A stretch of 64,000 bases of DNA from Prosopocoilus inquinatus (lineage: Eukaryota > Arthropoda > Insecta > Coleoptera > Lucanidae). Made by a program: the position numbers and the translations under genes. This document shows positions 1 to 64,000 of this stretch, in pieces (within the stretch, counting starts at the first letter, position 1; each line of letters begins with the position of its first letter). Location of the stretch: positions 14,342,501-14,406,500 of the forward strand of contig CM069877.1 of NCBI GenBank assembly GCA_036172665.1. Direction: 5' to 3'. The notes under the pieces are model-generated. The model worked only from the letters and a program-made list of their open reading frames with translations. It did not search any database and was not told the DNA's origin.

Positions 1-880
1 TATGTGAATAGCTTATCGAGTAAGATATTGTGGTTAACACAATCAAACGCTCTACTAAAATAGCAGAAATGACCACATTTCTCAAGATATATTAAAATAT
101 TAGATAAAAATTCATCACATGTAAAGTGTATATCTATCGTTAAGTGTTATTACAAACTGTGTGTGAAAGTTACTGTTTGTACGTCCTTGCCGGTACCAAG
201 TGCACATCGAAAAAGAAAAATAATCTGCAAACATAATAAGTAATTAGTAAAGAGCAACCGATGAAGATAAAGTTCATTATTCCGCCAAGTATTACAGTAT
301 TTACCTCTTTGTTAAGTCCCCCCTTAATTTAAGGCGTTCATTTAACGTATTACGAGCGCGGGGACGAAGAGCGGCGGCGCGAAGAAGTTTGTTTGTCTTA
401 TCTCCGTTAATTGTGTCAGGCTCGTAAGACGTTTAAAGGGCAATTTTTCTGGTGTCTGGAGGTTCGCGAATTTATTTATCCCCGAAGAATATTTCCGTCC
501 CCCGCCGCCGCGCCCCCGTCACGCCGGGGATCGATCGGCGGGAGCGATGTTGCCTCCTAACTTTTAATTACGGGGAGGTATCCTGTTAGCGCGGATTAAA
601 GCACGTCGAGCTTTGTTCTTCGCCGGCGAAGCTCTCGTACTTTACACGGATCGGGCACTTCTGCCATTATTTCAGGCGTCGTGGGGTTGAATTCCCCCCT
701 CCCCCCGCCCCTTCCCCCACCTTCAACCCTTCTGGAACGCATTTGACGCGGTTCTGTTAGGAGCGGTGGCGTTTCAATTTCATATTTTATTTAAAACGAT
801 TATTTTTTGCGCTATGTAAGAAACCGGAATTCTGTACATACAGAAATACTATTATTCAATTAAATAATTTCACTAAATTA
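1..880. other. Spacer with GC-rich block, no gene seen
   Basis: No coding region could be supported. The ends are AT-rich, while about 350-760 is GC-rich with C runs and TAATTA-type sites. This patchiness recurs across the window. No repeat partner was noticed elsewhere in the window. Confidence 0.5.
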
Positions 881-1490
881 TATACCGGGTGTCTCAAGAT
901 GGGCGGTGACCGGCGGTATACGGCTAACCGTAATACCTACAGCTTTGGGAGAAAAAAAATTATGGTCAAAGTGACCACGAGAAATTCAAAGAAAATATTT
1001 TTAAGTATCTGAGTTGACCGCAAGGGGGCGCAATCAATAGGGCTATCAATAAAAATCAATTTTACTAGTAAAAGTCTCAGAATAAGCAGCAGCTTTGATA
1101 GCGTCATTAGAAAGCTCAATTAATTCTGCATAACTTTTATTATCGGATCACCGTTAATAAGGGTGGAGGAAACAGTTGAATTATTTACTTTAAAAAAATA
1201 TCAAAACTTCGGTACTCTTTATCAGAAATTAACGAACTCCGGCTGATTTGAAAGGGAATTTTAAGCTGATTTAAAGTTTCTATTCAACGTCTACGGCTAA
1301 TTTGTTATAAAGTAGCTGGAGGGCGCTATTTACGAAAATAATAGTTTTTCAGTTTTCAAAAAAAAAAAAAAAAATAGAAAGGTGTGTTTCTTTTGCAATA
1401 GTTGCAAGGCCTATGAAATGGTGAACATTGTGGTCAAAACCGGAAATGAGTATCTTTTTTCGTTCTCGAGTTATTATCAAATACGTCTGC
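881..1490 (+). repeat. Left inverted arm of foldback element
   Basis: This arm aligns with the reverse complement of 2140-2751. The match runs through a long A tract near 1355 and beyond it to about 1490. Small indels and scattered substitutions separate the arms. Confidence 0.8.
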
Positions 1491-2139
1491 TAATTGATGA
1501 TATTAGCGGAAAGAGAAAGATCAAACAAATACTATCGAGTAATACTTTTAATTCTAAGGTTAAACAATGCCTACAAAGTTTTTATTAATGTTAGGAGATT
1601 ATTTAGAAGCATTTAAATGTTTTTGAGAATAGAGAATATTGAAACACAAGAATATAACAACAAATATAGGAACAAGTATAATTCAAACACTAAATAAAAA
1701 CAATCGACAATAATCGTGCACTGTGATCAACAAAGTTTCACTGTGCCGCTGTACAATACTATTTTTAATGTCCGCTTAGAGTTTTGTAGAAATTATTATT
1801 AATATACTTACGGATTATTAAACGGCTATTTCGAAATGAAAGATGGATAATATTTTGACAATATTTTAGGTGCAGATATTTAGTCATTGTTGATTACAAT
1901 GTGTTTACGTGTCATTTAACATTTTATTGTTAGTTACTTTCATTTAGTGACTGTGTTTTTCTCATTTATGTGTTTGTTTGCTGTATTTTTCTTTTATTTA
2001 AATATTAGGCTCTCGAAAGCAACTTAATGCATTTAAATTAGATTAATGTCTTTCTATTTACCTCAAAATGAAAAGTGTCACTAGAAAGCATTTGTTTGAA
2101 CTTTTATAATCGTTTTTATCTTCAGTTAATAGACTCATT

Positions 2140-2751
2140 TGGTAATAACTCGAGAACGAAAAAAGTTATCAATTTCGGGTTTTTACCAAAATGTTCTCTT
2201 GATTGGAGTCTTTGTAATCGCTGTAAAAGAAATACCCCTTTCTATTTAATGTTTTTTTTTTGGGAAACTGAGAAAAACTGTTACTTTTGCAAATAGCGCC
2301 CTCTAACTACTTTATAACAAAGCAGCCGGTTTCGTTCAGTAGAAACTTTAAAGCAACATAAAATTCCCTTTCAAACGAGCCGAAGTACGTTAATTTCCGA
2401 TAAAGAGTAGAGAAGTTATGATACTTTTTAAAGTAAATAATTCAACTGTTTTCTCCACCCTTATTAACAGTGATACGATAATAAGTCTAAAATCAAAGAT
2501 GTGCAGAATTAATTCAGCTTTCTAATGGCGCTAGCAAAGCTGTACCTTATTCTGAGACTTTTGCTAGTAAAATATATTTTTATTGTTGAGTCTATTGATT
2601 GCGCCCCCTTGCGGCCAACTCAGATATTTAAAAATATTTTCTTTGAATTTCTCTTGGCCACTTTTACTATAATCTTTTTTCTCCTGAAGCTGTAGGTATT
2701 ACGCTTAGCTATATACCGCCGATCGCCGCCCATCCTGAGACACCCGGTATA
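2140..2751 (-). repeat. Right inverted arm of foldback element
   Basis: Reverse-complement partner of 881-1490. The outer end reads tgagacacccggta followed by TA-rich flank. Confidence 0.8.
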
Positions 2752-3268
2752 TTTTCTTATTCTACAACACACAACGGTATTAAAAAAAATCAAATAAAAT
2801 GCCGTCGACTTTGAGGGCTTGTAACAATGCGCAATCTCAAGCCGTTAAATACGAGCGATACGAATTCCAGAAGTCTCTCCGAATCTCTTCGTCTCTGACC
2901 GACCGCGCGCTTAATAAGACTGGAGCGAGGAAGAAAAGCTCTTAACTGCTGCCTCTCCGGATTTAAGGGCATTAACACGGCAAAGATTATGCACACTGCT
3001 GTATTATATGGCTGCAGTTTCGTTTTAATTAAGAATTGTAATTATAACAGCTATAAGAAGCGCATCTCTTGGAATTTTAATGTTTTTTAATGTTATCAGT
3101 CAGGCATTCGCTTGTATAATTAAACCGGGCGCGAGATTTACGGCCTTGCCGTTCTCTAAAGACGGCGCACATATTACAGCTGGATTTATTTTATTGCGGA
3201 TAAAATATTATTGCGCCTCTTCGTAATGTCTGACGACACATTTATCTCTGTTTCCGGAACGTCGGGTT
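2752..3268. other. Spacer, nothing recognised
   Basis: AT-rich sequence with short GC-rich patches. The only ORF (2790-2996, minus) has no recognisable motif and is probably chance. Confidence 0.4.
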
Positions 3269-3450
3269 ATAGTAAAACTTATGCTATCATTACCGCCTCG
3301 GCGATCATGTTTTGTTTCCTTTTGTATTTCTTTGATAAAAAATAGTTTGAGGGACATCGGGTTGTGGTAAATTTAATAGTTTCGTTACCACATCTACACA
3401 TAAGATTTTCGGAATCGTTTTTCCTGGACAATTCCGTTCTATCTCTGAAG
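3269..3450 (+). repeat. Diverged direct repeat W, left copy
   Basis: This stretch is similar (perhaps 75-80 percent by eye) and in the same orientation to 7962-8140. The left copy lies just before the outer TIR of mariner A. The right copy begins directly at the TA after the outer TIR of mariner B. The repeat is unrelated to mariner. It may be an old tandem duplication at the insertion site or part of another element. Confidence 0.6.
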
Positions 3451-3487
3451 TGCAAAACCCAACTAAGAGGCCACTTCACTTCACATA

Positions 3488-4767
3488 CGTGGGCTGCTGG
3501 AAGAGTTTCTGGAAACAGTATGAAAAACGCATATGAAATTTGGTAAACGGTATCATTGTTTTCCAAAGTATTCGCCTTTGATGTCAATACACTTTCGCAT
3601 ACGCTCGAACCAATTTCTTTTTCCACTCTAAAGATGGTAGCTCAGAAACCAGTGTCCGGAATGTTTCAACTGCTGCTTCAGCCGACGAAAATCGCTCACC
3701 ACGCATTTTATTTTTGATATTTGGAAACAAAAAGAAATCATTAGGTGATAAATCATGTGAATACGGACAATGAGTCATTAATTCAACATTTTTGTTAGAC
3801 AAAAATTCAACTGTTTGACGGGCTGAGTGAGAGCTGGCGTTGTCATGATGGACAATAATTCGTCGATTTCGATTATTTCTTCTTATTTGATCGATGACTT
3901 CCGGCAAACAAATTGTAGTATACCAATCAGCATTCACGGTTTTTCGATCCTCCAAAGTCACGGTTGCTACATGTCCAGTTAAACCAAAGAAACAAACTAT
4001 CATTTGCTTCGCAGCACTGCGTGAACGGACAACTTTTGTTGGTTTTGGTTCATTTTGAAATACCCAAACGGTAGATCGTTGTTTACTTTCTGGCTCGTAC
4101 GCATACGATCCACGTTTCATCACCAGTAACGATGTTATAAACTAAATTTGAACGACCTCCATTGAATTTCTTGAGCATTTCTTCGCACCATTTGACACGA
4201 CCCTGCTTTTGCCCTTCTGTTAAATTGTGTGGGATCCAACGACTGCAAAGCCTTCGTACGTTCAAATGATCACGCAAAATCTGGTGTATTGCTTTCATGT
4301 CAATGCGTAAGGATGCTTGAATCTCACGGTATGTCACATGTCGATCTCGTTCAAGCATTTCACGCACAGCATCTACATTAGTGGCAACAACAGATGTTGA
4401 TGGACCACCTTCACGAAATTCGTCACTGAGAGAGGTACATCCACGATGGAATTCGGCAAACCAATTATAAACACTGCTCTTTGATGGTGTCTCATCTCCA
4501 AAAGCTAAATGAAGCCGATCGAGGCATTGTTTCGGCGTTAGACCACATTTGAAATCGTAAAAAATCATGGCACGAAAATTTTTATGCGAGATTTCCATGT
4601 TTACATAAAATTACTTTTTCTCAAATGCTGTACAAACAAAACTATTTCACTTGGATAGAAACTGTCAATTGAATTATAGGAGAAAAACGTCAAATTTTTC
4701 AAATATGACAGTTGATAAACGCTAACAATTCTAGACCTACTAGATTCCAGAAAATTTTCCGGCAGCC
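3488..4767 (-). mobile_element. Mariner copy A, left TIR present, right end altered
   Basis: The left end reads cgtgggctgctggaagagtt and is preceded by TA. It matches the reverse complement of the right end of copy B (…ccagcagtccacg, 7961) with about four mismatches in 27 bases, so it is a genuine mariner TIR. The right end stops being TIR-like at ggcagcc (about 4767) and runs into sequence shared with copy C. The transposase gene is on the minus strand. This copy is apparently a mosaic of copies B and C: identical to B over 3729-4349 and to C from 4253 rightwards. Confidence 0.9.
3584..4598 (-). pseudogene. Mariner transposase A, frameshifted
   Basis: Mariner transposases cut and paste their own DNA between TIRs at TA sites. 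They have an N-terminal paired-type helix-turn-helix region and a D,D34D catalytic core. Reading starts at 4598, and the first catalytic motif TGDETW is intact. One extra base near 4105, compared with copy C, then breaks the frame. The second part (4123-3584) carries HHDNASSHSARQ and SPNDFF with 34 residues between the second and third Asp, as in the family. The C-terminal tail is also disrupted. This gene is non-functional as it stands. The subfamily was not assigned. Confidence 0.9.
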
Positions 4768-5607
4768 GCTGAGGGATAGTTCTCTATCCGCTGAGTGTCG
4801 GCAGGGTAGATTATAACCTCCTTCTGCATACAGAATTGTGCTATATCCACCAGTAGCGTGGACAAAGGGTAGATAATATCGGAAACACAGCTAGATGTTT
4901 ACCTTTTTTTAAAAAACAAACAAAAACGGCTGCTCACCACTTTTGTACTCTTTCTCACAAAAATACGCCAGTTACAAAGAAACCTGCTTCATTCTTTGTA
5001 CATAATCTTATAATTAAGTTAACAACAAACTATTCGGTTAAAGCCAAAGTAAGTAAGTCCCCGCACAGTCAATTCCGTTATATTGTATTACAGAGTTAAG
5101 GCCGCCGCGTAAATTATCCGCAATGTTACACTTTCAGCTTCCGTTGTTAACCTTTGCTCTTAAAACATCCGCAGATAAATTAGGGCGGCGGCGGCGCGCT
5201 GAAATTATGCGCCGTCCCTTTCGTCGATAAATTAAACAAATAATTGACAGTGATAAACTCGAAATTAGCTTTGGCGGAGGTGGAGGAGGAGGAGGATGAG
5301 GAGAAGAAGCAGGGGGCGAATTTTAATATCGGAAGCGTGTTTTCGTTAAGTACAAGCTTTTTGTTTTGCGCCCCCCTTCACGGTATTAATATTTTCGTGT
5401 CGGATCCGAAGCAATTTGCACTCTGACCAACGAAGGGGGATTGCTGAAAATACATCCGATGTGATTAGGACATCAGCAATCACCAATACAAGAAAAAATA
5501 CGAAAGCCAATGGCGTAGCTAGAGGTCAAGGAGCCGGGTTACAATACTTTTACAAGCGCCTTACAGTTATTATTTATTAACAGATAAAACAGCGACATCT
5601 TACGGTG

Positions 5608-5650
5608 CGATATCTTTTTGACCTGACATTGCAATATCAGGTCAAAAAGC
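5608..5650. repeat. Short hairpin in the duplicated segment
   Basis: The sequence tttttgacctga is followed after a short loop by tcaggtcaaaaa, making a near-perfect palindrome. The same hairpin occurs at 21176-21218 in the second copy. Its role is unknown. Confidence 0.6.
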
Positions 5651-6049
5651 GATCGTTGTTTTATCTGTTCATTACTCTTACATTGCAATTGCGAATAAAT
5701 TCGACAAGTCGTTCTTGTTTGCAGTGGGAATATCGAGCTAGGTATCTGCAGACGAAGCCCCAAGCAGGGCTGAAACAGCTGTACAGAGGCTGCTCGAGGT
5801 TTTCACTGCAATCAAAAACGATTTGCAACAAATTTTTTTATTATTTATTGTTAACAAAATAAAGCTGAAAAAAATTATTTAAGGTTTTCATTTAAATGTT
5901 CATTTCTTTAGCTGCTTGTGGATTATCCTACTTCTAAGAAGTGACAAGAACTGTCAAATTTTAGGTTAGAAAACCACCTGAGAGGTAGCGCTAAGCAGGG
6001 CGTGTCTCTCTCATATTTCTCAAACACCTTAAAGAAATTTGTTCTGAAA

Positions 6050-6880
6050 CTGATTCTTGGAAAGTGAAGGGAACGAAGTTAATTGCGACTGCAGCTTAAC
6101 AGATGGCGCTACTTCCATTTGAAACTTCTTGCGTTCTTCTGCTATTCCCGTTCGACTTTATTTATTCGAAATTGTTTTTACGTGACGTTGAAGTTGCTTC
6201 GTTGTTTCAATTGCTTTGAAATTGTTTCCGCGCAAACGAAAGGGACAAAGTTTCGGCTCATGACAACAGATGGCGCCACATATGTCTACTGTTTATTTGA
6301 ACAGCCCCCGAAAGCTAGTGCTAAGCAGAAGTACGCTTCAATTGTTTCTCAAAGTCTTTCTCGAATGCTGATTCTCGGAAACTGAAGGGAACGAAATTAA
6401 TTACGACTGTGACTCTACAGATGGCGCTGCTTTCATTTGAAACTTCTTGCGTTCTTCTGCTATTTCCGTTCGACTTTATTTATTTGAAATTATTTTTTCG
6501 TGACGTTGAGGTTGTTTCGTTTTTTCAATTGCTTTGAAATTGTTTCCGCGCAAACGAAAGGGATAAAGTTTCGGTTCGTGATAACAGATGGCACCACACA
6601 TGTCTATTATTTATTTGAAAAGCTACCGAAAGCTTTTTTCTCAAACACTTTCTCGAATGAAGAAAGACATATATTTTGACCTGCTTTGAAACTTGCATAT
6701 ACAAAATAATGTAATTGCGACTACAGCTTAACAGATGGCGCTACCTACATTTGAAACTTGAAACTTCTTTTACCTATTTCTGATCGACTTAATTTTTTTC
6801 GAAATATTTGTTTGGTGACGTCATTTCTTGAATTTTCTTAGCGTTTTCCAGTTGCTTCGAAATTGCTACACCCCCGCCAC
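6050..6880 (+). repeat. Degenerate ~320-bp tandem repeat with agatggcgc motif
   Basis: The motif agatggc(g/a)c recurs at about 6101, 6269, 6419, 6596 and 6733. Neighbouring text such as tttgaaacttcttgcg, gttcgactttattta and gaaattgtttccgcgcaaac recurs with it, giving full units of about 318-327 bp made of two related halves. The array repeats at 21618-22448 in the duplicated copy and trails on to 22643 there. The short ORF at 6083-6385 lies within the repeat and is not convincing as a gene. Confidence 0.75.
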
Positions 6881-6907
6881 CAAAAATAAAGATGACTAAG
6901 TTACCAC

Positions 6908-7775
6908 TCAGAGTAAGAAAAAGAAATCATTAGGTGATAAATCATGTGAATACGGACAATGAGTCATTAATTCAACATTTTTGTTAGACAAAAATTCAAC
7001 TGTTTGACGGGCTGAGTGAGAGCTGGCGTTGTCATGATGGACAATAATTCGTCGATTTCGATTATTTCTTCTTATTTGATCGATGACTTCCGGCAAACAA
7101 ATTGTAGTATACCAATCAGCATTCACGGTTTTTCGATCCTCCAAAGTCACGGTTGCTACATGTCCAGTTAAACCAAAGAAACAAACTATCATTTGCTTCG
7201 CAGCACTGCGTGAACGGACAACTTTTGTTGGTTTTGGTTCATTTTGAAATACCCAAACGGTAGATCGTTGTTTACTTTCTGGCTCGTACGCATACGATCC
7301 ACGTTTCATCACCAGTAACGATGTTATAAACTAAATTTGAACGACCTCCATTGAATTTCTTGAGCATTTCTTCGCACCATTTGACACGACCCTGCTTTTG
7401 CCCTTCTGTTAAATTGTGTGGGATCCAACGACTGCAAAGCCTTCGTACGTTCAAATGATCACGCAAAATCTGGTGTATTGCTTTCATGTCAATGCGTAAG
7501 GATGCTTGAATCTCACGGTATGTCACATGTCGATCTCGCTCAAGCATTTCACGCACAGAATCTACATTAGTGGCAACAACAGATGTTGATGGACGACCTT
7601 CACGAAATTCGTCACTGAGAGAGGTACGTTCACGCTGGAATTTGGCAAACCAATTATAAACACTACTCTTTGATGGTGCTTCATCTCCAAAAGCCGAATG
7701 AAGGTGATCGAGGCATTGTTTCGGCGTTAGACCACATTTGAAATCGTAAAAAAATCATGGCACGAAAATTTTCAC
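6908..7775 (-). pseudogene. Mariner transposase B, truncated and frameshifted
   Basis: The recognisable coding sequence runs leftwards from about 7775. The N-terminal helix-turn-helix part is damaged: an extra A near 7751 breaks the start region. The part from 7556 retains TGDETW, followed by the same one-base frameshift as copy A. The next block holds HHDNASSHSARQ and SPNDFF and then ends at the truncation. The shared frameshift shows that A and B share recent ancestry across this part. It cannot encode a working enzyme. Confidence 0.88.
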
Positions 7776-7961
7776 GCGAGATTTCCGTGTTTACACAAAA
7801 TTACTTTTTCTCAAATGCCGTACAAACAAAACTAGTTCACTTGGATAGGAACTGTCAGTAGAATTATAGGCGAAAAACGTCAATTTTTTCAAATATGACA
7901 GTTGATGAACGCTAACAATTCTAGACCTACTAGATTCCAGAAAATTTTCCAGCAGTCCACG
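6918..7961 (-). mobile_element. Mariner copy B, left-truncated, right TIR intact
   Basis: This copy begins abruptly inside the transposase gene, one base after the end of the duplicated segment, so the 3' third of the gene and the left TIR are missing. The right end carries the TIR ending ccagcagtccacg at 7961, followed by TA. From 6918 to 7538 it matches copy A with no visible difference. Beyond that it diverges by several percent. Confidence 0.9.
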
Positions 7962-8140
7962 TAATAAAGCTTACGCTACTATTACTGCCGCGGCGAACAC
8001 ATTTCGTTTCCTTTTTTATTTCTTTGATAAAAAATACGGTTCGGGGGACATCAGGTTGTAGTAAATCTAATAATATAGTTACAACCTTCACGCCTCAGTT
8101 TTTTCGAATATTTTCTCCCGAGGACAGTTCCGTATTTAAA
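7962..8140 (+). repeat. Diverged direct repeat W, right copy
   Basis: This copy starts at the TA that follows the mariner B TIR. It aligns with 3269-3450, sharing for example tatttctttgataaaaaata. Confidence 0.6.
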
Positions 8141-8800
8141 CGATAATTCTGTAAGACATTGCTAGTAGTTGTTAACTTAAGATACCTAAGTTATTCTGAA
8201 CCGAACGTAGGGGTAGTAGGTTTCCTTCCCGCCGAGTTTTGCAACGCGTCATAGTCACGTTTGATTTATTAGCGGCGCGCAAAGTTACGCGGAGAATACA
8301 GAAAGAATAATACATAAGAGAGTGGAAAAGTTTCTTTCTTGCCGAGGAGGAGTGCGCACCGCGAAACTTCGCGCCAACAAAATAAATAAAATAAAAAGTT
8401 CGGGGGGTTGGGAGGGGGCTCATTGCCGCGCCTCTCCGTTTACATAATCATTTATGACCGTTTTTTTGCCGCGCTCCCGCCCCCTCGCCGACCCCCACAG
8501 CGCATAAATCGGGGCCAGAAATTTAATTCATAATCCTTCTTGCGAACCCCGTTCGTTTTCGCGGGATGAGGGTGAGGAAGGGTGGAAGGGCATTAAACGC
8601 GCCACCTTAATGAGTTTCGAACCATTAAGATCTTAAAAATTACGGCTGTACTATAAATATTAAGGTTTTTATTTCGCACCGCTCGTTGCAGAATGCAATC
8701 TTAACTTGGGGGGTGGGGGATATGGGGGACAGGCTGTACAAAACGCGGTCCCTTTATTTCCGTAATTATTTTTACATTTCGTCCGCTAATGCCTTTTTTC
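8141..8800. other. GC-patch spacer, no gene seen
   Basis: Alternating GC-rich and AT-rich text with C and G runs near 8400-8500 and 8560-8600. Short ORFs on either strand carry no recognisable domain. Confidence 0.4.
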
Positions 8801-8804
8801 TATC

Positions 8805-8867
8805 TCTCTTTCTCTCTGTCTGTCCTTCCCTAATGTCTCTTTTCCTTTCTCTGTCTCTCTGTTTCTG

Positions 8868-8913
<46 letters not shown>

Positions 8914-8943
8914 TCTCTGATTCTCTCTCTCTTTCTCTCTCCT
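8805..8943 (+). repeat. CT-rich microsatellite
   Basis: Imperfect (TC)n/(TCTG)n run. The plus-strand ORF at 8686-8946 ends in a run of Leu and Ser encoded by this repeat and is not a gene. Confidence 0.95.
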
Positions 8944-9705
8944 TAGAAGTTATTCTTTATTTTAAGTGCAGATTTGAATTTCTTTGAAAAAAAAATACGA
9001 TTGCGAAGAAAATATTGCAGGGACAGGGGCAGGGGGAATATGGGGATACGGGATTCTTTATTTTAAGTTTAGATTTGTACTTCGTTGAAAAAAAAAACGC
9101 GAATGGTAGCGAAGAGAATGTTTGAAACCGTAAAATAGGCAAAAATTTATGCATGGAAACAAAAGACCGTGAAATTTTGTTTGAAAAAAAAAAACAAAAC
9201 AAAACAAAAGACGATTGCCAAAAAATATTAAAAAGGTAACAAAGTTCAGATTTGCATTTCGTTGAAAAACAAAAAAGAAACAAACAAAACACGAAGGAAA
9301 AGATAAAAATTGTTAAAGCGGGCGCAAACAATTTTGTGCGTGGAAATAAAAGAACTTGAAATTTTGTTTAGGAAAAAACAAAAGCGAATCGAAAAACAAT
9401 TTGTGTAAAAAAACGTAAAAAGTTCAGATTTGTATTTCTTTTGGGAAAAAAGAACGAACAAACAAACGAACGAACATGAGCGGCAATGAAGAAAAAATTA
9501 AGAATCTTTAAAGCAGGAAGCACAAAAGAACGTGAATTTTTATTCCGAAAGAACAAAAGACGATCGAAAAGAATTTAATAAAGCAAAACGGAAAGTTCAC
9601 ATTTGTATTTCAATGAAAGAGAAAACACGAATGATAACGAAGGAACAATTCAAAATCGTTAGAGTCTCAAGGAAAAACAAAAACCATAAATTTCAAAAGA
9701 AAACA

Positions 9706-10278
9706 TACAGGGTGAGTCTTAATTTCGTGGACATGGCTTAACCACAGACTCCTGGGCTTAAAATAAAAGGATTTAACCAAACTTATCTAAATCCATAATG
9801 GTCCTGTTAGGCCGGTATTCGTTTTCATTCTTCTTCAAACTTCTTGATAGGAAAGCTAATTTTTTCTATAACAAAAGAACGTCTAAACCGATTTGGATGA
9901 TATTTGGTCCTACAAGAATGTAAGTCACTTTTACAGGTGGCTTTAGTTTTACTTGCAATGAACCGTTAGCGTGAAAAACAGTTTTGCCACAATACATATT
10001 TTACTATAACTTTCTTGAAGTTAGGAAGGTAACTTAAGTTAATAAATTTTTAGAAATGAGCACTCGATAGGAAATGTTTCATGTCTCTATAACTTTTGAT
10101 ATATCTTACGGTTTAGTTACAAATTAAGAAAATGTAACTTTCTTCTCAAAAACTTTGAAGAAGAATACCGGCTTAACGAGACAGTTATCGATTTAGATAA
10201 GAGTTGTTAAATCGTCTCATTTTGAGCCCAGGAATCCTGTGGTTAAGCCATGCCCACGGAATTTAGAGACGCCCTGTA
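9706..10278 (+). mobile_element. Small TIR element, 573 bp, non-coding
   Basis: The ends are long imperfect inverted repeats: the left starts tacagggtgagtct, and the reverse complement of the right starts tacagggcgtctct. Similarity continues inward past ggcatggctta/gacatggctta for roughly 150 bp. TA precedes the left end and follows the right. It has no ORF, so it is a non-autonomous element. A truncated relative is at 40135-40529. It inserted into the A-rich tandem repeats. Confidence 0.8.
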
Positions 10279-10950
10279 TATAAAAAAAACGCGTGCATGA
10301 AAACAAGAGACGAGTTGTTTGATAAACAACACAAAAACGATTCAGAGTTTCATGAAAAATTAACGAAAATTAGGCATGTCTAAAACAGACAAAAGACGAT
10401 CCGTATTGTTTTAAAGAAAGAAAAAGAGAAAAACAAAAAAATAAATGGTAATTAAGAAAACAGTTTATTAAAAATAATTAAGAATTAAAAAAAAGAAAGG
10501 AACGGTCATCGGGAGGTGACAAACATTGAAAACAAAAACCGATCAAGCCACAGATCAATGAACTGCAAACTTTAATGCAAGATGACATAAAAACAAACGA
10601 AGATCGACTTGTTTTAGAGACGTTAGGCGCAGAAAACTTTATGGAAAAATAAAAACAAGAAGAACAAAATGAATCGTAATGAATAAACATTAAAAAACAT
10701 CTAAGAAAGAGAAACTCGGAAAAAAACGAACAGAAAAAGATAGTATTTTTTATTGGAAACAAAATAGATTTCAAACTCTAACACTAGATGAAAAAAAAAC
10801 GAAAAATCGTGGAATCACATACGAAAAGGTTAAGAAAATTTCTTGACGAATCAAAATATCGATAAATTTGTAACAAAAATTAATTCTTTATTTACTTTTC
10901 GTATAGTACTTGCTCGTAAGAATTGCAGAAAGATATGACTAAAAATTAAA

Positions 10951-11041
10951 TATTACTTGCTTTATCAAAAGCAAATAATAATATTTACGAAGCGTCAGGT
11001 AAGTAAATTATTTGCTTTATCAAAAGCAAATAATAATATTT
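10951..11041 (+). repeat. Two direct copies of a ~33-bp palindromic motif
   Basis: ttgctttatcaaaagcaa plus flanking bases occurs at 10951-10986 and again at 11008-11041. Each copy is itself nearly palindromic. Confidence 0.8.
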
Positions 11042-11660
11042 GCGTAGAAAATACATTTTTAGCACGTTTTTAAAAGTATTTTTATTTGTTTCATATCTTT
11101 GTTTTATTTACGTTCTCGACAATAATTACAAAAAATCAATTCTCGCACAAGCAAAGTTTCATGTTTTCAAAAGATCAGTGCAAAATTATGTTAAAAAAAA
11201 AGGAAAACAAAAGAAGATCGAATCATTTTAGAAACAACAAGCAGGGGAAATTTAGTTCTTTCGGTGAAAGAGAATAAAAAAAATTAGTATAATAAAGAAA
11301 AATTAAAAAAAATTAAAAATCCACGAAAGAATTTAAAAAGAGAAATCGAAGCCTCCAGCTGGACGAAATTTCCATTTTCCATAACGACCACAGAAAAACT
11401 GAATGCTTCACGAAAAGTTCGTGGAAATCTTCTTCAGAAAAAAGCGAAAGCCCATCGTCTCATTTTAAGAACAATAAGCGCGAAAAAGTCCAGCGAAAAT
11501 AGAACAAAGTCTAAATGCAAATCGTAATAGGAAAAAAAGGAATATGCTACAAATTGTGTAAAAATTCTTATTTATACGGTTCGGCCGGTAATAAGCGCGC
11601 CGGAGCTCCTTGAAGTAAAATTCACTTCCGCCAGAAGAAATATTGCAATACATCAAAAAT

Positions 11661-12194
11661 TACAGTTACAAAGAATTTTTTTTTACCCGCGGCGACTGCC
11701 GCTCACACGATTTTGATTTGTGTGTGAGAGAGAGAGGAGAGAAAACTGAATTGGAAGGGGAGCGAAAACTTTGAATTGATTTATGCACGCGCTCGGCAAT
11801 ATTCCTAAACAATTTGCAGCCCTCTTAATTAAAACAAATTAGTCGCCGCGTGATATACGAGATGGCGAGGCACGGCGACGGCCGGCGTCGCGGGAAATGA
11901 TGCTGCGGATTAGTTGGTTTCATTTGCTCAGATTAATTTTCGGTTTTATTAGCTCCGAGCGTGTGGCAACGTTTAAACACATCCAGAAATTATAAGTTAT
12001 ATTAATCGTACATTTATGTGCTCGCTAATATAGAAGCCTGACTTTCTGAATATACGAGAACGTCCACATAATATAACTCTGTTCCTGGATCTCCAAAAGC
12101 CGTTTTTCACTATCTGATTTTCTATTTGATTTTGTGTTTGATAAATGTTGATAAAATGTTGTAGTTGTATAATTTTATAAAAATTAGAATTAAT
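11661..12194. other. Spacer left of the LTR element
   Basis: No gene seen. There is a GC-rich patch around 11830-11910 and AT-rich sequence up to the insertion site. Joining 12198 to 18761 gives the inferred empty site. Confidence 0.4.
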
Positions 12195-12198
12195 GTAT
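12195..12198 (+). repeat. Left 4-bp target-site duplication gtat
   Basis: gtat directly precedes the 5' LTR and is repeated directly after the 3' LTR at 18757-18760. A 4-bp duplication is usual for Ty3/gypsy integration. Confidence 0.9.
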
Positions 12199-12535
12199 TG
12201 TGGCGCGCCAACCGGCTTAGCGCAAGGCGTCAAGAAGTCGGTTCGCTGTTATGTGTCATCGGCCGTCACGCCACCGGGGCCTACACCGGGGTCACATCGA
12301 ACAGACTGGAATCTTCCCGCATAGAGAGTTCCAGACGGCGGCGAATGATATAAAATCGCCCCGGGTTGACTCACCAGGCAGTCGAATTCCAACAGCGAAC
12401 GTCGAAGTTAGATTTTAGTGTGAAAATAAATTATTACAAATAAATTAGTTTTTAAGCTTTATTAAATTACGGTTAAGTTTTTATCGAGTGTTTTATTCGT
12501 TTAAATAAATAAACATAAACCCTAGAAACGCAACA
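12199..12535 (+). repeat. 5' LTR, 337 bp
   Basis: It starts tgtggcgcgcc and ends acgcaaca, so it has the TG...CA ends expected of LTRs. It matches 18420-18756 with one substitution and no indel. It contains a TATA box (12349-12356) and several AATAAA sites (first at 12425). Confidence 0.97.
12349..12356 (+). promoter_or_regulatory. TATA box in 5' LTR
   Basis: tataaaat lies about 30 bases before a cagtcg start-site-like motif near 12379. This is a plausible RNA polymerase II promoter for the element. The same box is in the 3' LTR at 18570-18577, where it could drive outward transcription. Confidence 0.65.
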
Positions 12536-12536
12536 G

Positions 12537-12554
12537 TGGTGTCGGTGTGCGGGT
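12537..12554 (+). other. Candidate primer-binding site
   Basis: tggtgtcggtgtgcggg begins one base after the LTR, the usual place for a tRNA 3'-end complement, and has the required TGG start. I could not match it to a tRNA from memory. Confidence 0.5.
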
Positions 12555-12630
12555 GTGTGCAAATAAATAAACAATTTAAAGTAAATTAAATTTAATCAGA
12601 TTATTAAATAAGTACAGTATAGGAAAAACA

Positions 12631-14178
12631 ATGGCTACGAGAAAAGTGTTGTTGAAAGACTTAAAAGTGGCCGAATTAAAAACCGAATTGGAAGAACGAG
12701 AGTTAGAAACCGGTGGTTTGAAAGGCGCACTTCAACAGCGTCTCCGATCCGATTTGTTGACAGCTGGTGAAGATCCAGAGACGTTCCTTTTCGAAATTTC
12801 GTGTGGTCCCGCCGATTTTAATAAAATCTTGAAGGATGAATTTCGAGAACAATCCAGAAATTTGGACGAGAAGTTTCAAGAACAGTCTGGAAATTTCAAG
12901 GACGAACTTCGAGAACAATCCAGAAATTTGGACGAGAAGTTTCTAGAACAATCTGGAAAATTCAAGGACGAACTTCGAGAACAATCCAGAAATTTGGACG
13001 AGAAGTTTCAAGAACAGTCTGGAAATTTACAGAAGCTTCGAGAACAATCCAGAAATTTAGAGGAGAAGCTTCTAGAACAATCTGGAAATTTCGACAAATT
13101 ACAAAATAAATTGTTGGAACAATCTAGAGACTTAGACGAGAAATTTCTAGAGCAATCCAGAAATTTCGACGAGAAACTTCTAGAACAGTCCGGAAATTTG
13201 AAGGGTGAATTTCTAGAACAGACGAAAGGACTCGAAGATAAACTAGTGGTAAAAATATCGGAAGAAACAAGAAACCTGCAAGAAAACGTGGAAGAAATAA
13301 TATTCCAGCAGGATAACAAAATCAAAAATCTGGAACAAATCATGGCGGGGTTGCGAGTGTTCGGGGATCAGCCACCAGTAGAAGTACTAGAAAATAATGA
13401 AACCAGAATTGTGGAAGGACCAGCAGAAAATTCGAAATTAAAAATAAAACCACCAACGTTCGATGGAAAGTCTTCTTGGCCCAACTACTTCAAACAGTTC
13501 GAAGCAGCAGCAAAGGCGAACAGATGGACGGCCAGCGAAAAAGCCACTTCGTTAATTGTGGCCTTGAGAGGGGACGCTATCGATGTGCTACAGACGATGC
13601 CGCCAGAGGAACAAGAAGACTTCGACAAGCTGGTGAATAGGATGGAAATGCGTTACGGACAGGCCCATCTGACCGAGGTATACCATGCGCAGTTGAGGAA
13701 TCGCTGTCAGAAATCCGGAGAAAGTCTTCAGGAATTCGAAGCAGACGTTGCGCGTCTGGCCCAGTTGGCATATCCCACAGCTCCTGTTGAATTCCTCAAA
13801 TGTTTGACGGTGCAGACCTTCATAGATGGAATCCGTGACCCAGACAACCAGCAGGCATTGAGAATGACGTCCAAGAACGCATTGGCTTATGCCTTGGAAT
13901 TTGAAGCGGCGAGACGAGTCTCAAGAGGGCATGTCAAGGTGCGAGCGGCTATGGACTTCCAAGAGGAAGAAGAGGAAGAATCCGCTAACGCCAAGGTGGG
14001 ATCTGCTATAAATGAGCGACCCAGGGAGTATACCACCGCCGAGGATGTTCGCCGCATTGTGGAACAGGTCTTCAAGCAGAAGAAGCCGCTGGTGTGTTGG
14101 AATTGCCAGGAGGAAGGACATGTTCGCAGGCGATGTCCAAAGCCTAGACAGGATCCAAGAAAGCCACAGTTAAACTAA
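12631..14178 (+). CDS. gag: Gag polyprotein with SAP-like motif and CCHC knuckle
   Basis: Gag builds the particle that packages element RNA. The 515-residue ORF starts at the first ATG after the leader. Residues ~7-41 (LKDLKVAELKTELEERELET…LQQRL) fit a SAP motif, a helix-turn-helix known for DNA or RNA contact. Residues ~71-200 are tandem 22-residue units of the form REQSRNLDEKF, with strong coiled-coil character. DNA units there are about 66 bp. Residues ~268-430 (around PPTFDGKSSWPNYFKQFE) resemble the Ty3/gypsy Gag capsid region. C489, C492, H497 and C502 form a CX2CX4HX4C zinc knuckle. The stop at 14176-14178 directly follows a slippery heptamer. A SAP-like start on Gag is unusual in my experience, though I cannot exclude known relatives. 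Confidence 0.95.
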   Translation: MATRKVLLKDLKVAELKTELEERELETGGLKGALQQRLRSDLLTAGEDPETFLFEISCGPADFNKILKDEFREQSRNLDEKFQEQSGNFKDELREQSRNLDEKFLEQSGKFKDELREQSRNLDEKFQEQSGNLQKLREQSRNLEEKLLEQSGNFDKLQNKLLEQSRDLDEKFLEQSRNFDEKLLEQSGNLKGEFLEQTKGLEDKLVVKISEETRNLQENVEEIIFQQDNKIKNLEQIMAGLRVFGDQPPVEVLENNETRIVEGPAENSKLKIKPPTFDGKSSWPNYFKQFEAAAKANRWTASEKATSLIVALRGDAIDVLQTMPPEEQEDFDKLVNRMEMRYGQAHLTEVYHAQLRNRCQKSGESLQEFEADVARLAQLAYPTAPVEFLKCLTVQTFIDGIRDPDNQQALRMTSKNALAYALEFEAARRVSRGHVKVRAAMDFQEEEEEESANAKVGSAINERPREYTTAEDVRRIVEQVFKQKKPLVCWNCQEEGHVRRRCPKPRQDPRKPQLN

Positions 14179-17100
14179 GCCGGGTCGGTGCAGAGGGGCA
14201 AACGTCGACCTGTATTCAAAGGCCCCCAAAGACGAAAGCCAAACAAGTAATATCCCTACGGCAGTTAACCAGCAGTGTCTTCGTGGATGTCACCATTGAT
14301 GACATTCCTCACACCATGTTGTTGGATACGGGTGCGACGAAGACCATCCTAAGACCCGACGTCATTAAGTCATCTGGACGCACCGAGCCGACCAAGTGGA
14401 AACTGAAAACTGCAACTGGAACATCAGCAACTGTCCACGGTGAAGTAGAGGTTATCATCACCATTGGTTCAACTCCAATAAAACACCGTGCACTGGTGGC
14501 AGATATAGAGGACGAGGCAATTTTGGGCATGGACGTCATGTGTGCCCACGGGTTCCAATTGGACTTAAAGCGTGGCGTGATGGCGGTCAATAATGAGGAG
14601 TTGGTTCTACATCAACGAGGGGACGTGGCCGCTCGAGTAGTCCTCGCTGAAGACGTTGTATTACCCAGCAGGACTGAGGCTATCGTCGACGCAAAACTGG
14701 ACGGTGTTTTCCAAGATGGGCAAGTCATTATGGTTGAACCTAATACTGATGATCAAAGGATTGGAAGAGGAGTCCTCGTTGGGAAAATGTTGTTGACGGC
14801 GAAGAAGGAAGTACCTGTCCGCCTGATGAACGTCAATTGTTTCTCTGTCAATATCAAGAAAGGAACAATCTTGGGAAGCTGCACCATGGTGTCCTCCATC
14901 TCCCGGCAACTTGAAACAAACGTGCCAGAAGCGAAAGTCCCAAAGAAATTATGGGAAATGGTTATGTCAACAGCCCAGGAATTGACTCCAGACCAGAAGA
15001 CAAAAGCAAAGAAACTGATCGGCCGCTATCAAGATGTATTTGAGGTAGAAAATGGATCCAAGGGAAGAACTGATGTCGTGAAACACAAAATAGAGACTGG
15101 AGAAGAAAGACCTATCCGTCAAGCTCCAAGGCGATTACCGTTGGCGAAGCGTGAGGAAGCGGAACGCATTATTCGCGAGATGGAAAAGGATAATGTAATA
15201 GAACCATCAAGCAGCCCGTGGGCGTCACCAGTAGTGCTTGTGAAGAAGAAGGATGGGTCCACCAGGTTCTGTGTAGACTACCGGTTACTCAATAATGTCA
15301 CCAAGAAGGACAGCTATCCCCTGCCACGGATTGATGATACCCTGGACACCCTGGCCGGCTCAAAGATCTTCTCAACTTTGGACTTAAAGAGTGGATATTG
15401 GCAAGTGGAGCTGGCGCCCGAAGATCGAGAAAAGACGGCGTTTTCCATTGGTATGGGTCTGTGGCAGTTCACAGTGATGCCATTCGGATTATGTAATGCC
15501 CCAGCGACATTCGAGAGGTTAATGGAGACGGTTCTGAAAGGTCTGTCCTGGACAACGTGCATGGTGTACCTTGACGACATAACTGTCGTGGGAAAGACGT
15601 TCGACGACCACCTAAGGTACCTGGAAGGAGTGTTCCAGCGGCTTCGCGGAGCTGGACTAAAGCTTAGCCTCAAGAAGTGTCACCTGTTCCAGAAGGAAGT
15701 GAATTACCTGGGGCACATTGTTAATGAAAATGGAATCGCCGTGGACCCTGTGAAGATTCAGGTGGTGAAAGACTGGCCAACTCCCAGAAATAAACACCAA
15801 ATAAGGAGTTTCCTTGGCCTGTGCACTTACTATCGGCGCTACGTTCCTGGATTTGCAGACATTGCTAAGCCGTTAACAAAACTCACTGAAGAAGGTCGTC
15901 CATTTGAATGGGACCAACAGTGTCAAATTGGCTTTGAACAACTAAAGCAGTACTTGGTTAGTGCTCCTATTCTGAGTTATCCTCTCCCGGAAGGCAAGTT
16001 CGTCGTGGACACAGATACTAGCAACGTTGGGATTGGTGGCGTACTCTCCCAGATACAAGAGGGGCAAGAGAAGGTGATCGGCTACTTCAGTAAAGTCCTA
16101 TCAAAGCCGGAACGAAACTATTGCGTCACAAGAAGGGAATTGCTAGCCGTCGTAAAAACGATAGAACACTTCTACAAGTACTTGTATGGTAGACGCTTCC
16201 TGCTGAGAACCGACCACGCCGCTCTAAAATGGCTTCTCCGTTTCAAGAACCCAGAAGGGCAAGTTGCACGATGGATCGAACGACTTCAAGAGTACGATTT
16301 TGAAATTCAGCATCGGGCAGGAACTAGCCATCTTAATGCCGATGCTTTGTCGAGAAGACCCTGTGCCGAAGACTGTAAGCACTGTAGTCGTTTGGAGGAG
16401 AAAGTAGCCACGACTGCGAGGACAGCCATTGTTGACGACAAATGGCAAGCCGAAGAACTGCGAAGAGACCAGGAGAACGACCCGGATTTGAAATTAGTGC
16501 TAGAGTGGAAAAGCAGGGACGCGAGGCCTACCTGGGAAGAGGTAGCACCATGTGCACCGTCCGTAAAATCATACTGGGCGCAGTGGGACTCCATAGTGTT
16601 GGATCGTGGTCTTCTGAGACGAAGCATGGAGAATCCAGAAGGCATGGAAGAGAAGACACAGTTACTAATCCCCAAGAATAGGGTGCCAGAAGTTCTGAGG
16701 GAACTTCACGATGGAACTTCGGGAGGGCATCTGGGAGTTAAGAAGACTATGGAGAAGGTGCGCGAAAGATTTTACTGGGTGAACTGCAAAGAGGACGTGA
16801 AGGATTGGTGCAGAAAGTGTGCAGTCTGCGCAGCCAGTAACGGCCCCCACAGGCGGGGTAAGGCTCCCATGAGACAGTACAACGTTGGAAGTCCTTTTGA
16901 GAGAGTTGCCATCGATGTAGGCGGCCCGTTTCCAGAAACGAATGGTGGAAACAAGTACATCGTCGTGGTAATGGACTACTTTAGTAAGTGGGTTGAAGCT
17001 TACGCCCTACCTAACCAAGAGGCGGTCACTATTGCGGAAGTCCTTGTCAGGGAATGGATCAGTCGGTATGGTGCACCTATGGAACTGCATTCAGACCAAG

Positions 17101-18239
17101 GAAGGAACTTTGAATCGGCCTTGTTCAAGAACGTGTGTACTCTGCTCGGCGTACGAAAAACTAGAACAACTGCACTCCACCCACAGTCGGACGGAATGGT
17201 GGAAAGGTTCAATAGAACCATCAACCGACATTTGTCCAAGGTCGTTTCCAATCATCAGAGGGACTGGGACACGTACATCCCCCTGTTTCTAATGGCATAC
17301 CGCTCATCTGTTCATGAGACAACAGGGGAGACTCCCGCGAAAGTGGTATTCGGGCGAGAGCCGAGACTGCCCTGCGACCTGAAGTTTGGTGTGAAGCCTG
17401 GCGAAGTCTCTGCCGACGAAGATTACGTGAGCAAATTACGCAGGAAAATGGATGATATCCACAACCAAGTGCGTCACAATATACAGACGGCCAGCGATCG
17501 GATGAAGGAGCACTATGACATCAACGCTCAACACGGGGGATACCAACCTGGAGCACTGGTCTGGCTTTATAACCCCCAAAGACGTCGAGGCCTCTCCCAA
17601 AAATTACAGACCTCTTGGGAAGGTCCTTACAAAGTGATGAAACGGATCAACGACGTCGTTTACCGCATCAAGAAGGTCCCCCATGGCAAACCCAAAGTAA
17701 TCCACTTCAACCGGATAGCCCCTTACCATGGAGAAGCAGATGAAGGGACAGTACAAAGGGCGCAAGTTTCCGAAGTGAACTTCGAAACCTTCATGTCTCA
17801 TCACGCCGAAGGAAGCAAGGCACGGTTTGGAGTGACCACGGAGAAGCAACAAGATCTCTTTAAAGTGCCGCTGGAGTACAGTCTGGCCCACTGCGTAGCA
17901 GAAGACCTGAAAATGTCCAAAGGAATCGCTCAGGTGTTTAGGAAAAAATTTGGCCAAATCGAGGAGCTACGAAGACAGCATCCCGTGGTAGGCAAGAGCT
18001 TGCAGATCATTGATTCGACGGCAGATCGGAGGCGCCACGTGCATTATTTAGTCACTAAGAAGACATCAAGCGGTAAACCTGACTATCAAAGTATGTGGAG
18101 AGCCCTATATAGCCTGAGGAGACAGCTAATAGAGAACCATCAGATGAAGTTAGCCATCCCCAAATTGGGCTGCGGATTGGACGGACTAGACTGGAGAGTA
18201 ATTCGAAGCATGCTGGAAGTCATCTTCCACAGAACGTGA
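14148..18239 (+). CDS. pol: Pol polyprotein: PR-RT-RNase H-IN plus macrodomain
   Basis: Residues are numbered from the GTG codon at 14283; the true N-terminus comes from the -1 frameshift, since the frame is open from 14148. Protease: DTGA (D15) and ILGMD. RT: VDYRLLN, MPFGLCNAP and YLDD (Y429-D432). RNase H: D576 and downstream E, D, D (NADALSR). Integrase: zinc-binding H809, H816 and a C843-C849 cluster, then D878, D938 and E974 with exactly 35 residues between the last two. A GPY/F-like module has WEGPY (W1112). All these active-site residues are present. Residues ~1191-1318 form an extra macrodomain. The stop at 18237-18239 appears to cut off the last strand of that domain. The enzymes would copy and integrate the element. 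Confidence 0.96.
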   Translation, partial: TGSKKATVKLSRVGAEGQTSTCIQRPPKTKAKQVISLRQLTSSVFVDVTIDDIPHTMLLDTGATKTILRPDVIKSSGRTEPTKWKLKTATGTSATVHGEVEVIITIGSTPIKHRALVADIEDEAILGMDVMCAHGFQLDLKRGVMAVNNEELVLHQRGDVAARVVLAEDVVLPSRTEAIVDAKLDGVFQDGQVIMVEPNTDDQRIGRGVLVGKMLLTAKKEVPVRLMNVNCFSVNIKKGTILGSCTMVSSISRQLETNVPEAKVPKKLWEMVMSTAQELTPDQKTKAKKLIGRYQDVFEVENGSKGRTDVVKHKIETGEERPIRQAPRRLPLAKREEAERIIREMEKDNVIEPSSSPWASPVVLVKKKDGSTRFCVDYRLLNNVTKKDSYPLPRIDDTLDTLAGSKIFSTLDLKSGYWQVELAPEDREKTAFSIGMGLWQFTVMPFGLCNAPATFERLMETVLKGLSWTTCMVYLDDITVVGKTFDDHLRYLEGVFQRLRGAGLKLSLKKCHLFQKEVNYLGHIVNENGIAVDPVKIQVVKDWPTPRNKHQIRSFLGLCTYYRRYVPGFADIAKPLTKLTEEGRPFEWDQQCQIGFEQLKQYLVSAPILSYPLPEGKFVVDTDTSNVGIGGVLSQIQEGQEKVIGYFSKVLSKPERNYCVTRRELLAVVKTIEHFYKYLYGRRFLLRTDHAALKWLLRFKNPEGQVARWIERLQEYDFEIQHRAGTSHLNADALSRRPCAEDCKHCSRLEEKVATTARTAIVDDKWQAEELRRDQENDPDLKLVLEWKSRDARPTWEEVAPCAPSVKSYWAQWDSIVLDRGLLRRSMENPEGMEEKTQLLIPKNRVPEVLRELHDGTSGGHLGVKKTMEKVRERFYWVNCKEDVKDWCRKCAVCAASNGPHRRGKAPMRQYNVGSPFERVAIDVGGPFPETNGGNKYIVVVMDYFSKWVEAYALPNQEAVTIAEVLVREWISRYGAPMELHSDQGRNFESALFKNVCTLLGVRKTRTTALHPQSDGMVERFNRTINRHLSKVVSNHQRDWDTYIPLFLMAYRSSVHETTGETPAKVVFGREPRLPCDLKFGVKPGEVSADEDYVSKLRRKMDDIHNQVRHNIQTASDRMKEHYDINAQHGGYQPGALVWLYNPQRRRGLSQKLQTSWEGPYKVMKRINDVVYRIKKVPHGKPKVIHFNRIAPYHGEADEGTVQRAQVSEVNFETFMSHHAEGSKARFGVTTEKQQDLFKVPLEYSLAHCVAEDLKMSKGIAQVFRKKFGQIEELRRQHPVVGKSLQIIDSTADRRRHVHYLVTKKTSSGKPDYQSMWRALYSLRRQLIENHQMKLAIPKLGCGLDGLDWRVIRSMLEVIFHRT
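14169..14226 (+). promoter_or_regulatory. Predicted -1 ribosomal frameshift signal (GTTAAAC + pseudoknot)
   Basis: The heptamer G TTA AAC (14169-14175) is in the correct Gag phase, and the Gag stop TAA follows at once. A slip back by one base enters the pol frame, which is open from 14148. Five bases later a 7-bp stem can form (14181-14187 with 14206-14212, one G-U pair). Loop bases GGGGC (14195-14199) can pair with GCCCC (14222-14226), making an H-type pseudoknot. This class of heptamer and spacing is known from other -1 frameshift sites. The fold was drawn by eye and not computed. Confidence 0.75.
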
Positions 18240-18267
18240 ATTGAAGTCCTAGTCTGCAGCCACCACC
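17850..18267 (+). other. TARG1/OARD1-like macrodomain fused to Pol C-terminus
   Basis: Pol residues from ~1191 (DLFKVP…SLAHCVAEDLKMSKGI…FRKKFG) resemble human TARG1/OARD1, which binds ADP-ribose and removes it from protein Glu/Asp residues. TARG1 uses Lys84 and Asp125. Here K1259 (in YLVTKK) and D1300 (in GCGLDGLDW) lie 41 residues apart, the same spacing. The motif LGCGLD is typical of the subfamily. By length, the domain should run about nine residues past the TGA at 18237. Those codons read IEVLVCS, a plausible final beta strand. Family knowledge is from memory. Function in the element is inferred. Confidence 0.85.
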
Positions 18268-18542
18268 CACAGGCAACAGTCAGCAACAGCAAAACCGTAG
18301 ACTGTTACTTCTTCCAGACGGGAAGTTGCAAGAATGGGCCAGCATGTAGATTCCGACACCCTCCTTCAAGACTATCACCAGGAACATTTCGAGACGAAAC
18401 GTTTTTAAGAAGGGGGCAGTGTGGCGCGCCAACCGGCTTAGCGCAAGGCGTCAAGAAGTCGGTTCGCTGTTATGTGTCATCGGCCGTCACGCCACCGGGG
18501 CCTACACCGGGGTCACATCGAACAGACTGGAATCTTCCCGCA
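18240..18542 (+). pseudogene. Post-TGA extension of Pol frame with CCCH zinc finger
   Basis: After one TGA the pol frame stays open for 101 codons, through the polypurine tract and into the 3' LTR (stop at 18543). It first supplies the predicted last strand of the macrodomain. At 18303-18359 it then encodes a CX7CX5CX3H finger (C-YFFQTGS-C-KNGPA-C-RFR-H), a form used by RNA-binding CCCH proteins. Either this copy carries a fresh nonsense mutation, or the extension is made by stop-codon readthrough. The context ACG TGA ATT is not one of the strong readthrough contexts I know, so mutation is the simpler view. Confidence 0.7.
18407..18419 (+). other. Polypurine tract
   Basis: aagaagggggcag sits directly before the 3' LTR, where RNase H leaves the plus-strand primer in LTR elements. 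Confidence 0.85.
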
Positions 18543-18756
18543 TAGAGAGTTCCAGACGGCGGCGAATGATATAAAATCGCCCCGGGTTGACTCACCAGGC
18601 AGTCGAATTCTAACAGCGAACGTCGAAGTTAGATTTTAGTGTGAAAATAAATTATTACAAATAAATTAGTTTTTAAGCTTTATTAAATTACGGTTAAGTT
18701 TTTATCGAGTGTTTTATTCGTTTAAATAAATAAACATAAACCCTAGAAACGCAACA
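18420..18756 (+). repeat. 3' LTR, 337 bp
   Basis: Identical to the 5' LTR except for t at 18611. It is followed by the TSD gtat and host sequence. Confidence 0.97.
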
Positions 18757-18760
18757 GTAT
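18757..18760 (+). repeat. Right 4-bp target-site duplication gtat
   Basis: Matches 12195-12198. Confidence 0.9.
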
Positions 18761-19018
18761 AAATCCCATTTAGTCAATAAATCTGTATATCGTGGTCGTA
18801 TCGTGTTTATTTTGTCTGCGATAAGCAAAACAGAAACACACTTGAAAAATGTGAGACCAAACAAAAGGTCCGATCGGATAGGCAGTCTCGGGCTATATTC
18901 GGGGGTGAAAGCATCTTACGGAAGACACACGTAAATCGGATTGTTCGTGTGTTAATGAAATGCAGTGAGATGTAATTAAGGAATTTGTTCACAACGTAGG
19001 TTGTTGATGAGTGATATT
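18761..19018. other. Spacer right of LTR element
   Basis: AT-rich, with nothing recognised. It continues the pre-insertion sequence interrupted at 12198. Confidence 0.4.
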
Positions 19019-19114
19019 TCTTTATCCGTCGAGTATCGACCGAGTAGATTATCAAGATTATGTTACCTGGGGATGGTTCTGTATCCGTCGAATGTCGACC
19101 GGGTAGATTATCAA
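19019..19114 (+). repeat. Tandem ~59-bp repeat flanking mariner C
   Basis: tatccgtcga(g/a)t(a/g)tcgacc(g)gtagatta occurs at 19022-19052 and 19082-19112. A diverged copy (tctatccgctgagtgtcggc…) lies on the other side of mariner C at 20348-20383, and hence also at 4780-4815. Mariner C therefore seems to sit inside a small tandem array. Confidence 0.7.
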
Positions 19115-20335
19115 GAAAAACGCATATGAAATTTGGTAAACGGTATCATTGATTTTCGAAGTATTCGCCTTTGACGTCAATACCAATTTCTAAAGCACGT
19201 TTTCCACTCTAAAGATGGTACGTCAGAAACCAGTGTTTCAACTGCTGCTTCAGCCGACGAAAATCGCTCACCACGCATTTTATTTCTGATATTTGGGAAC
19301 AAAAAGAAATCATTAGGTGATAAATCAGGTGAATACGGACAATGAGTCATTAATTCAACATTTTTGTTAGACAAAAAATCAACTGTTTGACGGGCTGAGT
19401 GAGAGCTGACGTCATGATGCAGAATAATTCGTCGATTTCGATTGTTTCTTCTTATTTGATCGACTACTTCCGGCAAACAAATTATAATATACCATTCAGC
19501 ATTCACGGTTTCTCGATCCTCTAAAGTCACTGTTGCTACATGTCCAATTAAACCAAAGAAACAAGCAATCATTTGCTTCGCAGCACTGCGTGAACGGACA
19601 ACTTTTGTTGGTTTTGGTTCATTTTGAAATATCCAAACGGTGGCTCGTTGTTTACTTTCTGGCTCGTACGAATAGATCCACGTTTCGTCACCAGTAACGA
19701 TGTTATAAACTAATTTTGAACGACCTCCATTGAATTTCTTGAGCATTTCTTCGCACCATTTGACACGACCCTGCTTTTGCGCTTCTGTTAAATTGTGTGG
19801 GATCCAACGACTGCAAAGCTTTCGTACGTTCAAATGATCACGCAAAATCTGGTGTATTGCTTTCATGTCAATGCGTAAGGATGCTTGAATCTCACGGTAT
19901 GTCACATGTCGATCTCGTTCAAGCATTTCACGCACAGCATCTACATTAGTGGCAACAACAGATGTTGATGGACCACCTTCACGAAATTCGTCACTGAGAG
20001 AGGTACATCCACGATGGAATTCGGCAAACCAATTATAAACACTGCTCTTTGATGGTGTCTCATCTCCAAAAGCTAAATGAAGCCGATCGAGGCATTGTTT
20101 CGGCGTTAGACCACATTTGAAATCGTAAAAAATCATGGCACGAAAATTTTTATGCGAGATTTCCATGTTTACATAAAATTACTTTTTCTCAAATGCTGTA
20201 CAAACAAAACTATTTCACTTGGATAGAAACTGTCAATTGAATTATAGGAGAAAAACGTCAAATTTTTCAAATATGACAGTTGATAAACGCTAACAATTCT
20301 AGACCTACTAGATTCCAGAAAATTTTCCGGCAGCC
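19115..20335 (-). mobile_element. Mariner copy C, both TIRs lost or altered
   Basis: Mariner sequence starts directly at aaaaacgcatatgaaattt without the left TIR seen in copy A. On the right it ends in ggcagcc without the full TIR of copy B. It differs from copy A by several percent up to 4252/19820, then matches without visible difference. With neither TIR intact it should be immobile. Confidence 0.9.
19177..20166 (-). CDS. Mariner transposase C, longest ORF but D33D
   Basis: This uninterrupted ORF of 329 residues on the minus strand has the mariner layout: N-terminal helix-turn-helix region (~1-110), TGDETW with the first catalytic Asp, HHD with the second, and SPDLSPND with the third. Family members keep 34 residues between the second and third Asp. 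Here a 3-bp loss turns the HHDNAS of copy A into HHDVS, so only 33 residues remain. The C-terminus also stops early (FRNWY) compared with the usual ~345-residue length. The ORF is open, but catalytic activity is doubtful. The start is supported by identity with copy A. Confidence 0.88.
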   Translation of the reverse strand: MEISHKNFRAMIFYDFKCGLTPKQCLDRLHLAFGDETPSKSSVYNWFAEFHRGCTSLSDEFREGGPSTSVVATNVDAVREMLERDRHVTYREIQASLRIDMKAIHQILRDHLNVRKLCSRWIPHNLTEAQKQGRVKWCEEMLKKFNGGRSKLVYNIVTGDETWIYSYEPESKQRATVWIFQNEPKPTKVVRSRSAAKQMIACFFGLIGHVATVTLEDRETVNAEWYIIICLPEVVDQIRRNNRNRRIILHHDVSSHSARQTVDFLSNKNVELMTHCPYSPDLSPNDFFLFPNIRNKMRGERFSSAEAAVETLVSDVPSLEWKTCFRNWY

Positions 20336-22484
20336 GCTGAGGGATAGTTCTCTATCCGCTGAGTGTCGGCAGGGTAGATTATAACCTCCTTCTGCATACA
20401 GAATTGTGCTATATCCACCAGTAGCGTGGACAAAGGGTAGATAATATCGGAAACACAGCTAGATGTTTACCTTTTTTTAAAAAACAAACAAAAACGGCTG
20501 CTCACCACTTTTGTACTCTTTCTCACAAAAATACGCCAGTTACAAAGAAACCTGCTTCATTCTTTGTACATAATCTTATAATTAAGTTAACAACAAACTA
20601 TTCGGTTAAAGCCAAAGTAAGTAAGTCCCCGCACAGTCAATTCCGTTATATTGTATTACAGAGTTAAGGCCGCCGCGTAAATTATCCGCAATGTTACACT
20701 TTCAGCTTCCGTTGTTAACCTTTGCTCTTAAAACATCCGCAGATAAATTAGGGCGGCGGCGGCGCGCTGAAATTATGCGCCGTCCCTTTCGTCGATAAAT
20801 TAAACAAATAATTGACAGTGATAAACTCGAAATTAGCTTTGGCGGAGGTGGAGGAGGAGGAGGATGAGGAGAAGAAGCAGGGGGCGAATTTTAATATCGG
20901 AAGCGTGTTTTCGTTAAGTACAAGCTTTTTGTTTTGCGCCCCCCTTCACGGTATTAATATTTTCGTGTCGGATCCGAAGCAATTTGCACTCTGACCAACG
21001 AAGGGGGATTGCTGAAAATACATCCGATGTGATTAGGACATCAGCAATCACCAATACAAGAAAAAATACGAAAGCCAATGGCGTAGCTAGAGGTCAAGGA
21101 GCCGGGTTACAATACTTTTACAAGCGCCTTACAGTTATTATTTATTAACAGATAAAACAGCGACATCTTACGGTGCGATATCTTTTTGACCTGACATTGC
21201 AATATCAGGTCAAAAAGCGATCGTTGTTTTATCTGTTCATTACTCTTACATTGCAATTGCGAATAAATTCGACAAGTCGTTCTTGTTTGCAGTGGGAATA
21301 TCGAGCTAGGTATCTGCAGACGAAGCCCCAAGCAGGGCTGAAACAGCTGTACAGAGGCTGCTCGAGGTTTTCACTGCAATCAAAAACGATTTGCAACAAA
21401 TTTTTTTATTATTTATTGTTAACAAAATAAAGCTGAAAAAAATTATTTAAGGTTTTCATTTAAATGTTCATTTCTTTAGCTGCTTGTGGATTATCCTACT
21501 TCTAAGAAGTGACAAGAACTGTCAAATTTTAGGTTAGAAAACCACCTGAGAGGTAGCGCTAAGCAGGGCGTGTCTCTCTCATATTTCTCAAACACCTTAA
21601 AGAAATTTGTTCTGAAACTGATTCTTGGAAAGTGAAGGGAACGAAGTTAATTGCGACTGCAGCTTAACAGATGGCGCTACTTCCATTTGAAACTTCTTGC
21701 GTTCTTCTGCTATTCCCGTTCGACTTTATTTATTCGAAATTGTTTTTACGTGACGTTGAAGTTGCTTCGTTGTTTCAATTGCTTTGAAATTGTTTCCGCG
21801 CAAACGAAAGGGACAAAGTTTCGGCTCATGACAACAGATGGCGCCACATATGTCTACTGTTTATTTGAACAGCCCCCGAAAGCTAGTGCTAAGCAGAAGT
21901 ACGCTTCAATTGTTTCTCAAAGTCTTTCTCGAATGCTGATTCTCGGAAACTGAAGGGAACGAAATTAATTACGACTGTGACTCTACAGATGGCGCTGCTT
22001 TCATTTGAAACTTCTTGCGTTCTTCTGCTATTTCCGTTCGACTTTATTTATTTGAAATTATTTTTTCGTGACGTTGAGGTTGTTTCGTTTTTTCAATTGC
22101 TTTGAAATTGTTTCCGCGCAAACGAAAGGGATAAAGTTTCGGTTCGTGATAACAGATGGCACCACACATGTCTATTATTTATTTGAAAAGCTACCGAAAG
22201 CTTTTTTCTCAAACACTTTCTCGAATGAAGAAAGACATATATTTTGACCTGCTTTGAAACTTGCATATACAAAATAATGTAATTGCGACTACAGCTTAAC
22301 AGATGGCGCTACCTACATTTGAAACTTGAAACTTCTTTTACCTATTTCTGATCGACTTAATTTTTTTCGAAATATTTGTTTGGTGACGTCATTTCTTGAA
22401 TTTTCTTAGCGTTTTCCAGTTGCTTCGAAATTGCTACACCCCCGCCACCAAAAATAAAGATGACTAAGTTACCACTCAGAGTAA
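19821..22484 (+). repeat. Duplicated segment, copy 2
   Basis: Partner of 4253-6916 at constant offset 15,568, with no difference seen. This copy continues smoothly on the right into further members of the ~320-bp repeat. That suggests it is the original location and copy 1 is the derived one. Confidence 0.9.
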
Positions 22485-22720
22485 TGGGTGGCGTCGAAAA
22501 TCTTGTAAATTCTTTGGCTTTGCGCTTAAAATTTTATTTTTTCGAAGTCGTTTTCTGAACGTTCTTAATCCAACGTTCTTCAATTTTTTGAAATATCTTT
22601 TCCCTGCAAATTGCAAAGTACGTAAGTAAGACGCGGGTTAATAGATGGCGCCACAAATGTCATTCATTCAGAACGTGCTTCCTCCTGGCGCTTTTCAGTT
22701 GTTTGGTAATAAAGTTTCCG
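22485..22720 (+). repeat. Further diverged unit of the ~320-bp repeat
   Basis: The text continues with atgggtggcgtcgaaaatc, …ttcgaagtcg… and taatagatggcgccacaaat (22641), resembling earlier units. Copy 1 of the duplication lacks this part. Confidence 0.6.
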
Positions 22721-22857
22721 AAAATGAATCGTCCCAATTTTTATTTAAACACGATTCAGTAAATTTCTATCTTTCTTTTTTAATTTCATTCTTTTCTTGC
22801 TTATTTCAGACGTACATAAGCACATTCTATATTTGCTTGCAATCCCTGCAACCCCCG

Positions 22858-23175
22858 TAGCTATGCCACTGATGAAAGAAGACGGTTTCCCAGACCCAGG
22901 AAGCTCTGCGGAGAAGGGCGTGGTCCAGTTGATGTAACTCACATAAATTCATCTATCTGGATGGCCAGAAACATTATTTTATCAAAATTCACCACGGTAT
23001 TAATGTTTCTGTGTCAGATAAGAAGCAATTTACGTTCTGATCGACGAAGAGAGTTTGCTGAAAATACATCCGATGTGATTACGCCACCAGCAGCACAGGA
23101 AGAATACGAAAGCAGATGTTCTCCCGGATCCAGAAAGCTCTGCTGAAAAGGAGGAGGTCCAATCTATGTAATTAA
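22858..23175 (+). repeat. Paired diverged repeats with coding-like ends
   Basis: Two stretches read, in one frame, KEDGFPDPGSSAEKGVVQLM-stop (22872-22937) and KADVLPDPESSAEKEEVQSM-stop (about 23108-23169). The sequence before the second (22988-23100) also resembles 5379-5510 in the duplicated segment, at perhaps 75 percent. This is either a decayed repeated exon or an old repeat family. I do not recognise the protein. Confidence 0.45.
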
Positions 23176-24779
23176 GGCGTAAGGTGTTACGGTTGTTTTG
23201 CAACATCGTCATTATTTTCACCTTTGATAGTTATTCTGTGAAACCGACGCTATCTATCTGTTCTTTACTCTATGATCCGCATGTTGCCAACGTTGAGGCA
23301 TGAACCTTCTCTAAGAGTTAATTTCTTGAATTTATGATTGGCTTAATCGGTGCATGTGATACGAGCGATTTCGCGCTCGACGCATCCAACACGGCATCGA
23401 CATTACTTGGGTAAATCGTCAAGGGTGGTGTTGAGTTTTTGGTTACGTTTGTGTGTTTCCTGTTTGGGAGTTAATTATTCCTGCAGACATAACTCGAACG
23501 ACGGCAGTGCCGGCTTCTTAGACCCTTCCACGCAAGTTGATCTTCGATGCATTAATTCAAAAGCCTGTAAAGATTATTGCGTAATGTATGAAACCTTAGC
23601 CATTTCTTCCTCTTAAGCTCTTTTTCTTTTACTCTGAGATTTTGTTGTAAGTTCGACAAGATTTGTTTCCTGCGTTTAGCGCCGTCAGCCCTTAAGAATA
23701 TTCTCGACTATTGTATTCGATCCTCGGCCTCGTTTGACGGCTACGCCGACGTTTACAACCAACGAAGTACAGGACTTCGTGGCCACCTCAATGACAAGCA
23801 AGCACCCGTAAGTGTCTTACTCTTTATTTTCAGGAGGCGTCATAGTGACCATGTACGGGCTGTCTCGAAAATTCGAATATTCGCAACTAACGTTCGGGAA
23901 GTTAATTTCAATTGTTACTAAATTAGTGTTAGGTTAATCAAGGCCCTCAAATAACTACAATTTAAATCTTGTTCATTTGAATTACCGTAAATGGTTGTTA
24001 TCAAGAATTCAAACATGTTTTGACTTTGTTTGAGCAATAAATTGCCAGTATTTTAGTTTTGTTGTTGACTTTATTTGGCCCAACACATTCTTGCACAATA
24101 GTAAAAGTAAAGTCATTTTAACGAGGCGATTCGTTCGTAGAGATAAGCGTTTTGGATTGACAAGGAATCCCGTTGGATAAGTCATCTCTAGCGCCCATAA
24201 ACCTATATCGTCGCAGTTCGACCTACGACCCAATTCTCCACTCGAGCTAGGGTATTCCGCGTATAACTACGCACTTTTCTTGCTTCTCTCCATCCATGTC
24301 GATAAGTTGCTAGTTCCCAGGTAAGTGCAATAAGTTTGGTAGCAAGAGTGAACTATGAGCCAACCGAATGCGGCAAAACTAGAGATTGTGTTGTCAATAT
24401 GACTTGAGCTCGCATAAATTTGCTTAAGACCAGAAGTTTTATTTTACCAAAATTCGCTACCATATGTTCAGGTGGAATATATCGTAACTAAGTAACTCGA
24501 CAAGGCATTTTTGTTTTATTAATTTTTGAAAATGAAATTACTCCAGATTTTTTTAATTATTCCAATAAAGTGGGCGCAATTAAATTTGACTTTACAATTA
24601 AATCGTGAAATTAAGTTAAATTATGTGTTACCGGAATGTTAGTAACTTCGCTTCGTGAAAATAATTTTAATTAATCATTTAAATAATCGTCAGACTCATT
24701 CCTCGATTGTTCCGGTTCGTCTGTGGCCGTTCTGTGACTGTTTTATGAATCAGCTATCCAAATGGATCGAGGTCGGAGG
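23176..24779. other. Spacer, no gene seen
   Basis: AT-rich with no recognisable domain. The ORF at 23350-23616 (88 codons) has no family features and is left uncalled. Confidence 0.4.
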
Positions 24780-26106
24780 TGATCGCCCAGCGTTGCCAGG
24801 TGTAAAATACTTCTTTCCTCAAATGGACTTTAGTTGTGCCAATTGGGAAGATAAAATCCTCACTAGTTGAAGCTACAGCATGACGAAACCACACAAAACC
24901 ATAATAATCAAATTTAATTTTTGTTCCTTTTATACTACGCTCGAAGGCAAAAAGTGGACTATTACAGTTTCTTATAATTTTTCTTTCTCGGAAATGCGAT
25001 TTTACAAAAGTTTCGAATTTCTCAAATTTGAAGGCTTTAAAAAAAATTAGGTGTTACCCGTAAAATCGTGTTTAAGAAAGAAAGATGACAGGAAACTGTA
25101 ATTGTTTACTTTTTCTACTTTTGATAATAAATGATTCGTGCTTTTCTCATCGTCGACGGGGGATGTAAAAATTATGTTACCCTCCCAATTTCCATCGCTT
25201 TTGTACACGATATTTAGCATAATTTTTTTTGCACCCAACCAGTGCTGTCAGCTGTCTGATAAATCAGAAGTTCATTGCCAACCTAATCAGTTCATAAGGG
25301 ATACCCAAAAGGGATACCGTATGAAATTGCCAAAAAATTATATTCAGTTTAAAATATTTCTATTAAAATTGCATTATTTTTTCCAACAATTCCCCACTTT
25401 TAAAAAATTCCCAATTATTTCTCCCTTAGATTAGGTAAGATGACGAACAAGCGAGGCACATCTGATACTAAGAAGGTCCAATTCAAGGACACTTATTTTT
25501 ACCCGTGATATGTTATTCCGAGCTCTTTCTTCTCCAGCCGACTTTGCTGCATATTGCACATTGTTTCTATAAACTATCAGTAACTGTTTCATTCACTTGT
25601 AATGGAATATTATATTTCATTACATTTTATGGAAAGTTCCCGCGGTGCATCCGGTGCTGATTTAGCGTCTAAAGACAAGCGCAACGGATGCGCCGTGAAG
25701 CCAGGGAAAAATTGCTGAAAGGAATAAAAAAGTAACATGTACAGTACGTATCGAGTCTTCACTAAATAAAGATGCATAAGTTAACACATAAAGTGGTTTC
25801 ACTGAGAAGCAAAAACTTAAAGTAAAGAAGTGAAAAACATCTCTTTATTATTTATTTATAACATTGAACAAATCCGAGAAAGGTTCATTATTATTTATTA
25901 CACACTATCACAACACAAACACCCAAATTCAGGCGTTTGTGCAACGCGAAGTGTCTTTGATTTGGTGTTTTTTGGTAACAGCGTCGCTCGTACGTTAGAT
26001 ACGGCATAAGGCATCCTCTCTGTTACCTAATCTAAGATTTCTCCACTGCCTTCAAAAATCCTCAAACTGGAAAAAAATCCCCATACCTGGCAACGCTGTG
26101 ATCACC
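24780..26106. mobile_element. hAT-like non-autonomous element with near-perfect 8-bp TSD
   Basis: The element spans 24788-26098. The left end is cagcgttgccaggtgtaaaa, and the reverse complement of the right end is cagcgttgccaggtatgggg. It is flanked by tgatcgcc (24780-24787) and tgatcacc (26099-26106), which differ at one base. A CAG start and an 8-bp TSD are hallmarks of the hAT superfamily. The 1.3-kb interior has no transposase ORF. ttagattaggtaa occurs at about 25427 and, inverted, near 26025, so subterminal repeats may be present. Confidence 0.8.
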
Positions 26107-26508
26107 CTCTTTACGGACGAGATTCAAAATCACTGTAAGCATGCAGACGGGGGTGAAAATGCTTAAAAGAGAAAAAAAAATCTTTTCACTTCCTCAATAA
26201 TAGCTAAAAAAACGAATATCCACTTTTCACCTCTTTTGTCTCCGATATTGGCAGTCAGTACAAAGTTTGAACCTTGAATTTCCTTGTTTGTGGCCTGGTT
26301 CTTGAAAATATAGCCGCCCAATATTTTGTTTACCATGGTTTGCTGGACGATACCTACTTATATTTAGAGAACTGCCGAAATTGGTCACTCCTTACCTTTT
26401 TCTCCGTTTGGTAAACGTCTTTTCTTATTATGTTAGTCCAGACAAAGTATATTCAGATATCAGAGAATATTTCGCACAATAATAAATAAATTTGAACAAC
26501 TAAGTTGT
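26107..26508. other. Spacer, nothing recognised
   Basis: AT-rich sequence without a supportable ORF or repeat partner in the window. Confidence 0.4.
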
Positions 26509-26509
26509 T

Positions 26510-26797
26510 GGTTGATTTCTTGGTTTCTGGTTGAAATCGCGGATTTCTTTTACCGCCGCATTGCAGAGGAACTTCCTGCTGTTGGTGGTGGTTGCGTTGC
26601 TACTGCTGCTGCTGCTGTTAGTCGTCGAAACTATCTCAATGACTAACGAGAGGCACTAGTGAGACCACCAACGGCAGCGGCAGCAGCAGCAGCACCAGAA
26701 GTAGTCCTGAGGAAGTACTTCTGCAATAAAGAACGAAACGTCGGCAGTAGAAGAAATCCGAGACGTATGGTTCCAATCCGAAACCAAGAATTCAACC
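26510..26797. repeat. Imperfect inverted repeat with GCT/GCA tracts
   Basis: The left arm (gttgatttcttggtttctgg… through ctgctgctgctgctg) pairs with the right arm ending ttcaacc at 26797. The arms contain a ggatttctt block, a GAAACG block and trinucleotide tracts. A related inverted pair lies at 35873-36070. Both contain gtagaagaaatccga and gaacg(a/g)aacg. The family is unknown to me. Confidence 0.65.
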
Positions 26798-26984
26798 ATG
26801 GACGACGGCCGCGGAAGTCTTTAAATTAAACTAAATTGTTGCTATTAAAGGAAATTTATAATTTTATTATAGTCATTTGTTTTTCTTGGGCAAACAGAAA
26901 TAATATGTACATATATGAATATTAAGAAAAAATGTCTAGATTATTAAAATTCAACAACTAACATAATATTGTAACTAGAATGTG

Positions 26985-28525
26985 GAAAAGAAAAGAGAAG
27001 AACGAAGAACCCTGTTCACTGTACACCTTTTCAAGGCTTTGTTAAATGCTAAATTTGCAAACAACAATGTTTCTATTCGTACGGTTTCTTCGTAGACCTA
27101 ACAAGAGCTTTCGATTACCTCAACCATGATATATTATTAACAAAATTAGAAAGTTATGGCAATAGAGAAATTGCCTTAAAATGCTTCTAATCCTACCTAT
27201 CTGAAAGAATTCAAAAAGTCTTCATCGAAAATCCAAGTCATAGACAAGAGTCAACTTTAAAACAGATAACAATCGGAGTACCCCAGGGCAGCATATTGGG
27301 ACCTCTTCTCGGTCTACCATTTATAAATGACCTGCACTGCAGTCTAAAACATGCAAAGTGCAGTATTAGTAACTACGCTAACGACACCTGCATTACTTAG
27401 TTAGTGATAAAAGCTTAGAGAACACGGTTTCTGAAACTACGTGTTCATCTGAAAAATGGTTCCATTCTAATAAATTGATACTAAGCAAAAGAAAAACAAA
27501 ATCTATTACGTTTAAGATAAAAAAATCCGATGAGTTTCAACATTTTAACCTCAATCATATTAATAACCTATGTTTCAGCGAAAACATTAAATATCTCGAT
27601 ATATTCATAGATGGAGCCCTAAATTGGTAATCCCACATAAATTACTTGTGTAATAAATTAAGTTCTGTCTGCTTTGGAATTAAAATGCTAAGCAAGCATA
27701 CAAGTCTAATAATCTTAAAAACAGTTTACTATGCAAATTTCTATTCACTCGGCCAATGTAGGATAATATTCTGGGGAAGGTGCTCAGACGAGCAAAAAAA
27801 TGTTGTCTTCCAAAAAAAGGAACTTCGTGTCATGTGCAGATTACCAATAAATGAATCCTGTAGAGGACTTTTTAAAACAAACAACCTGTTAACCATATTT
27901 ACCGTATACATTTACAAAAACGTTTACTTTCCTCAAGAAAAGCGAGGAACCTTTTGCTAAATCTAAGTTCCAAAATGTTGGTAGTTACTACACAAAACTT
28001 ACAGATTCTTATCCCTTTCCAATTCATAAATTTACTAAGTATGAACATGGTACACGTTATATGTGCTTGAAATTTTACAATTCGTTACCAAAAAATATTA
28101 GAGCTATAAGCCATTTAAACAATTTTAAGGTAGCAGTTTTCAATTATTTTCTGCGATTAGAACCCTATTCTCTCAAGGACTATTCGGAGACTTACTTCTT
28201 TTCCTTTTTTCTAAACTCTAATCTCTGCTAGAGCAATGAATCCGTTTGCTATGTACTCCGTTTACCATACGAATTTTTCTCAAATTATTTTTCGTGTGTA
28301 AGTTTTATTGTTAAATAATTTTAACACTTTTATTGTTATCTTATTTTCTATTCTTAGCTTTTCAGTACTATGTTGTACTATCTATAATAGGATAAAGGCT
28401 AAATTATATGACAATTTATCACCTATGTTATTACTGATATTAAATTTGATATATATTCAAAAGCTGTAATTTCTTTACCGCTTTGTTTTGAATAAAAAAA
28501 GTATTCTATTGTATTTTATTTTATT
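26985..28525 (+). pseudogene. LINE reverse transcriptase fragment, 5'-truncated (plus strand)
   Basis: The translation shows RT blocks in order: FVDLTRAFDYLNHDILLTKL (27090-27150), GVPQGSILGPLL (27278-27310), a catalytic-box region now reading NYANDT instead of the family Y/F-A-D-D, then the thumb ORF (27646-27960) with IIFWGR and KELRVMC, and a C-terminal stretch with FYNSLPKNIR near 28080. Several stops and frame changes separate the pieces. The 3' end is an AT-rich tail with aataaa and tattttatttta near 28490-28525. LINEs copy their RNA at a nicked target. This copy is dead. Clade looks Jockey/CR1-like, not proven. Confidence 0.88.
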
Positions 28526-28990
28526 CAAACTCAGCCTCGCCGGTCGTTGACAGGTGCATCATATTTAAATGAAAACAGCGCTAGAAAGTTGACCGACAGA
28601 AAATTTTTTGAATTTGGAAAATTTATCGACGAGAAAAATTAAGAGGCGACATCAAGTAAACACAGTCACATTCGAAACTGCGCGACCTCTATCTGTCTTG
28701 CAATATTTATTCTATTGTTTTTGGTCACGTGCTTATCTTAGGCTAGTCTGAAATTCTTAGAATTCGCTCGCACCTTATTACGGAAACGCACAGGACTTTC
28801 TTATGACTCACTTCTGTTTCAACGATATTTGCAATGCAAAGCTTTGTTTTCTCATTTCAGCTGCACGTGTTTCATTTTGTGTTTTCAAATAAGTCAAACT
28901 GCGACTTGATTTCTAAATTATAGTTATCTTAATTATTTTAAGTGTACCAAAAAAAAAATCTGGATTCTTACATTGCAGCGAGCGAGTTGT
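28526..28990. other. Spacer, nothing recognised
   Basis: AT-rich with no supported features. Confidence 0.4.
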
Positions 28991-29359
28991 CAATAGCCCG
29001 CCGTACACGCACATACTTTCCGATGCTCCTGGCACGTGGCGTACCTTGCGTGCAAACCTGGCCCGTATGTTTAGGGAGAAAAACCTTCGTTCCAAATACG
29101 CAGGCCAGAACGTGCATCCGGACTCGCGAGTCTAAACTGCTGTTTGAAGGCTACGTTTAAATTAAATTAAAATTAAATAAGGAATGAAAAAGCTGTCGAC
29201 TAGAATATACGTTCTTGAAATGTTTGTTTAAATCTGCCATCTAAGTATTTCTTTTTGGCTTGCTAATCTGTGGACAACAGCGTACCCGGCTCGTGGCGGA
29301 CCAAGTCCACCACAAGCCAGGGGCGTCGGAAAATACCTACGTGTGTGGCGGGCTAATGC
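28991..29359. repeat. Inverted repeat, ~50-bp arms, 266-bp loop
   Basis: The arm 28991-29041 (tagcccgccgtacacg…) pairs with 29308-29359 (…cgtgtgtggcgggcta) at perhaps 75-80 percent. Short ORFs across it on both strands carry no recognised domain. Confidence 0.6.
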
Positions 29360-30977
29360 ATCGAAGAACGGCGGTATGAGATTGCGGCCGAATAAGTACA
29401 ACGTACTTGGATCGCACACCATAGAAATGTGCCAGAGGCGTACGCAGGGCCCGCATCATGTAAATATGAGGATTCAACGGCGAGTATCAATGATTGCATA
29501 ATCGAAATTAATCATTTAACCGATGAGTTTTCAGTTGTTTGTTGGAAAAACTAAAGATATTTTGAACAGCTTGTGACTACTTGGTGAATTCCGACTCAGT
29601 CGCCATTGAATCTCCCCTTGGAAAGCATGGATAAAAAAACACGCTCGTAATTCGGTTTAAAAAAAAAATGTAATCCCGTTGATGTTTACACGGGTATAAT
29701 TTTGTACGTGGCGGGTGTTTATTCCTTTAATGTTCGAATGTATTGTATATTCAGGCTCTTTCACAATACAATAAAAACTCCATTATTTTTTAAGCGCGGC
29801 CGTCATAAACTAAGGATAAATACGATGGCGCACGCACAAAAACTACATGTTTAAGCAGAAACAGGGAATCCTTCCGGTGTTTGATAAATTTTCACGAAGG
29901 CGGCTGTTATATCTCACAAAGATGTTTTGTGCCACCCTTTACGAGGCGAGTTCGCGATTGAAGCCCTCCCCGTCCTTTGTGCTCCTTTCATCAACCACCC
30001 CCCCTCCCACCCGCTCCTCACCTCGCCGCCCATTCACGACGCTATAACTTTTTTTTTTCTGAGCCACGTACATTATAGCCTTGTATCATCCCCCCCTTAT
30101 AATTTCCCATCTTTTCTTAACGCGAACAAATTCGCTTTGTAAACGTACCTAGTATTTTGTCCGGAATGATAAACATGTTTTTACGGCGAGTGTTTTCTTT
30201 TCTTTTTTCCGTTTTTTTTTTTATTAGCGTTCTTTGCACTGATTTATTACGGCCGAACGTTACGGGGCGCATTTACTGCAAATAACTCGGTTTATTATTT
30301 CATATTCGCGCTGCCATCAAGCTGCCGCCTCTTCCTTGCAGGAGGGAAAACATCGTGAAAATTTCACGTAATTATGCGGTAATGAAAAACTTACAACCAC
30401 AGCGGAAGACGTAAACTTCTTGGAGCGGAATGAATTCTGCATATATTCATACTTCAAACTTTAATAACACTGCTGTATTACTTACTAGATACTATGTGTT
30501 TCGTCTTGAGGTGGAAACATACAACCCTTTGTTGTAGTTTAAATTTGTGAACCGGTTCTGGCAACAGCGCTTTCGTAGACGCTGCCGGAGGTTGGTATGT
30601 AGATGTGGCAACGCCACATAGTTCACCGAAAATGCTTTCCGATCACCGTTTTCAAATGCTGACTTCTTATTCGCGCCTTTACTTGCGTCATTCTTTTCTG
30701 ATTGGTTACGCCATTTTGCCCGTTTACGAGCGACGAGAAGCAGTCGGAAACCTTTATGTTCTTTATTACCGTTTAGACATCGTACGAGTAACAGCGCGGG
30801 TTCGTTTCGTTTAACTTGTAGTGAATTATAGAGAACAAGATTCAATTTATACAGTTTGAGTGGCATGTGATCCTGGAAGTGCAATTAGCATTTTAATCGA
30901 ACGATTTTGCTTAATTAAGCACGTCTGCTTTAACTTAATTATTTACGGCGGTACTTAACGTTGTTTCTCTCTTTCAT

Positions 30978-31021
<44 letters not shown>

Positions 31022-31971
31022 AATCATTCTCTTTTCGGCTGTATTTTCCGCCTGGCAAGACTTTTCCACTGAATTATTTATTTTTTCGTCTTTTTCTTTC
31101 TACGTGGACATTCCTGTGGCTGAAGCTCTGCTCATTAGGAGTGGCCTAATTATAATAATAATAATCTATATTTGTAATAAAATTAAGTGTATTAATATTT
31201 AATAATAATTTGTAGCATAATCATGAATACGTATATGACACAAGACATTGATATTTCACAAACAACATAAATTTCATGTATAAGTACAAGGACGATTAAT
31301 TTAGTTAGTACACATCTAATTGAAATACATAACTGATTTAAGTCAAGAAATTCTTTTATAATGTTACAGCCGAGACGCGCAAATAGATCTATTTTTCGTA
31401 GAGTCATGCCATCTTGCGTCACAGAACATGATCAAAGCTTCTCAATGGTTCCAGCAAGTAGGAGTAAAGTCGAGAAGACAGAGATATATTATAAAAGTTC
31501 GCACACGCGCGCCTGTTAGGCAGTTAGAAGTTGGCAAGCGAAGGGTTTATACCTCAAATAAATAGACATGTAAAGTATATTTTGTAAAAGTATTATTTGA
31601 TAAACAAGTGTTGCAGCTTTGTGCTTTTAATTGTGTAAAGCGACAATTTGTAATGAATTAATTTAATTAATTGCATTGTTTGAATGTAATAGCACTGTGA
31701 TTCAAATCAACGCAGGACACGAAGGCGCGACCGCCCGCTCCTACTTCTCCCTTCCACCGGTACATGTACCAAGATCCGTTCTGTGGTTATAACACCTGGA
31801 GCTCCACTAGTCGACCACCTTGCTGCGATACGGTATTTGTAATGCCAAACGTTGTCTGGTAACATAATCGCGCGTCTGACCATTTGTTGCAAAGGAATTT
31901 TTATTTTGATGCAGATACTTTAAGAGAACAGATACTTACCATACCGACAATGTACAAACTTACCTGATTTA
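29360..31971. other. Long spacer with GC patches, no gene seen
   Basis: Alternates AT-rich text with GC or C-rich blocks (about 29940-30030). 31440-31600 has a TATA-like ttataaaag near 31490, a start-like cagttag and aataaatag downstream. It could be a solo LTR or a promoter, but I could not define ends. The minus ORF 31707-31892 is uncharacterised. Confidence 0.35.
30980..31015 (+). repeat. CT microsatellite
   Basis: Run of (TC)n. Confidence 0.95.
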
Positions 31972-33093
31972 TACAGGGTATTCTTTTACCGGGTGCAAAT
32001 AAAAAAACCTCAGTATAAGTACATGAAATGCTACCTTCTGTGCGTATTTTCCGGTGGTTACCGTACTATAGCCAAAAAGTTTCGGATGTACCACTTGTTT
32101 GGAACTGTTGGTATGTGCGAGAGAGAAATACTAGCAAGGTCGCAACGCCTTCCTATAGTCGACACCGACACCGCGTTGAGTTCCGCATTCAAACCCATTT
32201 CGTAGTGTTTCGTAATAATAATTAATAATCACTGATATCGTTTAGTAATTATTTTATTTAAAATTTTAATTCACTGAGGGAATTAATGTTACATTTATTT
32301 AAATACTGCCCTACCTTAAGCGCGTCAATCGAAGAGGCGGCCGGCGTTGTAAAAGCACACTTAAGAAATGGAAACGCAATTTATTTATTACTTGTGAAAA
32401 ATAAAACGATGGATGAAGATGATGTGATTATTTAACTCATCCCCAATTTTAAGGCGCATTTTTCGTCCAGTAATTATAATCGTCGGCCTATAATTTAAAA
32501 ATATTTAAAATGTAATTACTTACTTGGAGTGAGGTTACATTGATTTAATAAATCCAGGCGGGTTTAAAATGTTGATTGACCGGAAGATTTCGTAATCGAA
32601 TTAATTGAATCTGTAATTCGTAAGAACGATTCTTTTTTAATACTTCGTGAAGATGAATATGAACTTACGCAAACCGAAATTTTTCAAAATTCGTTTCCTT
32701 CCGCATGCAGAAATTTGTCAAATGGCTGTGAGACTTCCGGCAGGTCTTCTTACCTGTTTGCAAAAACCATTAAGATCTGTTAATACGCATCGTACGAATC
32801 AAACATATGTTCGTTCAGGACAGGGTTCATGCACAAGTTTAAACCACGTCAAACATTGACCGACTGACCTATTTTCGCGTCATCGTTTAAACAGGCGGCG
32901 GCGTGCGCGAGAGCTTAGCCATATACACTTCTTAGTTATGCCAGCAGTTCTCAAACGGTTTGGCGAAAATCTGCCAATGCATTTTTCTAGAAAATTATTA
33001 AATTTCTGTTAAGGACATATGAGTTCAATTGTTGCCATTTATGTTATGCATTACAGGTTTAAATATTTGCACACAGTAAAAGAATAGCCTGTA
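31972..33093. mobile_element. TIR element family T, copy 1 (1,122 bp)
   Basis: The left end tacagggtattcttttac and the reverse complement of the right end tacaggctattcttttac form TIRs. TA precedes the left end and adjoins the right. The same ends and large parts of the interior occur in reverse orientation at 62846-63805: the left interior here matches the reverse complement of the right interior there, for example cctcagt(a/g)taagtac and gaaatgctaccttctg. No transposase ORF is present. Outside the right end, gtacattgtcggtgtggtaa mirrors text outside the left end (31932-31955), so the flank is itself an inverted pair. Confidence 0.8.
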
Positions 33094-33330
33094 CATTGTC
33101 GGTGTGGTAAGTATTTGTTCTCTTCTAAACATTTCTTTACAGCTATCTGTTCTTTTTAGGCTACACAATGATCGCAATGCACTTTTTTGAAGCAGGAAAA
33201 TTCAGGAGGTTTGACTTGAATAATCTCAAACTATCCCCTACTACGAAAGTTAGCGAAATATGACATCTTTTCTACTTGATGCGTCGAAATGGTTTTCAAA
33301 CGCCATATACAGTACCGATTACTGACAATA
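33094..33330. other. Short spacer
   Basis: No features beyond the mirrored flank at its left edge. Confidence 0.4.
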
Positions 33331-34272
33331 GGGCGCTACCAGAAGGCCACGGCCGATAGGGCGCAACTGATGGGACGCGGGACACTAAGGCGTGAAAACA
33401 CTAGGGCGCGCGGACACTAGGGCGCCGAAATCAAATGAAAATGAAAACATAATAATGTGTACCTACGATAATTTTTATTTAATTGACATCTTAGGTCATT
33501 TTATACATTTTCAATAGGAATAAGCCGAATCTTTTATAAACCAACAGTTAAAGTAAGCTTTTAATGAACGAACCAGGCATTAATTAATTCAATCGCCAAC
33601 AACCTTTATCAAAATCACGGCATACGTCAATGATTTTTTTTTAATGACTCGTTATATGAGAACAGGTACACAATGTGTTGAATGATTGTTGATTTCTTTA
33701 ACAATCATACCTTCTTACGTATGAATGCCATGTTTGCAACCACTGTTCTTTCGTTCACATCGCTCAAAATTACCGATCACAAAAGAGTACTCAAAACACA
33801 ACAACCGTGAGTGCCAATGTGTGCAGAAATGACAAAAATTTGACAGGAATGACATAACATTGAAAAGTCATTTGGTTTTCAGATGATTTGGTTATAATTT
33901 AATTACAACAGAGAAGCAAGGTATTTAAACGGAAATAATAGAGTGTAACAGAAAATAAAATAAACACAAGCAGGTTTGTATTTTAAACATTTCAACCTTA
34001 AAATTTGAAATTTGCCACTCAAAATGAATTCAAATTTGAAATTTGCTATTAAAAATGTTTTGACAAGTCATTAAATCTTATTTACAATGGAAAACTGAAT
34101 CATGCGAAATTTTAAGGCCGCAATGGTACCTACGTGATCAGAGGATAATTGAGAACGACGAGTTTCTAAACAATCTCGTGCCGTAGCGTCTTCGCGCCGT
34201 AGGGGACTGCGCCCTGGCGTCGTTGCGCCCTACTAGCGGCGCCCATTTGGCCGCGCTCTGGTTGCCGCGCCC
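33331..34272. mobile_element. Possible element with GC-rich gggcgc terminal/subterminal repeats
   Basis: The left 100 bases carry repeated agggcgc phrases (33331, 33358, 33402, 33419). The right 100 bases carry the reverse complement (gcgccc/gcgccg, about 34195-34272). The outermost texts gggcgctaccaga and, reversed, gggcgcggcaaccaga resemble each other. The interior is AT-rich and non-coding. No TSD was found. It could be a DNA element with subterminal repeats of a kind some transposases bind. Confidence 0.5.
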
Positions 34273-34279
34273 AAACGTC

Positions 34280-35690
34280 TGGATTCATATACCAGACACG
34301 TACGATGTTAATTTCTTACACATTTCGTTTACGTGATCTGTCCATTTCCAATTGTTATCGATTAATAAACCAAAAAACTTTGGAGTCTGTTTCTTTACTT
34401 ATTATTATTTACTGGGTTTTATCTTTACTTGAGTTTAAAGAATTAGCACTCATCCACACTGATGCGTTTTCTAATGTTTTACGTGAAATTTGTTCCAATT
34501 TAGGCTTATTCTTGGCTATATATAACACTAAATTATTAATGCGAAGTATGATCACGACTGATCAATTAAGGAATCAATTCTATAACTGGACTGCAGTCAA
34601 AAAAGGTCGATAGAAACCTTAATAAAGTAAATAAATTTTCCGATAGCTCGGTTAAACTTTAAAAGAGTGTTACTATCAACCTTTTTTGACCGCAGCCCAG
34701 TTATAGAATTGATTCCTAAATTATTAATATAGATTATAAAAAGTAGGGGTCCAATAATCGAAACTTGAGGGACTGCATTCAATTCTTTCTTCCCTAGAAA
34801 ACTTGTTTTTTTCAGTGTACGACTTGCCTACGGTTTTCGAGGTATGAAGTTAATATTTCATGTAGCAGTTTTCGTACTCCATAGTAATACAATTTTCGTA
34901 AAAGTATGTTTTGGTCCACTGTGTCGAAGGCCTTAGTTAAATCGCAACATGTGATTTGTGCTATTTCTTGGTCGTCCAAAGTATTAGCTATTGTTGTGAA
35001 GACATCGATCATGGCAGTTGTAACTGATTTTCCTTTTTGGTATCCATGCTGGCTTTAATTTATCAAATTATGTGATTCAAAGAAGGATGACAGTCTCTTT
35101 TTTATCACACTTTAATTAATAAATCTTAGATGTGACTGGCAGAATTGATATTGGCCCATAACTGTTATAATCATCTACCTATCCTTTTTTATATACCGGC
35201 ACTATTGTAGCTACTTTCAATTGATCGGGAAAACACCTTCTTCGATACTTTCAGTATATATTATTGTAAGTGGTGGGTAAGTGATTTCATAACTAGCTTC
35301 TTTGCTGGATTATGGTTTGAATTTCATTCGACATATTGGCCTTGGTTTCAATTAAATAGTCCTTTGCGTGTAGCATTGGACATTTATATTCTTATTATAT
35401 AATATAATTTTACCGATTGTGGCGAAAAAATCACTAAACTCTTCTGATGTAAGTATATTTTCCACCTTGTGCTTTCTCTTATTTTGCTTTCCGGATTCCG
35501 TGTCTATTACGCCACGCATAGCTTTATGGATGTTATCTGATGAATTAATGTAATGTTCATAATATATTCCGTTTTCCATTTCTACTTTTTGATGAAAGCG
35601 TGTTCTGTATTATACATAACAGTCATATGCCAATTGTTCTTCCGTGCAGTTACCTACAGTCCATAATGCGTTTAACGTATTATTCATATT
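34280..35690 (-). pseudogene. LINE RT fragment with linker region (minus strand)
   Basis: Reading leftwards from about 35690: a linker typical of LINE ORF2 between endonuclease and RT (AMRGVIDTESGK), then KKG…YNSYGPISILPVTSKIY, QHGYQKGKS, the ORF 35012-34812 with DLTKAFDTVDQNILLRKL, then AVPQVSIIGPLLFIIYINNL (34790-34720), and finally FGLLIDNNWKWTDHVNEMC near 34385-34310. Several frameshifts and an internal inverted duplication (34571-34717) break it, and the Y/F-A-D-D box is not visible. RT-based copying would be impossible. Clade looks Jockey/CR1-like. Confidence 0.88.
34571..34717. repeat. Inverted duplication inside LINE relic
   Basis: ggaatcaattctataactgg (34571) with following bases to 34614 is repeated inverted at 34674-34717, nearly perfectly over ~44 bp with a 59-bp loop. 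It replaces the expected catalytic-box region of the RT. Confidence 0.8.
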
Positions 35691-35872
35691 GTTTTAGTTC
35701 TGTTGACTTATAAATAGTTTTATGTCTTATTGCCGAGAAGAAAAGCTGTTTTCATCCCATCCTCGCAACGCCTCGGGAAGGCTACGCCATGGTACAATAA
35801 ATACAAGGTAAGTTCAACTTGCTTCAGCGGTTGTCGTTCTTGACTAAATTGGCTTCCACTTGATACCGCCTG

Positions 35873-36070
35873 TCTCGGATTTCTTCTACCTACTACCAAT
35901 GTTTCGTTCTTCATGGCAAAAGAACTTCCTCAGGGTTACTGATGGTGGTGGTGGTAGTGCTGGGGGTGTTGACGGTTTTGTTGCTGCTTCTCGATTTCGT
36001 TGTTGAAACTGAAGAACGGAACGTCGGGAGTAGAAGAAATCCGACACACAAGGTTCTAACCGGAAGCCAA
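35873..36070. repeat. Inverted repeat related to 26510-26797
   Basis: The left block tctcggatttcttctac pairs with gtagaagaaatccgaca on the right, and gtttcgttctt pairs with gaagaacggaac. Between them are GGT/GGTGGT-type tracts, like the GCT tracts of the other locus. Confidence 0.6.
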
Positions 36071-38879
36071 TTCTCAATCATACGAGGTACCTCATTGCGC
36101 AGGGGTGTCGTTATGTTGTGAGTTAAACTGTGACTGAGAAACCGAAGCTTTAGTGCGACATCTGTTCGTCAAAACATGACCCTGGATGACTGAACGCCAG
36201 CTAACTTAACCCGTGAAGTATACTTTTGATTTACTTCATTATTTATATATTTATTTGTGGACAATATCCGTACATTTCGGTGCATGACCAAAATAATATT
36301 TAATTTCGTTATGTAGTTTATAAGTTCCGTGTCGCCATTTAGGACAAAAGTCTGTCACCGAATTTATTCTAAAATGAACAGCCTCCAATATTACCTGGAC
36401 CTGGTAACAAGTCTGTGCTGGGTCTCTTATCGGCTTTTCTCCTCGGCTAGCTACAGCGAGAATGGGGTTGAGTAATATTATGATGGTAAGGTATTTGGGC
36501 GCCAGTAGGGACTCAACCCGAGCTGATTGTATAAGAGCACCTCCCTCGTCAGCGTCCCCGGACTGACTTAGTGATTGCAGAAGGTTCTAAACAAAACTTG
36601 AGGCTAAGTGTATCTCGCTCGTAGGCGAAGGTAGAATTGGAACGAGACACATAAATCTACAAAATTCGGGCTTTATTTAACTACAACAAAAATGCAACAC
36701 AGACATTATGCACGGTATCAGTGGATAATACGAAAGTAAATAATAAAACTTACGTTATTAATACTGCTACTTAAACCATACGTGTAACGTATCGATAATT
36801 TATGAGATCAGCCGAAATTCGCTCTCTGTAAAGGGCATGCGAAATCCGATAATAAAATCATTAAGTAAAATAACATATGATTGATTCACGAGGTTGAATG
36901 TCACATTTGCGGTGGTCAGATTACGTCCCCGGTACGGAGTCGGTGGGGGCAGCGACATCTGGTGGTATGTTCGAGAGCGGGAAAGTTTCGACGTGAGCCC
37001 AGGAGATGGCGGGGCCGTCTCGATGAAAACTAGGATAAAACGATTAATTACTAGCGGGTAGTATCGTACTTGAAGCAGGAAAGTATAGAACGAGATTAAA
37101 ACTGAAGCTGCAACTGCAACTCAAAGCTTAAAAAGAAAAGAAAGAACGCCGTTAGTGTCCATAATCGACACAGGCAATTCGCTCAATTTACCTGAGTTTA
37201 CTAACTGCTCAGGCTTCGAACTTTAAACTACCTCAAAACTCGCTGGTGATACAAGAGAAGTTTCCGGCGGAACCGTAGATAAGTTCTTCTGCTAAGTTCG
37301 AGCAAGAACTTCGTTAAATTCACAACCACACCATAACACACCTTTAGCCGGCGAGAGCAAACAAACGAATGCCAAGTAACGGAGAAATGCGTTGCAAAGC
37401 TAAAAATACCAGCCAATCAGCTGAAAGGTCAAATACGGCTTAATGCCGCGATAACCAATGAAATTGTCCGTGACCATATTTGGTCAGATTATTTCGACTT
37501 GCATCGTAGTGCGAAGAAAGCGTCGGCATACAGTGTTGCCAGGTAAATACGAAATTCGGTGGATGATAAGTTGTTGCCACGTTTTGAAATGTAACAAGTC
37601 CGTTTGTACAGTCAGATCTAATTAATCGCATTAACTTATTTATGGCCAATTTAAGATTTAATTAGCATAGTTTGATATTTGTTACAAGCGTTACAAGCCG
37701 TTTGACCTTTGCTGAAAGCTTTAAGAGTTTGTGCGAACCCATGCAATAGAGACATTACCGGAAATAGTGTTGTGGTATTGTCTCATAATCCCTGCGCTGA
37801 ATGCATGAGCCAGCGAAAATCTCTTGGAACTTAAAGAATCCACCTCCATTAGAGCTGGTTTTGGGAAAGCTGTTTATGAACAACGTGAGTTTGGCACAAG
37901 GTAAATTTAAACAATTTAAGTGGTAACACCTTTCTTTAAGGCCCAATAACTGTAACAAATCAGATCTGGCTTGTTCTTGTTGAGCCACGCAAGAATTCCT
38001 AAATTTTCGAAAGTTTGGTCTCAATTGACTCAAGCTTTTTGATTTTTTGAATTCGATTCAGTTTTCTTTAGTGTCTTTGTATATAAAGAGAGGAGAAGCC
38101 TAATATTTTTGTTTTACATTTAAATATCAAATGGCAAATTGAGAATTTTGTCTCTAAATCTTAGCCTTACTATCTCGTTCTAGATCCTGTTCTCGATAGG
38201 AGCAAGTGTTTTTGATATAGTTCGTCGCCTCATCATTAAAGCCATTATCTGCGATTCGAAGTGGTCGGCACGTAGGCAATCGCAGTCCTTCGACCCTGCG
38301 ATTCAATTTCCACCTTCCCTTCCAACTTCGCGCACGTGAAAGTGAAAGATGATGCCGGCCGCGCAACTTCAAAGATAACATAACGTGAACATCGCAGGAA
38401 TCTTAGGACGCAAATCCCTGGGGTCTCGAGTGTCTGCTGCTTGCTGAATTATAACGTTTACCTAACCTCTCTTCGCCACTCAAGGATCGCCCGATCATGT
38501 ATCTGTGCTCCTTTGCGACGCGACGGCGACGGCGAGCTCCTCGAAATTAAATTTCCGACCTGCGCGAGATTGAATCCGCTAATTTTTGGGTTACATGCAC
38601 ATTTTCCTTTTGTAAATGTCTCATTTAATTTCAATCGCTATCGTTTGTTTTTAGGCGTTTGAATTACTGCCAGGCAAGTTAAGATGAAGCACGATTTCGT
38701 GCCCTTGTGACTTGCATTTTAATTATGAAACCGTTCGCGAAATTTGCCGAAAAATTCCAACAATTGGGCGACGCTCCTGTGGAAAAAAGTATGTTTAAAG
38801 ATTGAGTAAATCTTGGACGGTGGCGACATCTAACGGGGAATAGTTTTTGGAAAAGCATTTCAAAAGCGACTATTTCCGA
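36071..38879. other. Long spacer, no gene seen
   Basis: No conserved domain in any short ORF. A cagtgttgccagg motif at 37531-37543 looks like a hAT terminus, but I found no partner end nearby. GC-rich patches lie at about 38240-38370 and 38500-38580. Confidence 0.4.
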
Positions 38880-39710
38880 CGCATAGATTTTGAAAATAAA
38901 ATCATGGCTATCTCGCAGAAAAAATTTTGGGGTACTGCGTCTCAGGTGACTTGTACGGACGTTTGAGTCATCTTAAATTTGCTCCCGCCACCACTCATCT
39001 CTTTCCTATTCCCTATTAATACAGATTTCGGCAGAACGAAATCATTGCTATGTAACGGGAAAATCTTGCGGCACTACGCACCTTTACTAATTAGTGCCCC
39101 CGGCAGTAGGGGTTCATTGCTATATGATAGGAAAATCTTGAGGTACTGCACACCTTAGTTACCCGGCGTTCCTCTTTTTCTGTGCTATTTATTGCCTCCG
39201 GCAGAAGCGGATCACTGCTATGTAATGGAAAAACCTTGAGGCACCGCACACCTTTGTTATTATTGACGGGATTGACGAGAAAAATTTTGGGGTACTGTGA
39301 CTCACATGACTTCTACGGACGATTGGGTGGGACGAGCCCACCGCATCCGGATTTACTTCCTTCAGGTCATCTTAAATTTGTTCCCGCCACCATTTATATC
39401 TTTCCTCTTAGCTTCTATTGTTACAGTTTTCGGCAGAACGAGATCATTGATATGTAACGGGAAAATCTTGGGGCACTGCGCATCTTTACTAATTAATGTC
39501 CCCGGCAGGAGGGGATCATTGCTATGTGATAGGAAACTTTTAAGGCACTGTACATCTTCGTTACCCGGCGTCCCTCTTTTCCTTTGCTATTTATTGCCTT
39601 CGGCCGAAGCGGATCACTGCTATGTGGCAGAGAAATCTTGAGGCCTCGCGCACCTGTATTATTACTGATGGGATTGACGGGAAAATTTTGGGGTACTGCA
39701 CCCTCGGGTA
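38880..39710 (+). repeat. Satellite with higher-order structure
   Basis: The subunit phrase gggaaaatcttg(a/g)ggcactgc…cacctt recurs about every 50-100 bp (near 39058, 39130, 39228, 39280, 39461, 39531, 39630, 39679). Four different subunits form a block that ends ggggtactg (38931, 39290, 39691), so the block repeats about every 360-400 bp. Two full blocks and the edge of a third are present. Plus-strand ORFs 39182-39457, 39297-39641 and 39584-39784 arise from the repeat. Confidence 0.85.
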
Positions 39711-39779
39711 TCCGAGTACCGAGTACCCGTTTATTTAAATGGAGTCGGTTCCTCTTTCTGAATACCCGAAGTTATGAAA

Positions 39780-40066
39780 ATTGAAATTTGCAATATAAAA
39801 GAAGAATTTCATGACAAGCTTGATGAGAGAATTGGAGGAATAAAAATTCAGTTCAGGCATAAACTAGAAGGCTTTTCAACTGGTCGTTCTATCGCACCAT
39901 CTTCTGGACTTAAAAGAATGATTTGTTAATCAGGAAATGGTAACCATCTGATGGGAGGGAGGTGAAAGGTCAGCTAGTACTTCCAAGGATAAGAGTCACT
40001 GAGGTGTTAGAAGAGATTCATGGTGGTGCATCCGGTGAAAATTTGGGCAACAATAAAACATTACTT
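39780..40066 (+). pseudogene. Ty3/gypsy-like fragment (integrase N-terminus)
   Basis: At 39971-40066 one frame reads LVLPRIRVTEVLEEIHGGAS followed by GENLGNNKTL. This is the start of a Ty3/gypsy integrase zinc-binding region, comparable to the region around H809 of the pol gene at 14148-18239 but clearly diverged, with the second His replaced. The 150 bp before it can be read as a charged, coiled-coil-like stretch that might be Gag, but this is weak. The fragment is short and isolated. Confidence 0.7.
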
Positions 40067-40134
40067 ACTCAGGTATTCACTAGTAACCTTTTATGTATGT
40101 TTGCCAACTTTGCTAACTATTACGGTTTATTCAG

Positions 40135-40529
40135 AAAATAGAAAAATCCAAAATCACCTGTAAATGTGACTTGTAGGACTTCATATCAAATATTATCCAA
40201 ATCGGATCAGGTGTTCCTTTGTTATAAGAAAAAAATAACTTTCCCTTCAAGAACTTTGAAGCAGAATATCGGCTTAACTACAGATTCTTGACCTCAAAAT
40301 AAGAAGATTTGATCGAAGTTTGGTTAAATCGTCCTATTTTCGGGACAGGAATCAGAAGAATACAGCTTAACGAAGCAGTTTTAGATATAGATAAGTTCCG
40401 ATATAGATAAGTTATTCATATACGAAACTGCTTCGCTTATCTATATCCTAAATTTTGATTAAATTGTCTTATTTTGAGGTCAGGAATCTGTGGCTAAGCC
40501 ATGTCCACAGAATTTAGAGACAACCTGTA
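40135..40529 (-). mobile_element. Truncated relative of the 9706-10278 TIR element
   Basis: From about 40,160 (acctgtaaatgtgactt) to the end cctgta at 40529 this matches the reverse complement of 9706-9960: for example ccaaatcgg, gtggctaagccatgtccac and gaatttagagac. The opposite end is missing. It contains an inner inverted repeat (aagcagtttt…gaaactgctt) around 40355-40435. Confidence 0.75.
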
Positions 40530-41092
40530 TATCTGGAAACAGTGACATAAATAATTATTATTAATAGGAAATTTCACTTAAAAGATTGACGAATTTATGG
40601 TTCAGTTGGCGCATATCAAACGATAATTTCTGTAGTATATTCCGTAATTGTATTAATAAAATACCAACACAGTTTAACGGGTTCAATTGGATTATTTATT
40701 TAGGGGCGGCGTATTCTGTATCAAATGCGTTAAATTTAAAGGGCTGTTAAATATTGTTGCTGTGGTAACAGCCAATCATAAAACTGTATTTTAAAATTGA
40801 AAGCACCTCTAAATTTTAACTTCCTGTCAACAAGTTACAGAATCTCCTCTTTGAAAAGTTTATTTTAGGGCTAATTTTTTGGATATGTTTATTAAAACCG
40901 TAGCAACATGTGGATCTAAGAATTGGCAAATATTGCTACTGTTTTAACAAATATTTTTAGATAACCGGCGGATAATAAAACAAAAAGCATTAAACGTTAA
41001 AGGAAGAATCTTTGTAACCCGCCGTGCACAGTTTAGTACCTGATATATTCATAGAGGGAGTTTAAGTATTACCCGATTTTAGCATGGGCTTG

Positions 41093-41196
41093 TACAGTCG
41101 CGTTCAAGCTAATCGAGACTGATTGATAGCTCTGTAACCCTTACTACCAGCGACAATAAGGGCGCAGTTAGCTTACAGCAGTTGATCGCGACTGTA
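41093..41196. mobile_element. Small palindromic TA-flanked element, 104 bp
   Basis: It starts tacagtcgcg and ends cgcgactgta, with looser complementarity inward (ttcaa/ttgat). It is possibly a MITE with TA target. Short length keeps confidence modest. Confidence 0.5.
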
Positions 41197-41954
41197 CTAC
41201 GACGTTCAACTTAAATGATAATCCTGCATGCAAATCTAAGAACATTCATCGTAAGGGTTACGAAACTGTCTAACGGTATCATTGAGCGTTGTCGTACGTA
41301 CTTTCTTGTTTAGATATATTCTTTGGTTCAAGCAGAAATTCCGCATTATTTCCTGGTCGTCAGCTTCTTTGGAGATTTGCAAGGTCATTGAAGGTTAAAC
41401 GAAAGGTTACGTTTAATTGACGGGGGCGTTTAATTTTTTTTCTTTTCGGTTACAAACACAACTTACGCCGCTGAAGACTTTCCTCGTTCATTAAAAAGAT
41501 GGAGCGAACTCAGCTTCGAAAAAAAAATCAAGGCAATTGTCAACAACAAATTCAATGCACCGTACTTCACCTTGTAAAAGCCTTTTTTTTTTCTTTTTGT
41601 ACAAGAGCGTTGTCAGTGGCGGGCGGAAAAGCATGAAATTAATTCAGCACACACTCAACGTTCGGAACGCATATTAAATTTAATTGGAGTACACTCTGCG
41701 ATTCGTGTAATCTAGAATATGACATTTTAAACTTAAATGTCGCCAACTGGTAGCTCCAATCCTAGTTTCAATAGACACGCCACACCTAGATAAGAATTTT
41801 TTATTTTAATTTTTTAATAAGATGGAAATCGAATATATCTGTAGGTGCGATGCGTAGGTACAGCGATCAACAAAAGTAATGTTTCTTCAACAAATTTCTA
41901 TATAATTTATAATTCCTATAACTATCTTGAGGTTAATCCTGCAAATCTAAACGC

Positions 41955-42009
41955 GATCGTAAGCATCGTAAGATATTAAGGCCGTAAATACTTTACGATG
42001 CTTACGATC
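41955..42009. repeat. Perfect 17-bp hairpin
   Basis: gatcgtaagcatcgtaa and its exact reverse complement are separated by 21 bases. It could form a stable hairpin. No rho-type or Pol III terminator role is implied. Confidence 0.85.
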
Positions 42010-43152
42010 AAGCAGCACAATCTCTTTTATCCGATACATCTCGTAAGAGAGGAGACATTACTTTTGCGTATCATTCTACAACCATTTGGCAAACTTATTA
42101 CAATAATTACATTCGAATCCGCCTCGTAAAAAGTACTTTTTTTCTTGCGCAATCCGTTCTTCACGTATAACAATTTGCATTTTTTTAATTTAATAAATCA
42201 ATTCTAAAACAGTAATTCTGTTCATTATATAAACACTTGAATTATTCAAGTAGAAAATCCCCGGTTTACGTGTGCGTAGTTTTTGCTTCTTTCCATATCG
42301 TGCTGGAAATTCAGGATTTCGTAGCCCGCTAAAAAAAAACAACAAAAAAAAAAACGTTGCATACGATTATCCGATCATTATCGGTCACGTAATTGATCTT
42401 TAAAAATATTGCCAGTCAAGGTGAAGGTCAGATTTGGAGCATGTTATGTATACCTTTGTGTGTGGTATAGTGGCCGGCCTCCAAACCGGAGGACAACAAA
42501 TTCTTAATAATCGCATCCAGTTGTTCCACAACAACAAAAAAAAAATTGTCATTTGACCGCAGCAAATGGATTCGGCTGCTAATTTGAATGGATTCGTCTT
42601 GGCCAGAATTAAATATCTAGTGAGTTTAATTGGGAGGTCAGGTGAGGCGCATGCATTTCATTGAGTGAGGCAAACCACTTCGTTTGCATAAATCTTAAAA
42701 TGTATTTTTTTTACCAAAAAAACAAATTTCCAGACAACGCAAACCGTTTTTTTCCACAAATTCTTTAATTTAATGCGAGACGCGGGCGAGGGGGAATAAG
42801 GTGAAGGTGAGGCGGCGAAAGAAGTGCCGCACTCATTAATACAGGTTGTCCCAAAACATCCCGCGCAATTCGATTGGGTATCCAAACAGTATGTCGTGTC
42901 GCTTTCTATGTTTTTGTTTTTAAGGAAAAAATCAAGCTGGAGACTTTTGCCACCTACTGCTGTTACTCAATCGAAATGGTATTCTAACACTCATAAATAC
43001 AGGATGTTCCAAAATATACATGTACGATTTGATTGGCTGTCCATACAGTATTTACGTCAAAAAAAATCAAAATCAAAATCATATTGAAGACCACTGTGAC
43101 ATATTATTCAATCGAATGGTACCAAATAGCGATGCATTTATAAATATGTAAA

Positions 43153-43983
43153 TATTCCTTAGATTAAATTTTCCAAGGTTTTATTTTATTTTTAATTTAC
43201 TGATTTTTTACGGCTTTTGTCAATTTCTGTAAGTATCGCATTTTTCGATAATTATTTTTGAGTTGGGTTGACCTGGACACTGTTTCCTTTTTAATTTGTA
43301 ACACTTTTGGCCGTTTTTAATTTCCTTTTGGATCTTTTTAATGAAAATGAAGTGCACGGCCATTAATTCTTAAACACAATTGACACCGTTACGTGACACT
43401 CATGGTTAGTCTTTGCAGGATATTTCGATTAATACTATTAAATGCCTGTACTTCACGTATTTTTATGTTTTACTGCGCCCCAGAAATAAAAAAGCCAATT
43501 TTTTAGGGTTTGTTTGAAAAATTATTTTGCGTAAACTTATTTTAGACAAAATCCGAAATACATAAATAAGGTCATGTGAGATCCTGTGCAGAACAGATCT
43601 TAAAAACCATTTGACCTGCAACAAATCAAGTCAAAATTAAAATCAAAATTGCAAGGTCTCCGAAGAAATTTGTCTAATATTCATTTTATAAGATACTTAA
43701 AACACTACTTAACCTTGGCTTAAACAAAACAATGAATACGGATACTGTTAAAAGGTTATAATTTTAACATTTGTCAATATCTATTGACAACATAACAACA
43801 GATGTCACTTATCTATGTCATCAACTCGCATGCTTACAGGATAATTTTTTTAGAGAAAATTATTTTAGGTTTCATATAGAACTTTAAATATTTATTAAGA
43901 AAGAATTAAAAATTATTTAATAATTTAAATGAAAAACTTTCTGTAAAATTTCTCTGTTTTCACATTTTCTTCTAAAGAGGAAA
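43153..43983. other. AT-rich insertion within the repeat array
   Basis: About 830 bp of AT-rich, non-coding sequence separates two tails of the array unit. No clear TIR or TSD was found. Confidence 0.45.
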
Positions 43984-44388
43984 TCATATTGAAGACCACT
44001 GTAACATATTATTCAATCGAATGGTTGCAAATACATTTATAAATATAGGGTGTCCCAAAACACCACACGCAATTTGATCGGCTGTCCAAGCAGTAATCAC
44101 CGTCGTCGCAGTGTTCGTATTCACCGTTTCGTTTACAAAAAAATATCAAATTGTAGGCCATCGTGATCTACTCTTATTCAATAGAAATAGTAATAAATAG
44201 TGACATATGTGTAAATATAGGATGTTTCTAAACGTGTATACCCTATTTTATTGACTTTATTCGTTTTCACATTTTTGGTTTAAAAGAAAATCGCCGCGAC
44301 GAATCGAGATGGTAAAAAAACCGAAAATAAATATTGACGCACTCACAAAGAAGAGAGGGCGTTCCAAACACTTGTACGCGAATTGATA

Positions 44389-44572
44389 AACGTAAAGCGG
44401 GCCTCACACTTCGTTAAATTCGCGCGAATTAATCCGCTCGGACCTGTTCGAACGTGCAAGAAATCTAGTGTGTAGAGAAGAAAACGGTGCGGTGCAAAAT
44501 CTGTTCTGAGCAATTTTGGCTCGCGCGATCCAATTCACGCGAATTGAACTAAGTGTGTGGCCCGCTTAACGT
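44389..44572. mobile_element. MITE with 5-bp TSD inside the array
   Basis: The element spans 44394-44567 (174 bp). The left end aagcgggcctcacactt and the reverse complement of the right end aagcgggccacacactt match closely. aacgt flanks both sides (44389-44393, 44568-44572). It splits one array unit, so it is younger than the array. It has no ORF, and the superfamily is not assigned. Confidence 0.75.
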
Positions 44573-45180
44573 CAGTGTTCCCGCTAACGTTTTTGTTGTA
44601 AAGGAAAAAAAAAACATCAAATTGACGACCGTCGGCGTCGTTGTGACGAATTATAATTATTTAATTGAGACGATAACGGGAACAGCTTAAGGCGCGCCGT
44701 CGCTCTACTGCTAATGAGGCTCCAGTAAGGGCCGAAACAGTAATTCATAGGATGCTACGGAATATAACCGACTTGTGGCAAGCTTCGCAATAATGGTTAA
44801 GTGACGCGCCCACGTATACGGGTTGCGCCAAAACATGTATACGCGATTTGATCGACTGTAAAGGCAGAGTTCGTTTTCATTTTTCTTGTTTTTGTGAAAG
44901 AATAAAACAAAATGAAGACTATTCAATTGAGATGGCAACGGGAGGGTAAAAAATCGAAAAATAATGGTGCACTATACAGGGAATCCTAAACAAACATGTT
45001 TACCCAATTTGATTGACTGTTAAGTTAGTATTTACAATCAGAGTTCGTTTTCCTGTATCTATTTTGAAGGAAAAACAAATTAGTCAATCGAGATGGTGAC
45101 GGAACGGTAGACAATCGAAATATAGTGTCGATCCTACTTATACAGACAGGCTATCTAAAAACATACAGGGTGGGTTATTG

Positions 45181-46940
45181 ATAACGATTTTGTTTTATAA
45201 TTAACAGTTAATGCGCTATTGAAGAAACATATGCTAATGACCTATCCTGTATACTCTGTGGTTACGTTCAAAGTTCCTTTTCATATTATTGTTTTAAAGA
45301 TAAACCATATTATTCTATCGAGATGTGTCACCTCTCTCTCGTTCGTCGACTCAAAACGAGAGTTCGGCGCGTTTGACCTGCTGCGGAGAAATGAGAGAGC
45401 CTGCGTCAATTCATAACTTACCGCGGCACAGAAATCAGGTCGCTCGTCCTCCCGAAAACCGAAAAAAAGATGGGAAATTGGAATTGCGTAACGGTGCCCA
45501 CTCAGTGGAGACGGCGTGAGAAAACCCTGGAGATGTTACGGAAAAGGGCACCATCCCGCGGTGGTTACGCAACGCAACGCAAATGAGTCCGAAATATACG
45601 GCTGGGAATGTGGGTTTTTAGATATTCTCGTCAAGGGCAACCCCTTTGGACCCGCTTCCTTAACAGCGTACCCGAAAAATGAACAAAGTTCGTTATGGCC
45701 AAAAAGCAGTTTATTCACCCAGGCAATCGCCCCAAAAGTTTTACAAAACAAAACAAACGCCCAGAAGGGCCGTCTTCTTATTCAAAAAAGAAAATAGAAA
45801 TACACGTAGAAGGCACGTCAACCGCGAGTCAACCGCGTGTCAACACGACGTTCCACACAACGCCAAAGTCGAGAGTTGAACGGAGAGAAGAAAAGAAAAT
45901 ATTGGAACAAGCTTACGCGGTTGGGAAAACTTTCCACTCGATACAGCGTAACCCGCCTGCGATGTTCTCAGGACGGCAGATAACGAGTCTTCTCCTCTCG
46001 GGCGTTGGTTTGTTCTCAAAGCGTCACAAAACCACACAGACATCCTGAAGAGGTGTCCGGCCAAGTTTTATTTAACAAGAGAGCAATAAATAGAAATGCA
46101 AAGCTCAAAATAGGGTAACCTTTGCTTCTGCAAGAGTAACAGATAACAGAATTTTTATTTGTAACGTCCGGATAAGCGCATGTAAACAAGACAAATTAAA
46201 ATGTCCGCGTAACGCCGAAGCCGGGACTTAGCCGGGGAGAGGAAAAAGAAATTAAGACGGTTTGCCCACGATCCAAACGGAACCCAACTGCGTTGGTTCC
46301 AGGACATTCGAGTTTTTCCTCCCTAGGGGGTTGGCGACGTCAGGAGCAAGAAAAAGAAGAAGCGAGCCAAAACGGCTGAGCTACGGCGTCGGATTCCTCA
46401 ACTTGAATCAATAGGCTCCCTCACGGACGGGGGGTAGTAGATAGGCCCATACCAGTTGCTTTAGAAGAGGGAAACTTCAAATCAATAAAACGCCGTGAAA
46501 AAACGAAAATGTGATCAACAAATAGACACCGTACAGCAGAGATGGGAAAGGCAAAAAACCACTCACTTCGTCGGTGACCCAAAGTGCCCAAGGAATCACA
46601 CGTCGGCAGATCCGCAACTGCGGTCCCAAAAGCAAACGGGGGAAACTGCCTCCAGGTGACAAAGCCCGAAAAAAACGGGTGTACATACCAGTACATACCA
46701 ATTTTTATCACAGCAAGAAAAACCGACCGTCTACTTCGAGTCAGCCTGTTACCAAGTGACCCGAACAACCTTCGCACGCACCCAAGCGCGTCCTAAACTT
46801 GCCTCTAAATGGAGATTCACACGCAACCTTACGGCAAAGAGCTAAAGTCGCACCGAAAATTGCAATCACACTCCACCAACGCAAAAAAAAAACCGTAACA
46901 GATGATGACAGCAAGGTTCTTACTTACCGAAAAGTAGTAA
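45181..46940. other. Unassigned region, possibly decayed retroelement
   Basis: Many short overlapping ORFs on both strands, none with a domain I recognise. It has higher GC than the neighbouring array. Part of it (45488-45700) is a dispersed repeat with a copy at 53940-54130. Confidence 0.35.
45488..45700 (+). repeat. Dispersed repeat R, copy 1
   Basis: It shares gtaacg(g/a)tgcccactc, gatgttacggaaaagggc and gcggtggttacgcaac with 53940-54130, at about 70 percent overall. It may be a fragment of one retroelement family. Confidence 0.7.
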
Positions 46941-48180
46941 CAGACAGGTGTCTTAAAACATATACACCCGATTTAACAGATCTGATAAGAAATCAAAGTA
47001 CAATGACGTACGAATAAATACAGGCTGCAATTTAGTTACATGTTTCACGATGGCACATGTATATGTAGCATGTTGTTGTTTTTTAATTTTTGACTTAAAA
47101 GAGACATTAAGCTGAATAAAATCATTGTCGATGACGCATATCATCGAAAATCATTCTTTAAAGCGGTATCTTGCAATCCAACAACCGTTGATGAACCCGG
47201 GACGTTGTTTCATTGAACATCTTCGTCTAGTCCATCTGTTTGTGGCCAAAGTATCTCAAAGAGATGGGTTGAACGAAGAGTATGATTAAACTGAGCCTTT
47301 TATTACGGTGATTAACTTTACCACTCATTCGAAATGGGGTGACCCGCATGTATACACTTCGAAAGAATCTTATATACTAACTTTACATTCATTCGGGTAA
47401 GTATACAAGGTTTATGTACCATTTATATGCCGCTTATATGGGTTTAAGTTTCTGAAACAGACACTTAAGGTTTGGTTAATCGTTATAGTGGAAAGTGCGG
47501 CTCTACGAACGATGAACACGTTGAAGGTTGGCTTTAATAACCGAAAGCCGATACGTCAGCCTGATGGTATTTATTTGTTATATTACGGATATTATTATCT
47601 GGGGAATTCGCTCATTTCGGTGCGCACTCTGTATTTACCCGCAATTTCAATAATGACAATTTCCTGTTCTATTCGTAACAACATCAATTTATTAGCGGTA
47701 TCGATCCCGTGGCCCCGACTGTTTTTATCCAAACAGAATTCAAACGTCAAAAATACGAATTTCCCAGTGGACAAAAACGAGGCTGCACTCTAATTTAAAC
47801 GCATGTATTATTTATGAACAGCAAAAAGAACAACGGTCGCGGACAATAAGATCGATATCAACTAAAATTGACTAAAAGCCGAAAGAAAGCAATTATGAAC
47901 GGAATTGCGCACAGCAATCGCTAGTTATAAATGCCTGATTAACGTTTGTTGAGTTGTCAGGCTTGGAAAAGCATAAATGAATGCTCGAATTAGCGGAGGG
48001 TACCGTGCGGTTCAGACCACGGACAGCAGGATGACACAAGATAGTTAAATTAAAGAGCCCACGAAACAACGATGTACACTCCGTGTTTGCAGCAAAAAGA
48101 AATGCCACTCTATTCACAACATGCCTGGCATATTTTATTTTAAAAAATGTAACAGCGATCTATTATATCGCTGTATTATT
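46941..48180. other. Spacer, no gene seen
   Basis: It begins with a stray unit of the ~160-bp repeat family. Short ORFs (for example 47488-47793) have no recognised motif. Confidence 0.4.
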
Positions 48181-49160
48181 TACGTTCGAAAAATATGTCG
48201 CAAGAAACGACCCCCGTCGGCGTTTTTGATGGGCCCCTTTTTATTTACATCGAGTCCGACCGCACGCGGCCCATAAAAGAAGCCCCGAAGTGTGTCCGAG
48301 TTATAAAAGTGAAAATAAATGCGTCACCTACCCCCACGCCGCCTTGCGTCGCGGCGTTTAATCAATTTCTATTCCATTGCGCCCTGTTATAAAATCCAAT
48401 CGGTCGCAGGCCAAAAGAAAACAAAAAACAATAAATTACGCAAATATTTTCTTGCCGCCGCCGCATTAAATTTTTAATTAAACCCCCCCGGCGAAATTAA
48501 TTATTATGAAAATACGAGGACGGCGGGCGGGGGCGGGGGCGGGAGCGCAGGGGTAGTAAATACGGTTTTGTGTAATATGTATATATATAAACTGTACCGT
48601 TGTACAGTTTAGCATTGATTCATGCAACACTTGACTTTGCACGGTTTAATTGTATTTTGGCATAAATTTGCATATAACAGGGGCGGAGGGGCGGGTGCTG
48701 GTGGGATTTTCGCCGCCGCCGCGTGCAACATGATTCGGCGATATTTATATTTTGATTGAAGTTTTAACGCTGATTACAATTTGTTCGGGGGCGAATCAAA
48801 GCGCCCCGAAAGTAATATATTTACATATTCTATTTATTATTTTATAGATGGGCGGGCGGTGAGGGGAGGGGGTTGTAATTCACGTTTTGCGTGCGTTATT
48901 AAATTCGTTATTAATTTTTGCGCTCACGTGATCGCGCTCGTAATTCGAGGGGCGTCAATTAATAATAATCATTGATGAATCGCGCGCGCGCGCTCCACTT
49001 TTGACCGCCGTAATTTATTAGGCGATAATCGTCCCGCTCAAAAATGGACGATTTAAAACATAAATTGTTATTACCGTATTAAATAATTTGTAATTACGCG
49101 CGCCAGGATTTTAGTTTTCGCTTTAACTGCCGCGGCGGCGCTCGTGCTAAAATAAATTAA
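48181..49160. other. GC-patch block rich in TAATTA-like sites
   Basis: GC-rich tracts (gccgccgccgc, ggcgggcgggggcggggg) alternate with AT blocks holding attaatta and aattaatt sites, and with few repeats. In insect genomes such text is often conserved non-coding DNA near developmental genes, but conservation cannot be seen from one sequence. No ORF is supported. Confidence 0.35.
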
Positions 49161-49394
49161 ATAAATTAAACAATTTCGACCCTGGGGCTTAAAGTAATTA
49201 GTTATCTGCCTGTAAGTAACTTTAACGGCACACGTTTTCCAATATTTCACAAAACTTTCAGGCTAGAAACTTGTTGTAAGTATCTGGATGTAACTATTAA
49301 ATTATGTAAGTACCTACAAGTAAAGTTTCATTCATTTTTTTAATGGTTTCGCAAATTATGTTCTTCACCAACGTACTGCTCAGTTTTTAATTAA
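49161..49394. other. Spacer
   Basis: AT-rich, nothing recognised. Confidence 0.4.
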
Positions 49395-51110
49395 ATACAG
49401 TCATCCGAACTAATAATTGTATTGGTTGATTCAGTTTTTGGAAATGTTCGGATTATCGAACAAAGGACAAAACATATCCATTGAGGACTGGCATTTAAAG
49501 AAAAAATAATGGGCATGGGAGAGGAAGTTTCTTTTTCTTGATTAACCCATGTATCACTAAGACAGAGGGGTTAAAAGATAACATCAACCCAAATCATAAT
49601 TTATTGGATCAAGAGATGATCAGGTCATGTATACAATCAAATAACCAAGAAACAGAATTATATATTTTGTTCGATTAAACACAGATGAGGCGGCAAACGT
49701 ATAACGCTGCAGCGACATGTGAACGCATACGCTCTTGTTGCCGCTTCGTAGAAAAATAAACCGAACAAAATATATCATTCCGTCCTGTACAAATAACGAA
49801 ACAATGTGTTGTATAATTTATGAAACAAAACTAAAGAAAATATTACATGTATTCGGAATCACAAGCTTGATTCAAGAAATTCTGTAATGCTGTAGTAGTA
49901 AGAGTTTTCAAGTAAACATAATTTTATTTTATTTATTTTTTTCAATGTTGCCATGTTGCCTTCTTTCCAGTGATTCGGTACCAGTCATGAGCCTAGTCGT
50001 GGTCATTTTTACACTGTTATTGCAACTGATCAAAATCAAGAAGAAGAAAGTTCCTGTGGAAAAGCTTTCAATGTCATCTCAGTTCTGTAGTGGTACTGAA
50101 AATTCGACGATTGCTTATATAAGCGTTCTCTGACGTAATTATTCCATAAATGAAACATTTTGCCATCTCATAAACTTCGTATTTGTAAGAGAAAGTACAA
50201 GAAAGAGAATAGTCAAAACGTTTCTTTATGATATCCGTACTTAACATGGATTTATTCTTATTGTTTAAACCTCATTGGTCTTCATATGCGAATATCCTAT
50301 CTCTCGAGGATTAGACTTCTTAATTTTGTCATGTATCACTTTTTTTGTGGAAGAGTAAAAGATTTGAAGTCTATACAAGGTCGTTTTTACTTTGTTATCG
50401 ATGCTGATGGATTTTTCGTGTATTTTTTATTCAAGCAAAATAGGTAACTTCCTTTTACTTATCCTACGAATTTCAATATTCTCACAATGAAAAGTTCTTT
50501 ATCAATAATTAACTGTAGAAACCCATCTCATTCTCTCGTTTATCAATTAATTAACGTATTTCCTTTTAGAAGCAGTCTCCATTCTAAATTGCAATTTAAT
50601 GCAAACTGAACTCGTCAACTGTCTGAACTGTCAACGTGCTAATGAACAATGAACAGCAAAGCTACTTTTCTTGATTTAGAGAATTGTGTACTATGGATTT
50701 TTGTCATCGGTTTTCTTCAATCACATGGTCACTTTCCGTACTGGCGTAGGAGGCATTTTCAAAAAATATATTCAAGTGTTTAAAACTTTTCTTGTGGAAT
50801 TTTAAGGCACATGCGTGTTTCTCATTATCTCTATCTGCTGCTTCTGTTGGTGTAGTCATTTTAAAAAATCATTTTTCTTCATATTTTTAACAATTTACGT
50901 CAAATCTCCAAAGCAGGAAGAGCACATTTAAGGGAGGAGTTCTTAGAAAACATGAAACTAAGGGTTTTCCTTATTTATGTGCCGGGAATCACTTCGCCGT
51001 TCGGATTAAAGAGACGTTGTTCGGATTATGGCTTTGTGTTTCCGCTGTTAGGATTACTGGAGGTTCGGATTAGGGCATATTCAGATTAAAGAGGTTATAT
51101 TGTAATTTAA
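49395..51110. other. Possible old pogo/Tigger-like relic
   Basis: The left edge has cagtcatccgaac and gttcggattatcgaac (49403-49460). The right edge has several gttcggatta phrases (51000, 51019, 51063). Repeated ATCCGAA text near both ends recalls pogo/Tigger elements. There is no transposase ORF, and exact TIRs could not be set. Confidence 0.3.
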
Positions 51111-51589
51111 TACGGAATTCAAACCCATATCGTTTTCAAAAAAGCTGGAAAATCTCGTCCTTCGGTAAAAAGACCCCCCCCCCCTCGCTTGCTCTACAAA
51201 TTTTGTCCCAATAGGACTACACACCCAGCCCCTGGAATTTTTTTGAATGTGGAAAAATGACCATTTTTCAGAATCCGGGCCTGCGCCCGGTGGCGTCACG
51301 TTTCCCGAACTTTTCTGTATCGCCTACGTAAAAATCATTTCGACGCTAGGACGACGTTTAAGGGTCGAAAAAAATTCCGGAACATTGGTCTACGAACCAG
51401 TCGCAGTTTTTAATTATTTAAATTTTTATCGGTGCTCGCAAAGCCATTTACTTATGTGACTTATGTCAATTAGGATTTGTTTATTGACTCTGGGTTTAGA
51501 TGTGATCCTCATTAAGAAATTGCAAGTAATTACAACGAATACAACAAATTTTAAAATTATTTTATCGAAGGCAGCAAGTACAGAAATAT
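51111..51589. other. Spacer
   Basis: It includes a C run at 51175-51184. Short ORFs have no recognised motif. Confidence 0.4.
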
Positions 51590-51743
51590 CAAAGGTCCTA
51601 AACGTAGAACCTTGAGGAACGCCGCGCTCAAATCCAGAACAGTGTCATCCATCCATTTTGCTTCTTACCTCTAGCCATTACTTTGCGTTCACAAAATATA
51701 TATCTATAAGGGATTTTATTCTTGACGGATGTTCACAACCATC

Positions 51744-53159
51744 GACTACGCCAGTGTTTCTCAACCTGGGTTCTACGGAACGCCAGGGCACCACAAAGGA
51801 GGGTTTGGGGTTCCTCCGCAAATAAAAGCGGAAATCACTCTACAAGAAATATGTCATGTAAAAAATATCCCTATTACTCCCCCTAATATTTTGTTCTTAT
51901 AGTCGTTTTTAATTCTCTGTATCTGAAAGCTCTAAAGGTAGCTTGATGTCGATATTTTGATGAAACTTTAGATATCTCATATACAGGGTGATTCTTAAAT
52001 AAATTTAGAATTTAAATCATAGATGATAATGAGAAAAATGTTAAAAAAGAAAAAATTATAATTAATTAAAAAAGACCCCAAACGTTACGCCAATGTGTGC
52101 AGACTAAAATACCGATTACGCAACCGTAAGTTTTATGATATCGTGTTTTCGCACGTTTAATTGTTCTCTTTTCTAGAGCAATAAAACCATAAATGCTAAC
52201 CCTGAACATTATTTAATACAGTGAACGCCATAACGTTTTCAATCAATTGCAGACGAAAAAAATGTCGATTTAAGATCGTACAGATAAAATACGAATTAGA
52301 TGTGTACAGCATTCAATAAGTTGAAACTTACGCTTACTATGAAATGAGTAGCCATTTACCTTGACCGCTTATAAAAAGATAATTTTAATGAAAACTCAGA
52401 GGTGTTATGGACCACTGATATTGATCAATATTAAAAGCGTCTTTGGATCGTATTAAAAATAAATCAATAAAATCGCCAGCATGCTATTATTTATATATAT
52501 AGTGCGATGAATGAATTAAGGCCAAGGTCACTAATTTCGAAACGTACATGATTCGAAATGGATTTTTTATTAACCGTAGCAGACAAAATTTATTTACTTT
52601 TGCAAAAACTACCAGCCTGTTTGGGTCAAATAAATTTCGTTTTCGGACGCAAAATTAAAGACGAAGTTTGCAATGGTAGTGGGGAATAAACTAATTAGAT
52701 GTTCAAACTGCAATCATCGTTATACTTATTTTATAAAATTAATACTAGATAAATTTTCTACAGATGATTTCATGCCTTTATCAATAATGAAGTAAATGTT
52801 TTAAACCTTTTTTCCGGCATTCAATTCCGTTTAAGGTCAAGTTCACGCCTGATTTCTCGCCCTTACAGCCATAAAACGAAAAGAGAAACTTTTAGGACTG
52901 TATTTGTATCCTTTATTTGGCAGTCGATTCTTAAACAGTGCAGTATCGAGGGTTTGGGTAAAATGTTTGACTAATTATTTTTCGAAAAGCAAAGCACTGA
53001 AAATTTTTTTAATAGTTTGATCGTAATCTGTGATTGTATGGATTATTATTATTACTATTTAAGAATCACCCTGTATTTTAGTGATAGGTGGATCCAGGAA
53101 AAATATTAATGCTCTAGTGTTCCTCGCTTTACAAAAGATTGAGAAACACTGGACTACGC
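51744..53159. mobile_element. hAT-like element with perfect 8-bp TSD
   Basis: The element spans 51752-53151. It begins cagtgtttctcaacctggg, and the reverse complement of its end begins cagtgtttctcaatctttt. Exact gactacgc copies flank it (51744-51751 and 53152-53159). The CAGTGTTTCTCAA terminus and 8-bp TSD are classic hAT features. No transposase ORF remains, and most of the interior is another inserted element (51982-53075), leaving only ~300 bp of its own. It is therefore a short non-autonomous copy. Confidence 0.9.
51982..53075. mobile_element. TA-flanked TIR element nested in the hAT element
   Basis: The left end tacagggtgattcttaaata is matched exactly by the reverse complement of the right end, giving a 20-bp perfect TIR, with TA on both sides. 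The 1.1-kb interior has no supportable ORF. It resembles, in its first eight bases only, the other tacaggg elements of this window. Confidence 0.85.
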
Positions 53160-53280
53160 AAAGCTTATATGGGGTATAAAACGACCTTCAAGTGTCAAAC
53201 ATTTCGTCGAGCAATTCGTCGAGTTTCCGTTCATCGAACTTGTTTTACAGTTTAAATCGAACTGGTTTTTATCAGCCTCA

Positions 53281-53939
53281 TGATGTGTGCGTTCAAATGA
53301 AAACAAAAAAAATTAGCTATTCTTCGCAACACTCAGTGTGTGTTCCGTAAATATGTACATCTCGCGTCAAGGTCGTGAATTTTAATAAATTTGCTGTTTC
53401 ACCACGAACTCTCGCGTAATTTCCGAACGTGTTCGCGTTACATGACTCGGACGTCAAACAAACTTTTTTATAGTAACGCCAGGCCCACATCAATAAAAAT
53501 TTGCGTTGCGCGTTATATTTGACACAAATTTGTTCGTGTTCGTCAAAATCTTTTTTCTTGGTGTGGACTGTGCGCCGCGTAGATATGCACACAAATAATT
53601 TGGTCGATTATTCTGCGAACCTGAACAGGTGGATTCGGCCATACAAAACGCAAGATAAATACTTACGTGATAAAATATTTAACCAGATTTATTTTTGCGT
53701 CGCAAATATTTTTCTCAAATTTCAAAATGCAACCCATAACGCAAATTTTTATCGATGTGGATACGGCTTAAAGTAATCATGTGAAAAACAAAACACTGTA
53801 TCATTGTTAGATTGTAACGCTTGTCCTGTTTTTATTGTGACAAGGGAGCGCTTAGCGCGTTTTGACTCAAACCAAAAAAAATAATAATAAGAGAGAGTCA
53901 CAGGAGCCAGATCGGTGGTTCCCTTGAAGACTAAGTTGT
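53281..53939. other. Spacer, nothing recognised
   Basis: ORFs on both strands (53317-53592, 53501-53776, 53749-54024) overlap each other and show no domain. Confidence 0.4.
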
Positions 53940-54130
53940 GTAACGATGCCCACTCGGTGGACACGGCGTGGGAAAGCACTAAAGATGTTACGGAAAAGGG
54001 CGCCACCTTGCGGTGGTTACGCAACCCAAGAGTATCCCAGATACACAGCCGGAAAAATGTATCCTTAATCGTCCTCGAAAAGTACGATTCCTCAGGACCT
54101 GCCTCTTCGTTGGTATACCCTCAAATGTTA
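53940..54130 (+). repeat. Dispersed repeat R, copy 2
   Basis: Partner of 45488-45700. Same orientation, about 70 percent similar. Confidence 0.7.
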
Positions 54131-54259
54131 AGACGAAAAGCTTGCACGGAAACAAGAGAACCCAAAAAGGTAATAAACTACACCTGTTTTTCTTTCTTTT
54201 TGAAAACCCCTGTCCAAGGGTATGTATTCAAAACAGTAGCATTATCTACCAAATAAACC

Positions 54260-54660
54260 CTAGTTCGGCCAAGAAATATATTTTTTTATTAAGGCAAACG
54301 CCAACGCAAAGTTCAGTATGAGATCAAACCCCCTAATGTGGCGGACGGTTGTAATTTTAATTAGAATAGAAACAGAAATATTTATTATCCATAGACTCGT
54401 ACAAGTATCGGATGTGTCAATTATAAATACATATAATACATACATTAATAGATAAACTAGTACAACTGAGGTTCCTTTAATTAACCTAATCTAGATATTC
54501 TTTAGAGTAGAAAACATTCTCTGTGAAAAAGACTGAGCTTTTTTTTTTTTAAATGTTTTTGAATATGTTATATTTTTCAGTGAAGGATGTAATCTGTTAA
54601 ATAATTTAACACACACGTGAGATGGTGATTTTGTTACTGTTCAATTTCTGCCCGACCCCG
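54260..54660 (-). pseudogene. LINE ORF2 C-terminal fragment (minus strand)
   Basis: On the minus strand from about 54640 one frame reads THVCVKLFNRLHPSLKNI… then FYSKEYLD and stop near 54480 (after TKSPS at its start). This resembles the C-terminus of Jockey/CR1-like LINE proteins (…FN-LP-IK…FYS-EYL). The AT-rich part to 54260 would be its 3' UTR. Upstream domains are missing. A tacaggg-type terminus (caccctgtat, 54666-54675) lies just beyond and may mark another insertion. Confidence 0.65.
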
Positions 54661-54869
54661 AAACACCCTGTATATTGTTTCCCGTGGAATATTTTCGAAG
54701 ACCCGCCCCGGCGAACTCTTTGCGTTTAGTCGATTTGCTTTCAAAGTGATTCCCCAGTGTTATAAGTTTTCCTATAAAAATTAGGATAAGGGAAAATTGG
54801 GATTTGAAAGTTAATTTTCGGTCGAATTGATTCTTTATTTAGCATTTTTACAGTTACGCAATCTTGCAC

Positions 54870-56110
54870 AATATTTCGACATCAGCGTCTTCGTTCTCAC
54901 GGAGGCCGTACAGAAATTGAGCCTCGGTATTTAAGCCCATTGGTTGTTGTTGACGTTAGATTCTATAGCGGTTGGTGTTTGCATTTCACCTCTTCTTTTC
55001 TCTTACCCCGTCTCTTTTCACCCGCCAGTTCGGAGCGATTTCAGAACTCATTTTCCGCTGTATCTCTCGACGTAACCGCACGTTTTGCTTTTGTGAATTT
55101 AAGTGTGTGTTTTGGCCCAAAATTTGTGTTGGGGAATTCAACTGCAGCTTTATTGCTGGATTAATCCGCTGTATCGAAGTCCATTAATGCGTTCGCATTG
55201 TCTACGCCTGTTCCCCCAAGTTGCTCTGTGAACAGGTGAGTCCACTCGTTGATGTTTTGATTCGTTTCGAACGTTTCTATCGTGTACTTTTCTTCCTTAC
55301 AGGATTTACCCTTTACCGTGACGTTTATCTTCACGTGTACCTTTATCTTTACGTGTACGTTTATATTTACGTATCAATTCACGTAACTTCTGTGGATCCT
55401 TTTGTTCCGGCTGTTATCGCCGCATTTTCGGGGACACCTTTCTCGGCGCCTTTTTACACCGACCGGATTTCCTCGGGGCTTGGATACGCCCCGACCGACG
55501 ACGTGCCACAGGTCTCTTCCCCTGTCCGCCGGAAAGCACGACGCATGACCCTCTGGTGGAGGACATCTTCGGCCAATCAGGTCGGACAAAGTTATTATTA
55601 TTTTTTTAATGAAAAGCGTATTTACACGCATTGCTCTTTAATTTAATTTGGTTGCCTTACAAGTACGTCTTTGCGCGGCACGACGTTTTAATTTTAATTT
55701 TGTTCACGACGAAATTGTAGACAGTTGCTTGGACTGTGTGCGGCGTGATTTTGTTCCGGTCTGCAAATTTGAGTCTATTTAATGTATCCGCCGCTCACTG
55801 CATAAGTTAACTTACGTTTAAATTATTTTTGTGCACGTCATTGCTGAATTTTCATTAACGTATTGATTGTGTGTTCTATTTCTGTTGTTTTTTTTTTTGT
55901 AAATAAACTAGTGTTGTAAATATTTTGGATGAGTCGCGTGTTCTTGATTTTCCCACGGTCCCCCATAGCCAAAAAAAAAATTAAATGGCGTCTTTCCTTT
56001 TTTTTAAATTTTGTTTGTGAAGACTTTGTATATACCCACCCTATCCCACTGGGGCTGGCCGGCGACGCCGAAACGTCTGTCACGGCGATCACTTGCAGAC
56101 ACCTAAGCAG
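54870..56110 (+). other. Promoter- and intron-like stretch, unassigned
   Basis: A TATA-like tatttaag (54930) is followed by transcript-like sequence, a consensus donor (aacag/gtgagt, 55234) and an acceptor (ccttacag, ending 55302), giving a possible 68-bp intron. AATAAA occurs at about 55902. The edges carry related inverted texts: gacgctgatgtcgaaat read on the minus strand near 54880, and gacgccgaaacgtc near 56070. A 141-codon ORF (55221-55646) has no domain I know. It could be a non-coding gene, a weak host gene or a retroelement 5' region. Confidence 0.3.
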
Positions 56111-56129
56111 GTAGGTAGCAATTTTTTAA

Positions 56130-58160
56130 AACGAGCAGTTCTGTGGGCGATTGCGCGTAATTCATCGTTTTGACGTGTTGGATAATCATGAAAGGTAGAG
56201 TTAGTCACAAACTATTCAGAGTTTAATTTGACGTAACATTTGTAAATATAGATTCTCACGACGGTCATGACACCGTGCAGCCGTAATATATTACGACATG
56301 ATTCGCGATGATTTAATGAATGTATCGCTCTTAAAACTCTCTTTTGAGAAAGTAAAACTCGCTGAAAATCCGTCGCCTTACCCCAAAGCACGTCGCCGTA
56401 TAAAAGGTGGGAGTATGCAAGGGCATAGTATGCTTGTTTCAAAACTTCTATAGTTACTTCGTCTTTCAATTGTCTTATTGCATAATATGCACGTGATAAA
56501 TGGTTACATACTTGATCGATGTGATTAATCCAGGATAAATCATCATCCAATTTCAATCCTAAGAAGTTCACGCTGTAGGTAATTTTTATGTCTTGTATGT
56601 GTAGAGGATCGCTCACATTGAATAACAAACATTGAGTTTTTTGACAATTTAAGATCAGTTTGTTCTTATGGCACCATCGTTTTAATTCACTGTAAATTGT
56701 AGATACAGATTCTCTAAGTTTATCAAGAGTTTTTTTCTGATACAGCCACTGATGTATCGTCCGCAAAGTTTATTACTAGTCCTTTGCTTATGTGCGCCGG
56801 AAGATCATTCACAAACATAATAAAGATGAGTGGTCCTAACCCTGATCCTTGTCCAACGCCAGAATCCACTGAGAAATATTTGAGCTCGTCGTTTTGACAG
56901 TCACCGCGAACTTTCTATTCGTTAAAAACGATTCAATCCATTTTAGGATGCTGCCTCTAATTCCCAAGTTGAATAATTTACAAATGATGAAGTTCCTATC
57001 AATGCTCTCGAAAGCGCAAGATAGATCGAAGAACAGTGCAGCATTGTGATTATTTTCATCAATGGCTTTGTGAATGTAGTTGATCAAGTCGATGCACGCT
57101 GTGTCGGTTGCACGACCAGGACGAAAACCATGCTGGAAGTCGTTAAGTGTATTTGTAGCATTTAAGGATTTTGTAATCTGCATGAAAACAGTTTTCTCCA
57201 TAATTTTTGAAATCGCACTCTGTAAACATATAGGTCCATAATTTGCCATTAATTGTGGATCTCCCTTCTTGAAAATCAGGATCGTGGTCGACATCTTTAA
57301 ATTTTCAGGAAAGGTACCACTCGTAACAGACTGATTTATTAGTTCTGCTAGTGGTTCGATTATTGCATCGCTAATGTGTTTTATAGTTTGTACCGATATA
57401 CCATCATGACCTTGGAATCACTGGATTAAAAAAAATTGTGTGGAGATTACGCCCACTTAGGGTACATGATCTTGACAAGTTGTTCCCAAAGTGTTCGTTG
57501 ACTATTTTAGTGATTATTGAAGCAAAAAATTCAACAAAGCAATTTGCAATCTCTTGAGGTTCATCAACAATTAACCCATTACAGTTTAAGATAATATTCG
57601 TTGTTTTCTTACTGTTACCTATTTTATTATTTCAACTCTTCTTGGTTTTATGAGCTGAAGAATGGATTCGATTTTGATTATAATTCATTTTTGTTTAATA
57701 AGGTTTTTATATTTCAGTTTCTGTTGTCGATACTGTGATTGCAGGGTGCTCTTAGATACATTCTTCATTAGACAATGTAACATTTTCATCTCAGCACTGG
57801 CTTTTTTTACTGTGGATGATACCCACGATTTCACTCCGGTAACATGTGGTCTATTTATTAGTGGGCAGAGACGGTCTTGTGTTTGCATGATAATTCCTAG
57901 GAATTTCTCAAACTTAAGGTTGATAGTCGACGTATCTTTTACAAAGGACTAATTACTGCAGCTAAGGATTTCCTTCATTGCTTGTAGTCCCGTCATTGTT
58001 GTTTTCCGGAAACACTTTTGGTCATTTGGTTGCATTTGAGGCTTGGCGTTGTCTATATTATAGGCGTATTTCATTAGCTGTGCAGAGTGATCAGAGAGAT
58101 GAAGACCCATAATGTCACATGTATAGCAAGATTCGTAAAGGTTGGTAATAATATAGTCTT
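56130..58160 (-). pseudogene. LINE ORF2: endonuclease end, linker, RT (minus strand)
   Basis: Leftwards from 58160: endonuclease C-terminus with IMGLHLSDHSAQLMKY, linker with RPHVTGVKSWVSSTVKKA (ORF 57888-57685), QGHDGIS near 57410, then the RT ORF 57294-56836 (FKKGDPQLMANYGPI…HGFRPGRAT…DLSCAFESID). Next come GVGQGSGLGPLIF and a catalytic FADD box (about 56790-56750, out of frame), then ORF 56766-56212 with NFLGLKLDDDLSWINHID and LLYGDVLWG. Two frameshifts bracket the FADD region. It is the best preserved LINE here and is truncated at its 5' end within the endonuclease. Apurinic-endonuclease type, Jockey/CR1-like. Confidence 0.92.
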
Positions 58161-58822
58161 AAAGAATTAAGTGTTACAAAGCCCAAATCGAGGGCAAAAA
58201 GTGCTTCTATGTGAGTACTCCCGTGTCGGCTCACACAATCCGATATAAAACTAAATAAATCTTAACTCACAACCCTAAAACAAACTTTGTGCGTGAAGCA
58301 CAACACTCGTAGCACAATTTTTTTACGCTCTGAAGGAGCCAGTAAATATCATAAACAACACGGAACAGAGTATAAATAAAAATTGCAAAAGCGAAAACAA
58401 GATAAAATACTAGGCACAATCGGGTATATATCGTTCAAAGTTAAAATTTACGACACAAAAAGAAAGGGACAAAACCTTCTCTAGCCATGCGCTACCATCA
58501 AATTCCGCGCCCCTCTTCAGTGGAATGTCGTCAAACATCCCTGCGATCCAACCGAATACGACGCCACCGATCAGATCAACGTAGTGGTTTCACGTCGGGG
58601 CAGCAATACCCAAAGTTACTACATGGGAAGTTGTCCCAACCGCTTGAATTTACATGCACAAAGCCGAACGTCTGGTCGCGCTGGTGGGGGTGTCCGTGTG
58701 GTCTCTGGTGATGTCAGACCGTAGTATTGCGATTTTGATTGGTCGCGATCCTCTGCGTATGCACAGTGTTATGGTGTTACCAGAACAACATAACTATTAT
58801 GATGATTTTAAACGAAGTTTTA
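58161..58822. other. Spacer, possible solo LTR not resolved
   Basis: It starts after the LINE with tgttacaaagccc and holds no domain. I could not find paired ends. Confidence 0.35.
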
Positions 58823-59085
58823 GTTTGGACTAGGGTCCCTATATTTGATTGGAATTTAACATGTCGGACAGCCTTCAGCAGTATAATATCAGATCCGCCA
58901 TTTTGCTAAGCTCCGTATCGTTTATGACATAGCAATACTATCTTTTATTCTTTCCAACTCACGGGAAAATCATATCAAGTTAGGTCAGCCAACTAAAAAA
59001 TCCGACGTTACCAACGAAGTGACGTATTTCCGAACCCTGTCCGACATGTTAAATGTCAGTCACATCAAGGGACCCTAGTTTGGAC
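58823..59085. mobile_element. MITE, 247 bp, perfect 8-bp TSD
   Basis: The element spans 58831-59077. It begins tagggtccct and ends agggacccta. Further in, tttaacatgtcggacag pairs with ctgtccgacatgttaaa. Exact gtttggac copies flank it (58823-58830, 59078-59085). The 8-bp TSD suggests the hAT group. It has no ORF. Confidence 0.88.
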
Positions 59086-59512
59086 GAGTGACGTATACCT
59101 GAGGCGCATGGGACAAATGTCGAATCTGTCCAATATTGTGTGAGACAACTTCCCACACACTAACTTTGAGCAATACCTTCCGCAGATGGTCTAATTCGAA
59201 AAGCGAAGGCAAGATGGGGGAGGGAGATGCTACTACAGCTCGAACGTGGGTGATTTGGATGCAATTCGGGGCCTCCAAACGACGCTAAATTGTAGCAATT
59301 CTGCCCTTTTCCAGAAGTTTGCCACTTACAAGGTGTTTGCCTCAACTTCATCTCCACGAAACTCAAAATCCGTGAAGACAGGAACTCCGGAAACAGTAGG
59401 GAAAACTTCTATCGATGCAATAACATGCGTAAAACGGAAGGTTGATCAATCCAAGCAAAACAACCGCCAACACCCTTTTCGCTTCTACGAGTATAACGCG
59501 TGGAAGAAGAAT
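59086..59512. other. Spacer
   Basis: The overlapping short ORFs on both strands have no recognised motif. Confidence 0.4.
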
Positions 59513-59649
59513 GGGCACGTTCAGAGACGCTCAGCGGTTGGGTTGCTTACTCAGCAATCGTTTGCGGTTAGCGCATATTAAGGTAATAGCCAATCACAAG
59601 CGATTACTGAGTAAGCAACTCAGCCGCTGAGCGTCCACTGACCGCGCCC
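59513..59649. mobile_element. Palindromic MITE, 137 bp
   Basis: Almost the whole element is an inverted repeat: gacgctcagcgg…ttgcttactcag on the left pairs with ctgagtaagcaa…ccgctgagcgtc on the right. Ends are gggcacg and cgcgccc. aat on each side (59510-59512, 59650-59652) may be a 3-bp TSD, as in PIF/Harbinger elements. That assignment is tentative. Confidence 0.75.
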
Positions 59650-59652
59650 AAT

Positions 59653-62080
59653 GATGCCCGACATAACGCTTTCGTCCTGGTCGAGAATCAGGACTAAATC
59701 AACAAGTCAGCAAGGTTGGTAAAACGCGCATTGCATCTAACAGGTTGCCTCGTTCCCATTTAATACGTAGTTTAAAATTTCCTCCCCGCAAAAATAGGTC
59801 GTGACGTCACATGAAACTTCTATCCGTCACGGTAGAGTAAATAAAGCGAGTTTTAATATGTTTCCTAAAGCTTAATTTAATTCACTAAAAATGGAATCAA
59901 TTCTGTGGCCCTATTGATCAAATAACGGAATAATCTTGTTAATGTGCTCAAAAGAATTGATCACGTCAAGTGGCGTAACGAGATACGCACGTTCTGACCC
60001 CTCCGCTGATCAAGGCAACCTTCTAATACACGGTCCAGCTCTGGCAACCTTGCAAGTCAGAGACCGCCTCGCCCATTAGCAACGGTCAGCCGTACTCGAA
60101 ACAACAACTCTGAACACTGCGCTTTTGGATAACCACAGAGGAGAATGTGGGCAGAGTATAGTTTAGCAATTAAACATAGGCAAAGCCTTTACACTAAATT
60201 CATAAAATAATTCGGTTCATGTCGTACGTTGCAATACAATCGTAAATTTTACTGCAATATTGACATCTGGTTTCAAACCGTGTTAGCATGTCATCGGGTT
60301 CAACCGTTGATTGTTTCACACCAGCCCAGCATGTCATTGGGTCCAAAAAGTTGATTGTTGTGGACTAAAGAGTACCAAACCGCACTGAACGCTTGCGAAT
60401 ATAAATAAATAGAGTTTTCGATTGATAATACTGATTAAATTGCATTGGGTATATTCTACAAAGGTAAAGCGCTTTAAACAGTAATTGTCGAAAAACAATT
60501 CATATTTATGGTTGTTGCTTTAACTTTCCTTTTTTTAATTTCATTCATTCATTTCGAACGATGCCGTCGTGAGATAAATGATCTTATAGTTAAGAAGATC
60601 GCAACGATTAAAATAATGTGTATATAAAAAATTAAAAAAAATTCTAATCAAACTACCCACATCTCGATTCTCTTGCGTTGAATCGGGGCTCCTTAAATAT
60701 TGAAACGACCTTGAATAATATCAGGCCCCCGAACGAAAAATAATTGGGCCCGGCTACGTATTACATTATTAAACTGAGCGCCGCCGAACCTTCTCACCGT
60801 GAACATTTATCTTAAGATTCGGTAAAGATGATTAATGGTTTGAGGGAGCAGATTCCGCCGACGAAATATTAAACAAATATTCAAGTAAACAGTATATTAT
60901 ACGTGTAATGCGAACTCTGCAATGATTTAATAATAATAATAATAACAACTTTGTTACAGAAACATTTAATTAAAATAATTTAGTTGTTACAGGTCAATCT
61001 GCTGAACCATTTTAGCAATTACGCGTACGCATTTGGTTCGTTCGTAAACACGGCAATATCTTCCAGAAAAGACGCTAGTGCGTCGTTTGAAATACTAACT
61101 TGTCATTGGTCTGACGTAGCAACGTTCTACCACTACCTATTTTTTGATTGGCCGGCCATTTTCTGCATTGAAGTGATTTCCGCCATCATTATGATTTCAT
61201 GAGCATTAGAGTATACTCGTGTTTTCGTTAATTTTGGGAATCTATCTAAATTGTTGTTGCAAAATTCATCTAATTTAAACAGTTTGACTGGAATGATTTG
61301 AGCTCATCGTGTCTCTTGACGTGTTTTCTAACATCTCAAACCAACGGATGGCAGGATACTTGTGAATTCCAGCACGTATGTGACCGGTCATTAATCGCAA
61401 GCACGTTGCTACATATCTTATTTTCTGTTGGCAATCCTGTTTTTTATTGCGGAAACATATATTCGTGAGCATCGGTAGCAGCTGAGGGATACGGTGAATA
61501 TGATCCGATCTTCAAAGTCCCACCTAAATCGCATTTCCGTGTTAAATTACGGCGTTCGTCGAGACCATCATCCACATACCCGGAGGGAAGTCGGCATTTA
61601 GTTCGGTGCATGACCGTGAGAGACGTTGACACCGACGCCGACGGCGACGCTAACTCCAGGCGACGGACTTGGACTGCAAAACCCTCTAACTACGAAATTT
61701 TGACGCAATCAGCTATCTACTGCGTAACGTACCCTTATGTTTTTATATTATTTCGCCCTTCGTTTAATGCGTAAATTGTTCCGGCACTTTGTATTGCATT
61801 AAATTAAAACAAATTATTCACGTGTTGAGTCAATTTAATTTGATCAAAACGATTCACCGATTTAAGACACAATTGTTCGATCAGTACTGATCCTTCGCGG
61901 TTTGTGTTGAATAATATTTCAAATTCAATTACATACTGTCACGTGGTTAGGGGTAGGTAGCGGGTTCTCAGTGGTAGAGCTTGAAAACACAGTTTACCAA
62001 AACAATGTATACCTTTATTTAATGAATATTATTATCTATCGGCGGACGATCTTTAAATGTGCGGGGATGCGTTTTCGTGA
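59653..62080. other. Long spacer, no gene seen
   Basis: It contains a 44-bp-spaced direct repeat (agcatgtcat(c/t)gggt(t/c)ca at 60285 and 60329). Short ORFs such as 60984-61202 show no domain. Confidence 0.4.
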
Positions 62081-62494
62081 TTATCGAAATCGCGACGGGT
62101 CGGCTGCGACAGCGAGGATGAGGAATCCCTCTGTGCTGGGGTTGAAGAGACCCGACGATTCGGCTAACCGGATCCAGGGCAATCTCGAGGGCTGCAGCAA
62201 TTGCGATGAGATGTCCTGATGAGGGTGGCGGCGGCAAGGCGTCGGTGAGGATGCCTCCGTGGAACGGGCAGCGTCCTGATGAGGGTGGCGGCAGCAAGGC
62301 GTCGGTGAGGATGCCTCCGTGGAACGGGCAACGTCCCGACGCGGCGGCGGCCGCACGGCGTCGGTGAGGAAGGTCCTCCCGGGGAAGTTGGCACTAGGCC
62401 TACTTGAGTCGACGGCTGGTTCGACTCCGAGGGCGGCTGCCCTTCTTACAGTAGGCACTAAGCCTACCGGAGTCGGGTTCGACTGCCTTCCCAT
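62081..62494 (-). other. Minus-strand ORF over minisatellite, coding status unclear
   Basis: A 137-codon ORF includes two 20-residue units of the form RSTEASSPTP-CRHPHQD and a diverged third. High GC and the 60-bp DNA period keep the frame open by themselves, and other frames are open too. No domain was recognised. It is listed only because period and codon length agree. Confidence 0.2.
62215..62394 (+). repeat. 60-bp GC-rich minisatellite, three copies
   Basis: Units start at 62215, 62275 and 62335 (cctgatgagggtggcggc…). The first two differ at few bases. The third is more diverged. Confidence 0.92.
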
Positions 62495-62845
62495 CTTCTT
62501 CCGTACGTTATATAGGCGAAAATCTGTCTACTCGACTGTTATAACATGTTTCTGTGTACTCCTTTCGTCACCTGTTGTATTAATTTGTCCCACATATAGC
62601 GCGTGTCACTGGTGTTTTGTTATGAAACGTGAACCGCTTGTAGCTTAGATTTCGCAAGATTGCTGTCTTAATTGTTCTACTTTATTCCTCGCGGAAATTT
62701 TTCGTCGTGACACTTTTACATTTTATAATTATTAATTTTAGGCTAAAAATTAAATCCTTATCGTGACAATACTAACGTTTCAAGTTTGATTGGCTTTAGC
62801 CGTGTGACCTGTTTTGTTTTATTGTAAATATGAAGTAGTTTAATA
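62495..62845. other. Spacer
   Basis: AT-rich, nothing recognised. Confidence 0.4.
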
Positions 62846-63805
62846 TACAGGGTATTCTTTTACTATGTGCAACTATTTAAACCTGCAATACATTACCAAA
62901 CCTGCAATACATTACCATAAATGGCAACGATTGAACTCATATATTCTTAACATAAATGTAATAGTTTTCGAGAAAAATGCAGTGTCAGATTTTCACTAAA
63001 CCGTTTGAGAACTGCTGGCATAGCTAAAAATGGAACGCGGTTGTCTCTTCAATTATGACCCGCAGGCGAAGTAGACCAGGGTCAGTGCCTTACTGCATCT
63101 TGAGCAGGAACGACGTACATCAGCGCCGCTCCGATCAGCTGATCTGTTAAAGCGTTTGCAATTTAAATTAACTGCACTGCAAGTAATTACAAGTTTAAGT
63201 ATTTTAAAATTAAAATCTAATGCAATTCAAGAAGCCGCGGTTCGTAATTACCGAACAAATTAAAAGCGAGGTACAAACAAATTGTAATCTCTCATTCCAT
63301 ATTATTTTCAAAAGACTTATAAAAATTTTACATATACGTTGTTTCCAGTACCGTAAGTAGAAATACTTTCATAGCTAGCAGCGAGATTGCAGCAAAAGTT
63401 TATCTACGTAAAAGGGTGAAGAAAGAACATTTTTAACGCGCTTGCCCCTAATTGGTGCATAAATTTTCATCGATAGTCGATATCGTAAAACAAATAAATG
63501 TAATATTACTTCCTCAGTGAATTAAAATTTTAAGTAAAATAATTAAAGAACGATTTCAGTGATTATTATTACGAAACTCTGCGTTGAACATCGAGTGCGG
63601 TATCGGTGGGCGTGTTCATACCGAAAGGAAGGCAAAGTTGACCTTCCTATCTTTCTCGTACATTTCAGCGGTTCCAAACAAGTGGTCCATCCGAAATTTT
63701 TTGGCTATGATACGGTAGCCACCAAGAAATACCCACAGAAGGTAGCATTTCGCGTACTTACACTGAGGTTTTTTTATTTGGCATACAGTAAAAGAACATC
63801 CTGTA
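62846..63805. mobile_element. TIR element family T, copy 2 (960 bp, opposite orientation)
   Basis: Ends are tacagggtattcttttac and, reversed, tacaggatgttcttttac. The left 170 bp match the reverse complement of 32940-33093 (aaatggcaac(g/a)attgaactcat, ccgtttgagaactgctggc). The right 200 bp match the reverse complement of 31980-32140. The middle differs and is shorter. It is non-coding. The direct duplication cctgcaatacattacca near 62882-62916 is specific to this copy. Confidence 0.82.
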
Positions 63806-64000
63806 CAGTGTCCCCGGATTGACTTCGCATTACGTATCTTAGACCAAATTTTTTTTTCTTCACATCTTATATTTTACAGTTCAGATTTGTCTGATGTGAA
63901 AAATAAATTTGTCAAATTTGACCTCGAAGGTTTCCAAGGTAGCGGAATTAACCCAAGAAGAAATAAAATCTGTGTAGGCAAAGTAACCTTCCTTTTGAAT
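63806..64000. other. Window end, nothing recognised
   Basis: AT-rich sequence cut by the window edge. Confidence 0.4.

What the first reader, a model, noticed from the sequence alone, without database searches (positions are those of the whole stretch)
17850..18239. TARG1-like macrodomain at the end of a Ty3/gypsy Pol
Seen: after the integrase and GPY/F-like module, Pol continues into ~130 residues with SLAHCVAEDLKMSKGI, YLVTKK and IPKLGCGLDGLDW. Known: TARG1/OARD1 uses a Lys and an Asp 41 residues apart to remove ADP-ribose from proteins. K1259 and D1300 here are also 41 apart. Viral macrodomains of other families counter host ADP-ribosylation. Inference: the element may have captured a host ADP-ribosyl hydrolase to oppose PARP-based defence or to modify its own particle. 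I do not know of a described Ty3/gypsy lineage with this fusion.
Basis: partly seen in the sequence, partly recalled or inferred. Interest (0 to 1): 0.92.

Follow-up and report, generated by a model that had tools for sequence, protein, structure and literature searches.

The report
TARG1 enzyme domain in insect retrotransposons
A jumping gene in what is probably an insect genome carries a copy of TARG1, the cell enzyme that removes ADP-ribose tags, joined to its integrase, and other jumping genes and viruses of arthropods carry such a domain too, which hints at an ADP-ribose-based defence that they need to undo.

The parts
12195..12198 (.). target-site duplication GTAT (5' copy; 3' copy at 18757-18760)
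12199..12535 (+). 5' LTR, 337 bp, TG...CA
   Evidence: 1 mismatch to the 3' LTR
12631..14178 (+). Gag ORF: SAP domain (about 12652-12753), 33-bp repeat units, CCHC knuckle (about 14092-14142)
14169..14175 (+). GTTAAAC heptamer just before the Gag stop; likely -1 frameshift site into Pol (inference)
   Evidence: Pol frame open from 14148 (open frame of 1363 codons); no unusual downstream fold found (z 0.58)
14283..18239 (+). Pol ORF as read in the window copy: protease, RT, RNase H, integrase, macrodomain
16668..17723 (+). integrase: H2C2, rve core, p58_C/SH3 (GPY/F-like) module
17847..18236 (+). TARG1/OARD1-type macrodomain, lacking its last strand because of the stop
18057..18059 (+). codon of K1259 (TARG1 K84 equivalent)
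18174..18176 (+). codon of G1298
18180..18182 (+). codon of D1300 (TARG1 residue 125 equivalent)
18237..18239 (+). TGA stop private to this copy (1 of 48 copies examined)
18240..18266 (+). same frame after the stop: last strand of the macrodomain
   Evidence: alignment; strand at this place in the model of relative P0119
18291..18365 (+). CCCH zinc finger in the same frame; best solved matches are CPSF4-type fingers
18407..18419 (+). polypurine tract (inference), also read as the LRRGQ end of Pol in relatives
   Evidence: LRRGQC in P0002, P0003, P0004, P0006, P0096, P0102
18420..18756 (+). 3' LTR; the Pol frame is still open at 18470, inside it

Best explanation
An insect Ty3/gypsy lineage (Gag with a SAP domain, no envelope) took up a TARG1 gene of its host group and kept it as the C-terminal module of Pol, just behind the integrase and followed by a CCCH finger. 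Shown here: TARG1-type sequence, modelled fold, catalytic pair, presence across relatives, signs of constraint. Inferred: the domain hydrolyses ADP-ribose esters. It travels with the integrase/nucleic-acid complex (the CCCH finger helping to hold RNA) and removes ADP-ribose that host PARP enzymes put on integrase, Gag, cDNA or RNA ends, or chromatin at the insertion site, so that reverse transcription, integration or expression goes on. Confidence by step: TARG1-type domain 0.98; selected for catalysis 0.85; counters host ADP-ribosylation of the element's complexes 0.55.
Against: No activity was measured. The macrodomain diverges faster than RT and integrase (51-62% against 71-78% identity in six full-length relatives). 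One related record, P0127, has lost all three residues; it is a short fragment and was not among the 18. The authors of PMC7712786 say that the rise without PARP-1 may be indirect, through other repressors; 3 of the 8 significant elements fell. The copies used for dN/dS were ranked by similarity to a TARG1 exon, which favours conserved macrodomains; an unbiased sample was not obtained. In family E dN/dS is 0.63 (RT piece 0.52). The finger is less constrained: 61 silent to 46 replacing differences from the window in the tail of 47 copies. The enzyme that would write the mark was not identified.
Confidence: 0.6

Rival explanations
1. Reader, not eraser: the domain binds ADP-ribose on chromatin or at DNA breaks and tethers the integrase there, as the chromodomain at the same place in chromoviruses does with methylated histones (chromovirus role recalled, not looked up).
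For: Same place, directly behind the integrase p58_C/SH3 module. The ADP-ribose fold is kept. The ALC1-like class holds readers as well as erasers (PMC7050489, passage).
Against: A pure reader need not keep both catalytic residues, yet K and D are invariant in the sets examined. Other families carry the domain between protease and RT (E) or behind RNase H (Athalia), away from the integrase end. Viruses that do not integrate have matching folds.
Confidence: 0.2
2. The substrate is nucleic acid: the domain removes ADP-ribose from element RNA ends or from cDNA, as TARG1 and DarG do for thymidine-linked DNA marks.
Against: No nucleic-acid ADP-ribosyltransferase was looked for in this genome. DarG itself keeps only the lysine of the catalytic pair (PMC7050489, passage), so it is not the closer model.
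Confidence: 0.15
3. Neutral passenger: a host gene piece caught once and carried without function.
For: The window copy has a stop inside the domain's last strand; 1 of 68 copies of family A examined has a stop inside the macro piece.
Against: Active-site residues are kept across sequences at 44-91% pairwise identity; constraint is similar to the integrase end, in a biased sample.
Confidence: 0.04

Closest known systems
TARG1/OARD1/C6orf130 (ALC1-like class macrodomain hydrolase)
   Same: sequence, modelled fold, Lys-Asp pair 41 residues apart, conserved glycine
   Different: fused behind a retrotransposon integrase and followed by a CCCH finger instead of standing alone; activity untested
Chromoviruses (Ty3/gypsy with a C-terminal chromodomain; recalled)
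   Same: Ty3/gypsy Pol with an extra domain behind the integrase
   Different: a macrodomain, not a chromodomain
Epsilon-like fish endogenous retroviruses with an extra macro-domain ORF (Basta 2009, known here only from one sentence in PMC4977317)
   Same: retroelement that acquired a macro-domain gene
   Different: vertebrate retroviruses, reported there as additional open reading frames; which macro class they carry was not seen
Macrodomains of alphaviruses and rubella virus
   Same: macrodomain in a viral polyprotein
TARG1-like domains of arthropod viruses (Kadipiro virus VP8, flavi-like, virga-like and negev-like viruses of thrips, an isopod iridescent virus)
   Same: among the best viral structural matches, up to 46% identity
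   Different: RNA and DNA viruses, not retroelements

Membership tests
TARG1-type (ALC1-like) macrodomain hydrolase | macro fold closest to TARG1 | tested here: met
TARG1-type (ALC1-like) macrodomain hydrolase | catalytic Lys and Asp at TARG1 spacing | tested here: met
   K84 named in PMC8501950; PMC7050489 calls residue 125 Glu, the PDB sequence has Asp there
TARG1-type (ALC1-like) macrodomain hydrolase | complete domain including its last strand | tested here: not met
   in this copy a stop cuts the last strand; 47 of 48 copies examined lack that stop
TARG1-type (ALC1-like) macrodomain hydrolase | ADP-ribosyl hydrolase activity | not testable with these tools
   needs a biochemical assay
Ty3/gypsy (Metaviridae-like) LTR retrotransposon | LTRs, short target-site duplication, PR-RT-RNase H-IN order | tested here: met
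Chromovirus | chromodomain behind the integrase | tested here: not met
   no chromodomain among Pfam hits of the pieces 17520-18236 and 18240-18418
Errantivirus-like (env-bearing) gypsy | envelope gene between Pol and the 3' LTR | tested here: not met
   only 180 bases lie between the Pol stop and the 3' LTR, and the Pol frame itself runs through them. A different family in the same genome has envelope-like ORFs
DarG antitoxin | NCBIfam DarG equivalog cut-off | tested here: not met
   40 bits against a cut-off of 250 set for the whole 338-position model; only positions 26-136 matched

The most novel reading that the evidence does not exclude
TARG1 has been taken up repeatedly by insect Ty3/gypsy elements, at different places in their polyproteins, and by unrelated arthropod RNA and DNA viruses, because arthropods have an undescribed ADP-ribosylation defence against foreign replication complexes, perhaps acting on nucleic acid, that TARG1 chemistry reverses.
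Probability: 0.4. Interest if true: 0.92.

Novelty: new variant of a known kind. Interest (0 to 1): 0.78.

Why it matters
Viral macrodomains are discussed as counters to host ADP-ribosylation in vertebrate infections. A TARG1-type eraser fixed in a young, high-copy retrotransposon, and found at other positions in further families of the same genome, would extend that conflict to transposable elements. It makes a question testable in insects: does ADP-ribosylation, for which PARP-1 in flies is a candidate, restrict retroelements, and on which molecule?

Tried and rejected
Rejected: private copy-specific insertion; misassembly or frame artefact (macro piece open in 48 of 48 copies examined); alphavirus-like macrodomain; capture of a bacterial DarG. 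Led nowhere: viral contigs with the window piece gave no relative; with an alignment it gave 58 loci encoding a relative, not studied further; with the RNA-virus piece 9 such loci. No unusual structure behind the possible frameshift site. The CCCH part of the P0119 model has low confidence.

Unresolved: whether the retroelement macrodomains go back to one capture. Holding all element rows together is not rejected (p-AU 0.206, 0.25), nor is A+B (0.107) or A+F (0.337). So repeated uptake rests on the different positions in the polyprotein, not on the tree; shuffling of one captured domain is not excluded. Rows dropped: P0185 as too short; one search used a selection of 48 database domains, the window and human TARG1 instead of the 99 rows; one search dropped P0219 and P0114 (long branches) and P0127 (R, A, E at the three sites). 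The 18 sequences leave out the short or degenerate Macrosteles, Gonioctena and Diabrotica records; two of the 18 (P0004, P0005) are close. Errors of mine: one search suggested identical LTRs because it only extended outward, one search shows one mismatch; four loci were read on the wrong strand, corrected.

Full report
Observation. The Pol ORF runs uninterrupted from integrase into the region. The element has 337-bp LTRs (12199-12535, 18420-18756) with one mismatch, and a GTAT duplication on both sides, so it is a recent insertion. Gag carries a SAP domain and a CCHC knuckle; Pol has protease, RT, RNase H, H2C2, integrase core and Integrase_p58_C. Pfam Macro scores 21.7 bits against a cut-off of 22 on the isolated piece. 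Human TARG1 is the top PDB sequence match, E 6e-28.

Extent. After the TGA the same frame continues with the last macro strand and a CCCH finger that resembles CPSF4 fingers, and is still open 50 bases into the 3' LTR. I examined 48 copies (8 loci, among them the window copy, and 40 fetched; all from the 150 listed, so biased to conserved macrodomains): 1 of 48 has the stop, the window copy; 48 of 48 have an open macro piece; 38 of 48 keep the exact strings I used to mark the finger, 5 of the other 10 differ at single residues there and 5 have stops or shifts in the tail. So copies without this stop exist.

Distribution. In the own genome 150 of 1354 candidates were scored, all at 99-100% identity. 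Outside it, one search gave 117 proteins, 105 of them named Aromia moschata, others from sources coded lgn, ena and jgi and from records named Gonioctena and Erysiphe (a fungus; perhaps contamination). One search added Brassicogethes, Macrosteles and Diabrotica besides host TARG1 of flies, flea and others; one search added Molorchus minor and Athalia rosae. P0204 has the macrodomain, and no CCCH finger was found in it.

Origin. The element macrodomains form one clade (22 rows 100/95; 21 rows 99/95; 20 rows 100/95) which also holds Macrosteles records named OARD1-like. In the best trees the clade lies among insect TARG1. In one search the env-bearing family E is its sister (94/84, not fully supported), and two TARG1 domains of the host locus (C5:3.75 Mb, intron-bearing) lie near (93/85). 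That this locus is the host gene is inferred from its place in the tree and its intron.

Other families in this genome. A search with a TARG1 exon (150 of 1225 candidates scored) found macro-bearing repeats 41-45% identical to the window piece. Family B (L109): integrase, macrodomain, long charged tail. Family E (L116 with the adjoining L139): protease, macrodomain, RT, RNase H, integrase, then two ORFs matching Baculo_F envelope (E 2.2e-27 and 9e-10). In E2 (L119) the macrodomain is followed by what by eye is the start of an RT like that of E; its protease was not looked at. In F (L123) a protease precedes it; the RT was not reached. In Athalia (P0203) it follows RNase H, and no integrase was found in the protein. 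K/G/D is kept in 12 of 12 E, 2 of 2 E2, 1 of 1 F and 6 of 6 B copies examined; 2 of the E and 1 of the B copies have a stop in the macro piece. By sequence the macrodomains of E and B match TARG1 best (E 9.7e-31 and 4.5e-42); Pfam Macro is weak for E and E2.

Viruses. BFVD gives 81 structural matches at E up to 0.001, 50 shown; among the top are Kadipiro virus VP8 (46% identity), flavi-like, virga-like and negev-like viruses of thrips, a Cressdnaviricota protein and an isopod iridescent virus. Two RNA-virus polyproteins came up by sequence (P0110, P0219).

Selection. Pooled dN/dS: family A macro 0.21, integrase end 0.24 (21 copies each); B 0.23 and 0.24 (6 copies); E 0.63 and RT piece 0.52 (12 and 10 copies). 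The A sample was ranked by similarity to a TARG1 exon. A second A sample chosen for macro identity gives 0.10 (48 copies) against 0.27 for the integrase end (46 copies); it is biased and not used. Raw differences from the window in the 47 other copies, silent to replacing: macro 154 to 25, tail with finger 61 to 46, integrase end 80 to 119, broken copies included. Between relatives the macrodomain is less conserved than RT and integrase, as expected of a domain in conflict or of one under weaker constraint.

Mechanism. TARG1 removes ADP-ribose from Glu/Asp, whole polymers and nucleic-acid ends, and interacts with PARP1 (PMC7050489, passages); it also reverses thymidine-linked DNA marks (PMC8501950, abstract and passages). 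In flies without PARP-1, 5 of 8 significantly changed mobile elements rise and 3 fall; of 10 more whose rise missed the cut-off, 9 are gypsy-superfamily; the authors allow an indirect cause (PMC7712786, passages). From these and the position next to the integrase I infer protection of the replication/integration complex. That step is inference.

Novelty. Ten searches listed no paper that, by its title and abstract start, describes a TARG1 domain in Ty3/gypsy Pol; several found more papers than were listed, the library holds open-licence papers only, and I saw passages of four papers. The nearest precedent is a sentence on fish retroviruses with macro-domain ORFs (PMC4977317, passages; the cited paper is not held). 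Many database proteins of this kind exist without a name that reveals it.

Noticed in passing
L116 and L139 (own genome, C3:31.436-31.443 Mb, minus strand): An env-bearing Ty3/gypsy family with a TARG1 macrodomain between protease and RT; in this copy a stop separates the protease ORF from the macro-RT ORF, and the envelope is in two ORFs.
   Followed up: partly
L107/L108 (own genome, C5:3751407-3754748): Host TARG1 locus with two TARG1-like domains in tandem, joined by one open frame of 416 codons with a long charged stretch, so perhaps one gene with two macrodomains; an intron interrupts the second.
   Followed up: partly
P0203 (Athalia rosae LOC125502056): Retroelement protein with a TARG1 macrodomain behind RNase H, and a stretch near its C-terminus that by eye looks like a second, worn macrodomain.
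   Followed up: no
P0110, P0219: RNA virus polyproteins with a TARG1-like macrodomain; in P0110 it lies between methyltransferase and helicase.
   Followed up: partly
P0127 (Diabrotica) and P0122/P0123 (Macrosteles): Records named OARD1-like that fall inside the retrotransposon clade, so they are likely element fragments and not host TARG1; P0127 has lost the catalytic residues.
   Followed up: partly
window 12814-13253: Gag carries a run of mostly 33-bp repeats coding for EQSRNLDEKF-like units.
   Followed up: no
window 19177-20166 (-): Mariner/Mos1-type transposase ORF of 329 aa just behind the element.
   Followed up: partly
L009-L066: 58 loci of the viral collection encode relatives of the TARG1 macrodomain.
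   Followed up: no
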